Positions 1-64,000 of a DNA stretch of 64,000 nt are shown here, one piece after another. This DNA comes from Diphasiastrum complanatum (Eukaryota > Streptophyta > Lycopodiopsida > Lycopodiales > Lycopodiaceae), in assembly GCA_029204225.1 (NCBI GenBank), contig CM055095.1, positions 17,159,552 through 17,223,551 on the forward strand. Reading direction: 5' to 3'. Each line of letters opens with the position of its first letter. Positions within the stretch are counted from its first letter, which is position 1. Under the pieces are notes generated by a model. It worked only from the letters and a program-made list of their open reading frames with translations, was not told the origin of the DNA and did not search any database. Made by a program: the position numbers and the translations under genes.

Positions 1-535
1 CCTCTCCCATGGCCTTGACTCAAATGTCATCATCCTTCGCTTCATCATAAGTCGAAGAAGAACTTTGATCTTCCTACCTGTCTGATTTTCGACCAATGCT
101 TTGAAGCTCTTGAAATTTTCAAATGCATCCGTTTTCTTCTTCAAGAAGTAAATCCACATCTTACTTGACATATCAACAATAAAGGTCATGAAATAGATGG
201 CTTTACCTAAGGACATGGTCCTCATAGGCCTGCATAAATCTATGTGGATCAAATCTAGGATGTTCTTTGCCCTTGCAACACCACCTTTATTGAACTTCTC
301 TCGATGCTGCTTCCCATATACACATGATTCGCACATCAATTTTAAGTTGTCTTCTATCGTAGGCAATCCTCTCACCATTTCCAATTTTCTCATCAAATTG
401 AGGCCTCCTAAGTTCAAGTGACCAAGCCTCTTATGTCACAATTCAGTTTGCAATGGAATGTACGAGACAAGTCCATGTTGCCCCTTGATTGTAGCATTCA
501 ACCTGTACAATTTAGACATTCCTTCTCTCTCCTTG
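1..535 (-). mobile_element. Ty1/copia fossil: GAG-pre-integrase and start of integrase
   Basis: Read right to left on the minus strand, this block shows the HKRLGHL motif and the CESCVYGKQ signature of the GAG-pre-integrase zinc-binding region. It then shows the first part of a copia integrase core (IHIDLCRPM, YFMTFIVDMSSK, WIYFLKKK). Order and spacing match plant Ty1/copia pol. The element runs off the left edge of the window and its 5' part is lost near 535. It is broken in a few places and looks old. No LTR belonging to it can be seen here. Confidence 0.85.
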
Positions 536-1015
536 CAAGCTATGGAGATGGTCTTCCCATGGCCGCCCTGCTTCCAGTCGATCCTCCACCCTAGCTGATC
601 AACTGCCAGTCGTGGCCTCCTGGCAGCCTATTCTCATCACCATGACGCCCCTCTGTATGATGTTACAACATCCAATTCTGATAACCACAAAGAAGGATGC
701 AACAATTTTCACCTACAAAACCCCCCCAGCTATGTTTTTCCATCACACCTTTAGAGATTGTTTGCTCTCTAATGACAATATGGATGACCACAGCCACCTG
801 GCCTCCTATTGGCAGTACTAGGGCGCCCATCTGTGGGATTTTACAGACTCAAAATTGGCTTCCATAAAGAGAAAGATCTTGGGTTTTTCCCTCTGTAAAC
901 TCTTGCCTTGAGAAGAATGGAGAACACTTAGGCCTTGCTCAACCTTTCTCTGAGCTTTCACTTGCAGCCTCCTTCACCACTGAGGTCGCCCTACCTCTGG
1001 CTCTCTGATGCAATT
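536..1015. other. Unassigned spacer with a weak direct repeat
   Basis: No coding region is supported here. Two stretches, about 608-660 and 788-843, resemble each other (a GTGGCCTCCTGGCAG-like start, then a GGCGCCC/ACGCCCC core ending in a GAT-rich run), which suggests an old degenerate direct repeat. Composition is more GC-rich than the spacer further right. It could be part of an unidentified LTR. Confidence 0.4.
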
Positions 1016-1262
1016 CCGGTCAAGATTGGGGTGGGTGCTCTAGTTGAGATCTGATAGAATACTTCGGTCGAGATCCAACCGGATGCTTTGGTCGAGATCC
1101 AAGAGAATGCTCCGGTTGAGATTTGACAGAAACGCTCCGGTCAAAATTTGACATAAACGCTCCGGTCGAGATCTGACAGGGTGCTCCGGTTGAGATCTGA
1201 CAGTAGTCCTTCAGTTGAGATTTGACAGGAGTCCTTCGGTTGAGATTTGACAGGAGTCCTGT
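1016..1262. repeat. 25-bp minisatellite, about 10 units
   Basis: A tandem array of about ten diverged 24-25 bp units built on GTTGAGATTTGACAGGAGTC. The rightmost three or four units are the most alike and the left ones the most diverged, as expected if the array grew at its right side. Short open frames across it on the minus strand merely reflect the repeat. Confidence 0.85.
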
Positions 1263-1651
1263 ATGGAGCTGTGTGATGCAAGTGAGGAACTTCAGGGGGG
1301 AGAATATGACTATGGCTCAAAGTAGAAGTTCTTATGGAAAAGAAGTATCTCAATGAATGATTGTATGCTTAATTGGGAATATTGAGATATCAGACATACA
1401 GAAATGAGATGGCCCTAAAGTGTGATAAATTTGTTTCATATGGTGTAGTCTATCATTTGTTGGCCTAGAACATCTGAGTATTTATAAAAAAAAAAAAATG
1501 CATAGAAAGTAAATAAGTACAAGTATGAATAATAATCAAGAAAAGAGTTCAAAAATAGGCATGCAAAAAGAGAATAACAAGCAAGAAAATAAGAAAATAA
1601 AAAATAAAAATTAAAAAGTTAAAATATGGAATATATATCAAGGAAAAAGTG
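1263..1651. other. AT-rich spacer, possible 3' flank of the gypsy element
   Basis: No gene is seen. The stretch lies just past the integrase end of the minus-strand gypsy element, where a polypurine tract and 3' LTR would be expected, but neither is recognisable. The part from about 1485 to 1640 is strongly A-rich. Confidence 0.35.
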
Positions 1652-2863
1652 TTAAATTGGGTCAACAAAAAACAACTCTTCATAATACTGCCATAGATGA
1701 CCATCGTTGATGATAGTGTCTAGGAGTATTCCATCAAGTGTTTGTAGTTGGACTGCACCATTAGGAAAGATTTTATTGATAATATATGGTCCCTCACTTC
1801 GGAATTTCAATTTGTCGGGGTGCTTTTTAGATGTATAAAGAAGCACCTAGTCACCTAAGTGTAAATCCTTGTTTCGCAAGTGACGGTCATGCCAGGCCTT
1901 TGGACGTCTTTTGTTAACTAGTTGTGCGTGATAAGATATGAGTCTTGTCTTGCATAAATGGGCTAACATAAATAGCCTACTTTTGACCTGTTGCTCAATT
2001 GTAGCTTTCTCACAGAGGTCTGTAGTGAAGGCTTCCATGATTCTTAGAGAAGGTACTAAGAACTCTACAGGCATTACCACCTCTTGACCAAACACTAGAT
2101 GGAATGGGGTAACCCATCTACTTGCTTTCTTCGAGGTGGTGCGGTAAGCCCAGATAGTTGAGAAGAGTTTCGGTTCCCAATCGAAGCGACTGGTTTCAAC
2201 TATCTTCGTCAATATCTTACATATCATCTTGTTAGTTGATTCGGCCTAGCCATTACATCTAGGATAGTATGGTGTACTCTTCCGGTGAACTACAAGGTAA
2301 TGGCGTAGCAAATTATCAATGACAGTATATGAAAAGTGCGTTCCGCGATCACTAACTAGCTCTATAGGACAACCAAAACGTGTACTAATGTTTTCGTAAA
2401 GAAAGCGCGCTACAATTTTTGCGTTGGTGTCCTTTGTTGCCCGAGCCTCAACCCACTTAGTGGCATAATCTGTGGCTATTAGGATATAACGGGCTTGGGT
2501 GTGTTTCGCCGCTGGGCTGATTGGTCCAACAAAGTCAATTTTCCACTTATGGAAGGCTTCGCCTTCTATAATGGGAGTTAAGGGTGTGAAGTCTGCTTTC
2601 GTATTTTTCTTGGCTCTCTGACAGACATCACATGTTTTAATGACAACAAATGTGTCTTTAAATAAGGATGGCCACCACAAGCCTACTCGAAGGATAATTT
2701 TAGCTGTCGCTTCAGTAGAGAAGTGACCGTTGCCAATGCCCTCGTGAGCCTGAGATATGATAGGTCGTATCTCATATTCATAAGCGCATCGCCTGATAAT
2801 ACCGTCAATGCCCCTTTTATAAAGTTGTTTCACTATTAGCTGAAAGGGCGCTACTTTAAGCAA
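1652..2863 (-). pseudogene. integrase of the gypsy fossil
   Basis: The N-terminal zinc-binding HHCC region ends in CDVCQRAK. The catalytic core shows WKIDFVGPISP, YILIATDYATKWVEA, FGCPIELVSDRGTHF and STPYYPRCNG. The C-terminal part shows SRWVTPFHLVFGQEVVMPVE and the final beta-rich segment with LKFRSEGPYIINKIFPNGA. No chromodomain is visible at the end, which argues against the chromovirus branch. It is a broken fossil belonging to the element at 1652-7539. Confidence 0.88.
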
Positions 2864-2869
2864 AATTTT

Positions 2870-3114
2870 TCATTTTGCAACTGTGTTCAAACCTTCTTTG
2901 AATCTGCTTGTTGTTAGAAACTGAGTGATCTCCTCAGCCCATAAGGGTGTAGCATCAATTTGAAAAAGACATGCATAAGGAAGATCATCGTTGACTGGCG
3001 TAGTTGCTTTTTCAGCATTAGGGATCCGAAAAAGGTGATCTGCCATGAAATGTTGGGTTTCTTTCCGAACGACTACGCGGAAGTTACATTCCTCTAATAT
3101 CAACAGCCATCGAG
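2870..3114 (-). pseudogene. RNase H tail of the gypsy fossil
   Basis: ARWLLILEECNF followed by MADHLFRIPN matches the end of gypsy RNase H, the region usually reading ARWLLLLQEFDF and ADHLSRL. Only the C-terminal part of the domain is evident. It is followed by integrase in the expected order. Confidence 0.75.
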
Positions 3115-3914
3115 CTATACGTCCCATTTTATAGGACTTATTAACAATATATAGCAGGACTTATCAGGGTTTAGTGAAATTTCAAATCGACGGCAACAAA
3201 TAGAGATTTTCTCTAGTGCGTCAAGGTGCATAGCGGCTGAGGAATGTACACCCAGATCGTCGAGATAAGTCTTGACAATCTGATGTAACAGGTTTTGGAA
3301 GGCCAGTTGCATGACCCTCTGAAACATTGAAGGGGCGTTGCATAAGCCAAAAGACATGACATTATAAGCATAAACCCCATTCTCTATGGCAAAGGTCGTT
3401 TTATGTTTATTTGGACAAGGAAATAACTACTGAATCCATTTAAGAAGCTGAAAGCTTCAGCTCCTACCTTTTCCTCTAAGATTTGTGTCGTTAAGGGCAA
3501 GAGAAAATGGTCTTACTTCGTAACCGCATTAAGAGTCTTGAGATCGACACAGATACGAAGTTTGCCATTTTTCTTGGGTACAACCACAATGGGTGATACC
3601 CAATCAGTATGTTGGATTTCATAAATGAAACTAGCATCCAACAATTTCTTAATATCTTCATCGATTCTCTCGCGATAGACGAGGTTACTTCTGTAAGATT
3701 TAGCCCTAATAGGCTTAGCGTTGTCTTCTAAAAAAATTGTATGGACTACTACTTCAGACGGAATTCCTTTCATTTCTATATAGTTCGATGCAAATACATC
3801 CCTGTATTTGCGAAGTAAAGTTTCCAGATCATAAAGTTGTTCGGATGAAAGGTGTGCACCAACATGAACTAATCGATCCATGTCCTCGTCGGGATCTTTA
3901 AGGTTTAACGACAT
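3115..3914 (-). pseudogene. reverse transcriptase of the gypsy fossil
   Basis: The right part (3513-3914) has the entry region of gypsy RT: DIKKLLDASFI, WVSPIVVVPKKNGKLRIC and VDLKTLNAVT. The left part (3115-3357) has MSFGLCNAPSMFQRVM and the catalytic-region signature KTYLDDLGVHS, followed by HLDALEKI. These are the classic fingers and palm motifs of Ty3/gypsy RT. It is a broken fossil. Confidence 0.85.
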
Positions 3915-4831
3915 CGTTTTAGCTGGTCCTTCAAAGGAGTTGGAACTTGGTGTAGGTTCCCGGTGTGGTGTGGTAACTGGATAACAACGTCATCCAATGG
4001 AAATCTTTAAATTTTTGTGGAAGATCGAAAGGTGGTTCCACAAATATTTCTAGAACTTTGGGAAGCACCTGATTTGAGTCACTAACGGACGTGGAAGCTT
4101 GGTCTGATTGTTTGGTTTTTGTCTCTTTAGACAAGGGCTTAATCGGCTGCTTAAGCTTCTCACGCATCTGTTTTTGACACTCGATTAATTTGTATTGATA
4201 ATTTAAGTTTTTTGTAACTGAGGTTTCTGAGGTTTTTGAGTGAGCAGTGTTGTTGCCTCACTTATCATGTCGTCATCGATTGTATCCCAGACTTCATCTG
4301 GATACACATCCCTGTGTATACTTTGGGTTTGGGCCTATATGCTTGTGTGTTGGGTACTTTGAATGCCAGTTGGACATGTGCCAACGACCCTGGTGACTTG
4401 ATCTCCTGAGGAATTGATTTTGGTGGATAACGTTGGGCATCTAGATAAATGAGTACATGTTCATCCGTCATTTCAACATCATCCACGAAAAGAATACCTT
4501 CTTCGAAAACATGGGCGGTAGAGACGCTAGGTCTTCCTGGGCACCAAGCTATAAGAATCGGGTCAATCATCATAAGTGGGATGATGGGTGTGCCAATGTT
4601 TGTAGAAGATGGGAGAATATCCACATCTTCTACAATGGTTTCGATACGACATTGATTGGAATCAGCACATTCCACAGTGGATAGTGCCTGACCCCGATTG
4701 ATTATGTCCGTGAATCTTGTATAGTGGCCTTTTGGTTGAATCGGGACACTATCTGATTCATCATAAGTTGTTAATGACCAATCATCATAAACTTTAGCGG
4801 GCTTGACATGGCCAGTTGAGTCAACAGTGAC

Positions 4832-5182
4832 TCATTTGTCGTGATTGCCAAAGGTGATTTTGCTGTGCTTCCAATCTTGGACAACACTTGCCATCTGGAG
4901 CCAGGGTGTACCAAGAAGAAGTTTATAAGTATTGGAACCTTTTGATAAATCTAAGATGACACAATCGATTACAAATTTGACACTTGCTTTTCGAACCTTA
5001 ATATTTGATAAATGACGAGCAGGGTCTGTAACTCGTTGATCAGCCATGTGAAGTTTATATCGTGGTTGATCGAGGGTATGGAAGTCCCATGACTTTGCCA
5101 ATGACAAAGCCATTATATTGATGCTTGATTCGCTATCAAGGATAGCGGATACTGCGAGATAGTCTTTATAGGACAAAGGCAA
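4832..5182 (-). pseudogene. aspartic protease of the gypsy fossil
   Basis: A retropepsin-like domain. AILDSESSINIMA corresponds to the usual D-S/T-G active-site loop and its hydrophobic follow-on, and LLLGTPWLQ is the conserved C-terminal flap and helix signature of plant gypsy proteases. It lies between the zinc knuckles and RT, as expected. To its left, 4265-4675 holds an open stretch of linker type that I cannot assign to a domain. Confidence 0.8.
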
Positions 5183-5593
5183 GGTGATGCTAGTCCCCTT
5201 AGCAACACCTATATTTAGCAGATTTGTAGGAATCTGGGGAATTTCAGAAATCTCTTCTATTTTTAGCTGGTCATCAGGAATAGTAGGCAGCTGAAAACTA
5301 CGATGGATATAGAGTTGAAGCCCAGTGACAGATTTTATCGTGCCATGGAATGGTATAGTGAGTTGAGCTTGCAGGAGTTCAAAAAATACTTCAAATCCCT
5401 ATAGGGATTGTTCTTTTTCAAGGACCTGAACGGATAATAGACTTTCCGTATGTTCTTCCCCTCGCAAATACTCATCTCTAAATTCATTGTACTGCCTTTG
5501 TTCCACGTTTGGGTCTGGATAGTCTTTGGGTAATGTGGAAGCTGTCAAGTGGCTTCCATGTGGGTCAACTGATTTTTCATTATTTTGCTATTG

Positions 5594-6447
5594 TTATTGT
5601 GGTTGGCGTTGTGCTCTAGTGAGAACTCTAACAGGTTCGGATGATATATGGCATGCTGGAAGGATCCTGTTAGGTTGTTTAGGACAATCTTTGAAACTAT
5701 GTTCGCGACCATAGTCTAGACACTCTGCATGGTATGGGTTCTTAACTTTACATTCAATCATGAAGTGGCCAGTTTCGCCACAAATAAAACAACGGTTGCT
5801 CATTGGTCCTGTGCAATATCATAACCATCTTGGATGGCTAGTTGTGCTGGATTTTTTGGTGGTGTGGAATACTCATCCCGTTTCACGAGCATGAGTTGTC
5901 GGTTGGATATTGTTGAAAACTAATAGATGGAAGTGTTGTCTCGTGATGATATGAGTGATCATAGGAGTTTTCTACAAGACGTGTTTGTGTAGATTCTCGA
6001 GGGTGTCTATGTTTTTGTGCTCCTAGATCAGGTTGTCCCCTTGGAGGAAGTCCTAAGAGCGCCAACTATGGTTGAGGTTCATGTCGAGATTGTCTGGGCA
6101 ACTCTTGTATATGGACTTGGTTGTTTTGTGATGGATAGTGCTGATTTTGATTTTGGGAAACAAACTGGTGTCGAGGAGGTTGATAATGTCCTCCTGACTA
6201 GTTGCGAGGTTGATTCCTCGCAATAGAATGAGGTATGACCCATAAAGTTGCAAATGTCACATCTGATCAATGAAATATCTGGGACCAGTTGGTATGAAGG
6301 GCACTCATTGCCAGTGTGTGCACCTCGATAGTGAGGGCACCGTGTATTCTCTCGTCTATGGTGGATTTGTCCAGTGGGTAACTGACCTGGCATCGAACTC
6401 TGGATAGACTTAAGAGTGTTCTGAAACTCCTTCGTGAGTTTCTCCAT
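5594..6447 (-). pseudogene. zinc-knuckle region of the gypsy fossil
   Basis: Several cysteine-histidine knuckles are visible. They include CPHYRGAHTGNEC and CDICNFMGHTSFYC around 6250-6350, and CFICGETGHFMIEC followed by CLDYGREHSFKDC around 5690-5800. These CX2CX4HX4C-like units are the nucleocapsid zinc fingers that bind element RNA. The high number of knuckles, at least three or four, is above the one or two usual for plant gypsy gag. Decayed. Confidence 0.8.
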
Positions 6448-6723
6448 CTGTTGCTAGTGTTGTTGGTTAAGCAACTCCATTTGTGTTTTCCATAACTATT
6501 CTCGTGTTTCCTCATTTGGTCGAGCTTCTTGGACAGCACGATGTGCTCTCCATTCACGTGGCTCATCGACATCTGATCCCTCGTCTTCTTCCCAAATGGC
6601 ATCAGACATGGCTTGTTTCAATGATGTGTTTTCATCATTGGAATGAAGTTCACGTCGTATCCATCGTGGGAGTCCAACCGGAAACCAAATTATGAGCATA
6701 GATTTAGTTGGTTGTTCTTGTAC

Positions 6724-7539
6724 CTAACTTTTTAATCGTTTAACTCTTTCAATGTAGTCACGTACTTTTTCATCTTTTGTCATTTTGATCTTACTCAGCT
6801 TGACAAAAGGACTTTTAATCAAACGAAATGGCAAACCTTTGACGAAGGCTTCCTTCAAGAGTGACCAGTCTCGTTTATCTTCACGATGAAGGTTGAAAAA
6901 CCATTCTCGTGCGCGATCGATCATGGTCATCGAGAAGAGCTGAACCATGGCATCTGGTGATGTCTCACCATAGACATCACATGCATTCTCAAAGACTTGA
7001 AGAAATCTTTGAGGATCAGTGTTACCATTGTACTTAGGTGAATCTAACTTTGGAGTTCATTTTTCTATACGCGGAACATTATTTGCAAAAGCTCCGTTTA
7101 AGTGAGCTCGTGCATGTGAAGACTGTACAACATGAAAATGTGGTCGATCGTATGGAGCTTCAAAATGCATGGGTTTCCATCTGTCAAATGGATTGGTGGA
7201 TGGCTCTTGGACTTGGAATTTCATCCTAGAATATCTATTGAATCGAGCCTGTTCGGTAGATGGGGAGACCATCTCTGGTGGATAGTCCTCTGTGGAATTC
7301 GGATCATAAGGACAATCCATAATAACTCTAAAATACCTTAGGATCTGGGAAGTAGACCTCTTGGACTCGTTGCTAACTTGATTGGTGTTTGTTTTTGTTT
7401 TTGTTTGTGTTTTTTTTTTTTTTTTAAATATTAGTGAGAGACTAATAATGTGGTGGTGTCCAAATGGCACAGTTGTTTTGGTTTTTGGTATTAGGGTTTT
7501 GCAATAAAGTTGGAAAGAATTGTGGGATTTGGCAGACAT
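6724..7539 (-). pseudogene. gag region of the 1.6-7.5 kb gypsy fossil
   Basis: The left part has the retrotransposon gag (capsid) pattern: DRAREWFFNLHREDKRDW followed by LLKEAFVKGLPFRL and a KVRDYIERVKRL helix, typical of plant gypsy capsid domains. The right part (7057-7539) is the likely N-terminal region, with a tract of short basic repeats and a proline- and serine-rich stretch. It belongs to the element spanning 1652-7539. It is a broken fossil and its exact start is uncertain. Confidence 0.8.
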
Positions 7540-8113
7540 TGAAACCTAGTCAAATAATAAAGTAGATGTTATGTTGAGTTGACTTGGTTCAGGTTGGATG
7601 TCGAAGCTCTCATAGAACTCGTGGAAGATCTTCTTTATTCACTCAAGAGGAATTGACAATACATTCAAAGCTCCCTCGCAAGAGAGGGGGGGCCTTAAAT
7701 AAGCAAGAAGGCTGCCCATGTGGAGCCCAAGTGGTAATTTCACCAAATTAGAAATTACATGTGGAATTTGCCCTTTCATTAGAGGTCACCATCAAAAGGT
7801 GGCTCACTCTAAATTATTGAAGGGGTCTACACACAATGCCTAGGAAATATTACTAGCTCCTACATGGTCGTTCCTTCTCTGGGATACACCATGTAGGCTC
7901 ACATAGATAATAACTGTCATCCTAGCTAGTAATCCTCGGCTCTCATGCTCGGCTCTCACCTTCTTTTGCTCTCCTCCTTCTGAGACCTCCTCGGTCATGA
8001 GTGAGAGATACTTTGTGTCTTCAGCTTGGCTCGGCATATGGGAATTCTCTGGAATCCGCCAACAATAACTGAGGGCATAGAGTACTTCAAGTCCCTCTTC
8101 CGGCCTTTTCTAA
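7540..8113. other. Unassigned stretch right of the gypsy fossil
   Basis: This is where the 5' LTR and leader of the minus-strand gypsy element should lie. I cannot find a matching repeat on the element's other side or a clear primer-binding site. No gene is supported. Confidence 0.35.
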
Positions 8114-8261
8114 ATGTGTTCAGTATGGCACAACAGAGTCCTGATATTTTTTATGACCAATATATCAAATTCAAGTGAATGTAATATTTGTTATTGGAAA
8201 TGTCGTTTTCTAGAGAATCAGACCGGATTTGTGTTTTTCCTTTTGGTACAAATCCCATTAG

Positions 8262-8803
8262 AGTCAGATACTTCGATTTCGGATACTGAGATTCCTTCAT
8301 CCTCCATTACTGAACATTCCATAAAGGATATCAATCATTTCTTAAATGATACTCCTGATAAAGACACTGAATATTTGAGTGTAGATACTGATATGTTGAG
8401 GGATGCTTTCATTGGCTCTAATGCCAATAATAAAGAAAATATTGCTAGTGTACATTCTAAATGCTTTTTTGATTTGCCAAAATATTATATAAATGAAGAT
8501 GTGTATATTACAACGACAAATTTATGTGTTTTTTCCGATTATCGTGACGATGAGGTGCTTTGTCTATCGTCAAGCACCATTACTGAGTTCTCTGACATTG
8601 TTGATTTTGAAACTGAAGACTTAGTGTCGGGCATTGACTATGATGATGATGAGGGAATTCTGACTAGTGAGGAATGTTTGTCCTGGGATATGGCAAACAT
8701 TAGTGCTCATGGACGAAGTTTGCCTTCTGATGAGGAATTTATTTCATTCCAAGCCCAGCTAGGATTCCCTCGTCCATCGTGGTCACAATATAGATCATCC
8801 TAA
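8262..8803 (+). CDS. Unrecognised acidic open block, candidate host-gene exon
   Basis: A plus-strand open frame of about 180 residues with no transposon motif. It is rich in Asp, Glu and Ser (DTEIPSSS, DIVDFETEDL, IDYDDDEGILT, LPSDEEFISF) and ends PRPSWSQYRSS. The frame stays open upstream to 8114. However, a pyrimidine run (8231-8244) and an AG at 8260-8261 look like a 3' splice site, so I favour an exon starting at 8262. A GTAAGT donor-like site lies at about 8831, past the stop codon. I do not recognise the family. The strong acidic bias resembles disordered regulatory regions. It could be a real exon, a pseudogene or a chance open frame. Confidence 0.4.
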
Positions 8804-8998
8804 TCTAGTTGCAGCAAATGATGATGAATGCGTAAGTTTAAAAGTTTTACTGTGCGTTTGTTTATCTGATGTATTTATTTTGCTGAATTCAATTTGTGCT
8901 AAAAACTCCAATTTTGTAATTGGTGAATAAACTTTTTATCGATGACTTTGCTACTCGTCGAGGGGGCTTCAGACAACATTCATCATCTTTCCACAGGG

Positions 8999-9366
8999 AC
9001 AATGGCCTCAGCCACTACTTGAGGCACTTTCAAAATAATGAAATTTGCATTGCTCATTCCAAATTCACTCCAATTGGAGAGACAATGATAATGGCTGTGA
9101 AAGCCTTATCTTATTATTTAGGTGGACATAAATTTGCGAGAGCAAATAAAATAATTTTTGTGAAGAGATCTTATGTTTTAAACATACTAGGATTTGTAGA
9201 TGGAAATGTATCATTAAGGAGTTCCCATTATTCATTGTATGCAACATATATAGAATTGAGTGGTAACAAGGACAATGCACATCTTCTGGATGCATATGCA
9301 AGTAGAGAATTATTGCATGATAGCACAACAATTGGACAAGAGGATGTATCAGATACCTCTAAATGA
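8999..9366 (+). CDS. Unrecognised open block, candidate terminal exon
   Basis: A second plus-strand open frame about 200 bp after the acidic block. It is preceded by a CTTTCCACAG acceptor-like site, which would start the exon at about 8999. It encodes about 120 residues with ordinary globular composition, including HSKFTPIGETMIMAVKALS, YYLGGHKFARANKIIFV and SYVLNILGFVDGN, and ends EDVSDTSK at a stop. If joined to the upstream block it would be the 3' end of one gene. No family is recognised and no transposon motif is seen. The following sequence is AT-rich, as plant 3' UTRs often are. Confidence 0.4.
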
Positions 9367-10237
9367 TAATTTGTATATATTGAAAATTGTGAATACAATT
9401 TACATTTGTAGCAACTTTTTATCTCTGAATTTTTAACTTCTATGTTGCTCAATGAATTTGCAAGGTGGAGGAATGCTTTTTTCCCTAATTTGAATTTGTG
9501 GATGGTGGTCATATTTTCAAATTTTGACAAGTTAGACTGTGAACAATTTAGAGTTGTTAACTATGATTGTAGACACTATGGTTAGAACATTGGGAGTTGG
9601 GGAGCCCTCGGGAGTGGTGGGGGCAACCAAATAAGCAATATTGTTTTTTTTTTTTGATATTTTTCTTTATCCTACATGACATTCCTTAAAGGGTCTTTTT
9701 GATATTCAGAACTCCTCTAATGTAAGGTAGTAATTTTTTATTATAGTAAGTGAAATTTTTTTAACATTAGGTAATAAGTTTTTACTACTGGTAAAAACAT
9801 TTGTGATTTTTACCTCTGGTAAAACAATTTTTAAGAGGAACCTTACAAAGTGTAAGGTCCCTCTGATGTGTGAAGTTGCTATAGTTGTCATATTCTTCCA
9901 ATTAAGATTATCTCAAAATACATAAGAATCGTTTTATATTGCTATGTATTTCTTCCCCTGCACAAGTAAGCTTCAAATTGCTTCTATAACGAGATTGCAT
10001 ATGCCATTCCCCCATCTAATATTAGTAGTAACCATTTTTAGATCTACCTCCCATAAAAAAATAGTATACTTATATTAGACCTCAGAATATGTTGGTATTA
10101 AAAGTGTTATTAAAAGGGATATATTAACAAGTTTTGCAATGATACAAAAGATGTCTAAAATATTCAACAAGCCCATCTTTCTTTGCAATGTTGGATTAGC
10201 TCGATTGTTTCAGTTTTGTTTTGCTCTCATGTTTTTG
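9367..10237. other. AT-rich spacer with a small palindrome
   Basis: No gene is seen. Around 9838-9861 a 24-base near-palindrome (GGAACCTTAC / GTGTAAGGTCC) stands among related short GTAAGGT motifs at about 9720. It could be a trace of a small foldback element. Confidence 0.35.
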
Positions 10238-10576
10238 TGAAGAATTTGAGATCAATCAAGATCCAAATCCATTAGAAGTAGATCAACTCTACCAATCCTG
10301 CCAATGTAGAAAAATCAACATCTACTTAAAGAAAGAGATGCAAACTCACTAGAACCTAATAAAACATCAAACATAAGATATGATAAATTTGTTTTCCATA
10401 AATAAACAATAAGATATTGTATTTCACACGTGGATCCGAAAATAACATGAAATAAGCATTCTACACACAAGATTGCAGAGATATCACCAACATAGTGCAC
10501 CAATGGATAGATGAACCCAAGAGAACCATGTATAAGCATGAAATGAGATAAGAGAGAGAGAATGTCATCTCTTTCC
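10238..10576 (-). repeat. Partial copia LTR (family A), 3' portion
   Basis: The minus strand matches the 3' part of the LTR seen in plus orientation at about 27350-27706. Shared segments include TTTCGGATCCACACATGTG, GGATTCATCTATCCATTGG and TCTACATTGGCAGGATTGG. It ends at a TTCTTCACA terminus. The match shows it is LTR sequence although no coding region of its own orientation lies beside it. Confidence 0.75.
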
Positions 10577-10594
10577 ATGAGTTATATCCTTTCA

Positions 10595-11259
10595 TCTATC
10601 TAACCATTACAAGACCAGATCTAAGCTATTGTGTTGGGTGATTGAGCCAATTCATGCAAGATTCTAGTGAAGATCATTGGAAGCTAAGGAAGCGAGATTT
10701 GAGGTACATCATTGGAAATCGAGATTTTGGCATAGTGTATGAGAGATCATCAACTAACTTGTTTGGAGTTTTAGATTCGGACTTTGCTGGAGATAAAATG
10801 GATATGAAATCCATAAGTGCTCATAGTATTTTTTCTTCATAGGTGATGGAGCTACATCATGGATGTCAAAGAAACAAGTCACTATCTCATTGTCATCTAG
10901 TGAGGCCAAGTACAAAGCACTTACTCATAGCACAAAGGATATGGTATGGATCAAGAGGATGAGCAAGGATCTTCACTTGCTGGATTTTTCAGAGAGCCTA
11001 ATCATCTTTTGTGACAATCTGTCAGCCCAAAGGTTCGAAAGCAATACTATCTTTCATGCTTGGAGCAAGCATATTGAGGTGGCATATCACTTTGTGAGGG
11101 ATCAAGTCATGACAAAGGAGGTGGAGCTTCAACATGTGTCCTCAAGGGAATGTGTAGCTGATATTTTCAGCAAAGCATTAGGAAAGGACTTGTTCATGAA
11201 GCATATGACTTCACTTGGAGTGTTTTCAAAGTCTATGCTTAAACAAGTTGAAGAGGGAG
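10595..11259 (+). pseudogene. Ty1/copia RNase H and 3' end (family A)
   Basis: A plus-strand copia block: TRPDLSY-type RT end, then LSQFMQDSSEDHWKLRKRDL, then the RNase H motifs SLSSSEAKYKAL, FCDNLSAQ and SKHIEVAYHFVRDQ, and ADIFSKALGKD. It ends in a purine-rich tract (GAAGAGGGAG) immediately before LTR sequence. It is closely related to the minus-strand copia at 21717-23730. It is broken, and its orientation is opposite to that of the related pieces on both sides. Confidence 0.88.
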
Positions 11260-11497
11260 TGTGAAAAATTTCAACTAGTTTTACTATTTTGGTCATATTA
11301 GACTTGGAGTTTGACCTTTCAAAGTTATATTAGTATAAAATCATTCGAATAAACACTTTTAGAAAGTGTGGAAAACTATAGAACACAAGTTTTTGATAGA
11401 TTCAGTTTGAGTAGTAGAGACATTGAATCTAGTCACAATAATAGTAAGGCTTTTCATTATGGAGGGAAACCAAAGTTTAAAGCTAGGTTTGGACCCA
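11260..11497 (+). repeat. Partial copia LTR (family A), 5' portion
   Basis: Begins TGTGAAAAATTTC directly after the purine tract of the RNase H block, as a 3' LTR should. Its later part (from about 11380, TATAGAACACAAGTTTTTGA onward) matches the LTR at 26840-27340. Confidence 0.8.
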
Positions 11498-12340
11498 ACT
11501 AGCTTCCTATAGAGAGTAATGTTCTTGAAGGATCTTTCATTACCTCTTATAGTTAGCTTTACATTTGACTCCATAGGTGTATCACAAGACTTTGCATCTA
11601 CCATATGAAATATTTCTAGAATAGAATAAGCATACTTCCCTTGAAAAATGAAAGTAGATTGAGAAGATCTAATCACTTCTATTCCTAAAATGTAATGCAA
11701 GTGAACAAGATCATGCACCTTAAACTCACTCTTGAGAGCACTCTTGATATCCTCCACATCTTGGTTGTCTCCACCACTCAAGATGATATCATCCACATAC
11801 ATTAGCAAAATGGTAAGATCATTTCCAGCAAACCTATAATAAAGTGAATGATCATACTTACTCATAACAAATCCTTGAGAGATTAAGAAAGTGTTAATCT
11901 TAGCATACCAACTCCTTGGTGCTTGCTGAAGGCCATATAAACTATTTTGTAGAAAACACGCATAATTTGGCTTTGTAGGTTAAATGTAGATCTCGGGTTT
12001 CTCCATGTACACTTCCTCCTCAAGATCACCATTAAAAAAAGCATTTGTGATATCCAATTGCCATAGATCCCATCTATATAGAGTAGCAAGAGAGATGACG
12101 ACCCAAATGCTTACCATCTTTGCCACGGGTGCAAAGGTTTCATCATAGTCAATACTATGTTCTTGAGCATATCCTTTTGCCACCAACCTTGCCTTCTACT
12201 TTTTTATAAATCCATATTGGTTTGTCTTCACCTTGAAAATCCATTTGCATCCATTGCTTTCAAATTACATCAAAAGCTCACAAATTGAATTTCTTTGGAT
12301 CAAATGAATACCATGCATTAAATGCAGGTTCAGAGGTGCC
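11498..12340 (-). pseudogene. Ty1/copia reverse transcriptase fossil
   Basis: Minus-strand copia RT motifs in order: KGYAQEHSIDYDETFAPVAK, LDITNAFFNGDLEEEVYMEK, then MYVDDIILSGGDNQDVEDI (the YVDD catalytic motif), LHYILGIEVIRSS and TPMESNVKLTIRGNE. It is related to the copia at 21717-23730. It is broken in several places and looks old. Which of the two neighbouring LTR types it belonged to is not certain. Confidence 0.88.
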
Positions 12341-12486
12341 CACACATGTGGAGAGTACGGATTTGGACCCCTACCAAGTTTGGGATCAAATCTCCTCACC
12401 AAAATCAAGATTCCAGCTTGCCCTCTCAATACTAGTTTTTAGCACCAAAACTTGCTAAAAATGGATCTGCATTAGATCTTGTACTT
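12341..12486 (-). other. Short copia leader-like stretch
   Basis: Between the RT block and the primer-binding site there is only about 150 bp of non-coding sequence. A complete element would have gag, protease and integrase here, so the element is strongly reduced. Confidence 0.5.
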
Positions 12487-12499
12487 GGCTCTGATACCA
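12487..12499 (-). other. Primer-binding site, initiator-Met tRNA type
   Basis: The minus strand reads TGGTATCAGAGCC, the usual primer site of plant Ty1/copia elements, complementary to the initiator methionine tRNA. It directly follows the CA end of the LTR at 12500-13200, which fixes the orientation and the LTR end. Confidence 0.9.
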
Positions 12500-13200
12500 T
12501 GTGAAAGTATTGTACTTTAGGACCATAAATGGATCTAAAAAAGATCCACAAGAGTGATTGGATGCTTGCTTAACAATCTATCAAAAAACTAGTCATCAAA
12601 AAGTTGATCTAGATTGGCAATTTGACAAACAACAATCATTAACAATCAAAAGCATTGATCAACATTGAAATACGAGCCCACACGTGTGTAATACAGGTTT
12701 TAGTACGGCCTTCAACCTGAGAAACAAGTAGAAATTGATTTGTTTTCATTTGGATCACAAAAACTCAATGTACATAGTGAACTATCTTGAGATTGCCAAT
12801 GAGCTCCAAAAGTTTTCTATCTTCTCACTATGGGAGCTTGGAATACATATCAAATTCGACTTCCTTCTTGAAGTTAGGTGGATTTCGAGCATGTAATAAG
12901 GAATTTAACTCACCCTTCTTTCCCTGAAATGAAACCCTAGCCTAGATCCTGGAGTTATGCTTGGTAGGTAGCTAGTTGGTCAAATTTTCACCTTAAACTT
13001 AGGTGTAGGTCCTATAAAGTAGGGATGACCAACAAATAGACATGACCAACTCTCTTGACTTGACCTAACCTACATTAGGATGGGTTTCCCATGTGGCATC
13101 ATGGCCTCACATGTGCGGGACCCACTTGTTTACACAAATTAAACTATTCTACATGGTTTTTGATCAAGCTAGATTTGCCAATTTTTGGCAATTCTTCACA
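12500..13200 (-). repeat. Complete-looking copia 5' LTR, 701 bp
   Basis: On the minus strand it starts TGTGAAGAATTGCC and ends CTTTCACA next to a primer site, so both ends are defined by TG...CA with a TGTGAA/TTCACA terminal inverted repeat. The right end abuts the LTR-like unit at 13201-13896. No second copy is seen in the window, so its age cannot be estimated from LTR divergence. The start resembles the LTR at 52479-53021. Confidence 0.75.
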
Positions 13201-13250
13201 CTCCACTAAACTACCTTCATCATGATTTTGGTGCAAAAGAAGAGAAGAGT

Positions 13251-13347
<97 letters not shown>

Positions 13348-13896
13348 GGTTAGCTCAAATGCTCCTTATGCTTGCTAATGGAAAAACATTAACTATGGCA
13401 ACCAATAAGCATGAAAATAGAAAGCAATGGAAAACACAAACAAGAACATTAGCAAGTAGTGAATAGCAATTGAGGATGCTTCCCCCAAAATTGGTAGAGT
13501 TTCTTCCTTCTCATCAAGCATGGAAAATAGAGTATATGAGGTGTTTTTTTATAAATGCCTTGCCCCAAAATACTATTGGCTAATATGTACACTAATCCTT
13601 TCCATTCATCTTGGACCCAACTTGATCCAAAGGTCTCAAAAAAGTACATTGGATTTCACATGATTCATGTGAGTCTCCATTTGGACCCAACTCTAAAATA
13701 ATAGACTTCTAAGTTTAAAATGACTTTGGGCCTCACGTTTTATTTTAATTACAAAGGGGCCCAAGTATATTATTCTATTTACAACTCAACTTGCGTGCTC
13801 ATTGGACCATGGGCTTATATGCGTAGGATGCCATGCCCTCGCAACACATTTTATTGGCCGATATTATTTATTTACAATTTGTCGGGAATACCCCCA
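13201..13896 (-). repeat. LTR-like unit, family F, minus copy
   Basis: The minus strand starts TGTTGGGGGTATTCCC and runs through landmarks shared with the plus-strand unit at 18888-19660: TTGTAAATAAATA, GACTCACATGAATCATGTGA, TTTTGGGGCAAGG and CTATTCACTACTTGCTAATG. A TATAAAAAAACACC box sits in the middle, as in an LTR promoter. The two copies are clearly diverged. No coding region attaches to either. Confidence 0.65.
13255..13343. repeat. (GA)n microsatellite, about 89 bp
   Basis: An essentially uninterrupted GA run. It lies inside the family F LTR-like unit. The sister copy has only a CT-rich stretch at the same place (about 19470-19520), so the array expanded after the copies separated. An open frame across it encoding an Arg-Glu repeat is an artefact. 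Confidence 0.95.
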
Positions 13897-14825
13897 ACAG
13901 TGCAGTGCACCATTTAAGAGTTTCTAACATTATATTACTGATAGATCTAACTCGTATGCCGACTCGGCCATGCTTTTATTCTCATTGTCGTAAAATCTAT
14001 TGGGGAGACGCTGGGCTTTGTCTTTACTCATCGACCGGTCTGCAATCTTGTTGACATTCTGATATTGGCTTTCCTAGTGGATCTAGATTCTAGAACTCCT
14101 TTTTGGTTGTTCGACAATGTTCCTTGGTGTAGTTTGGCAGCATGATAATATGCAATATTCGTTGGGCACTTTCAGCATTTGTTATAAGATCAATGGTTGA
14201 ACTTTCTTCATACCAACTCGGTGAGGAGAAACCACCCTTCCCTGCTAGCTCATTTGACAGAATTTCTACACTCCCTTCAAGTTTTGAATGTGTTGTCAGT
14301 GGGGCAATGAGAAAATCCTCTCTCTGAGTTTTGATTTCTCCATATTCGAATTCAATAATACAGTCCCCTCATAGCTCACACAAACATCTTGTAATTTGTT
14401 AGAAGAATCTTTACCAAAATCATTCGTTAGAAGAATCTTCACCAAAAATTTCTAACATGCCCCCACTGTAATTTTGGTGACAGTCCCTTGGCACCTGCAT
14501 ATGTCATTGGCGTTGGCATGCATGGATGTGAAACTGTGGTAAAAGAGAGTAAAAAGGTGTATAGACAGGAAGGGAAAAAATAAAAGTGTGGTGAAAAGTT
14601 AGAAAAACTTTGGCAATAAGGTTAAGCTGCAAGGGGAAAAACGGAAGAGGTATATGTACAAGGGAATAAGGAAAATGAAATTGGAAAATATGTACATGGA
14701 AAAAATAAATACGTATAGGAAAAAAAAATAAGGAGGAGAAAATGAGGTAATGGTGAAAAACAATAAAAATAAAAATAAAGTTGAGTCCCAGGATCTTTTT
14801 CTGGACTTCTCTTGTCTTTTTTTTT
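13897..14825. other. Unassigned spacer
   Basis: No gene is supported. A short direct repeat (TTAGAAGAATCTTCACCAAAA type) occurs at about 14398 and 14425. From about 14520 to 14820 the sequence is purine-rich on the plus strand, which produces several hydrophobic spurious frames on the minus strand. Confidence 0.4.
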
Positions 14826-14837
14826 TTGAAGAATCGG

Positions 14838-15650
14838 ACACTCATTGAAAGTGCCAAGAGCATGTTGGCCCATGCCTTTCTTCCAAAGAAATTCTGTGCA
14901 AAAGTTGTTACTACAATTGTCTATCTACAGAATCGACCAACACAAAGGCCTTGAATGGAAAAACACCTTATGAGGTATGGACATGATCAAAACCATCAGT
15001 TAAGCATATTCGAGTGTTTGGATGCATTGCCTACGTTCAAATCCCAGCTGATCTACGAAAGAAACTTGACGACACTAGCAGAAAGTCGATTTTCATCGGC
15101 TATTCCCCAGATCACAAGGCATACAAGCTCTACAATCTGGATATCGAGAAGACATTCACCAGTATAGATGCCATTTTTTTGGAAGACCAATTCATCGACC
15201 ACAAGGAAAAAGTTCCATCGACCTCCTATCCCAAAGACGACAATTTGGAACTCATCATTGATCATCAATTTGACTCCAACTTCGACAAAGAGACAGACCC
15301 TCAACAAGTCGAACCACATCAAAGGAACAAAGTTCAACCTAGAAAATTGAACCGATCTAGATAGCCTCCATCCTGATTCATGAATGACCCAGTCTGCTAC
15401 TTTGTGCAAGAACCAAACATTGTCTCAGAGGCAATGTCAACACCTGATGCTGACCAGTGGAAAGCTGCAATGGAGATTGAATTCGATTCTCCCATCGAGA
15501 ATCAAACATGGACTATTACTGAGCTGTCAAAAGATCCGAATCCGAATCCATGAAAATGGACCTTCAAAGCGAAGTATGATGCTGGAGAAAGATGAAATCG
15601 ATACAAGACCAGACTTGTCGCCAAAGGCTTCTCCCAGATTCCAGATCTAG
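14838..15650 (+). pseudogene. Integrase end and linker of the copia fossil
   Basis: Carries the post-core copia integrase signature CIAYVQIPADLRKKLDDTSR, then IFIGYSPDHKAYKLYN and the acidic, low-complexity linker that precedes RT in copia pol. WKAAMEIEFDSPIENQTW marks the RT entry. Broken fossil. Confidence 0.85.
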
Positions 15651-16972
15651 ATTATTCAGAGACCTTTAGTCCTGTCATTAAGCATGTTTTGATTCGTCTA
15701 CTACTTTTGTTTGCAGCTACAACCGATCTCGAAGTCCACCAATTGGATGTCTAGACTGCCTTCCTCAATGGGACTATTGAAGAGGAGATCTATATATTGC
15801 AGCCAGAGGGATACGAGCTCAGGGGCAAGAAGCAACTAGTATGAAAAATCCACAAGGCTCTATATGATCTCAAACAGTCACCATTCAGAAAATCAATGCA
15901 TTTGTAATCGAGAATGGTTTTATTCCAAACTCGACAGACTCGAATGTCTACTTCAAGTCTATTTTTTCTTCCTTCATAATCATCACTGTTTACATGGATG
16001 ATGCATTACTTTCTAGTAACAATCTAAATTTATTGAAGGATATGAAATGCATGCTAGCACAGGAGTACAAGATGACTGATATGGGTCCAGCCCATTATTG
16101 CCTTGAAATCCAAATTCATCAAAATCAATCCAATAGACAAATTTATATCAATCAACAACGATATCTCACTAATGTGCTAGAAAAATATGGAATGACCAAC
16201 TGCAAATCAAGTTACTTTCCACTTGACCCTGATATGAAATTATCGAAGGAACAATGCCCTCAAACTGAGGCAAAAACGGAGGAAATGAAGCAATATCCAT
16301 TATCAACTCATTGATTATGCAATGCTCTGCACTTGACCAGACCTTGCATACTCAATCGGTTCACTTAGCCAATTTCTATCGAATCCAGGTTCAACCCATT
16401 GGAAAGCACTCATAAAGGTCATAAAGTATGTCGAAGCAACAAAACATCTTAGCATATGTTATGGAGGCAGCCAACCTGCCAATATTTTTGAAGGATACAC
16501 AGATGCAGATTGGGCAGGAGATATTGACACCAGAAGATCGACTTCTGGATTTGCATTCTTATACAATTAAGGCCCAATCTCATGGAATAGTCGAAAACAG
16601 ACCTCAGTAGCATTATCATCGATCGAATCAAAATTTATAGCTACCACAAATGCTACCAAGGAGACAATTTGGCTAAGGAACCTGCTTGCAGATATCGACC
16701 TTGCTCAGCCACATCCAATGATAATCTATTGTGACAATCAAAGCACAATTGCGCTATCTCTAAATCCGAAATTTCACTCTCAAAGCAAACATATCGAAAT
16801 CAGGTATCATTACCTTAGAGAAAAAGTGAAAATCAAGGAAGTATCATTGGTTTACTGTAGGACAGATCTTATGGCAGCAGATTACTTCACGAAAGCTCTA
16901 TCAAAGGAGCACCATCTCAGATTTTACAACATGCTAAATCTGAAGATCAAAGTTTTTCAGGATCCAGATTAA
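15651..16972 (+). pseudogene. RT and RNase H of the copia fossil
   Basis: RT is recognisable by the VYMDDALLSSNN catalytic-region motif, MTDMGPAHYCLEIQI and YINQQRYLTNVLEKYGM. RNase H is recognisable by IYCDNQSTIAL, KHIEIRYHYLREKV, LVYCRTDLMAADYFTKAL and a closing LKIKVFQDPD. The last frame ends at the polypurine tract. Broken in several places. Confidence 0.88.
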
Positions 16973-16979
16973 GGGGGAG
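16969..16979 (+). other. Polypurine tract
   Basis: AAGGGGGAG directly before the TGTTGG start of the LTR is the plus-strand priming site typical of plant copia elements. Confidence 0.85.
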
Positions 16980-17548
16980 TGTTGGATTTCTATGTTCAGG
17001 ATTAAATCCATTCGGTAATGAGCATTCTGAAAAATAGCCTCAACTGACAAAGACGACAAAGCTAAGGCAACCAACAAATCTGAGGCAGCTGACAAGAGGA
17101 GGCAACCGACAAATCAGACCAGGCCGACAAAGAGGACCAGGCCGAAGAATCCCACTTCGTCATTAGGGAAAAGTTGATCCAAGACTTTATGACAGTTCAC
17201 CTACTTGTACATAGTCTTTATTACTTAAAAAGTGACTCCAATTAATTAAGTAGGTAGAAAAGCATTGACCTGAAAGACTTAAAAATATCTTGTAAATAAA
17301 TATCTTTTCGGTTAGCTATCTACATAGAGACGGAAGCTCTAAAATATCTGTGTGCCTCACTAATTGCGCTCATTACCTTTATGTCCATGTACTCATCTTC
17401 TGAATAGTAAAATTTTTCCACTATTGTTTTCTTTCTTTTGAACATTAGTTTTGTTTATTCATCTTGATTATTGCTGGTAACTATTGCATTTCTGATCTAC
17501 AAACGTCTGTTGTTCTACTTCCACTGCTATCCCACTGATTTTCTAACA
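16980..17548 (+). repeat. Copia 3' LTR, 569 bp
   Basis: Starts TGTTGGATTTC after the polypurine tract and ends TTTTCTAACA, giving a TGTTGG...CTAACA pair of ends that matches the style of the LTR at 60297-61258. The interiors differ, so it is a related but separate family. Confidence 0.8.
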
Positions 17549-18860
17549 CCAGCAAGTGCCACACTACCGAATGCTCCCACGGACCTCATGACGGCCTACC
17601 AAGCCTTGGGAACCTTTATCCAGGATGCGGTAGTGGCCAAGACATCACTGGACAGCCGCGTACTATAGTTGGTGACAAACAACACCCAACTGCAAGCAGA
17701 TATTACAAAGCTGTAGCAAGAATTGATGATAGCTCAGCAAAATGAGATGGATGGACAGAAGGAGATTCTAAAGCTACAGCAAAAAGAAGATGGCCTAAAT
17801 CAGTATATCTAGAGCCTCTTCAAAGAAATCACGGATGCTTCGGCAAAGGTCCAGGAGCTTCAGTCAGAAGCCTCACAATGTCTCGCACAACTTTAGACTT
17901 ATGAGACGAAAAATACATGTCTGGGAGCGGAGGTGCAAGCATTGTAGAATGAAAAGACCTCCTGGTTAGCTCAACCAAAACTTGATACTAGGCCACTCTC
18001 ACAGGCTGAAATGAACTTATTCCGACATCAGGTGCAGGTTTATAGCCAAACTTTAAATAGCTACCAAAAAAAATTCGACAAATACAGGGCAAGCAAGTGC
18101 CAATCAGGAGTTGGCCCAGGCCAAGCAAGCCCTCAAGGCCTGCGGCCAGAAGTTCATGGAGTAGAAACCCCAACTAGCCCTGGTGGCAATTCTAGCGCAA
18201 CAATAAATGAGATCAAGGGCAACGAGATGGCCTATATCCCTATCTTAGGAGCTCAGCCAGAATGGAGAAAGTGACTGTTTGAATGGGACCTTGCGGCCAT
18301 CAGGGCATACGTTACTAGTCCCAGGCAGTTGAGGGTCAACGCCACTACCTCCCCTATCCACGTCGATCTAAATAGGCGGAGTGTGACACCCCCCTGAATA
18401 AAATCACAATCCACACCAGAAATTGGCCGAAGATCGAATCACTGTACGGGTGGAAGACGGACGTAGACGTTTGAAGGGATCTCATTCAGTTTTTAAAGCA
18501 ATTTCTCACCGATTCAGATCCAACAGTCCATGCGGTCGCCACATATGCTCGGAACTTGGAATTTTTTATAGGAGTCCCCACCAAATGGGATGACTTTTTG
18601 CCGGCGATCTGTTTTGATCTGAATACAACCTTGATCTCAGAAAAAGTTGAAGACCAACTACTAGTGGCACAAGTGTATTATAGAGCAACACTACTCTTGC
18701 AAAGTAGATTCCAGCAGTGGATCGACCATAATTGGCTACCAAGTGTACATAAATCCTTTCGCACCCAGAAGAATAAGAAGACCTTAGCCAGATTGGACTT
18801 CATGGAAGACGTCACTGGATATCTCCTCCACCAAAGGTGCACCAATCGAACCCTTTATTG
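17549..18860 (+). pseudogene. Decayed coiled-coil locus, plus strand
   Basis: A plus-strand stretch readable as heptad-like, Gln/Glu-rich sequence (LVTNNTQLQADITKL, MIAQQNEMDGQKEILKLQQK, SAKVQELQSEASQCLAQL). It is preceded by a Pro/Thr/Ala-rich start. A later open block at 18556-18861 contains KWDDFLPAICFDLN and LLLQSRFQQWIDHNWL. Composition resembles the minus-strand coiled-coil loci at 20281-21150 and 42140-43892. No RT, integrase or zinc knuckle is seen. It may be an accessory frame of a retroelement or a captured host gene. Decayed, with many interruptions. Confidence 0.4.
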
Positions 18861-18887
18861 AACCAGTAGAGTGCCGAGGGACCGGCA

Positions 18888-19660
18888 CTACTTCAGGTCG
18901 TGGGTCCCTTGGTGGTATTCCCAACATACTGTAAATAAATAAACTTGGAAAAATAAAGTAGAAAGTGTTGCGAGGGTTGTGGCATCCCTGTGTGTATAAG
19001 CTCATGACCAATAAGCATGCAAGTTAAGTTGTAGGTAGAATAAAGGACTTGGGCCTTTTTGTAAATAAAATAAGACTTGAGGCCACAATGTCAAGTTAAT
19101 AAACTTAGTATAAAACTTTCTAAGTTGGGTTCAATTTGAGACTCACATGAATCATGTGAATTCCAATGTATTTTCTAAGGCCCTTGGATTAGAGTGGGTC
19201 TAAGCCAATAGGATTTTGGGGCAAGGGCCTTTCCCATTGATAAAAAGGCACCTCTTGTACCATATTTCCATGCTTAATGAGGAGGAGGAAACTCTACCGA
19301 TATTTGGAGAGAAGCATCCTCATTTGCTATTCACTACTTGCTAATGCCATTTGTTTGTGGTTGCTATTTTGCTTTCTAGTTACATGCTTTTTGGTTTCCC
19401 TTGTGAATGTTTCCCATTAGTGAGCATAATGAGCAAATGAGCTAACCTCCACTCTCAATTTCTTTCTCTACCTCTTGCTCTACTACTTCTATCTTTCAAC
19501 CCCCTTCTCTCTTTCACTCTAAATCATGACTTGTATGTGGATAGTATAGGGGAGAGTAGTATTAAGGTTGGTAGTGTTAGTGTAAGGGGAAGAAAGCAAC
19601 TAGAAGTAGCATCTTAGCATAGTTAGGCACCTATCTAGTGAACTAACCCTCTTTGATAGG
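18888..19660 (+). repeat. LTR-like unit, family F, plus copy
   Basis: Colinear with the reverse complement of 13201-13896 over about 650 bp, starting GTATTCCCAACA. Shared blocks include GACTCACATGAATCATGTGA, TTTTGGGGCAAGG, a GATAAAAAGGCACC promoter-like box and CTATTCACTACTTGCTAATG. It is probably a solo LTR or the remains of an element whose body is gone. Confidence 0.6.
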
Positions 19661-20280
19661 CGGAAGGCCTACTCACCAAAAAAATCTACATCCCTACAGA
19701 AATGTGGCAAGAATGCCTTATGGATGGGTCTTGGACAATGGTATTATATTGAGCCAAGGCCGCATCATAGCAGACGGTGAGTGTGGTGGGATGATATTGG
19801 TGGCAGTCGTAGTATAGGGCTCTGAGCTCGTTATAAGTGAGGCAAAGGGCGTCAAGAAGTGCGGTGACGGTGGTTTAGCAATGCTTAATATGCTCTACGA
19901 GGGTGTTAGAAGGCTTCTCTGATCTTGTTGGCTGGTACTCTGGCACGTATCTACATGCTAGTGTTGTGAAGATGAAGGGATAAACGGAGGTGGAACAAAG
20001 AGGGGGGGTTGATTCATATGGTCTAGCTCCATTTGGAAGTGTCAATCGTGTGGAAAATTAATGATGGCACAAAGGCCAACTACAAAGAGGAGCGGAGGAC
20101 TCTCAAAAACATCAAAAAAATAGCCAAAATCCTTCACCTGGATAAAGCTAGTAAGGACAGCAAAAACAAAAGTATTTCTATTGACCTCCGATGCAATTTG
20201 ATTAATATGAATGACATTCGAATTAGAGAGGGGGGTAGCCGGGAAAGGAAGAGAGAAATAAAAAAATGCTAGTCTAATAA
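19661..20280. other. Unassigned spacer
   Basis: No gene is supported. A short Lys-rich open frame at 20033-20272 on the plus strand has no recognisable motif and is likely fortuitous. Confidence 0.4.
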
Positions 20281-21150
20281 AGTATTGAAAAATATAAGGT
20301 AAATTATCGTCTAGAGTAGTGAAAAACTCTAGAATGGCATTGAATTACTTTTTGAGGGTTCTTAACTAGCCTTTAGCTGCCTGGAGCACTTGCTCATCTT
20401 CTTGGAGTGTGCCATGTAGGGTTGTCAGCTCGGTATCCTTGGTGCGGATCTTAGCGTCATGAAGCTTTCTCTGATCCTAGTAAGTTTGTAGCACATGGCC
20501 AAAATGGTCCATATAATATTTGGCATGCTTCCTCTGTAGCTTTTGAACGGCCGGTGATTCCTCTTCTGTCGTGACTACCATCTGATCTAGGACAGTCTAG
20601 ATGGTCTACACCTATTGGCCTGCACCTGCTGGTGTACTTGTTGGAATTTCGTTTCTAGGACCGCCTGTTGAGTTTTGAAGTTAGTCTGGGCCCGTTGATT
20701 TTCTGTTCGCTCCTTTGAGACATTACGCTCTCTGAGGTTTGTAGATATTCATGTTTCTATTCCAACGCTGTTTGTCTCATGACGAGGAGTTGGCAGTCGG
20801 ATTGATAAGTTTGTCGTGCTGTCTTTTCTTGAAGGATCTGGGCCTGGAGGGTGGCCATATGTTGTTGGTGATATTGAGCTATTTGCTCTGCTTTCTTGAG
20901 CTGGTCGGTCAATTGATGGACCAGGTCATGACTCTCTTCTCTCTTTTTCTCTCTCTTGGTTCAACTGCGCGACTTGATCAGTCAAGGCCTGCAATGTCTG
21001 TCCCGCCACCAGTTGGCCACGAGATTACTCAATAGCTCTTTTGGAGAGAATCTGGTAGAGTTGATTTTGAAGGCCCGTTCAGGCTATCCAGCAGCCCAAT
21101 GCCTAAGTATCCGAGTCGGCCGATGGCGGCAGAATTAAGATGAGTGGTGA
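20281..21150 (-). pseudogene. Decayed coiled-coil locus, minus strand
   Basis: Read on the minus strand, this block gives a continuous coiled-coil style sequence, for example LVHQLTDQLKKAEQIAQYHQ, HMATLQAQILQEKTARQTYQ and RAQTNFKTQQAVLETKFQQ. The helices are Gln/Glu/Lys-rich with regularly spaced Leu. On its 5' side lies a Pro/Ser/Thr-rich low-complexity segment, the same layout as the loci at 42.1-43.9 kb and 17.5-18.9 kb. No catalytic domain is visible. Decayed. Confidence 0.45.
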
Positions 21151-21645
21151 AAGAGGTGCAGTGACGGAGATGGTGGAACAATTGTGGTGGAAACGGTGGT
21201 AACAATGGGAGTGACAATGGAGGTGATTGGAGCAATGATGGTAGAGATGAGTGTGGGGCGAATAGGAGATGAAAAAAGTGGAATAAAGATAGAGAGGGGG
21301 GATGAGGTGGCGATGGCGAGAGTGGTGATAGTGGGAGCGATGGAACTTGTGACGACGGTCGAGATAGGGGAAGTAGTTACAAGGCAGATAGGGCTCTGCA
21401 CAAGGGATATGATCTGAACTATGGGAAAAGAGTGGATGGGGCTGTGTACAGGGATACAATCTAAACTATGGGGGAAGAGATGATCAGAGCAGTGATGATA
21501 GAGATGATGGTGGGGCAGACGAAACAAGTGGAATAGAGATAGAGAGGGATAATGAGGTGGTGATGGTGAGAGCGACAGAATTTGTGATGGCGGTCGAGAT
21601 AAGGGAAGTAATTACAGGGTGGATAGGACTATGCATAATCGAATC
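21151..21645. repeat. Low-complexity GATGG/GGTGG region with internal duplication
   Basis: A G-rich plus strand made of degenerate short units. Segments 21230-21410 and 21490-21640 match each other (AAGTGGAATARAGATAGAGAG, then GAGGTGGYGATGGYGAGAG, then GGCAGATAGG/GGTGGATAGG), so a block of roughly 250-280 bp was duplicated in tandem. The His/Pro/Ser-rich frames on the minus strand follow from this composition. Confidence 0.65.
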
Positions 21646-21716
21646 TAACTTTCTGATCTAACTATTCGATTTATCTAGCTATTCTAAACTTAAGCAGAAC
21701 ACTAAGGATCTAACTT

Positions 21717-23730
21717 CTAACTCCTATGGATCATAGAGCTTAAAGACATTCCAAGATTAGATCTATGCTTATAATACAGGTCCTTTCCCAATGGTTTGGT
21801 AAAGATATCAGCCACACACTCCAATGAAGAGACATGTTGAAGTTCCACCTCTTTGGCAATGACTTGATCCGCCACAAAGTGATGAGCAATCTCAATGTGC
21901 TTGCTTCTAGCATGGAAATTTGGATTGGTTGCCAAGCTTTGGGCTGAAAGGTTGTCACAATAGATGATTGGTGTCTTCTTAGAATCCAGCAAGTGAAGAT
22001 CCAATAGCATCCTCTTTATCCAAGGCATCTCCTTGGTGCATGTTGTCAATGCCTTGTACTCGGCCTCGGTGGAAGATAGAGAGATAGTAGGTTGCTTCTT
22101 TGATAGCCATGAGATAGCTCCCTCTCCAAGATATATTGAAAAGGCACTTGTTGACTACCTATCCATTTGATCCCCTGCAAAATCTGAATATGAGAAACCA
22201 CAAAGGTTAGGTGAAGATCCTTCATACAAGATGCCAAAATCTCTAGAACCCGAGAGATATCTTAGTACTCTCTTTCCTAGCTTCCAATGAGCATCACTAG
22301 GATCTTGCATGAATTGACTTAGTTTACCAACCACATAGCTTAGATCAGGTCTTGTGATGGTTAACCAAATAAGAGATCCTATGAGCTTTCTAGAGAGAGT
22401 AATGTCCTTGAAGGATCTTTCATTACCTCTTATAGATAGCTTTACATTTGATTCCATGGGAGTAGAAACTACTTTGCAATTTTCCATATGAAATCTTTTT
22501 AGAATAGAGTTAGAATACTTCTCTTGACAAATAAAAGTAGAAGTAGAAGTCCTAACAATCTCTATTCCTAAGATATAGTGAAGCTTACCAAGATCTTGTG
22601 TCTCAAACTTACTTTTAAGTGCCATCTTGATGTCATCTATATCTTCATTGCCATCACCACTTAAGATTATGTCATCAACATAGATCAAAAGCAAAGTGAT
22701 GTCACCATTATCATTCAATCTAAAGTAGAGAGAATGATCATACTCACTCATGATGAAGTTTTGAGAGAGTAAGAAGGAATTGAGCTTAGCATACCAACTT
22801 CTTGGTGCTTGCTTAAGCCCATACAAGCTCTTTTGTGGAGAACACACATGATTAGGCTCATCATGTAAAACATAGCCCTCGGGTTGCTCCATGTAGATTT
22901 CCTCTTCAAGATCACCATTCAAGAAAGCATTAGTAACATCCATTTGCCACATGTCCCAACCATAAAGAGTTGCAAGAGAGATAAGGTTTCGAATTGTTAC
23001 CATCTTTGCCACGGGTGCAAAGGTCTCATCATAGTCAATGGCATACTCTTGAGCATACTCTTTGCCACCAATATTGACTTGTACCTTTTGATTAATCCAT
23101 CTTCTTTTGTCTTGATCTTGAAGATCCACTTACACCCAAATGCCTTCTTGCCTTTTGGAAGTTCCACCAACCTCCAAGTGTTGTTCTTGATGAGTGCTTG
23201 ATGCTCATAATCCATGGCTTGGATCCATTCCGCCTTTTGAATTGCTTCACCTACACAAGTTGGTTCATCAAAAGAGGTATAAAAAGCAAAGTTAGAGTTC
23301 TCCACCACTTGCTTTCCTTTTTCATCATAGGTTAGCCTTGATGGCTTAGTCCTTTGCCTTTGAGTCCTCCTTGAAGGTTGTTTTGGAGTGGCATCTCCAC
23401 CTTCATCCAAGACATCTTGCACATCATGATGATTAGTAGGCACATCAACATCATCATCAAAATTGACAACATTGGAAACATTCTCTTCATAAAAGATGAC
23501 ATCCCCGCTTATGACAACTTTATTCGTAGAAGGAATGTACACTTTGTAAGCCTTGCTTACTTCGCTATAGCCAACAAACACACCCTTCTTTGATGAAGGA
23601 TCTTCTTTAGTTCTATCATCAAGATTGATGTTAACAAAACAAGTACAACCAAAGATCCTACAATGCTTGACACTCGGCCTCCTACCATAGAGGACCTCAA
23701 AGGGAGTCTTACCATTCAAAGAAGCACTTG
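21717..23730 (-). mobile_element. Ty1/copia fossil: integrase end, RT, RNase H (family A)
   Basis: A well-preserved minus-strand copia block. Read right to left: MNGKTPFEVLYGRRPSVKHC and IFGCTCFVNIN (integrase end), linker, NNTWRLVELPKGKKAFGCKW, KEYAQEYAIDYDETFAPVAK, LLIYVDDIILSGDGNEDIDD (catalytic YVDD), TRPDLSYVVGKLSQFMQDPS, then RNase H with YCDNLSAQSLATNP and CVADIFTKPLGKD. It matches the family A pieces at 10595-12340 closely. Only a few breaks are apparent, so it is among the younger coding fossils here. Its LTRs and 5' half are absent. Confidence 0.92.
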
Positions 23731-24239
23731 TCCGTAATTAGCACATGTAAGGACACTAATACGTGTCAACGTCGCAATAATAGTAAGGCCCCTCAAAGTA
23801 TATAAAAAATATTTTTTAAAAAAAATGAAAAAAAAAATCGCAATCAAGTTAAAACCAAACATGAAAACAAGAAGCCCTGCCTATGGCGTAGGCAGGGCCA
23901 AAAAGATTAAATAAGAAACTAATTTCACATCTCTCACCAGGTCACATCATCAAAATCTAATTTCTCGTTTGGAAAGTTCGCGATCTCCCTCCATCAGGGG
24001 GTTTGGTGATACAAGCCCCCTGGGCCCTCACGGTTGGGATGACACAAGGGGTCAAGGACAGCGGCATCGCTTGCCCGTGGGAGGGAAGGAGGGAGGGAGG
24101 GAAGCTTGCCCGAGGGAGGGAAGGAGGGAGGGAGGTGTTTGCTGAATGCGCGACCACTTCCCAGATCCTTCACGACTTAATTTCTTCAATTTCTTCACAA
24201 GTCTCTCGCGTTCGTCAATTATAGAATAAATTACGACAA
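23731..24239. other. Unassigned stretch with G-rich tandem repeat
   Basis: No gene is supported. About 23740-23860 is strongly A-rich. The second half is GC-rich and holds the G-tract repeat annotated separately. Confidence 0.4.
24078..24139 (+). repeat. Duplicated G-tract repeat, G-quadruplex-prone
   Basis: Two tandem copies of a unit starting CTTGCCCG and continuing as GGGAGGGAAGGAGGGAGGG. Each copy has four or more runs of three Gs with one- to four-base loops on the plus strand, which satisfies the usual pattern for an intramolecular G-quadruplex. Confidence 0.75.
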
Positions 24240-24338
24240 ATGGCAATGTTATTAATCAGTCCTGCGCTAGAGCAATTTGGATTGTTTGTGGCAGCAATTG
24301 AGGACAATGCAAGAAGCAGATTCAGAGAGCTTCTCTGA
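24240..24338 (+). CDS. Short open frame, possible first exon
   Basis: An ATG opens a 32-residue frame with ordinary composition (MAMLLISPALEQFGLFVAAI, then EDNARSRFRELL) that ends at a stop. It follows a pyrimidine-rich TTTCTTCAATTTCTTCACAA leader-like stretch. No homologue is recognised and no clear donor follows, so it may be a relic or chance. Confidence 0.2.
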   Translation: MAMLLISPALEQFGLFVAAIEDNARSRFRELL

Positions 24339-25128
24339 ATTAGGAGGCCATAATCAGTTGGTAATTGCAGACATTACACACCAGCAACTGAAAATGTTGC
24401 TGGATTATACAGGATGGTCCTATGCTGTCACCTGGTTGCTGATCAGATCGGATCACAACATATTCGTTAGCACTCTCGTTCTCCATCTTTCTGATTTTCT
24501 GATCCACCTGCAAGCTGGTGATCTTAGGAATCATACGTGTCTGGATTTATGGCCTCACAAAATGTTTAATTTTATGTAGTCTCCCAGCACTGGTGTGGAA
24601 CGACGGACTGGAAATGATGAATACTATCGAGTGCCCTCCAATGAGCGACTATTAGCGGATTAAAGACTTTTTCTACACAGTCTACAAATCATGCATCTTT
24701 GCCGTAGGATATAAGTTCGTTGGCAATCCTTCATATGCTATGTTATGCTTGATAATTAGCAATCAGAACTGCTTTTGCATTTACGGTCCATCTACAGTGT
24801 TCTATCTTTTGTTTTACACCTTACTACTTTTGACCATTCAGGATTGATAATACAAACACTAGAAAGCTGTGGGGTTATTTCATGATGTTAAACACAAAAG
24901 AACATTCATTATCATCTTTTCTCATTGCCCATCTACTCCCATGAAAAACTTCATACACACACTATTGTCAATTCCAATAAACTTGTTTCCATGCCCTTTC
25001 CAATGCCCTTTTTTTTTTTTTTTTGTTGTCAGTGACTATTTTTTTGAATCTACAAAAACAAATAAGTGAATAAGACTAGACAACCCATTATAAGCACATA
25101 TGTAATGAGCAGAGTTTTCAACATATGA
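24339..25128. other. Unassigned spacer
   Basis: No gene is supported. Short open frames at 24340-24579 on both strands lack motifs. 25008-25023 is a T run. Confidence 0.35.
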
Positions 25129-25770
25129 TTATTTGAACACAACCTGCCTTATGCACCTGTTGGTTTCCACCAGTGGTTGCATTTCTTGCAAGAGCTCTGC
25201 TAATTGTTGGTGACAACCTTTGATGACAAGCTCCTTGGCGACTATCTTTCCGGGGCCAACATTATTATTAGTTGCAACTATAGTGTCAACCAAGCATTTT
25301 ATTTCCACTATTGCAAAACGAGAAGAACCTGTTTGGACGACAGGATTATGAAAACCCTGGTGAAATTGGTGTCGCTTGGCATGCAGTAACACACATGCTG
25401 CACAAGCTTGTGTGCAAATTGGTCTTTTCTTGCAATAAAAACATTCTACTGTTCCATAATCGTCTGTAGAACATCCCAAATGAGGTCTGGTTTTTAGCAA
25501 ACTAGACCAACATTGTCGATTTGGTGCGGAGAGCATGTGAGATCCACAAAGTCAATGCATGCACTCAAATACACCACCACAATAGCCTTTGCAAACAGTG
25601 CCTATAAAGTAAACATTTTGTTGTCATTGGTTTTGTCCAACAATGACCATCGTAACGTTGTTCCATCCTGAAGTGCATGCAATTCAAATGCAATATTTCC
25701 ATTGTATTGAGCAGACAGCTCATTTACTTTCTGGACTATGCTACATTGCATAAGTAGTTTTCCAGGCAAA
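25129..25770 (-). pseudogene. Cysteine-rich gene-like fragment, unrecognised
   Basis: Two minus-strand blocks look like neighbouring exons. The first (about 25621-25770) reads CSIVQKVNELSAQYNGNIAF and LQDGTTLRWSLLDKTNDNK. A TTTATAG acceptor-like site (AG at 25602-25603) precedes the second block, whose Cys pairs include VCKGYCGGVFEC, CSTDDYG, ECFYCKKRPICTQACAAC and a following HAKRHQFHQGFH. The second block ends ELLQEMQPLVETNRCIRQVV. The Cys/His spacing suggests one or two zinc-binding folds. At least one interruption is present. I do not recognise the family and see no transposon hallmark, so it may be a degraded host gene or a fragment carried by a DNA transposon. Confidence 0.4.
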
Positions 25771-25906
25771 TTGCTCCTAGGGTTGTCTTTTAAAATTTTG
25801 TCTGTAATACATTTTCATTATGTTTAACACCCTTGTCTTCAATATCAAGTTTCTCACACAAGTCAATGACAACGATATTCGTGGGCTTTTGGACACTTTC
25901 TTTGGC

Positions 25907-26024
25907 AGGTGTGGTAACAATGCTTCTTGGTTTCCAAGGGGAGGCTCGAACTTGAGACCAAAGAAACTTTGGATGTCAAGATAACCAATTGAGCCAACAC
26001 CCTTGAGTAGGTGTGGTAACAATG
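25907..26024 (-). mobile_element. tRNA-related SINE with 16-bp target-site duplication
   Basis: On the minus strand an 86-bp body carries a GGCTCAATTGG A-box-like motif and an AAGTTCGAGCC B-box motif about 35 bp apart, the split RNA polymerase III promoter of tRNA-derived SINEs. Both ends are flanked by an identical 16-bp direct repeat, AGGTGTGGTAACAATG (25907-25922 and 26009-26024). The body is short, essentially just the tRNA-related head with a small tail. The perfect duplication indicates that both boundaries are intact and the insertion is fairly young. Confidence 0.8.
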
Positions 26025-26529
26025 ACTAAATAAATAGACGACATAGTTTTGTCTAGAATGTTGTAATTGACAGAGCCAAAGCCTTTCATACTTTGCATCT
26101 TTAAGAGGTCATTTTTCATCTCCTAAGTCATTATCATAGCAAATACCTCGATATCACTATATGGGCAATTCATTCTATCCTCCAGAGTCTTGGAAACTAG
26201 CATCAACGACCTCCCTTGTTTGGAAGCCCTAAATGTTCTCCCCCTATTTGATGTAGTATACCACAAAGTCTTTATCATACTCCATTGAATTCAGTTAAAC
26301 AACTACACTTGCATCATACTAACACAAATCATTCATGTTGCATACTAGAATGAGATCTATGACAAATATAATCCATACACAGAACACTAGATTCAATTTT
26401 GAGTCTATCATAATTAAATATTGATATTTTGTAGTCAAAAAAGAGAAAAAGTTAGAATATGTATTACAAATTTCACAGTCACATTAATTAGGGAGAGAGA
26501 AAGAGATGATTAAATTTTGGTGGGTGGTT
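26025..26529. other. Unassigned AT-rich spacer
   Basis: No gene or repeat of known type is seen. Confidence 0.35.
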
Positions 26530-26735
26530 GGGTGGGTGGGTGACTACGTGTGTGTGTGTGCTCATGGCAAAGGAAATTTGTAGTGGGGGTGGTGTGGAGG
26601 GTGGAAGAGGCACAAGGGGATTCATGGTCATGGGTGGGTGGGTGACTTTGTGTGTGTGTGTGTGCTCATGGCAGAGAAAATTTGTAGTGGGGATGGTGTG
26701 AAGGATGGAAGAGACACAAGGGGATTCATGGTGGG
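26530..26735 (+). repeat. Two-copy tandem duplication, period about 102 bp
   Basis: Two adjacent copies each run from GGGTGGGTGGGTGAC through a (GT)n tract, CTCATGGCA, AAATTTGTAGTGG and ACACAAGGGGATTCATGG. They differ at about ten positions. A Pro/Thr/His-rich frame on the opposite strand is a by-product. Confidence 0.8.
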
Positions 26736-26837
26736 GTCCAAAGAATGATGTTGATATTGGTAATGGATCTAACATTCTTAATGGTGGTGATGGATCTATG
26801 GAAGATGATAGTGTAGATGACTCTCCAAGGAAAGCGG

Positions 26838-27706
26838 GGAGACTATAGAACACGAGTTTTTGATAGATTCAGTTTGAGTAGTCGAGACAGAATCTAGTCA
26901 CAATCAGGATTTTCAAAAACGTATTACGTAAAGTGAAATTTGAAAAATTAAAGGGTTATTTTCGGTGCCCTGGAACATTAGTAATGTTCGTGTTTACGTT
27001 CCACCGGCAAAACCTGCCAAAGAGGTTACCCGCTGGGTTTTACAAAGATGCTCGGTGGGACCCGTCGGGGCTTTATAGAAGATCCTGCCGCCCCGCGTGG
27101 CTCACTATGAAGGGACTAGCAAATGTACTAGCACAATGGCAAGCCCGAAGGGCTTCTTTGTGAAGCTCGACGAGGCCTGGGTGGCTTTTTTGTGGTTCCT
27201 GGGGGGGTAATCGATAGGCCAAATCGGTCCAAAGGTCACTTTTGGTTGATGTCAATAAGTTTTTTCACGTAATAGTAGGGTTTTTCATTATGGAGGGAAA
27301 TCAAAGTTTAAAGTTAGGTTTGGACCTATTATAAAAGCATGTAACTCATGAGAAGAGAGGGAATTCTCTCTTTCTTATCTCATATCATGCTTATACATGG
27401 TTCTCTTGGATTCATCTATCCATTGGTGCACTATATTGGTGATATCTTGTAATCTTGTGTGTAGAATGCTTATTTTATGTTATTTTCGGATCCACACATG
27501 TGAAATATAGTAGCTTATTGTTTTTTTTATGGACAAAAACTTCATCATATCTTATGTTTGATGTTTTATCAGGTTCTTAGTGAGTTTGCATCTCTTTCTT
27601 TAAGTAGATATTGATTTTTCTACATTGGCAGGATTGGTAGAGTTGATCTATTTTTAACCAAAAATCAGGTTATGGATTTGGATCTTGATCGATCCCAAAT
27701 TTTTCA
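26838..27706 (+). repeat. Copia 5' LTR (family A), interrupted by an insertion
   Basis: Matches the family A LTR pieces at 11380-11497 (plus) and 10238-10576 (minus), with TATAGAACACGAGTTTTTGA, CATTATGGAGGGAAA, TTTCGGATCCACACATGTG and GGCAGGATTGGTAGAGTTGA. It ends just before a primer-type motif at 27709. A promoter-like CTATTATAAAAGCATG lies at about 27328. Comparison with the other copy shows a 366-bp foreign block inside it. Confidence 0.8.
26905..27270. mobile_element. 366-bp GC-rich insertion inside the copia LTR
   Basis: The other copy of this LTR reads straight through GTCACAATAATAGTAAGG, whereas here the two halves are separated by this block. Its ends carry ATTACGTAAAGTGAAA (26923) and, in reverse complement, ATTACGTGAAAAAAC (27271), an imperfect inverted repeat. 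Inside it is GC-rich (CCGCCCCGCGTGGCTCAC) and unlike its surroundings. It may be a non-autonomous DNA transposon or a captured gene fragment. No coding region is supported. Confidence 0.6.
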
Positions 27707-27708
27707 CT

Positions 27709-27720
27709 TGGTTTCAGAGC
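27709..27720 (+). other. Primer-binding site of copia B
   Basis: TGGTTTCAGAGC, one base away from the usual initiator-Met primer site, sits right after the LTR and before a non-coding leader and gag in the same orientation. Confidence 0.8.
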
Positions 27721-29243
27721 TTGTGTTGCAGGTTATGAAAGGATCAATCACTTCTATAAGGATTTGGTAAAGATATCAATGCTAGAGTATGCTAGATTGA
27801 CTTCTATCCAAAAATTGAGTTTCTTGCATATGTAGTGGACCTTTTGTAGATCAAAACTCATTCTAGGTTATTGAACTTGATGAATTCTAATTTCACACCA
27901 CACTTACTAGAAATAGTCGATTTTGGATGCATTCGGAAAGTCTCACTTGAGGCTACAAGATTCTATATCAAGATATTGGCAATTGCATCTAGAATTTGAA
28001 ATATTCAAAAAAATTTGTGATTTTGTCAAAATCCTAATTTTGATTGGATCTCTATTTTGTTTGTTACTGAATTGTGTTAGAGTGTGTTTCAATCTCAAGA
28101 ATTGGCAAGAGTAATTAGATTGAAGATAGATCATAGGTTGATCCAGATTTTTACATTTGTGATTTCTTTTTGGAAACATTGGTTGTATTTCAAAAGAGTG
28201 CTTTGTCCATTGGAATAGGTTGAAAGAGAACGATCAGGTCATTGCAACATTGCTACATCAAGAGGATACATGTTGGAAGGCAATGATAGGCTTATTTCAG
28301 GCAACTATTCATTGTGGAAAGTGACGATGGAATCACTTCTTGAGATGAATGATGTTTTGGATATTGTTGTAGGTTTGGAGGAGAGGCTAGCAACACAACA
28401 AGAACAATTGAGGTATGAAAAGAGGGCCAAAAGAGCTCTACACATGATTGAGATAATGCTACCAAAGGATGCTTGGGTTCCATTAAAGAAGCTTTATGAA
28501 TCAAAGTCTACTTCTAGAGTGTTGACTCGAAGAAGGCAGATCTTTCAAAGTTTGCAAAAGAAAGAACAGAGTCCAAATATTTTTGTTTGGAGAGTGAAAG
28601 CTTTGAATGATGAGTTAGCTTGCATTGATATTCTTAATGGATTGTTGGATGCTCATGCTAACATTGTACAAAGTCTTGCCATTCAAAGAACTTTATAAAA
28701 TTTGATTGATCTTCAAGAGATCTTGATCAATGAAGGATATGGCTTCAAGCAAGAGTGGATCTTCATCAACATCTCAAGTTGGAGAGGAGGCTATCATTCA
28801 TCAAAGGAAAATTCAAGGGCAAAAGCAAAAGTAAGTGGTCTAAAGGGCAAGATCAACGGGAGGCTTCTTAAAATGGCAAAAAGAAAGATACGTCAAATCT
28901 CAAGTGCTTCTACTGTGGCATCAAAGGACACTTTGCAAGTGAGAGCTGCAAGAAGAAGAGAAATCAAGGAGACAGGCAAAGTAATCTTACTCATGATGAA
29001 GATGGTTTGGATGTTCAAAATGCAAATGATGATGCCTTTGCGATATCTTCATGTATGCTTGCTAATGATGGAGATCTAGATTCATGGTGGATTGATAGTG
29101 GTCACACATGACTTTGCACAAAGAGTACTTCACTTCTTTGTTGGCATATAGAGATGACAAGAAGGTGATCTACATGGCCAATGATGGTGAGTGTGCAATC
29201 AAAGGGATTTGCAAAATTCATATTTCTCTCTCTACAAATAGGA
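27721..29243 (+). mobile_element. Ty1/copia fossil B: leader, gag, zinc knuckle, protease start
   Basis: After a leader of about 540 bp, a UBN2-type copia gag follows: LEGNDRLISGNYSLWKVTME, LLEMNDVLDIVVGLEERLA, KRAKRALHMIEIML and AHANIVQSLAIQRTL. A basic stretch and a CFYCGIKGHF zinc knuckle follow, then a protease-like start (WWIDSG) and HKEYFTSLLAYRDDKKVIYM. The element stops at about 29243 against unrelated sequence. It belongs with family A by its LTR. Broken, with several interruptions. Confidence 0.88.
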
Positions 29244-30372
29244 ATTGTTCACAGATTCCAGCCGGATTTGTGAACACAGTTTTCTTCTTTTACTTCTTTG
29301 TTACTTCAAGTGGTTACCTCTCTGGAAAACGGGTGTTTCTGTCTGTTTCTAGAAGCCATTTCTTTTAAGTTAATTCTTCTTATTTAGAACGGTTTCCAGG
29401 CAGAAGTATTTCTCAGTTGCAATGTGTATTCCCAGCCTGTCAGTGGGATGAAACGGTTACGTTCACTCAGCTACACGCATTTACAAGCCATGCCAATCCT
29501 AGGTCAAGCATAGATCAACATTCTGGTCAGAGATCAAATCTACAATCTATCTACCAAACTATCTTAGGAAATCAAGAAATAATGCAATGACAAAATACAT
29601 GTGGTAGCTTGCTTCGGATAGGCCGATCATCGAGCGCTTGGCTGCTTCAGAGAGCTTCTCAAGGCTAGTGATGGTTGGGTACTGATCAGGGGTGTGAGAT
29701 GGTGAAGCTAATCCATAAAATAAACGTTGTGGAGGAAATGAAGATGGAGGTGGAGGGAGTGGAGAAATAATATTAGTAGCAATGGTGGAGGGAGTGGAGA
29801 AATAATACTACTAGCAATGGTGGTTGTTGTGGTGGTGGTGGTGGTGGTTAGTGGAGGGGTCAGACTTCCTCCTGACTGATTCGCTTTTTCTGGTTCATCA
29901 TCACTGATTTCCATCAAGTTTGCAGCATCAAAATATTGTGAAGTGTCCAAGGCATGGACTTGCTGGGCATGTGGTTGTTGGTCTGATGACTGCTGGGCCG
30001 CTTCCGTGTCTTGGGGACTAGAACTCCCCACTCCTCCCCCCCCCCAAAGAAAGTGCCATTGGTGAAGTTGGCGGCGTTGGCATTGTAATCAATAGGGGTG
30101 GGTGGTGACTTCGTCTGGTGGCACGACTTGGGTTGTGTAGGTGTTATCCAGAAGTGGTAGGCTGCTGTTCCACGGCCTGTTTGCTATTATTTTTGGCCAC
30201 CATCAGTATCTTTCATTAGTTTCTTTTGTCTCTTGAATGCTTTGTCAAGTTCATGTGTATCAAAGGTAGCATTAAGATGCTTTGCCATTTCTAGCTTTTG
30301 TAGCTTGTTGTGCAAAGATCTCAGCCAGAACATTTGGGATCTTAGATCCATTCAAGATCCACTTTTTCCACA
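29244..30372. other. Unassigned insertion-like region and possible LTR of copia D
   Basis: The boundary at 29244 cuts copia B within its protease region, so something was inserted or joined here. On the minus strand an open stretch begins at an ATG near 30205 (MVAKNNSKQAVEQQPTTSG) and continues through a Gln/His-rich part, YFDAANLMEISDDEPEKA and a poly-Thr run at about 29820-29850. The last part, ending TTTTTCCACA at 30372, is probably the LTR of the next copia because a primer site follows directly. No family is recognised for the rest. Confidence 0.4.
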
Positions 30373-30384
30373 TGGTATCAGAGC
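30373..30384 (+). other. Primer-binding site of copia D
   Basis: TGGTATCAGAGC directly after a CA-ending stretch, the standard plant copia initiator-Met primer site. Confidence 0.9.
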
Positions 30385-30668
30385 TGACTGGCCGCTACTT
30401 ATAGTAATATTTCCATTTATGGTGATATTTGGATGTTTGATCAAGTTCTAGCATGATTATGCATTGCATTGTTGATCAAATCTTACTAACCTTTGTTTGT
30501 TGAGTTGAATTTGTGGACAAGCATATTTCAGGTCTATTGAAGATCAGAGGCTAAGAAAAAGCTATTTTGGATCAGATCATAACACCTAATCATTTGTTGA
30601 TTGTGAGGCTTGTGCATATTCAATACTAACAATTTTCTGTTCAATCTATTGTTGGCAATCTCCACTTC

Positions 30669-30750
30669 TGTGGATGAACACTCTCCTTTGTGGATGAACA
30701 CTCTCCTTCAGTGGATGAACCTTCTCCTTAAGTGGATGATAAATACTCTT
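30669..30750 (+). repeat. Short tandem repeat in the copia leader, about 21 bp x 4
   Basis: Four copies of a GTGGATGAACACTCTCCTT-type unit, progressively diverged to the right. They lie in the untranslated leader between primer site and gag. Confidence 0.85.
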
Positions 30751-33020
30751 TGAGTGATTTTGTATTTCTCCAAAAGGCTGAGCAAAGCTCCCACTTGGAT
30801 GAAAGATCCCCTTTGGGTGAACAGATTTTCAACAATCTTTTGCATAAATTTTGGTGTACTTTGTTGAGCATGTAAGTTACTCTCCTTATGTAATTTGATT
30901 GGAGCATTTGCTTGAAGTTTTTAACCATTATGCAAATGTGTTTTCAGGTTCTTAACAGGTTGAGGAACATTCTCATGTAAAGTGATCTTAGATCTACTTC
31001 TAAACACCAAGATTTGACAAGCTAGTGAAGCTAGTTTTGTGATTCACTAAGTGTGCTCTTTCATTCACCTCTAAAGCTTGTATTTATCATTTGCTAGAAT
31101 TCATAAACTTTTAGATGTGTGGTTTACATGTGGTTTTACAGGTTGAATCAATATCTTAGTGTGTTGATCATATTATAGGTATTCTTGGCAGCCTAGTCTT
31201 GTGTATTTTCTAAGAATGCAAGTAACTCTTCACACCATAACTTGATTTGGTCACTTGCTAGAAAGTTTGAGAGCAGAAGCAAGAGTGTGTTCAGGTTGTA
31301 ATCCATTCTTAGTGTGTGAAATGTGTTGCATGTGTTTCATTCTTCCTTTCTATACTTGGAAACCAGCCAGGTTCAAGATAGAAGTGTTTTAGGGTCCTAG
31401 ATCTTCTAAGATATTCTTATCCATCATTTGTTGAGAGGAAAGAGAGTGCTAGGTGCATTAGGACAGAGCCTAAAAGTTGAAGAATCATTATATTCATGGC
31501 TTCCAATGGTGGGATCATGTTAGAAACTAATGATAGGTAGTAGTCATCAAACTACTTTACCTAGAAAGTGAGGATGGAATCCTTACTTGAGTTGAATGAA
31601 CTCATGGACATAATTGCAAGAACTGAAAAGAGACCACCCACATTTCGAGAGCAACAAAGGTTTGATAAGAAGGCCAAAAGGGCTCTTCATATAATTAAAA
31701 TGAATGTTACCAATGAACTTCTCAAGGAAGTTGGTAAGTTTCAAAGTGCAAGTGAGGCATGGAATGCCTTGAAAAAAATCTTTGAATCAAAGTCCACATC
31801 TAGGGTATTGACCCTGACGCAAATATTTTCTAGTAGACAAAGAGAGGGAGAAAGTGCTCATGCATTTGTCTTGAGGGTTAAGTCCATAAGTGATGATCTA
31901 GGTGAAATAGTCCAAATATTGTTGAATGGTTTGCTAAATGAACATGCTAACCTTGTGCAAAGTTCTGCCATTCAAAGAGTCTTGCCAAGTGTGGTTGACT
32001 TGCAAGAAATCTTATTGGCTGAAGAACATAGGTTGCAATCAAGGCTTGATGGTGCATCCTTGCAAGGTGGAGGCGAAGAGACTTTCTTCACAAAAGGAAA
32101 AGTCAAAGGCAAAGGTAAAGGCAAAGGGAAATCGTCCAAAGGTGGTAACTCGGATCATGATGATCACTCTTCCTCCTCCTCTTTTACTTCTTTTAGAAAG
32201 AAAGATAAGTCAAAGTACAAGTGCTTTTATTGTGGGATAAAAGGTTTGCTAATGAATGTCATAAGAAGAAAAGAAAGCAAGGTGAGAGGCAAGAAAATCT
32301 AGCGATAGATGAAGAAGATGATAGCATTCCTAAATCTCTTGTTATGACTTCAAGTTTGCTTGCACATATAGATGGGAATGATCCTTGGTGGATTGATAGT
32401 GGAGCCTCATCTCACATGACAAGACATAAGGAATACTTTTCATCCTTATTGTCTTATGAGGGAGAGAGCAACATCATCTATACTGCAAATGATGGTCAAT
32501 GTGACATCAAAGACATAGGCACAATTCCTATTTTTCTTTCAACGAATAGGAAAGCTAATCTTGAAAATGTATTGTACATTCCTTCAATCACTAAGAACTT
32601 GCTTAGTGTTAGTCAGATGATTGACAAGGGGCTTGATGTTGAGTTCATTGGAGATGCTTGTTTGATAAGTAAGTGTGGATCCTTGATTGCTAAAGGAAGA
32701 AGGCATGGCAAACTTTTCAAACTGGATGCATGTGTGATCTCTAAGAATGAAGGATGTATGGCTAGGGAACAATTGACAAACCAAGAAATTTGGGCATAAG
32801 AGGTTGGGCCATCTCTGTATCTTCCATAGATTCCAAATACAAGGCCTTGACATCAACATGCAAGAAGGTCTTGTGGCTCAAAAGGCTATTGGTGGAGATA
32901 CATGTCATCAAGGAGAAGATCCTGTTAGCCAAATTTTCGACACCAAAAATCCGGCTAATTTGGACAAAAAGCGGTTGCGGAATATTTGACGAGCACCAAA
33001 ATACTGTGAACTCTGCTTAA

Positions 33021-33660
33021 GTTTACGCAAAATATTGAACCAGAAGGGGTCCCAGCCCGCCCTTAAAGTGGCTAGACACGTTAAGTAGTTAATAGATGAC
33101 ATATCTTTATAAATGGTCTAGAGAACCGTCAAAAATATTTGACATAGGTCAAATTTTATAAGACCAAGCAAAAAATATTGGTCTATGCATAAATAGGTCC
33201 CAGCCCGCCTAAATGTGGCTAGTCAAAACTTTTATGACCTTAAAATTGGCCCAGATGTAAAAATGCCGGCAATGTCGAGTACAGTTTTGATGTACTCAAA
33301 AATATTCTTACTAACAAATTTTCTTTGTTTTTCAGGGATGGCCAGTTTGGGTCCAAGATTCTAGTTTGTCACGCAAGAAGAGTTGGCAACTCGAAAAACC
33401 AAAATCGGATCACTTGAGCTATCCGCGGAAAAATGATCATAAAAACTCAACATGACAATGCTCAACAGTTATTCAGAACATTGAGTATGGAAATTGGAAT
33501 CGGGCATGGCCAGTATGGAGAGTGTGACACGAGAAAAATCAATGTTACGATGGTTATTAGCAAAGGGACCCAAAAATGGAAAATCTTAAGTCAAGGCCAA
33601 TTAGCCCCCCCAACCTTAACAAGCAAAATTTTTTTGTAAGAAGTATAGAAAATTCACAGG
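33021..33660. other. Unassigned stretch with a spaced direct repeat
   Basis: GGTCCCAGCCCGCC followed by a TAAA-GTGGCTAG segment occurs at 33048 and again at 33196, 148 bp apart, which suggests an old tandem duplication. No coding region is seen. Confidence 0.5.
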
Positions 33661-34330
33661 AACTTCAAAGTTTGGCAAAGTGGCAAAGAACTAGTGGTTA
33701 AGTACTAGAATGATGGCTTGTTAGCACTTTAGGACCTTTCAACAATAGGCACATGGGAAATAGCTACTAAGGCGTCAACAGTTCATTGGGACACACATTT
33801 TGTATTCAATAAATTCCATGGGCAAAATCAAATCCTTGCCAAATGTCAAAGAACAATGGAGGTGGTTAAAAAGTAAAAAGTCAAAAGTAGAGATCATGAT
33901 GAGGTGAGAAAAAGGTGACAAGACAAAATGTGAAAGAGACCCATAGCCAAGACACATGGCAGAAGGTACACGAAGTGAAAAACACAAGCTGGAGGATGAA
34001 GAAATGGCAATATGAAGGGCAAATTATTTTTATATGCCTATAAAAAGAGGTGAGGTGTGGGTATGAAAAACACTAGCACTTGTTCTTGGTGAAGACTCAT
34101 TAGACCTCTCCATCTCTTTGTGCAAAGATTATCGTAAAAATGTGAGAGAGGCATGCCTCTATCATGTTGGAAGTAGCTTGGGAAGACTCTCTTTGAGTGA
34201 GGGCAATTGTTAGACCGATTGTTGGGAGCAATGTGTTACCTTGCCAAGTTTTTCTATCTTGAACTCTTGTTTGATCCTTGTTCATCTTTAAGTCTTGTCC
34301 CTTTTATATAATGACTGCTTCCATCTCTTG
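33661..34330 (+). promoter_or_regulatory. Possible promoter or solo-LTR region
   Basis: A CTATAAAAAG box at 34038-34047 is followed by a leader-like, C/T-rich stretch. This looks like a polymerase II promoter or the U3/R part of an LTR. No second copy is found in the window and no gene is secured downstream. Confidence 0.3.
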
Positions 34331-35640
34331 TGAGGATCTTTGTATGGGAAAATGCTGAACTCAAAATGTTGTTGGATGGAGATCAAAGGTAGGGAGAGAG
34401 AAATTTTGAGGTTCTGAGTTTGAATTATAGCCAAGATTCTGAAAGAAAATTATCAAATAGTCTGAATCTGAAATGCTACTAGTCTAGGGAGTTTTATTTG
34501 TCCATTGTTAAGAGTGTTGGAGATTCTTCTAGTGGTATGAGGAGGGTCTGCCAACTGCTGTTGTTGTATCTGCACTGTAATGAATTCTAGACATGGAGAG
34601 GTTGTCATCAATGGATTTCCCTTTTTTAGAGATCGTTGTCCCATTGTTAAGTTGCTAGTGGTAGAGATTTTTTTTTTTGGAGACTTTGGATTGAGACTGT
34701 TGAGAATGGAGATTTAGACCTGGTTGTTGAGGTCAGACTTTTGAGATTGAGAGTGGTTTGTTCTGTTGAGAATCTGTCTAAGAAAGATGAGAGCCTTCTG
34801 TTAAATTATGGAGTCTCATACTGTGGAAGAATGGAGGGGCTGTCTCTCCAAACGATAGAAAAAAATGTTCATTCAGGGGATGCGAAAAGCTTGAAATTTT
34901 TGAGAGAAAAAAAAATCATCTTCTGAACAAGAGCTTGAACACATGTCCAGTGTTGATAGGGCGCTATTAAAAATCATAAAACTAAGAAGGAACTTGAAGA
35001 GGCCCGAAGGAAAAGTACAAGCCAAACTATGACCTTGCAAAAGAATAAATTAGATTGTGAGAGAAGATACGTCAAAGAAATTCGGAACATGAGGAACGTC
35101 CTAGCTTGGCATCATAGAATCTGAAGAAATGCAAGGTAAACTGTTGGAGGTGGCTGTCTCACATGTCACATCAAGGGTGCTGCAGTCAGCAAAGAACAAC
35201 TTCAACAATTGATAAGTTCTTTACATGGAATGTTGTTATGCTTCTTCATCATCCAAGTCGCTCAGTTGTTGTAGAGCATGCGTAACAACTGGCTAAGGGA
35301 GCTCAAAAGCAGGATCTTCTTTCGGAGTTTGATTCCCCAGAATACAGGCCTTTCAACAGCATGTTACAACAAGACAAAGGCTGGAAGAAAAGACAGCTTA
35401 TGTAGAAAATGGAGATCTGGCTCTTTGTGAAACATTTAACATACTATATGAGAGAAGAACTCGAGCCAGCAGCGATGGAGAATCGCGACCAGAGCACGAA
35501 TCTGCCAATAGAACAGCAGTAAGGAGCGTACGCGAGCACACAGAAACCCTCAACGAGCCAAAAGGGAGAGAAAGAAAGCAAGAGAGTGTGGCCATGAAGA
35601 GCAGATTGGTCTAGCAGAGCAAGCAGGCAAATCGTGACTA
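34331..35640 (+). other. Gene-like decayed stretch, unrecognised
   Basis: Plus-strand sequence with patchy open frames, for example SLQTIEKNVHSGDAKSLKFL at 34741-34926 and a charged helical patch (KKELEEARRKSTSQTMTLQK) near 34990-35040. Codon-like composition and heptad spacing suggest a former coding region, but there are many frame changes. It could be another relic of the coiled-coil type. No function is proposed. Confidence 0.25.
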
Positions 35641-36480
35641 GAACAGATCGATAGTGGATTTTACAAATGAAGTCAAAAAAGTACTCCTAATCCAAAGGCC
35701 AAAGGTACTGCCTCCAAGGTCCTCCAAGTAACTTGCAAGCTCCAAGATGTTGCCCAATTCCAAGCTAGGATGCCTCCACCTACAAATAAGGATATTCAAG
35801 CCTCCATGGATCTCTCCTCCACCTGTGTCCCTAATCATCACAAAGGTAGATAACAAGTGGCCTCAAGTATTCACCACCCAACTAGCACATGCAATTCTGC
35901 AACTTGGCTAATCTAGCACCCCCTTGCTAACCAATAACTAATCACAAGCATACCACCGCAAACCATAGCATACTCAAGGTCCAAACCCTACTTATGTCCC
36001 ATACCATAAGCAAGATCCAAACCGTAAGCATACTACACACAAGAAAACACTCTATACACTAGTAGCCACACTAGAGCATAGCATAGCAAACAAAAGAGAT
36101 CTCTCTCCCTCCCTATGGGCGCCCTCCTCCCCTCATATAGATGGCAAATGGCACCCTCCACACAGCAGATTGCGGGCCTCAGATCAGGCCAATGAGGGAT
36201 GGTTGAGGACAGGCATAACCAGAATGAAGAAGGAAGAAGGAAGAAGGAAGAAGGAAGAATAAGAATATAAAAGGGGAGGACTTTGTTTTTCACCCAAGCA
36301 AAAAGTTTTTTCCATAAAGAAGGACCCGCGATCTTCCGTCCTCAAAACCAACGAAGCACACAAGTATCGGAAGTGAACTATCACACGCGATGGTTCGAGC
36401 AAGTCTGGACTCGGGCTAGGTCATCCTCGCGATGCATGGAGGTCTGTGTTTTCTCTATCATTGCTCCCATTAAGTGAATG
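35641..36480 (-). repeat. Possible solo LTR, minus orientation
   Basis: On the minus strand, a CTATATGAGGGGAGG box at about 36135 is followed by a leader-like run rich in repeats of TATGCTATG and CTAGTGTGG. This resembles LTR promoter plus R/U5. No partner copy is present, so this is tentative. Confidence 0.3.
36225..36267. repeat. (GAAGAAG)n microsatellite, about 5-6 units
   Basis: A 7-bp GAAGAAG/GGAAGAA repeat within the possible solo LTR. Confidence 0.85.
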
Positions 36481-37844
36481 CCATCTGTGATGTTAATTAT
36501 GATGTTACGATTGCTAAACGTTGTTTGATGACATGAATGGAAAATGTTCGATGCTTACCATATGAGGTTTATCAAGAAACATTATGTTCTTAGTACTTAA
36601 AGTATTTTTTATCATGGCTTTGTACAAACCAGTCTTGATTGCATGTATGTTCGTCTTTGGTAATGGTTAATCGGATTGTTAGTTGATAGAAAAGCTTTGT
36701 GCATTTTATGGTTTGAAAAAGTTCTATGAGGATTTGGGTTTCAATTATAACTCATCACGATGTGTGCTCAAGGATTCATTGCATGCTTAATATTTTACAA
36801 AATATATTTTTAATAAGTTAAAATCATTAAAAGTGCTCGTATGTTTGTCGTAAGAACACAATATCTTTGTGTGTGATTGTAACTCATCGTCGATCCTCTT
36901 GAAACATAGACTTTTCACATAACTGTATGTCGGCTTCGTAAAACCAAAATGATGTGTTGCTTTCAAAATCTATCTTTCTATACATGACATAGGACATTGT
37001 TGTTTAAAGTAAGACATTGGCCGACCCTCTTGAAACGCAGAGGTGGCATGAATACCTGGCGAGGATGAAACAGACCTCTCAGGTTAGAAAAGAACCAACA
37101 TTATAGTTTTGTACCTAGTACACCCCGCCCAAGTTACCCATTGAAACACACGGGCCTTGGAGGCAAGCACCCGGACGTCTCCAACACCCCATGTGCGTCT
37201 GTCCCTTGAGCATGATGAGAAAAGCAATCGAGAATTTGACCTTATCAATGCAATACTAAGCGAATCAGAATCTTAAGTCGTGAAAACCACTTACAAATCA
37301 TTGAAACAACTACGCTTGTGACTCGTTGATCAAAATTTAAACACTTTTATGGACCTACCCTTGACGTTAGGGCCGAAAGGCATTACATTTGGCCCAAACC
37401 ACAGTATTTTGACATAAGGGATCACATGGCTCATCTCTTAGTAGGAGAGTACATTTGACCATGGCTTTATGAAACTACCCCCTAATTAAGCCCAAGTGAT
37501 ACTGGCTTTAAGTATACAATCATGGACCTTTGAAGCAACCTTTAGTCGAGAGTATCAATATAAAGGCAAGGCCACCATAGGGATACAAGACCAATCGCCT
37601 TATACCAAATGAATGGACTACGCAAATGAAATTAGATTGCGTAGAGATAGTTGCAAATGAAACCAAAGTTGTCACACCTGGAAGCTGAAAAGACCTATCG
37701 AACTTTACGGAAGGGATATGCGACATAATTCCCAGTTGGTGGACTAGGGGAGGGCATTATCTTGCACCGATGTCACTAAGGAAGACACCATGGGTATTAG
37801 GATATTTAGAAACTATCTTTGGTTGCTTGCAATAATTATCCCAC
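36481..37844. other. Unassigned region left of the CACTA coding block
   Basis: No gene or known repeat is recognised. It could include the left part of the CACTA element, but no CACTA-type left terminus is found. Confidence 0.35.
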
Positions 37845-38320
37845 ATGTGTTTCCATTTGTCTCATGACACGTCTCCCAGTCAAGAATTTGGCCATAGTCG
37901 CGGGTCCTCAATTATATGGATGAGATATCTCCCTTGCGGGCAGACAGACTCACGAGGAGACTATGGGCTCATTGGGAGACATAGAGTTCTAGTAGGTTGG
38001 TCGACTACCCATCAATATCCTCTCGTTATGAGGAGATCCAGTTTCCACACTCCTCCAACTAAGGTGTTTTCCCTTCCCACAAGGGTCTCTAATAGGAGTC
38101 CCTCCCCCTAACATGATAATGCCACTACCTCTTCTTGACATTCTCGAGAAAAGAGAGATCATAGGAGGAGCCACCTCAGTGAAGGCTCCTGTTGTAGAGG
38201 TGGCGACGATGATGTTGTACCTCATCTGACCTCGAGTCCAGCACATCCCTCTAGAAAGCCTCATCGTAGGGATTTTTTTACTTCGACGATCCCTAACTCA
38301 GGAAGCAACACACATGGCAC

Positions 38321-39016
38321 GTGATACTACGACTCCTGTATCTATCACATCAAGTATCCTGGAACTCCTATACTCACTCCTCCCATTTTTTCTTATCTTT
38401 GGCACCCACTCCCCAAGACCTCACTTCTCCTATGGGGACTCCATGGCACCGTGATCTCTCTTGCCAGGCCACTCCGCCCATGTTTTATCCCATTCAGACT
38501 CCTATTGGTTACACTCCTGTTCAGACTCCTCTCCAACACTCTCCTCTTCAGACCCCTCCCCGACCTTCTCGCCTTCAACAGACTCTTCCCCAAACTTCTC
38601 CTATCGTAGGCACTTTCCTTGTTCCACCCACTTCTCCTTGGCTTGCTGCCACTCCTCATGACAATCTCTTTGCCACCTCTCCATCATTTGATGTCTTGCC
38701 ATCTTATGACATAGATGTGGAGAGGGACAGAGTTGACGATGACCGTGGTGCCCGTGTCATCACTTGCATAAGGCAACTTATGCATGTAGTATTCAACAAG
38801 GACATTTTCAAGGACTGGCGCATACAAGATGATAATGACAAGAATTATGTCGTTGATCAGTTGTATAGAGAGTTTCAAGTCCCCACCTTTGATATGCAGT
38901 TTGATCGAAAATGGATGGTGAGCCATATGAGAGGCATGATGAGCCACCACAAATCGAAGCGAGATGCGGTGATTGCTGGTAGATCTTGGCCATACCACGT
39001 GCACAAGAAAGACTAG
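38321..39016 (+). CDS. CACTA-associated protein, plant transposase (Ptta/En/Spm) type
   Basis: A 231-residue plus-strand frame. Residues about 30-110 are Pro/Thr-rich with repeated QTP and PLQTP units. Residues about 135-231 form a charged globular part: VITCIRQLMHVVFNKDIF, DWRIQDDNDKNYVVDQLYRE, FQVPTFDMQFDRKWMVSHMR and KSKRDAVIAGRSWP. A Pro-rich head followed by such a domain is the layout of the second protein of plant En/Spm elements, which binds subterminal repeats. After the stop at 39014-39016, similar sequence (PYRFKQQQEATKK, GPSHLGSGG) continues with one interruption, so the protein is probably truncated. It is the only coding evidence in this CACTA copy. Family assignment is by overall pattern and needs a search. 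Confidence 0.55.
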   Translation: MILRLLYLSHQVSWNSYTHSSHFFLSLAPTPQDLTSPMGTPWHRDLSCQATPPMFYPIQTPIGYTPVQTPLQHSPLQTPPRPSRLQQTLPQTSPIVGTFLVPPTSPWLAATPHDNLFATSPSFDVLPSYDIDVERDRVDDDRGARVITCIRQLMHVVFNKDIFKDWRIQDDNDKNYVVDQLYREFQVPTFDMQFDRKWMVSHMRGMMSHHKSKRDAVIAGRSWPYHVHKKD

Positions 39017-39829
39017 AAGCTTGCAAAGAAAGGGTTACAAGAAAATCCATATCGATTCAAGCAACAACAAGAGGCAACTAAGAAGTGACTGAAGACTACA
39101 GGGCCTTCTCACTTGGGTAGTGGTGGCCAAGATTCTTTTGATGCCCATTTCACCCATATGTTGAATTTGATATTACCAAAATTCAAATTTTATGCTACTA
39201 ACTACCCTAGATTATTTGTGTATTTTTTAGGTTATAATCACAATTTTGTCAATTCATGCACAAATTTGCCATAAAGTGGTATCCATGAAAGAGAAGTATA
39301 ATTATGCATATTCCAACAGTATGTAATCATTACTCGAATTATTGGAGAGACGAGTGCGAGTTGGTTGTGATGCTACTTCTGAGGTATGGCTTCAAAATAT
39401 GTTTTAACATCACTACATTCATGTCAGCCCCTCTCACTCTCACCACATTTCTTAGAGAACTTACTCATCTTCATTACACGCAGGTATCGTAGTCTCAATC
39501 CCATGCATCGTAGTCAACGACTCAGCTGGATCTAATTAGGTGTTTCATTGTAGCACACACATATGTGAGAGTCCCGATTTAGTTGTAATGTTTCTCTGTA
39601 CTTGGAACATTTATGTATAAATATATATTTTGTTTATCATAAGTGACATTCATCTTTCTTTGAGTGCATGAAATGTACCTCAAGTATTTGCAAACTTTTT
39701 TACTAACAATTATGAACAAATGATTTTGCTAACCAGCTTCATAAGAAGCGGTGCAAAAGACTCATGGGGTTGGATGCAGTTCATTTTTAGGGCAAAATGG
39801 AGCCAGTACATTGGCACATTCTGCCCTAC

Positions 39830-40211
39830 ATTTTTTTTTTTTGCATTTTCACTCCCTCGGAATAAGCCTCGAGAATAAGGCCCTACAATCCTAAAAGCAT
39901 GGTTTAATGGTACAACATGGACATTCAAAGACACTACCTTTTTTGGGTAGAACCATTGAGGGCTATATCGACATCCCTTGATATAACCCTCAGAATATGC
40001 GCACTCTTATTCAATATATCCCTCAAAAAATACATTCTATAAACAACACAAAAATATAATGGGGATACCTCGGGAACCGACACAATTATTGAGGTTCTAT
40101 TAGCGAAGCATACATCGTTGGACATATCAGCGTTTATGGATTGTTTATTTGATTTTTTGCTTTCGAAAAGCCTCTGTAATAGGGTCAGAAAACCTCCAAA
40201 ATATTGTAGTG
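39830..40211 (+). repeat. CACTA subterminal repeat region and right inverted terminus
   Basis: Contains several degenerate CCTCGGAA-like motifs (about 39854, 39867, 39990 and 40070), ends at the CACTACAA terminus, and is followed by ATT, a candidate 3-bp target duplication whose partner is not located. Confidence 0.65.
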
Positions 40212-41309
40212 ATTCATAGTTGTCCCTTCAACATTATTAAAAGAAATATGATTCCATGTGTGAATCATGCATTGGATTCACATTTAAATTCGTGTTTTTT
40301 CTAAGCCATATAATTATTCTCTAGTTGTTTGTAGTGTGCAATGCATGGTGGGTATTGCAAAGGGAGTAGAAAAAATTGGATTCCACCATGTTAAAAAACA
40401 TATCACACTTGTAGATTGTCTATGTTAGAAATTACACGATGAAATAGAAGCTCATATGATATAGTGCAAACATCTTTTGGCTAGACTCGCCCACTGATTT
40501 TCTTTATGAAGGCTTGCATCTAATTTGTTGGAAGTGTCGTTGCAGTTTGCACCATCCATAGTGAACAACTTAGGCTAGTGGGTTGTTTCTTTGGTTGCCT
40601 TTCCAAATTTGGAAATATTTGTTCGAGTGGTGTGAAATTGTGGTTTAGTAGCAACGTGTCACGCGATGCTTCATAGTGTTGATCATTTTGGTATTTCACA
40701 TATGGTGCATCGGTAAGTACAAATTAATTCCTTGTTAGTTTTCATGTCACACTGTGTAATTTTACTCTACATGTGCATTGAAAAATATTATGACAATCAA
40801 ATTATAATGATTGCATGTATACCTAGGCTCTCAACTTGCATGATGCATCATTAACAACAATCTAGTAAAGAATATCTATTTGCATTCACAAAGTCATTTT
40901 ACCTATGTTTCTAATTATTGTCATATCTCTAATACTCATGCATAGTTCAATACAGATTGAGGTAGAAGATGAAATGCTAACCATTATGCCACACTTTTAA
41001 GACAATTAAGATTTATACATAGATGATTACCATGCATCCAATATTGGACAATCACAATCTTTTTAACAAGGATGAACCCATTGAAGCCATTGAAAGTGAA
41101 AATAAATGCAAGTGAAACAAAAAATGTTGCTACTCTCTCACTATAGGATCCAATAATGGCGTGCTACCAACTCCTATGCAAGATCTTGCAACAAACTATG
41201 AAATGATTCTCACTAGCTCTACCAATCTCTCTGAAACTAGATCTACTTCACATCAAATGATGGAGTATGGGCAAAGTTAGGATCAAACACTCTTAGCACG
41301 TGTAAAATA
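40212..41309. other. AT-rich spacer
   Basis: No gene is supported and no match to another part of the window is noticed. Confidence 0.4.
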
Positions 41310-41832
41310 CACTAAGAAACCAAATTTGACTCAAATACAATGATATTGTATGAAACAAAATGGCTAAGATCTCAAAAACGTGCCTAGATCTCAAGTAGAT
41401 GGGATTGACAAGCATTCAACTGTGATTTAGGATCAAACAAGCAATTTCTTCACCAAACCAAATGTGTCCACGTAGGCCTAGGTGCCCTACCTAATCCTAT
41501 TCAAAAGCTTAAAACTTTTGATTGGCTCAACCAAGTGGAATGAAACTGATTGCTACAAAACTAGACAACACTAGCTTTCAAACAAGCTATCTAGAAAGAT
41601 TTTTGGATCAAACATGAAAGAGAACTCTCAAACTGAAATTGGATGTTCCTCACACGTGTTTGAGAACTTGATTCCATACAGTATCAGGTCAGACCCAATC
41701 AAGGCCCTATTGATCTCTTTTGATCCAAGATTGAACAAGATGGCTAGGAAAATGAGTCTAGTCATTTTCTAGCTCACTGTTGATGCAATAATTACCATAC
41801 TAATGATGAGAAATGCATGATAACCTCAGGTA
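41310..41832 (-). mobile_element. Copia leader (family E), copy 1
   Basis: Non-coding leader of a minus-strand copia, directly preceded in its own orientation by a primer site and LTR. It matches 51955-52465 over about 460 bp (CTAAGAAACCAAATTTGACT, AACCAAATGTGTCCAC, AGGTGCCCTACCTAA, CTTTTGATCCAAGATTGAA), with roughly one difference per six to eight bases by eye. The coding part beyond it is absent. Confidence 0.75.
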
Positions 41833-41845
41833 GGCTCTGATACCA
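41833..41845 (-). other. Primer-binding site of copia E copy 1
   Basis: The minus strand reads TGGTATCAGAGCC next to the LTR end, an initiator-Met-type copia primer site. Confidence 0.9.
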
Positions 41846-42120
41846 TGTGAATTTCACATGTGTGGTGTCCACTAAGTGTGATTTAGATCTCCTAAGGTGT
41901 GTGAATGCACAATGATCAAGATTAGATTGAGATTCAAGATCTATCTCACTCTCAAAGTCAAAAACACACTACTACATGCATTTACTCAAAACCAAAGTAC
42001 ATACACATTTGTGGAAAGTTTTCCTTTCAAAAAACTAAGTATGGAAAAGGCCTACTCTCAGGTAGAGAGACAATGCAATCAATTGCTCTTGGGGAGAGAG
42101 AGAAGCAAATAAACACTTAG
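41846..42120 (-). repeat. Partial LTR of copia E copy 1
   Basis: On the minus strand it ends TGTGAAATTCACA beside the primer site. About 275 bp remains before unrelated coding-like sequence starts. Parts such as GGTAGAGAGACAATGCA resemble GGTAGAGAGAGAAAATGCA in the LTR at 52479-53021. Confidence 0.6.
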
Positions 42121-42139
42121 ACTCAAAATCTCGATTGAT

Positions 42140-43892
42140 CTACGTCTCCTGATCTTGTCCTTGCGTTGGTTCTTCTGCATCAGAAATCTGCATTTGGCCT
42201 GATTGGAATTTGGCCTCTTCTAATTCTTCCTTCAACTTCTCATAAGCAATCATCTGCAGCTGTAGATATTGCATCTGAAAGGTCTGAATCATTCTCTCCT
42301 AGATTCTCTTCCATGCTACCGGATCAATTCGGTATCTGCCATGAGATACGCAGGCACTGAGTGTGACTTCGACGCTGATTCGCCACAATATTGCCTCTTC
42401 AGCCTGTTTCTTGTATATCTGATTGCCTTTCTTTAACATTTCTGTAGAATTTTGCAGTTGGACAATTGATTCCTGAGCACTGCTAAGTTCATTGCTCAGC
42501 TCCGCATTGCTACTCTGAAGAGTAGTTCGCACTTGTCTCTCCTCTTGCAAAGAAGCCTGCAGGCTCTGAAGTTGTTGTTTAAGTAGTATGTTCTCACTTT
42601 CGAAGGCGTTGGACTGCTCTTGCATTTCTTCCAATACTTTGAGCATGGCATCTTGCCTTTCTTTTGCTTCTTCAAGCTCTGTATCTTTTCTGCTCAGCTC
42701 CACATTAGCTGCTTCAAGCTCTTCATTTCTATAGGCCAACTCAGCTTTTGTTTTTCTTAGCTCTATATCTTTTTGGGTGAGGTCTGTTCGGACTCTTTCA
42801 TACTTGGACTCCAGCTTCCTGGATACCTTCTCCAAGCTAGCAAGATGATGAATAGCTGTCCGAGTATCTAGCAGTAGTGTTCCAAAAACCTTTTGATATA
42901 ATCGAGAATTGGTTCCTCGACGTCGCTTTCACTGCCCTGCTGGTCATCAGAAAGCTGCTCTGCTCCTCGTGGTTCTGGCTCTTATGGTATTTCAGCCTGA
43001 TTATGCTCCTGATCAATAGTGTCCTCCGCCTCCTCTTTCGCATTACTATTTCCTTCTTTGCTGGATAGTGGTGTGTACTGGGATGATGGCGAAGTCATCC
43101 TCACCGTGCTCCCTGGACTGGATGATGATGATGTGGCTGCCTTTGATGTCTGCATCTGGGATTCCACCTCAATTGATGGTGCTAGCTCTAGCAATACTGG
43201 TGCAATCCTAATATCTTCCTACATTGTCAACACACCAACATGCATACATAAAATGCCCATCTGCTGACCCAACCTGCAGTAACTTTTATTAATTTACAGA
43301 ATTGCTTGAAAGCAATCTGTCTGAAGACAATTTGTTCTCCATTTAAAGCTCTCAGCAGGTATCCCATATTGGTATTTGAAATTGTGTACTCTTGCTCCGA
43401 TAAGAAGATAGAAGCAAAAGCAAATCAAACGAAGCTCTTGGGATTGAGGTCTCTTATGTAAGAGAGTTTGTATCCTCATTTCTCAAGATAAGCCTCTTCT
43501 TGAAAAGCTTTGCCCTCCGCAATGAAATTTGGTTTAGTAATTGGCATACTGCCATTCATAGGCAATCCTAAGGCATGACAATAAAACACCTTTGTGATAA
43601 CAATCTCTTGATTGCGGATGGTTGTGGAAATATGTCCTTCTTCTGTTTCGCCCAAATTGCGGATTAGCTCATAACATAAATCAGTAAGAATTACTGATGG
43701 ATTGATTTGAAGAAGACCTTCAATTTGCGTTCGAACAGCTAGTGGTTGTAATACTGGTATTACTGGCTTTGGGTGCATTTTGATTACAATCGCCATACTG
43801 CTTGTAGATGTAAACAAGCGATGGCAGACAAGAGCTTGATCGCAATAATTCGCAATTCGGAGAGCAAGAGTGATGGAAAGCGGTAGCGACAA
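42140..43892 (-). pseudogene. Coiled-coil protein locus downstream of a gypsy pol
   Basis: Read right to left: a globular start (MAIVIKMHPKPVIPVLQPLA, IEGLLQINPSVILTDLCYEL, GETEEGHISTTIRNQEIVIT, VFYCHALGLPMNG), a Ser/Thr/Pro-rich acidic middle, then a long coiled coil (42299-42835) with ELEAANVELSRKDTELEEAK, KQQLQSLQASLQEERQVRTT and ELSSAQESIVQLQNSTEM. It lies in the same orientation and about 250 bp beyond the integrase end of the gypsy fossil at 44140-49343. There it could be the extra frame that some plant gypsy lineages carry between pol and the 3' LTR. It could instead be a separate gene. Decayed. Confidence 0.45.
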
Positions 43893-44139
43893 AAACTGAA
43901 GTGTTTGAGGTTTTAGATGTATTGATGGTATTTTGGCGGATTAGATTAATATTAAATGGAAGCTTGTCCTTTGTTTTGAAATGTAGCGAAAGTCTCGGGT
44001 TTTCCTTAATACAAACAATGCAGCATGCTTCGACATTTTTGCTAAAATATAAACTAGTTTCGGCATTTTCGCTAATACTTCGGTAAAAAAATAATAATTG
44101 GACAAAAAATGACGGCCTCCAAAAACTGATGTATCGGAC

Positions 44140-45000
44140 ATTAGTCATAGTAGCGCTTCACCCTTGAACCATTTATTCGAGTGTCAAGTAAATGTCCTTG
44201 GAGATCAGCTAACTGAAGTGATCCATTATTAAAAAGTTCTCCATCTGGTATGTAATTTTCCAGGAAACAACATGAGTCTGTTATCATACAGAAGCACATA
44301 GTCCCCTTGTTTAATTTTTATTGGATTGATCAAAAATTTCTTTTCTTTTATTCTGAACTCGTTCAGTCTCGATTCTTTTCAGCAGTTCTATATGCCTATA
44401 AGATAGATGGTAACTTCTGATCCCAATCAGAAGAATGTATTTCCGTTACTTTATTCAAATTTTACATAGAATTCCATTCGCCCATTCCGTAAGCCCATTT
44501 GCTTTTGGATTATATGGAGTGGTTTGACGATGTGTAATAGAAAAATATGACAACATGGCTTCTATGGCCTGATTAAGGAAATGGGTTCCCCTATCGCTAC
44601 CGAGTTCTAAGGGACAACCATATCGCGTGATAATGTTTTGGAATAAAAACTTTGCTACAGTCTTAGCATCATTTTTAATTGTGGCTTCGGCCTCTACCAT
44701 CTTGGTAGCATAGTCCATGGCAACGAGTATGTAACGACGACGCGTGATCGGTTTAATAGGCCCTACAAATCTATCCCCCACTTCTCAAAGGGTTCTAAGG
44801 GAATAATTGGAGTAAGCGGCCAATGTGTTGCGAAGCTGGGTTTCCCCATCCTCTGGCATGCATCACATTTTTTAATGAATAATTTAACATCTCTATAGAC
44901 GGTAGGCCACCAATATTTAGCATTGAAAAAAAAAATTGCAGTGTTTTTAAGAGCATAGTGACCCCCCGAATCTTCCTCATGTAATGCACTTATTACAACG
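44140..45000 (-). pseudogene. integrase of gypsy fossil 2
   Basis: Motifs: GDRFVGPIKPITRRRYILVA, MDYATKMVEAEAT, YGCPLELGSDRGTHFLNQA and RQTTPYNPKANGLTEWANG. The C-terminal end is recognised by a GDYVLLYDN segment, NNGSLQLADLQG and a final NGSRVKRYYD. No chromodomain follows. Broken fossil. Confidence 0.85.
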
Positions 45001-45298
45001 ATTATCTCAGTTGGTTCTAAACATCAACGGAGACTATCGTCAGCTCCTAATTTATATAATATACTATTTACAATTGTGTAAGGTCCTACCTTAGAAAGAA
45101 GAACAGTTTTTTGTTGTTTATTAAAATGTTCAAGATATATCTGGTCCTGTAAAAAATTAATAACGTCCCTATAAATTGATGTTTATGATTGAAAATATGC
45201 ATTATATGTTCATCTGGAAATTCATTAGAAATGGGTTCTAGTTGATTTTTTGTTTGGAGGCGGGATATATAGTCGACATTTTGATGATCCTTGCCTTT

Positions 45299-45921
45299 TC
45301 ATAATTCTACTTCTATATTAAGCTCATCTAATAATAATACCCATCTAGCTATTCTACTCGAAAGATCATATTTATTCACTAAATGTTTTAATGCGTAATG
45401 ATCTACATGAAAAACAAAAGGGTATCCTAAAAGGTAATGTCTAAATTTCTTTACTGAATAAATTATCCCTAGTGCTTCTCGCTCTGTAGCGGAATAGTTC
45501 TTTTTTGATGCATTGAGTTGCTTCCCCGCATAGTAAATTGGATAATCTATATTTTGGTCATCTTTCTGACTAAGCACTACACCTATCGCAAAAGATGATG
45601 TCTACATATACATGGAACTTTTTAGCCCAATTTGGAAGTCTAACCCCAGTGGCTTCTGCTATTGACTGTTTCAATTGACCAAAAGCTTACTGATGGTCTT
45701 GTGTCCAATGGTACTCAGCAGATTTTTTTAGTAAACTTGTTAAAGGAGTTACTATTATAGCATAATCTTTAATTATCCTCCGATAGTAACCTACATGTCC
45801 TAGAAAACCTCTAAGCTCTCTTAAATTGGTTGGTTCTAATAATTCTAAAATCATTTTTATTTTTTCGATGTCGGCTTGTATACCATCCTTCGAAATTTTA
45901 TGCCCTATAAGGATGCCTGTC
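45299..45921 (-). pseudogene. RT thumb and RNase H of gypsy fossil 2
   Basis: The RT end shows EPTNLRELRGFLGHVGYYRR. RNase H shows YPIYYAGKQLNASKKNYSAT, REALGIIYSVKKFRHYLLGY, FVFHVDHYALKHLV and SSRIARWVLLLDELNIEV. Motif order is normal. A linker open frame at 45922-46143 precedes it. Broken fossil. Confidence 0.85.
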
Positions 45922-46189
45922 TTATTGTTGTTTATATAGATTCAAAGTCTTACCTTTATTAGTTTCTATTTCTACATAATCTGTTTTATCTACCATCCCC
46001 TCGGTCAGACTTGCTCTGGTTCCACCCAGAACTTCTCTCGACTCGGATGTTGTCGATATGTCTACTTCCTCATCAATCTCATAGCATTCTATGAAATTGA
46101 TCCATGATTCAGCAGGTCTAGCTAACTCCTCACCCCATCTCAAAAGGTGATCCCCTATTGGACTGGCTGTGAGAATACATGAAAAAAAT

Positions 46190-46739
46190 ATCTATTTGGT
46201 AGACCAATTTATAATAGCATATGGTTGATATAACCACGGTCTTCCAAATAATATCAAATAAGGTGGTGTATCTACTGGATTTATGACAAGAAAATTCATA
46301 ACAAACATCTCGGTCTCTATAACTACGTTAATACCTTTTAGCTCGCCTACTGGTATACATTTAGTCGCGTCTGCTAAATGGATTTCGTGATAAGTGATAG
46401 GCTGTATCTAATTTTCTAATCCTAATTCTTTAACCATTGTTTTCAATTACTAGGTTGATACTAGATCCTGAGTCTATTAGTATTCTATCTATGGTCTGAT
46501 CTCCTATGATCGCACTAACCTCTGGAACTCCACAATCTCCTCTATCTACATATTCTACTCTATTACTGTACACAAGTATTCTTAATGTAACTAACCTCTC
46601 CCCTTCCTCAGTCACTACTGACTGAAGCCCTTCTTCCTCCGAAGTATAGCTCGAGGAAGATGTAGGTCTCTCACTTTTGTACTTATCTTTTTCCCATGAT
46701 ATGGAAATTCTTTTATGACTTTTTCCTGTCAGTGTCTCC
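46190..46739 (-). pseudogene. second protease-like block of gypsy fossil 2
   Basis: EVSAIIGDQTIDRILIDSGS followed by SINLVIENNG is a retropepsin active-site loop with the DSGS motif. Further left an LFGRPWLYQPYAIINW segment corresponds to the usual LGRPWL signature near the domain end. A Ser/Glu-rich linker separates it from the first block. Confidence 0.75.
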
Positions 46740-47311
46740 ATCTAGTCTCTGAAAGTAATCTCCTTTTTCTTCCAGTGGGTTATAACATCGGCTTGGTAGA
46801 GCCATGGTCGTCCTAATAACACTCTATATGACGATTGTCTCGTAGTTTTTAATATTGTAAAATCCATAAGAAGGCTGATGGTCTCCAATATAAACTGTAA
46901 CCTGAGATAGTTCTCCTATTGGTGATCTTCTAGTTGCATCGACTAACCTCTATGATGAATGCCTAATTCATATGTTGTTTCTTCAGTCATTATATTTACA
47001 CGAGATCCAAAATCTATGGGTACATTATCTAAGATGCAACCATTAATTACTACTTGAATCTCTGGTTGGCCTTCATCACCATAATTAACTAATCCTATGT
47101 TGACTACTGGTAACTTTGCTTTTCTTCTCTTTTTATTTTGCAAAAATTGCTTAATTTCTTTTTTATAATATTGGTTATCGTCTAATAATTGTTTAGAAGT
47201 TATATTGGGCATTCTAGAAACAAGGTCTTCGACAATATTATAAGAATGGTTTCTAAGTGGCGACAGATCTCTAGGTATCTCGCTACTTATAACTGGATTT
47301 GAAAATGTCAC
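46740..47311 (-). pseudogene. first protease-like block of gypsy fossil 2
   Basis: IQVVINGCILDNVPIDFGSR followed by VNIMTEETTYELG has the layout of a retropepsin active-site loop and helix. The sequence further left contains an RRSPIGEL segment and a WLYQADVITHW-type LGRPWL end. It lies 5' to a second, similar block. Confidence 0.7.
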
Positions 47312-47559
47312 TTTTTTGAACTTTTCTAGTTTCTTCGTCTAAAAGCTTTTTAGCTTCTGAACTAATATCAACATCATAATGTTTTCCATTAGACTTATCA
47401 AGTTTTAATTCTTTATTACCAGGAATTTTTACTAATTGTTTTGCGACCTTCGCTTTTTCTGTCACGTTTCTTTGCAGTTTTTGCAATTTTCGTCTTAGTT
47501 TTCTTCTTATATTTAAGAGTTAAAGAATCTTTACTACTTCTTGTAGTTACTTTATTTAT

Positions 47560-48336
47560 TTATTTCTCTAAATTTGGCCATTGATGATCTTGATCTAATA
47601 ATGCAGACTCTACTTCTATCCTCTGAACTATCAGGTCAGTGCTAGTCTTAGATGGTCGAAGGTCATCTTCCCTAGGCGAGTTTACAAACTTTGGTTTAGA
47701 CCGTGGCTGTTGTGGCTGAGGACATTCAGCAGTGACATGCCCTTCGCCTTTATAGTTAGCACAAAGCGGCACATATCTTGTTGATCTCTTGGGTTCAGGG
47801 CAATCAGGCGAATAGTGACCTGGGGCTCCGCAATTGTAGCACGAACCTCTCACTCTAGTTGGTGGAGTGGAATCTCGTGTTCCGCCCCTTCACAAAATAG
47901 TGTACTATTGACTAGTACGTTGTTTCAGTATCATAGTTTTTTGGTTAGTAGGAGTTGCAGTATAAGCTACCTCCTCATGATTATTAATCGGACAGAGGAA
48001 TAGTTGCTCTTCTAAATAATTAGTCTGTAAACTAGGATAGTTGGTCTTAGAATGACCTTCCTTCCCACACGCGGTACACCAAATATTGGCGTTAGGCTTT
48101 GATTTCTTTCGCTTGGCTTTAACATCAGATATTTGGACCTTTAGATCACTCATTTCTCTTGTTAACAACTCAACACTTTTCCTCAATGGATCCATCTTTT
48201 CGGATTTCTCCATTCTTTTCTTTCTTTTTGAGTTCCTATTCTTAGTTTTCCTATAAGAAGATTCTTCTTTCGATGAAGAAGAAAGATGAATACTCAGAAG
48301 ATTCTTCCATATCCACTGAATCAGGTTCTGATTCAA
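47560..48336 (-). pseudogene. zinc knuckles of gypsy fossil 2
   Basis: CYNCGAPGHYSPDC, a second cysteine-histidine set around CANYKGEGHVTAEC, and a further CTACGKEGHSKTN upstream form at least three CCHC-type knuckles. A basic Lys/Arg/Ser-rich stretch precedes them. Confidence 0.85.
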
Positions 48337-49177
48337 ACTCTAGTAGATGTTTCAAATTCTTCTGTTCGTTTAAATTTGTGTTTTTTACTACTTTTTCTTT
48401 CATTTCTCCGTCTGTGAGAAATTCGAGAGGTTTCGTAATTCTCGGCAGAGGCAATGACATCTTCCAAAGAAGTCATCAAACTCTGTCGACAATAATGATC
48501 CATTTTCTCAGGCAAACCACCCAAGAACCATTCATTTTGCATAGGAACTGGATACTGGGCTCCTAACTTTCCTATTAAATTCTTAACCAACGAGTATATT
48601 TCCTAAGTGATTCCTTTGGCTTTTTTTCAACAGAGTTAAGCCGAGCCAACAATCTAGTGGAATATCCTATCTCCCTAAATTGTTTAAGGAATGCTACTTT
48701 TAAAGCATCCCAAGTATTAACTGCTTCCGGTACTAATTGATTGTACCAAATCCTAGCCTGCTTCCGCAGAAGACCTAGCAAAATTCTAACTCTATCCTCG
48801 TCCGTCTGCTCTTTGTTTGCTATGGTAATGGATTCAAATTGCGACATATAACTATTCGCATCTTCAGATGATGATTCCTTAAAGAAATCATATCTGATTT
48901 TTGTAGATGTGGGTGGCGCTGGATTAGCCATATTAATAGATGGTGGTGAACTAGATGAACTTGGAGGATCTGAATCTAAACTTCGCTCGGACAAAGTGTC
49001 TAAACTTGGTTTGGAAGTAGAATCAGACGATTTAGGTGAATCTGTAGAACTTGGTGTTTCAACGGATCTTTTCTCAAATGAATCTACGAATGTTGTAGTA
49101 GCATGTAAAAGATCATTAAACGCTTCACCTGTTAATCTTGCTCTAACTGGTGAGTTTTGCAAATTCTGCAAATACAA
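48333..49177 (-). pseudogene. gag of gypsy fossil 2
   Basis: The N-terminal part is Ser/Pro/Asp-rich. The capsid part shows RYDFFKESSSEDANSYMSQF, RVRILLGLLRKQARIWYNQL, WDALKVAFLKQFREIGYSTR and KPKESLRKYTRWL, the retrotrans_gag pattern. Broken fossil. Confidence 0.85.
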
Positions 49178-49324
49178 ATCTCAGAACTTCCTATATGCTT
49201 CTAAACGCTGTGCACGCTCTAAATATTTTTGTTCAATAATTGCTTGAGAGTATGTTCTTGGCATGCATTACATGAGAAAGATTCATACATGTAATACACT
49301 TAAAAATATTGCAAAAGGTGAAAC

Positions 49325-49342
49325 CCCGGCAACAATGCCAAA
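49325..49342 (-). other. Primer-binding site of gypsy fossil 2
   Basis: The minus strand reads TTGGCATTGTTGCCGGGG, close to the TTGGCGCCGTTGCCGGGG-type primer site of non-chromovirus plant gypsy elements. It lies about 150 bp upstream of gag. Confidence 0.8.
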
Positions 49343-50240
49343 TTATGTGGTGGCCTAGTCGTTATAGATTTTCACAAAATCAATGAATTACGTAGTATAA
49401 AAGGTTTGATTGTTCCCCAAGAGAGAGAATAATCTCATCTTTTGCATGGTAAATGTATGTATGATGATAAACAGACTAGAGTGTCTAAAGTTCACAATGA
49501 ATACTACAGCGACATAAGTGGTTATCCAAAGATTGGCATCCAGGAACACCAATGATGAAACAATCTGGTCAAGGTCTGTAATCGTAAGAAGTACTTTATC
49601 TTTCAGGCTCTTCAGGCATTAGGATAATAGTCAGAACTGATAGCAACTGGCAATTAGATTCATCAAGCAGAATCACATTAGCTAAAAGTTCTTCTTAATC
49701 AAACACGAAGAATTAGTTTTATTCGCAGGAAGCAAACAAGGCAGAGCCTCAATCAATCCCATTATCTGAACACATAGCTCATTCAGAGTTGAAGGAATTT
49801 CTGCTAAAAGTTATGTCTAACCGCTTTGGCTGATTCCCTGCGCACATTAGTCAAAATTATCACTTGTTGGTGTCCCCTGGTAATCCGTGTTAGAGTAATT
49901 GAAATTCAGTATAACTTAAGAAATGAATGGAAAGCAAACATAGCAATATCACAATCAATCACAGATCATACAGAGTGTGTTCGTACAAATGATAAGAAGT
50001 AATTCTGTGAGAGATAACAGAAGGAAAGAATGTTCAAGCTATAAGAACTTGCTCTTCGCTCTCTATTGATACTCAGCTCTGCGTATGTACAATGGGACAT
50101 AGTGCTATGCTTATAGGAATGTTCTTCAGCCTCAATGTCACTTACGAACTGTCAAATGTTAGTTCTGAACTTCTATTGCGTCTCTTTCAAAACGTCGCAA
50201 CTTCTACTCAAAATATGAATTTACAAAGTGTGAAATAGGC
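49343..50240 (-). repeat. Probable 5' LTR of gypsy fossil 2
   Basis: By position next to the primer site this should be the 5' LTR. The outer end is not defined, because the next recognisable feature is a plus-strand copia gag fragment, and there is no second copy to compare. Confidence 0.45.
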
Positions 50241-50289
50241 CTTTACATGTATTTAGGCACTATAGCACATTTTATATATATGGAAATTG

Positions 50290-50610
50290 GACATAGGAAC
50301 CAGTCAAGATCAATTGGAACCTGCAGCAGCCACGAATATGCAGGCTACCAAGAAAGGAGGAAGGGGATCATATGCTATTATTGCAACATCAGTGGACACA
50401 TAGCGAGAGAGTGTCGAAGAATAATAGAGGACATGCAGAAGAGATCGATGGAAGCGCAAGCAAATGTAGCAGAGTCAGAAGAAAAGAACATAGCGCTGGT
50501 GGCCACTTTGGGATCAAGGTCCAAGGGGATAAGGATAAAAATCACACTACTCAAGAACGTACCCTGGAAGGAGGCAAAAATGGGTGCCATAGACAAGCAC
50601 ACTCAATGAC
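50290..50610 (+). pseudogene. Copia gag zinc-knuckle fragment (family G)
   Basis: A plus-strand frame with CYYCNISGHIARECRR, a perfect CX2CX4HX4C knuckle, preceded by a basic YQERRKG and followed by a Glu/Lys-rich tail. It is a small gag remnant that runs into family G LTR sequence. Confidence 0.75.
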
Positions 50611-50624
50611 AGCTGATCACCAGC

Positions 50625-51295
50625 CAATTGGCGATTACAATTCATGACCTGATTTTTAGTATAAATAGCTGTTCATATTCATATAGTTTTATGATTTTAA
50701 GATTATCAGAAGCATTTGAATAGTTAGCTCTCTCTCTCTCAAGCCTGCGAGCTTGAACACTCCTGAGCATTCTAGCTCACTTCTTAGAGTTGTTTTAGAA
50801 ATTGCTATTGTGCCACTTCTTATTACATTGCGCTTAATTCAGACTTTCATTTTAGCCGCTCAAAGATAACATAGAGTATGCGGCTTCGATCCACAACTTA
50901 TTGTACTCATTTACTTCTATTACATTTTCATACTGAATCAATAGTATCCTTCATTGCACTCAGTTTTTGTCTCAGAATGTATGCGTTTCTATATTTCTTT
51001 GCGACTAATTCGCGACTAATTATTTGTCTGATAATTTTCAATGCTTAATTGTTTGGCTACGTAATCACTATAGTATTGGCAATTTTAATTTTAGTTACTA
51101 TAAGTTCAAACATGATTTCTATCACTATTGTTTTGTTTGAAATTTATAGGCGTAGTCATGCATTGAGAAAGAGGAAGATAGTTTATTCTGCCATGCATGA
51201 AAAGTTTTCTTTCTAGACACTCAAATTATTTTCATTCGTTTCTTTTTCGAGTTCGTTTTCTTTTCGAGCTAGACCTACCTTATGCACACCACTTT
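50625..51295 (+). repeat. Partial copia LTR (family G), plus copy
   Basis: Matches the reverse complement of the LTR at 60297-61258: AGTATAAATAGCTGTTCATA, AGTTAGCTCTCTCTCTCTC, AAGCCTGCGAGCTTG, ATGTATGCGTTTCTATAT and GGCGTAGTCATGCAT. The AGTATAAATAG promoter box is at 50657. Both ends are lost. Confidence 0.8.
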
Positions 51296-51302
51296 TCGAC
51301 AG

Positions 51303-51692
51303 ATCCTCGCGTGATGGAGATATTCCACATCATCAAATGCCACATCGTCTAATAATATAAATGCCACATGATCAAATGCTTATCTTGTACTATAAATTGA
51401 TCTACCGCAACTTTCTTATATGAACTCTAATAGAGATGAGGTCAAAAGCAAAATTGATCTACTCTTTGCATAGAATATGATGATCTGAGATATCACCATG
51501 ACGTGAGAATAGACAAGTTTTTTTTGCCAGAATGCAGATCCTCACATGGTGGAGATATTCCACATAATCAAGTGTCGTGTCATCAAAAGCTTATCTTGTA
51601 CTGTAGATCTTTGATCTACCATAACTTTATTTGAATTCTGATAGAGATGAGGCCAAAAGCAAAATTGATCTACTCGTTGCTTAAAATATGAT
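51303..51692 (+). repeat. Two-copy duplication, about 170 bp, period about 232 bp
   Basis: Copy 1 (51303-51483) and copy 2 (51537-51692) share GATCCTCRCRTGRTGGAGAT, ATTCCACATMATCAA, GCTTATCTTGTACT and AAAGCAAAATTGATCTACTC. No coding content. Confidence 0.7.
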
Positions 51693-51845
51693 GGAATGTT
51701 TGTATCTTGCTTATGATTCTATAAAAATTAAGAGCTTGCGTTTTCATTTCATAATTGAGTTCTTTTAAATTTGCATTTTCAAATTTGAAGAAACATAAAA
51801 GCAAAATTCAGACCCAAATTCAAGTTCTCCCTTATTTTAATAGTT

Positions 51846-51945
51846 TAAGGGAAGAGGATTTGAACCTCGACAAGGTTAAGCCTTGTCTTCCAAACCCTTA
51901 ATCCTACACAAATGCGTGGTTAATCTACTAACAAAGGGAACATCA
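51846..51945 (-). repeat. tRNA-like repeat, SINE candidate or tRNA relic
   Basis: On the minus strand GAGGTTCAAATCCTC forms a T-arm-like hairpin containing a consensus B box (GGTTCAAATCC). Just upstream is a perfect 7-bp stem, GACAAGG/CCTTGTC, like a long variable arm. An A-box-like TTAGTAGATTAACC lies further upstream. There is no matching acceptor stem and no evident target duplication. Confidence 0.4.
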
Positions 51946-51954
51946 ATGTGTGAA

Positions 51955-52465
51955 GTACTCTAAGAAACCAAATTTGACTCAAATACATGAAACAAATTGG
52001 CTAAGATCTCAAAACAGTGCCTAGATCACATATAGATGAGATTGGCAAGCATTCAACTATGATTTTGGATCAACCAAGCAATCTCTTGACCAAACCAAAT
52101 GTGTCCACCCAGGTCTAGGTGCCCTACCTAACCCTCCTCAAAAGCTTATAACTTCTGATTGGCTCAACCAAATGGAATAAAACTGAATTGCATCAAAAAC
52201 TAGACCAAAATAGCTTCAAAACAAGCTATCAAGCAAGATAAATGGATCAAGCATGAGAGAGAACTTCCAAACTGAAATTGGATATTCCTCACACGTGTCT
52301 GAGCACCTGATTCCGTACAGTACCAGGTCAGACCCAATCAATGTCCTTTTGATCTCTTTTGATCCAAGATTGAACAAGATAGCTAGGAAAATGGGCCTTG
52401 ACAACTTCTAGCTCAAGATTGATGAAAAAAATTTCACTTAAATTTTCACACGTGTGGGAAGTAGG
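51955..52465 (-). mobile_element. Copia leader (family E), copy 2
   Basis: Second copy of the leader at 41310-41832, in the same orientation and 10.6 kb away. It is followed on its 5' side by a decayed primer-site-like GGCTCTAATAATC and an LTR. The coding region is absent. Confidence 0.75.
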
Positions 52466-52478
52466 CTCTAATAATCTA

Positions 52479-53021
52479 AGTAAAAACAAGCTGCTCTCCT
52501 TGGGTAGAGAGAGAAAATGCATCATGAGCTCTCAAGTAGAGAGAGAAAGCTAGAAATCCAATAACTCACAAAATCCATGAAATCACCAAATCAATTAGGT
52601 TCAAAATGAGGAGTACAATGATACTAGTAGGTCCACGAGCTACCACTATGCTTAACTATGATTGGACCATATTTTGTCACCTCTTGATCCTATTGGATCA
52701 TTGATCCATACACCTCTTAATTCTATTGGACTATATTCAAGCACACCTCAATTTCCTATTGGACCTCACAAGGTTCCACCTCTAAATCCTATTGGACCTC
52801 TTGGAATTCATCAAACAAAAGCTTTACACCTGTCTACACTCTAATTGGCACGTGTTTAGCCTCTTACTCTATTTTGGCTCAATAATGGCATTACAAGCGG
52901 AAATGCATAATTTGCCATCTATGCCAAATTTATTCCTATCAACATCCTATACCTAGATGCTTGATGTAAAAAACATAAGACCCCTATATCTAACATAGAT
53001 AATCTTTTTCAATTCTTCACA
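52479..53021 (-). repeat. Copia LTR (family E), about 543 bp
   Basis: On the minus strand it starts TGTGAAGAATTGAAAAAG at 53021 and runs to the decayed primer site. The start resembles the 701-bp LTR at 12500-13200. It contains an internal minisatellite. The end next to the primer site is approximate. Confidence 0.6.
52662..52815 (+). repeat. Minisatellite inside the LTR, about 35 bp x 4
   Basis: Repeated CACCTCT-AATCCTATTGGACC-type units, four diverged copies. The plus-strand open frame over them shows the period as recurring PLxPIG motifs. Confidence 0.7.
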
Positions 53022-53029
53022 GACACAAG

Positions 53030-54068
53030 CTGATTGTAAGAATCTATTGTGATTTCAATAAAAAAAAAACCCATAAACGGGTTGTTGACAAGTAAAATGA
53101 TTGTATCTTTTTTTTTTATGTCTCTCTATTTACAAATAGATCGCTATTCAATCAATTTTTCTATATTTTCTATATCAATATTAGGAACTGATAAAGCAAC
53201 AGGTCCTTCTATAATCTCATCCTCCTCTGTTTTGAAAAGGGCCTCAATGCCCTATAAGTCAAGAGGAATATATGTTACAAAATTGCCTTCCTCTATATTA
53301 GGAAGGACTTTTATTCCTTTTTTAATCATATAAAGTAAGATCTGCATCTTGAACAATCTGAAAGGCTGTTAAGACAGGAGCAGCTTCCTTTTGAGGGCCC
53401 TCGATTGCAGGTGCAACGCTTACCTTGTAATGGGCAAAGGTTTTGATCAACTCTTGCTGAAATCTATATACATCATGAGGAGTATACGGCTCAAGAGTAA
53501 ACTGTCATCACAAAACACAAGAATCAGCAAATTACAAACAATGATGGTAATAAAATATGAATCAGAATGAAATGAACTACAAATGACTAGAATATTACCT
53601 TTTCAATATCTACATCTGCTTGTAAATTATACCATTCAAAAAATAGCTTCGTATTGTACATGACGAATCATGCCCAACTAAAAGCGTCATTTTGTTGTAC
53701 ACACTGCATATATAGATCGAAAATTAGTAATATTATGATAGAAATTTTATTTATGCTATGACGATACATTTGAATTAAAAAAGAAATACATGCATATTAG
53801 AGATAAATTGAATATACCTTGAGAGATTTAATGGTTATATCTCCAATTAAAGTTGTCGTTGTCGGTATTTCCCGAACGACATCATGAATACCGACAATCT
53901 CAATTGGAGATATAATCATTAAATACAGATAATTTTATCATAAATACAACTTCATCATGAATACATATCGTTAAATTCATATTTATGATTAAATTCCGTT
54001 CTTATTAAAGCAATGAGTCATGCAACAATCCAGATTAAAGCAACAAAAACAAAAGAGCAATCCTTACT
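53030..54068 (-). pseudogene. Decayed downstream exons of the H3-like locus
   Basis: Beyond the H3-like frame the same strand carries protein-like blocks with plant-type splice borders. 54068-54606 reads IIRPAPQHVSLPKVLITQEE, VHNVFVRIPYDQTQVFFYSD and GAVKAKEANFEKAIYFIECS, ending at a GTAAGG donor (GT at 54066-54067). 53818-53926 reads IISPIEIVGIHDVVREIPTT with a donor at 53816-53817. 53599-53703 reads FFEWYNLQADVDIEK between an AG (53704-53705) and a GT (53597-53598). 53300-53501 reads FTLEPYTPHDVYRFQQELIK. The introns between the last three blocks are about 112 and 95 bp. Several interruptions show the locus is decayed. No family is recognised for this part. Confidence 0.5.
53827..53923. repeat. 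Foldback (inverted repeat) of about 97 bp
   Basis: TTTAATGGTTATATCTCCAA at 53827 pairs with the complement of TTGGAGATATAATCATTAAA ending at 53923. A second paired segment, TTGTCGGTATT with AATACCGACAA, lies inside. The arms are about 40 bp with small bulges. It coincides with one of the exon-like blocks of the H3-like locus. Confidence 0.75.
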
Positions 54069-54606
54069 TATTTTCATATGGAATCAAATAAAATTTTGTC
54101 ATAGGACTACACTCGATAAAATAGATAGCCTTCTCAAAATTGGCTTCTTTCGCCTTTACCGCTCCCATGAAAAATGGACTAACTACAAAAATTGTACCAT
54201 GGAAATCGAAACTAATACTATTCTACAAAAAAAAAACTCCATCCTCTACTATTGCATCTGAAATTTCTGAGGTCTTATCTTTTAGCTCGGCACAAAATTT
54301 GGGACCTAATCTAATGCTTCTACGTGTATTTGGAAGAAAAAAATCAAAAAAGTTGTCGAGAAGATCAATTTTGTTAGCTAGCTAGGCCTCGTATTGATTA
54401 TAATGGTCAGAATAAAAAAAAACCTGGGTTTGATCATATGGAATTCTCACAAAAACATTATGTACAGGAGCAGAAACAGAAGAGGAAAGAATATTTACAG
54501 ATTTATCTATTTTTCTATCTAGCTCCTCTTGGGTTATCAACACTTTTGGTAATGAAACATGCTGAGGAGCTGGACGAATAATAGGAGGAGGACTGGGTGA
54601 AGATTC

Positions 54607-55191
54607 TCAATCTGAGTCAGATTCTCCAGCATCTGACTCAGAGCTCAAAAAGACACGGGGTCTCTTGGCCGGGATACGTCTAGGAGGAAGGGAAGCATCT
54701 GGCCTTCGAGATCCAGCCTTCTTGGGGACAGCCTGCTTTCTCTTCCTCCTAGAGGTAGTAGGCAAGTTGGTTCTATCCAGAGGTAGGTCTCTGGAGGTGC
54801 TGGCATTATCAACATGCAGACCAGAATATCTATCCCGAAGCCTTTTGAGAATGACGAAATCCTTTGGCATGATGGTGACACGCTTATCATGCACTGCCAA
54901 AAGACAAGTATCCTCAAGAAACTGGGACAAAAAATCTTCTACAGCACTCTGCAAGGTCTGCATGGCTGTCACAACAAAATGAACATCTAGCCCAAGTGAT
55001 AGAGTGACATTCCATATAGATCGGCCGAAAGGAACTCCAGGGATCAACAATTCAATTGATCTCTGGAGTTTTCTGATCTCCCTCATCCAGACCTGCTTTC
55101 TGCCACGCCTATGGCCAGTACCAGGGGGAACACGTGAATGGGATGGTTGTACAGTGGTGATGGCACGGGCGGTGGATTTGGTCTTGGCCAT
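54607..55191 (-). CDS. Divergent histone H3-fold protein with C-terminal extension
   Basis: A minus-strand frame of about 194 residues from the second of two adjacent ATGs (55191). That start gives MAKTKSTARA, close to the MARTKQTARK start of H3. Residues 37-122 align without gaps to the core of canonical H3: REIRKLQRSIELLI (alpha-N), PFGRS (alpha-1 start), TLQSAVEDFLSQFLEDT (alpha-2), LLAVHDKRVTIMPKD (loop 2 and alpha-3 start), KRLRDRY. By my eye alignment 39 of 86 positions are identical. The tail is about 35 residues long. The K4 position is kept, the K9 position is Ala, and there is no K27-like motif. IELLIPGVPF resembles the LLIP-x-x-PF of plant CENH3, but loop 1 has canonical length and TIMPKD is canonical. 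After the fold comes a basic extension (TSRRKRKQAVPKKAGSRR, PAKRPRV), likely a nuclear localisation signal, and an acidic serine end (SSESDAGESDSD). It could be a diverged host H3 variant, a captured histone or a recent pseudogene. Confidence 0.85.
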   Translation of the reverse strand: MAKTKSTARAITTVQPSHSRVPPGTGHRRGRKQVWMREIRKLQRSIELLIPGVPFGRSIWNVTLSLGLDVHFVVTAMQTLQSAVEDFLSQFLEDTCLLAVHDKRVTIMPKDFVILKRLRDRYSGLHVDNASTSRDLPLDRTNLPTTSRRKRKQAVPKKAGSRRPDASLPPRRIPAKRPRVFLSSESDAGESDSD

Positions 55192-55502
55192 CATTCTCGG
55201 AAGAAAAAAATTAACAAAAAGAAATTTGAACAAAAGAAAAGTGGATCAAAACAAAAAAATTTGCAATGAAAGGGCGCTTGAGAATGATACTAGCACTGAA
55301 TATCGGTTTCGAACGCAAGATCTACAGAGATTATTTGCAGAAAAGAGATGCACGTTCGAAAGCAATATTGCACAACAGGCGGTATCAGACTCGAGCGCAC
55401 TATGAGAGTGCGGAAGCTTGAAAGATGAAAGAGCAAGTTTGAGAGCGATATCAGGAGCTAAAAGCAAAAATTTCGCGAAAAAAAATGAAAATTCCGAGGA
55501 CT
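55192..55502 (-). promoter_or_regulatory. Leader of the H3-like locus
   Basis: About 300 bp between a TATA-like box (CATATATG, 55505-55512) and the ATG on the minus strand. Its last part is T-rich (TTGTTAATTTTTTTCTTCC). The middle resembles, in reverse complement, the sequence right of the plus-facing TATA box at 56440-56640 (GCTCGAG/GGATCCGATACTCC and TTCGAACGTGCATC/TCGAACGCACGTTGCC), so both flanks of the G-box core share a leader type. Confidence 0.55.
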
Positions 55503-55785
55503 TACATATATGAAATTTTTCCACGTGTGAAAAGATGGCCGAGACATGTGTCGTCAGATGATCAGACCACGTGGAATGTCCGTACTGAAAATGATGAGCC
55601 AATTATGAGGCCACGTGGGCTGAGACACGAGCGTGAATCCCTAATCGACACGTGTTACTCTTGCACGTGACAGATGTCAGATCAATCATACTAGTCACAG
55701 CACATTTTATTTGGCTAATCACAAGTCGACATGTGTTCCTTCACCACTCCTCCACACGTGCAAATTTTTTTTTATACATATGTCT
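55503..55785. promoter_or_regulatory. G-box-rich, apparently bidirectional promoter
   Basis: Six CACGTG G-boxes lie at 55522, 55568, 55612, 55649, 55664 and 55755, with additional ACATGT variants. On the left a CATATATG box faces the H3-like frame. On the right a TTTATACATA box (55771-55780) faces rightward. The outer parts are roughly mirror images (TTCCACGTGTG on the left, CACACGTGCAAA on the right). CACGTG is the core bound by plant bZIP and bHLH factors such as ABA- and light-response regulators. This suggests stress-, hormone- or light-linked expression, though nothing here proves activity. Confidence 0.65.
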
Positions 55786-56045
55786 TTTTGGGCTCAGATT
55801 TTCACGCAAATTCACGATTGCTTTGCCGTATACAATTTCAAGCGCACCGCTTGCTCTCATTACATCTCGTTGGCTATTATGCACCTGGATCCGATACTGC
55901 ATCGTCCGGTATCGCATTCGAACGCGTCTTGCAACCCTTTTTTTTTTGCTCGTTGTTCTTGCGCTCAGATCCGATACTCCAGTTTCAAATATGTCTCTTG
56001 AGTGCATGTTGATTTGACGTGCTTGTCGGACTTGGGGTTTGTGCC
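55515..56045 (+). repeat. Promoter repeat, copy 1
   Basis: About 530 bp including the G-box core, a TATA-like box and the following leader. It matches 56141-56650 in direct orientation. Shared blocks include GTCGTCAGATGAT, ACGCAAATT-ACGATTGCTTTGCCG, GGATCCGATACTGCATC and TTGTTCTTGCGCTC. Confidence 0.85.
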
Positions 56046-56140
56046 TGAGAGCGATAATTGAAACTTCAGTTCTGTTATTTTTGTTTAAAATGTCTAATTT
56101 TGAATCCAGTTTGCTGTATTTTTTTGATGAATTTGTGCAA
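56046..56140 (+). other. Short plus-strand frame facing away from the H3-like frame
   Basis: After the plus-facing leader an ATG at 56090 opens MSNFESSLLYFFDEFVQIF before entering the second promoter repeat. This is where the partner of a bidirectional promoter would begin. The frame is cut short by the repeat, and nothing is recognised. Confidence 0.3.
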
Positions 56141-56650
56141 ATTTTTGCACATGTGAAAAGACGGCTGAGACACGTGTCGTCAGATGATTAGACCACATGG
56201 AATGTCCATACTAATAATGATGACCCAATTATGGAGACACGTGGGCTGAGACACGTGCGCGAATCCCTTTTTGACGCGTGTCATTCTTGCACGTGACAGA
56301 TTTCAGATTAATCATTCTAGATACGACACATTTATTTTGGCCAATCACATGTCGACACGTGCTCCTTCGCCACTCCACACGTGCAAAATTTTTATATATA
56401 AATAGGTCTTTTTCGACTTGAATTTTCACGCAAATTTACGATTGCTTTGCCGGATATCGGTTTCAAGCGCGCCGCTTGCTCTCATTACGTCTCATTGACT
56501 ATTATGCGTCTGGATCCGATACTGCATCCTCTGGTATTGCATTCAAGCGTGTTTCATATCCCTTTTCTTTTCTGCTCGTTGTTCTTGCGCTCGGATCCGA
56601 TACTCCAGCTTCCAATATCTCTCTCGAACGCACGTTGCCTTGACGTGCGG
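56141..56650 (+). repeat. Promoter repeat, copy 2
   Basis: Second copy with six CACGTG boxes (56171, 56238, 56252, 56290, 56356, 56378) and a clean TATATATAAATAG box at 56394-56406. It ends where the copia H protease region begins, so its right edge coincides with a junction inside that element. Confidence 0.85.
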
Positions 56651-56651
56651 G

Positions 56652-58230
56652 AATAGTACCATTTTCCTTGATAACAACTTTACCATCATTGGCCATGTTG
56701 ATGATTTTCTTCTCTCCTTCATAAGGCACCAAATAAGTGAAGTACTCTTTGTGACATGTCATATGAAAGCTTGATCCACTATCAATCCACCATGGATCAA
56801 TATCTCCATCATTGGTTAGCAAACAAGAAGACATCAAAAAGGCATCATCATTTGAGTTTTTATTACCAATACCATCCTCATCAAAAGTGAAATTGCTTTG
56901 CTTCTCATTTTGATCTCTCTTTTTCCTGAAGAAATCACTTGAAAAATGCCCTTTGACTCCACAATAAAAGCATTTTAACTTGGATCTGTCTTTCTTCTTT
57001 CCAACAAAAGTAGAAGGCTCACCTTGATCTTGACCCTTTGACCACTTGCCTTTGCCTTTGCCCTTGAACTTTCCCTTTCAAAACATAGCCTCCTCCTCTC
57101 CAACTTGAGAAATAGCAGTAGATACTCCTCTTGATAGAAGCCTAAACTCCTCATTCACCAAGATCTCTTGCAAATCCACCATACTTGGAAAAGTCTTTTG
57201 AATAGCAAAATTTTGCACCAAATTAGCATGATCATCCAACAAGCCACTAAGAACAACTTGAACAAGCTCCACTTTAATGCTTTCACTAATGCATGCTAGT
57301 TCATCTCTCAAAGCTTTAACTCTCAAAACAAAAGCATGATAGCCTTTGTACTCCTTCTTTTAGGATTAGGACCCTAGATGTAGACTTGGACTCATAAACT
57401 TCTTCAAAGATTCCCAAGCCTCACTTGATGTTGTGAACTTACCAACTTCCTTGAGAAGTTCATTAGTCACATTCATCTAGATCACATTTAAAGCTTTCTT
57501 TGCCCTCTTGTAATACCTCAATTGATCTTGTGGTGCCAAAAATCTCTCCTCCACACCTACAACAATATCCATCAAATCATTCATCTCAAGCAAAGATTCA
57601 ATCCTCACCACCTTCCAAATAGAATAGTTTGTTGAGGTAAGCCTATCATTTCTTCCAACACAAAGCCACTTGAGGTTGCCATGTTGCAATGATCTAATCT
57701 TCTATTTGAACCTATTCCAATGCACCAAGATCTTTCTTGAGAATCAACAAATGAAACTCAAGAAGAAATCACAAAGATATGAAAACAATCTAGCCTCTCC
57801 GTTTTCTCTTTCTAGCAAATCCTAGCATGTAGAATCTTAATTTCTTGATCACAATAGATCTAAGCACAATATGATGAACTTTTGCCAACACCTACTCTTG
57901 GAAAGGTCTAGAAACTTAAAATCAAGAGATCCTATCAAATTTAGGGTCTCACAAAAAATGCAAAACATTGAATCAATCAAAATCTACATGCAAAAGCTAG
58001 AATCTACATATCTCATCTAATAGAATGTAGCATCCACAATCACAAGCAATTTTTGTCTCCCCATTCCAGTAAGTGGTTTCAAAAATTGACCATCTACAAG
58101 TATTTTGACCTAAAATAATTTTAAGATTGCAAAGATCCAAACTCTATATTTAAAACTACAAGATTTGAGCTGAAAATTCTTCCAAATCCATAGAGAATTT
58201 ATGGCGCCCTCAAATCTACCTTTGATACCA
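56652..58230 (-). mobile_element. Ty1/copia fossil H: protease start, zinc knuckle, gag, leader, primer site
   Basis: Read right to left: primer site TGGTATCAAAGG (58219-58230), leader of about 530 bp, gag (57078-57689) with GRNDRLTSTNYSIWKVVRIE, SLLEMNDLMDIVVGVEERF and SGLLDDHANLVQNFAIQKTF, then a basic patch and knuckle region (about 56930-57060). The protease start is DPWWIDSGSSFHMTCHKEYF, then KVVIKENGTIP. It stops at 56651 against the promoter repeat. It is a close relative of copia B and D, with several interruptions. Confidence 0.9.
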
Positions 58231-58771
58231 TATGAAAATCCAAAGATCAAAGTGCATTTAGTTCCTCAATGATCTTTCGCCACATTTGGTTGCACATCTA
58301 GAAATAGCTTAGAGATAGAAATCACTACTTTATGCATGCTAGAACTTAGAAATGCCCAAAAATAAGATCATAAACACTTAGATATGACTTCATACTATCC
58401 TTGTCCATACATTAGCAATGTAGTACCGTACTTCACACATGTGAAAGCCAGATCAACCATAAAATCAACATTCTACACATAGAAACTCAAGATATCAAGA
58501 GAGAAACACATGAGATGGACATAGAAACACAAGAGATGAATTCTCCACAAAGAAAGAAAATTTGATGATTATTTCTCCACGTAGGTATAGCTATTTATAG
58601 CTTCCTAATTTTAATTTGACCACTTTCCCCAAACTTGACCTAATTTGGAAACTTCTAGATACTTCATCAAAAACCTAGAAATACTATCTAGATGCAATGT
58701 ACCAAAATTAGCCAATTAGAATGGGTCCAAATCCGAGCTCATCCACTTATCTACTTGCCAAAAATAGTACA
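58231..58771 (-). repeat. Probable 5' LTR of copia H
   Basis: Adjoins the primer site. On the minus strand it would start TGTACTATTTTTGG (58771) and end GGATTTTCATA (58231). A GCTATAAATAGC promoter-like box lies at about 58586-58600. Outer boundary approximate. Confidence 0.6.
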
Positions 58772-58779
58772 AATACTAT

Positions 58780-59050
58780 TTAGGCCTTTATGAGATAGAA
58801 GTTGAGCCTTGCATACCAAGACCTTGGTGCTTGTTTCAGTCCATAGAGACTTTTGAACAAAGGACAAACTTTTGATTCATCACCTTCTTTCACAAAACCT
58901 GGAGTTTGATCCATGTAAATCTCCTCCTCAAGGTAACCATTGAGAAATGCATTAGAAACATCAAGTTGGAACATACTCCAATTGTAAAAACATGCAAGAG
59001 ATATGAGTATTCTGATTGTTACCATCTTTGCAACTGGTGCAAAGGTGTCT
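58780..59050 (-). pseudogene. Ty1/copia RT fragment
   Basis: MVTIRILISLACFYNWSMFQ, LDVSNAFLNGYLEEEIYMDQ and FKSLYGLKQAPRSWYARLNF are hallmark copia RT motifs. It lies next to the copia H LTR but outside it, so it belongs to another, older copia. Only this short piece remains. Confidence 0.9.
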
Positions 59051-60296
59051 TCATACTAAAATTAGACTGATCTAATACAAAATTCTCAGACCTAAATTCT
59101 GATCAAACTTACTTCTACTCCAATCAAAATGGAATTAGTAACCTTTGACCTTTCATTGTACTACTTATATATAACGATTCAAATATCAAACTCGTTCTAG
59201 TTCCAGATTGTCCACACAAATATGAAACTATCTCTATGTTGAGATTTCATTTTGGCCTCCAAAAATGCCAATAAACCAACAAACTAGTTGAAAATTTTTC
59301 ACACAGTTGTTTCTATCAATGATGATGTCGTTGATGGTGCTTGCATTATTAGTACTGTAGCATTGCAACTAGGATTATGAATGTCAATTGTGTTGGGATT
59401 CGAGACAATGTGCATCATATCAGATAGAAATGAGCGGAATCCTTGATGCATGCAACTACATATATCGTATTCAGATCATATTTGAACGAATTAAAATCTA
59501 TCTTACTTGATCACAGCTTTGAAGTCATTGGATCAAAAGACTTGATTCCATAGCCATGCATGAATACATTGAGTTACAGATTTAGATTTTATGTGCGAAA
59601 GCAAAAGCGTCTAGGTGATTAGAACAACAAATTTGACTTATGCTATCAGTCACACGAATAGTTTAATCTGGTAAATAATTTATCTACGAGCATGAATCTA
59701 TATGAACATTATTGAAATAAGCATTCAATCAAAATATACCCAACTCAAATTAAGGAACGAATATCAATTAGTCGTGAATGATAACAGTCTGAGTGAAGAC
59801 AGAGTCGTGTTCTTTCTAAGACAATACTCTATAGTAACAGAGAGAAAGAACAGAAGAATTGTGCTCTGGATGTTCAACGATTCTAGCATTGTAACCTTAC
59901 AACTGATAAGTTGATGGCTATTTGTATAGATGGCTAGCTAATTAAAAGAATGGTTAATCTGTACATTGCAAATTAGATTAATCCACTATGTGTTGTTGTC
60001 AATCGCTTTCGGACAGTATCTAAGTCCGTTGGAGATCATGCCCGGTCGTGACAATGGTACGGTTGAGCCGCCTTTTGATTTGACTCAACTTGAGATTGAC
60101 AAGTGACCAGGTTGTGAGCTCGAAAGTCAAATAGAAAATATTCGAGGTGGGAGACCTTCGACGTGGTAGAATGGCTGAGTGGTCAAAACTCAAGGTCATC
60201 GAAATGTTTGACATGGCGAATGCTGAATAGCTGAAGTGTTCAAACACTTTCATGTCATCAGGACTCTTTCATGAATCTCTTTATATTTCCGCAGAC
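59051..60296. other. Unassigned spacer with a tRNA-like segment
   Basis: No gene is supported. A short plus-strand open frame at 59702-59914 has no motif. A tRNA-like stretch near the right end is listed separately. Confidence 0.35.
60158..60248 (+). repeat. tRNA-like segment, SINE or tRNA relic
   Basis: GACGTGG at the 5' side can pair over seven positions, with wobbles, with TCATGTC at the 3' side like an acceptor stem. TGGCTGAGTGGTCAAAA matches a class II tRNA A box. AAGTGTTCAAACACTT resembles a T arm. No clear anticodon arm is seen. It may be a tRNA pseudogene or a SINE head. Confidence 0.3.
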
Positions 60297-61258
60297 TGTT
60301 AGAAAACAAGTGTAATTCTGCAGAGTGTGCAACTGTACATGTTGGAAAGAGGTGTGTGAAAGATAGGTCAAACTAGAAAAGAAAAGAAAAGAATAAAAAG
60401 AATTCAAACACAAGAAAGAAAAACTTATCATGCGCAGCAGAATAAACTATCTTTCTCTTTCTTTATGCATGACTACGCCTATCAATTTTGAACAAAACAA
60501 TAGTAATAGAAAACGCGTTCAATCTTATAGTAACTAACTTTGAAATCATTAGTACTACAGTGATTACGTAGCCACATTAAGCATCGAAACATCAGACAAA
60601 TAATTTGTTGTGAAATATTAGACAAATAATTAGTCGCAAAGAACTACATAAATGCATACATTCTAAGACGAGGCTGAACGCAATAAGAAGATAGTATTGA
60701 TTCAGTATGGAAGCAAAACAGATGTAAATGAGTACAACACATCGTGGAGTGGAGGCGCGTACTCTAAGCTATTTCTGAACGGCTAAAATGTAAGTCTGAA
60801 TTAAGCGCAACTACTGATAAGCAGTAAGCACAATAGCAATCTCTAATCAACTCTAAAGAACTGAGCTAGAATGCTCACGAGTGTACAAGCTCGCAGGCTT
60901 GAGAGAGAGAGAGCTAACTATTCGATACTTGATCCTCTTCTTGATCATAAGATGTTGAAATATGAATAGCTATTTATACTAAGCAATTAGGTCGTCAAAA
61001 GCATCATCCAATTGGTTTTCATGTGCTGGCATCCATCCAGTTAGGACTTCTCATAAACTACTTGCTGATGGATTAATGCAAGTCGATGGCTTTGGTCGTA
61101 AACAGTCTGTCTGCAGAAATGAACGTAAACTGTCATTGTGAGTCATTTCGAGTAGTTATGCAGACTGTGTAAAAACACGAAAAAAATTGTAGGTCTAGAT
61201 AAAAGTTCAACGAAGATTAAAATGTCAGTTAGTCGATTAGTGGGAGAATCATCCAACA
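60297..61258 (-). repeat. Copia 3' LTR (family G), 962 bp
   Basis: On the minus strand it starts TGTTGGATGATTC right after a TTAAGGGGGAG polypurine tract and ends TTTTCTAACA. A TTAGTATAAATAGC promoter box is at about 60977. It matches the partial plus copy at 50625-51295 over its central and 3' parts. Both ends look intact. Confidence 0.85.
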
Positions 61259-63640
61259 CTCCCCCTTAATCTGAATCCATGAATGCCTTGACCTTTAAAC
61301 TTAGTTCTGCACAAAACTTCATGTGTGCATCCAAGCTTAATGCTTTAGTAAAATTATCCATTGTCATATCTTGCGTTCGACAGTACTGCAATCTGACCTC
61401 TTTGTTGAGAACTTTGCTTCTGACATAGTGATAGTTAAGTTCAATGTGCTTACTCCTAGAATGAAATCTAGGGTTGGCTAACAAGACAATGGCACTCTGA
61501 TTATCACAAAATAATAATGTCGGAGCATATTGACTCAGACTGATATATGAAAGTAAGTTTTTCAACCATATTGCTTCCTTAGTAGCTTGTGAGGCTACAA
61601 TATACTTTGATTTTGTATAAGATGGAGCTATCAAAGATTGCTTGCGACTGTTCCAAGAAATTGGACCATTGTTGAGGAAGAATTTAAATCCAGAAGTAGA
61701 TTTATGAGTGTCTATATCTCCTACCCAGCTTGCATCTGTGTAACCACTCAGTAAATTGAGTTTGTCGTTGTTGATTGCTCCATAACAAATGCAAAAGCCC
61801 ATAGTAGCTCGAAGATATCTCATGACTTTGATGAGAGCCTTCCAATGTGTTATACCAAGATTGGTCATATACTAACTTAGGGAGCTGACTGCAAAAGCTA
61901 TGTCTGGCCTAGTACAGATCATTGCATACATAAGAGATCCTGTTATCGAATGATAAGGATACTCACGAATCTGCTCCTTTTCTTTGATTGTTCGGGGGCA
62001 CTTGTCCTTCAACAATTTGAGACCTGGTTCCATTGGTGAGAGAGCTAACTTGCAATTAACCAGATTCCTGAGATCATGAGGAATCTGCGCATAAGTAGTA
62101 CATCCAAAAACTCGTAAGTTTGATAAACAAGGTTTGGTACCTGTCCAAACTTCGAATGATGTTTTGTCTGAGAGACCTTTAGTAGGACATCCGTTCTGAA
62201 TATAGGCTGTTGTTGAAATAGCTTCAGCCCAGAAGGACTTCGGAAGTGTCGCTTGTGATAACATGCACTTTGTCGATTCGACTAAGATTCTGTTATTTCT
62301 CTCAGCAAGACCATTTGACTGAGGTGAATATAAGGTTGTTGCTCAATGTCATTGTTAAGGCAGTATTCCTTGAATTCAGTGGAGATGTATTCTCCCCCAT
62401 TATCGGATCTTAGTGCTTTGATTCGTATACCAGTCTAATTTTCTGCATGCTCTTTGAATTGTCTGAACTTGATGAAAGCCTCTGACTTCTGTTTAATGAA
62501 GTAAACAGCTATTCTTTTGGAAAATTCGTCAATAAAGGTAGTGAAATACTTTGCATCTAGTAATCAAGGAGTTTCCATAGGTCCACATATATCTGTCTAA
62601 ACAACATCTAACAGATTTTTTGTTGCATGTCTGTAACTCGATCTAAAAGGAATCCTAGTCTGCTTTCCAAAGATGCAGCTATGGCAGACAGGGAGATCGA
62701 CTTTACCAGAAGGATAGTCGAGATCAAGTACTAGGGATTGTCTAGACATGTTCGAAATAGATGCATAATTTAGGTGCCCTAAGCGACGATGCCATAATGA
62801 TGCTTTATTGACAGGAACAGAGGTTTTCAAAGCTTAACTAGAATCAGAATAAAAATGTGCCAATCTATATAATTATCCATGCCTCTTGCCGAGTGCAAGG
62901 ATCTTATTTCTCCTATCAATAATTCTGCATTGGTCAGATTCAAACTCCACCCTATGACCTAAATCTGTGATTCTACTTACTGATTACAGACAGTTTAGGA
63001 ACCATTACAAGACTTTCGATAGTAGTTTGAATTGATCATGTTGGAACCTTAATCTTACAGTACCTTCACCTTCGATAGTGTGAGTGCTATCGTCACCAAG
63101 ATGAACATACTTCTTCATGTTGTAAGGTGTATATGATTGGAAAATCTCACGATGATTGGTCATATAGCTCCGGAATCCAAAAACTACGAATCATTCGAAT
63201 TCGTGTATTTGTCTTTGACCATACAAGCACCTTCATCCATTTCGACTACAGGAGGTGCTGTAACTGTATTTGCTTGTTGATCAGGTTGCTTGGCTGCATT
63301 CTTCGCCTTGAGAATTTGGAAATCTTGGATCTCATGGTTATTGCATTTGCAATACCTGCAAAACATCTTCTTCTTCAACGAATGTGGATATGATGATTGT
63401 TCTTGACCTTGAGTCTGTTTCTAATTCGATGTAGATTGCTTGGAGCTTTTCTACTTCTATCGTTTCAAGCCCTTGTTGACATACAAGGCATGAGACGAAG
63501 AGGTAGACGAAGTGTCTTGACTTCTTTGATTATCTTCTTGCAGCAACATAGTGATAACTCTGGTAAAAGTTAAATCTGAGTGTGTCATGATGATCATCAC
63601 CTAGTTCTCATATGTAGAGGGCATGCTTGAAAGCAATGTC
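61259..63640 (-). mobile_element. Ty1/copia fossil G: gag end, protease, integrase, RT end, RNase H
   Basis: Read right to left: a gag end with CRYCKCNNHE knuckle (about 63340), Ala/Gln-rich linker, GAG-pre-integrase (ASLWHRRLGHLNYASISNMS, VCHSCIFGKQTRIPF), integrase (LPKSFWAEAISTTAYIQNGC, LRVFGCTTYAQIPHDLRN), RT end (YHSITGSLMYAMICTRPDIA), RNase H (GYTDASWVGDIDTHKSTSGF, FCDNQSAIVLLANPRFHSRS, KHIELNYHYVRSKVL, MTMDNFTKALS), then polypurine tract and LTR. Broken in several places and internally reduced. The RNase H part is the best preserved. Confidence 0.9.
61266..61868 (-). pseudogene. RNase H of copia G
   Basis: A 200-residue open frame from WKALIKVMRYLRATMGFCIC to LSLKVKAFMDSD, covering the whole copia RNase H. 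The catalytic-type acidic positions are visible in GYTDASW, FCDNQSAI and MDNFTKAL, and a histidine-rich segment (SKHIELNYHYVR) lies between. It is still open across its length, the most intact retroelement domain in the window. Confidence 0.9.
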
Positions 63641-64000
63641 ATAATTGCATCTTGATCATATATAATTGATCCGACAGCGGAATCTGATTCTTCATGAGTG
63701 AGTCATACTCATCTTGCATCGCATCCTCCCAACATTTTACTCCCTTGGCCTGCTCATAGAAAACAGGTTCTTCTGAAACATCTCCATGAGATGTAAGAGC
63801 AAAATCTAAAAAATCAGCATAGTCCACTAATTTTGTAGAGGCACGTGTCTTTCCATCATAAAATGAACTTACTTTGTTGTCCCGCAAAGTCGACAACAGC
63901 CATCGTGGAACTGTTTTAGGCTGTCTAATAGCCATATCTCTTTTTACAATTTGTTGTCCAAGATCTCTCAACACCGCACTTGGCTGTCCAAAATCTTCCA
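63641..64000 (-). mobile_element. Ty1/copia fragment: integrase-RT linker and RT start
   Basis: VPRWLLSTLRDNKVSSFYDG, YADFLDFALTSHGDVSEEPV and WEDAMQDEYDSLMKN correspond to the copia linker and RT entry. It lies upstream of the gag end of copia G on the same strand, so by domain order it is part of a different element that runs off the right edge. Broken fossil. Confidence 0.75.

Follow-up and report, generated by a model that had tools for sequence, protein, structure and literature searches.

Histone H3 genes carried by transposable elements are already known from fungi, and the bare fact of an H3 gene inside a transposon is therefore not new. In Pseudocercospora fijiensis and five relatives, inactivated H3 copies number in the hundreds and lie within hAT elements of about 9.5 kb, and Pyrenophora tritici-repentis has 26 hAT-captured H3 copies, 23 of which are apparently functional (PMC6710886). 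The same text gives 8-bp target duplications and a DUF659 transposase domain for the fungal elements, with copies that are mostly truncated and RIP-inactivated (PMC6710886). Culex Helentrons carry fragments of H4 and H1/H15 genes; in the accessible text, these are broken fragments in eight copies of a rolling-circle element (PMC4067079). VANC anti-silencing proteins, encoded by the VANDAL transposons of Arabidopsis, act on tandem repeats that lie in noncoding sequence of the element encoding them, and the accessible part of that paper does not describe VANC as a histone (PMC10398659).

The locus of Diphasiastrum complanatum described here can be compared with each of these systems. Like the fungal hAT elements, as far as these are described, the plant element has terminal inverted repeats and a similar size, and carries an amplified H3 that is far from the host H3 (PMC6710886). 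It shares with the Culex Helentrons the presence of histone gene pieces inside a transposon, although the histones concerned are others (PMC4067079), and with VANC a protein encoded by a DNA transposon that has tandem repeats in its noncoding part (PMC10398659). Unlike the fungal hAT elements, however, the plant element has no target duplication (4/4 copies) and no recognised transposase domain, and it combines an H3 part under selection with an added C-terminal domain and with several divergent families. Fungal KDZ transposons, which carry TET/JBP genes, are likewise DNA transposons with a chromatin gene, theirs encoding a DNA-modifying enzyme and not a core histone; no match to KDZ was found among the Pfam results for the tested element frames. 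A full-text search of openly licensed papers did not reveal a plant transposon-borne H3, nor one that is selected, lacks K9, has two domains and forms several families, and the word histone is absent from the accessible text of a 2026 review on gene capture in plants. The new aspects of the present case are that the H3 part was under selection, that a domain was added and that several divergent families exist.

The window analyzed is a stretch of 64,000 nucleotides, in which the initial annotation had singled out a 194-residue frame aligning without gaps to the H3 core, with 39 of 86 residues identical. Against Arabidopsis H3.1 this count is exact, and the core of the H3.1 reference is consistent with the PDB alignment lines. 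The profile search that the annotation had proposed matched Pfam PF00125 (Histone) over residues 4–115 of the frame (2.3e-21; 76.7 bits, cut-off 26.4). The match covers the whole fold, and neither of the outcomes that the annotation had named as speaking against it, a background-level score or a match confined to a single short motif, was found. In a PDB sequence search, the top match of the window frame was an H3 (69.6 bits). A profile of 17 copies, namely those of the 30 fetched copies that are open over residues 1–194, had Arabidopsis H3.1 as its top match (89 bits), with an alignment running from residue 1 through the core. The protein of the family to which the window copy belongs (family A) aligns with plant H3.1/H3.3 over residues 1–119 and shares with plant H3 the histone fold, the ARTK-TAR start and the KRVTIMPKD motif. 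Of 88 core positions, 48 have the H3.1 residue as the majority residue of the 17 copies, compared with 40 in the window copy, which has thus diverged further than the family as a whole. Residues H113, R116, T118, D123 and R129, which we take to be important for the H3-H3' interface and for DNA contact, are unaltered in the window copy.

Structure prediction yielded weak models, with a mean pLDDT of 38.5 for the window ORF with 17 close copies and of 51.5 with 15 diverse sequences. The latter model predicts, at low confidence, helices at residues 28–47, 55–66, 70–103 and 109–123, presumably the layout expected for H3; the top Foldseek match was a chain of a nucleosome entry (E = 0.21), which is too weak to count. 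On sequence grounds, the 194-residue frame is confirmed as a true H3 homologue. The initial annotation had not stated its strand.

A search of the genome (1.74 Gb) with the window protein returned matches spread over the chromosomes, all 150 of the 150 scored having 79–100% identity; these 150 were scored out of 7548 first-look candidates, a figure that is not a copy count. Many of the 150 scored matches contain an in-frame TAG or TGA. Canonical host H3 genes are found at separate loci (13 rows, 97–99% identity). Canonical host H3 is characterized by more than 90% identity to H3.1/H3.3 and a length of about 135 residues, neither of which is seen in the window gene. Both host H3 genes that were read (2 of the 13 rows) have Tyr41; according to the accessible part of one report, Phe41 of H3 is first seen in ferns (PMC5809374). 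The C2 copy (L031/L032) and the window share about 12 kb at 99.4–99.7% identity, flanks included, and judging from this similarity they seem to stem from a recent segmental duplication; about 5.9 kb is inserted downstream of the H3 gene at the C2 locus.

The carrier was mapped by comparing the 20-kb context of eight copies, among which C8a is a near-duplicate of C8b, and C2 of the window. The same element sequence flanks the gene in all eight enlarged contexts (two pairs include near-duplicates), and similarity between copies extends well past the ORF, ending at common points. The 5' end of the element is CATTAGAGAAAATATGGGCCC and its 3' end, read inward, is CATTAGAGAAACTTAGAGCCC. The termini are inverted (CATTAGAGAAA...), with 6 mismatches between the two 30-base ends. 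Probes for the two ends each gave 40 matches out of 40 scored, at 95–100% and 94–100% identity, respectively (1540 and 1862 first-look candidates, mostly unscored). The element length of about 10 kb is a composite, no single fetched copy being complete: the most distant 5' end (C10) lies about 5.6 kb upstream of the ATG, and the most distant 3' end (C4b) lies about 4.2 kb downstream. C8b is the one context with both ends and spans 8.4 kb. By eye, a copia reading frame in the flanks of C8b runs on across the insertion with no added bases. In the four copies that could be read at both ends, three of which had their ends paired by position and strand, no target-site duplication of at least 3 bases was found; one of them has TA/TA.

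With regard to class, inverted repeats at the ends of dispersed copies, as in a TIR DNA transposon, are present, whereas a target duplication and a recognizable transposase are absent: no convincing Pfam match was obtained for the 13 frames tested, and no PDB match for the one frame searched. Several known classes were considered and rejected. An LTR retrotransposon gene is contradicted by the lack of an LTR pair in the C6 context and by ends that are inverted rather than direct; apart from the tandem units, the C6 context has no direct repeat of at least 150 bp, and the C8a context has one 0.4-kb direct pair, located outside the element. A Helitron does not fit, as the bases flanking the element are not fixed. 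The end sequence hinted at CACTA, but there is neither a 3-bp duplication nor a transposase domain, and hAT was discarded given the absence of an 8-bp duplication in 4/4 copies and of a hAT domain in the tested frames. As for a viral origin, 50 stretches were matched in an IMG/VR pattern search and none was confirmed. Rfam and tRNA scans gave no match. The 5' half of the element (L041 3827-7000, L045, L035) contains frames with the motifs NSKHPCLYC and SIWSSQGMEKSHWQAR, for which no convincing Pfam or PDB relative was found; from their sequence, these upstream frames are a candidate for an undescribed transposase.

Taken together, we consider it very probable that the window ORF is an element-borne H3 gene. 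The second option in the initial annotation, a histone captured and reshaped in a repeat-rich locus, holds in spirit, with the qualification that the gene is carried by a family of elements of about 10 kb and not by the nearby retrotransposon pieces. The features of the window that belong to this element are listed below.

Table. Positions in the window of the H3-like gene, its parts and the associated element remains.
Feature	Position	Strand	Remarks
H3-like ORF, 194 residues plus stop	54607..55191	-	ATG at 55191, stop at 54607-54609; family A; very probably the decayed and truncated remnant of an H3 gene borne by an element
N-terminal tail, residues 1-31	55099..55191	-	K4 kept, position 9 not Lys, K27/K36 region lacking
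H3 histone-fold core, residues 32-122	54826..55098	-	
Basic C-terminal extension, residues 123-194	54610..54825	-	First part common to family C
Continuation of the frame, broken by stops (codons 195, 270, 323)	54064..54609	-	In other copies, remainder of the linker and C-terminal domain
H3-bearing element fragment, both ends missing	53022..56648	-	Identity with the C6 copy (L045/L046): 89.8%, 93.1% and 91.5%
Tandem unit nearest the gene, CACGTG-rich	55513..56022	.	Start-to-start spacing about 625 bp
Second tandem unit	56139..56648	.	Identity about 85%; the element fragment abuts a copia fragment at the outer end of this unit
Second, divergent related element fragment	8114..9722	-	End-like sequence CATTAGAGGAG... 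at 9722

The initial annotation had described the 194-residue frame as intact and its long C-terminal extension as not known from any plant H3 family. The length is correct, but the frame is not intact, since codon 195 is a stop in 6 of the 30 fetched copies, the window copy included, and a sense codon in the other 24. The extension is real, but it represents just the beginning of a longer protein, which has about 370 residues and a second domain. In the window, the frame runs on through its further in-frame stops to a final stop at codon 376. Two of the 30 copies, near-identical to one another, are open for 369 codons; many copies are frameshifted ahead of the C-terminal domain. In the full protein, a basic linker joins the H3 domain to a C-terminal domain for which no Pfam match was found; relative to plant H3, there are about 250 additional C-terminal residues.

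Compared with plant H3.1/H3.3, family A, element-borne and of high copy number, has a shortened tail without K9, K27 and K36, the region of K27 and K36 being missing altogether. The tail starts with AKTKSTARAIT in the window copy and with ARTKSTARAIT in the majority form of the 17 copies. Lys occupies position 4 in 27 of the 30 copies and is missing there in three; at position 9, 26 copies have Ala, three have Val and a single one has Lys. This sole copy with Lys at the place of K9 is the C10 copy (L006; ARTKSTTRKIT), where the Lys could represent either an older state or a chance change.

Searching with H3.1 led to a further family (family C), whose protein of 334 residues follows the same plan of an H3 part and a C-terminal part. 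Families A and C are 52% identical over 140 amino acids, comprising the H3 part and the start of the linker, and 22–25% identical in the C-terminal part (E = 3e-9 in a two-sequence comparison). Family C is of high copy number as well (150/150 scored matches at 76–100%), and both of its copies that were read have Asp at the place of position 9. Family D has ARPKS at the tail start in one decayed copy; an 80-residue query gave 150 scored matches, 84 at 79–100% and 66 at 63–70%. In a tree of about 90 columns, families A, C and D are separated with a support of 90 from two CENH3s, from family B and from host H3, families A and C are joined with a support of 80, and family A alone has a support of 97. 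Given its length, this tree provides a lead rather than proof. Family B accounts for eight of the 11 diverged H3-like loci fetched (L077–L081, L083, L084 and L086), shows the repeated sequence RRKRRIAKWLQDIRSYQKSVKFLIPRAPFVRLVKEI... and lacks both an ARTK tail and a C-terminal part; it branches apart from A/C/D. A ninth locus, L089, is a distant relative of the family B type and could be near a host gene.

The two tandem units upstream of the gene lie in a region, 55400–56700, that holds 12 of the window's 24 CACGTG sites. Averaged over the 30 copies, CACGTG occurs 7.5 times in the 1.5 kb upstream of the gene and 0.07 times in the 1.5 kb downstream, compared with 0.29–0.38 when three of the upstream regions are shuffled. 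The upstream count is 0 or 1 in three of the 30 copies.

From these sequence features, an element-made H3 that enters chromatin and yet could not be marked at K9 or K27 would be the most economical reading. The predicted protein of the element is an H3 that begins with an almost normal ARTK, has a short tail and a complete fold, and is connected by a basic linker to the C-terminal domain. Its H3 part would pair with H4, and the linker or the C-terminal domain would bring the protein to the element's own DNA, possibly to the CACGTG-rich tandem repeats. The resulting nucleosomes could carry K4 marks and would lack K9 and K27, for which reason silencing would fail at the element: H3K9/K27 methylation and the linked non-CG DNA methylation would not be established there, and the element would stay expressed long enough to move. 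As a whole, the explanation of the window gene as a decayed copy of the two-domain H3 gene of an element of about 10 kb, serving to form anti-silencing nucleosomes free of K9 and K27, comes near to an even chance without quite reaching it. The anti-silencing mechanism itself is tentative and, taken separately, somewhat unlikely, as its probability is lowered by the fungal precedent, in which the captured H3 seems to be a passenger. Rather unlikely, too, is the broadest form of the proposal, a group of plant DNA transposons of at least three families (A, C and D) with their own selected H3 and a second domain, which would wrap their own DNA in chromatin that is proof against K9/K27 marking and capable of K4 marking.

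Were unsilenceable chromatin indeed made from an element-encoded H3, this would be a new route for selfish DNA to evade its host, in which the element replaces the substrate of silencing rather than attacking its enzymes, and the H3 would be a working part, unlike the fungal passengers. It would also be a natural experiment on the H3 residues required by heterochromatin. More generally, H3-like genes in repeat-rich plant genomes are not necessarily host histone variants.

Whether the H3 part works for the element bears directly on a passenger capture, or transduplication, in which a host H3 is multiplied by a transposon without benefit to the element. The fungal hAT elements are a precedent, their H3 copies looking like passengers in the accessible part of that report (PMC6710886). 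In family A, parsimony counts on a tree of 31 copies gave, for the terminal branches of the H3 domain, 154 nonsynonymous, 74 synonymous and 10 stop changes (expected 157.1, 68.9 and 12.0), as a passenger would show. On the internal branches, however, 86 nonsynonymous, 75 synonymous and four stop changes stand against an expected 109.8, 47.6 and 7.6, and the difference between internal and terminal branches has a Fisher p of 0.0059, which is indicative, 30 of the copies being the best-scoring of 150. An earlier run on 29 copies over 194 codons, with L018 excluded for its length, gave a similar pattern. Pairwise dN/dS is 0.50 over 27 of the 30 copies (three of other length were left out) and falls to 0.20–0.28 in all eight comparisons with the divergent subfamily copy in L043. 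The linker shows a weaker signal than the H3 domain (p = 0.1). No selection was detected on the C-terminal domain on the internal branches of family A (150 nonsynonymous and 52 synonymous changes against 149.5 and 54.4 expected, p = 0.81), again in favor of a passenger, and a single pair of family C copies had no excess of silent changes (34 nonsynonymous, 15 synonymous). These substitution counts are indicative of past purifying selection on the H3 part along the internal branches, followed by neutral decay along the terminal ones. This, together with a second high-copy family that has the same layout at just 52% identity in the H3 part, argues against a passenger, which we consider unlikely.

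A second explanation, also doubtful, is that the protein serves transposition as a targeting or assembly factor. It might, for instance, become part of host nucleosomes and in this way direct integration, or it might pack the DNA of the element. The fusion of an H3 fold to a C-terminal domain would suit such a role, as would the unaltered state of H113, R116, D123 and R129 among the presumed interface and DNA-contact residues. A parallel exists in viruses whose captured histones package their own genomes, as described in the accessible part of one paper (PMC8015243). On the other hand, visual inspection of the sequence flanking 18 ends (17 of them 5' and one 3', with several duplicates among them) revealed no insertion preference, and the loss of K9 and K27 would have no obvious reason.

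Descent from a host centromeric H3, with the protein still marking or exploiting centromeric chromatin, is improbable, more so than either of these two. Family A does resemble plant CENH3 in its divergent H3 core and in an LLIP..APF-type motif, a pattern like that of the two compared CENH3s. Moreover, all element-type sequences covering the place of A47 have W there, and P at 63 and A at 65 are each found in 10 of 12 sequences. In contrast to the compared CENH3s, loop 1 lacks a two-residue insertion, with no extra residue in families A, B and D and one in family C, and unlike plant CENH3, family A has a long C-terminal part and is dispersed within an element. Core identity of family A is 43–51% to host H3 and 38–47% to the two CENH3s, and among the 60 of 173 PDB matches listed for the 17-copy profile there is no CENP-A on its own, only two H3.1/CENP-A chimeras. 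Finally, a diverged host H3 variant gene lying among repeats, the other option of the initial annotation, retains next to no probability and is ruled out for the window copy: although its H3 tail and fold are encoded in one ORF, it is repeated at 150/150 scored places, shares its element flanks in 8/8 contexts and is interrupted by in-frame stops, and the canonical H3 genes are located elsewhere.

Some further remains were observed in the window. In the divergent element fragment at its left side, two frames on the plus strand have homologues (34%, 2e-24; 51%, 1e-31) among the minus-strand frames that the H3-bearing element contains between its upstream ORF and the H3 gene. Within the fragment that carries the H3-like gene, 53889–53964 is unmatched in the C6 copy. 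A small inverted repeat (ATCTCCAATT...AATTGGAGAT) at 53820–53935, next to a stretch that is variable between copies, looks like a short nested insert. Unrelated retrotransposon pieces, comprising an integrase core, a copia-type reverse transcriptase, gag and a polyprotein fragment, are found at 2246–2869, 22155–23129, 48575–49180 and 56502–57077.
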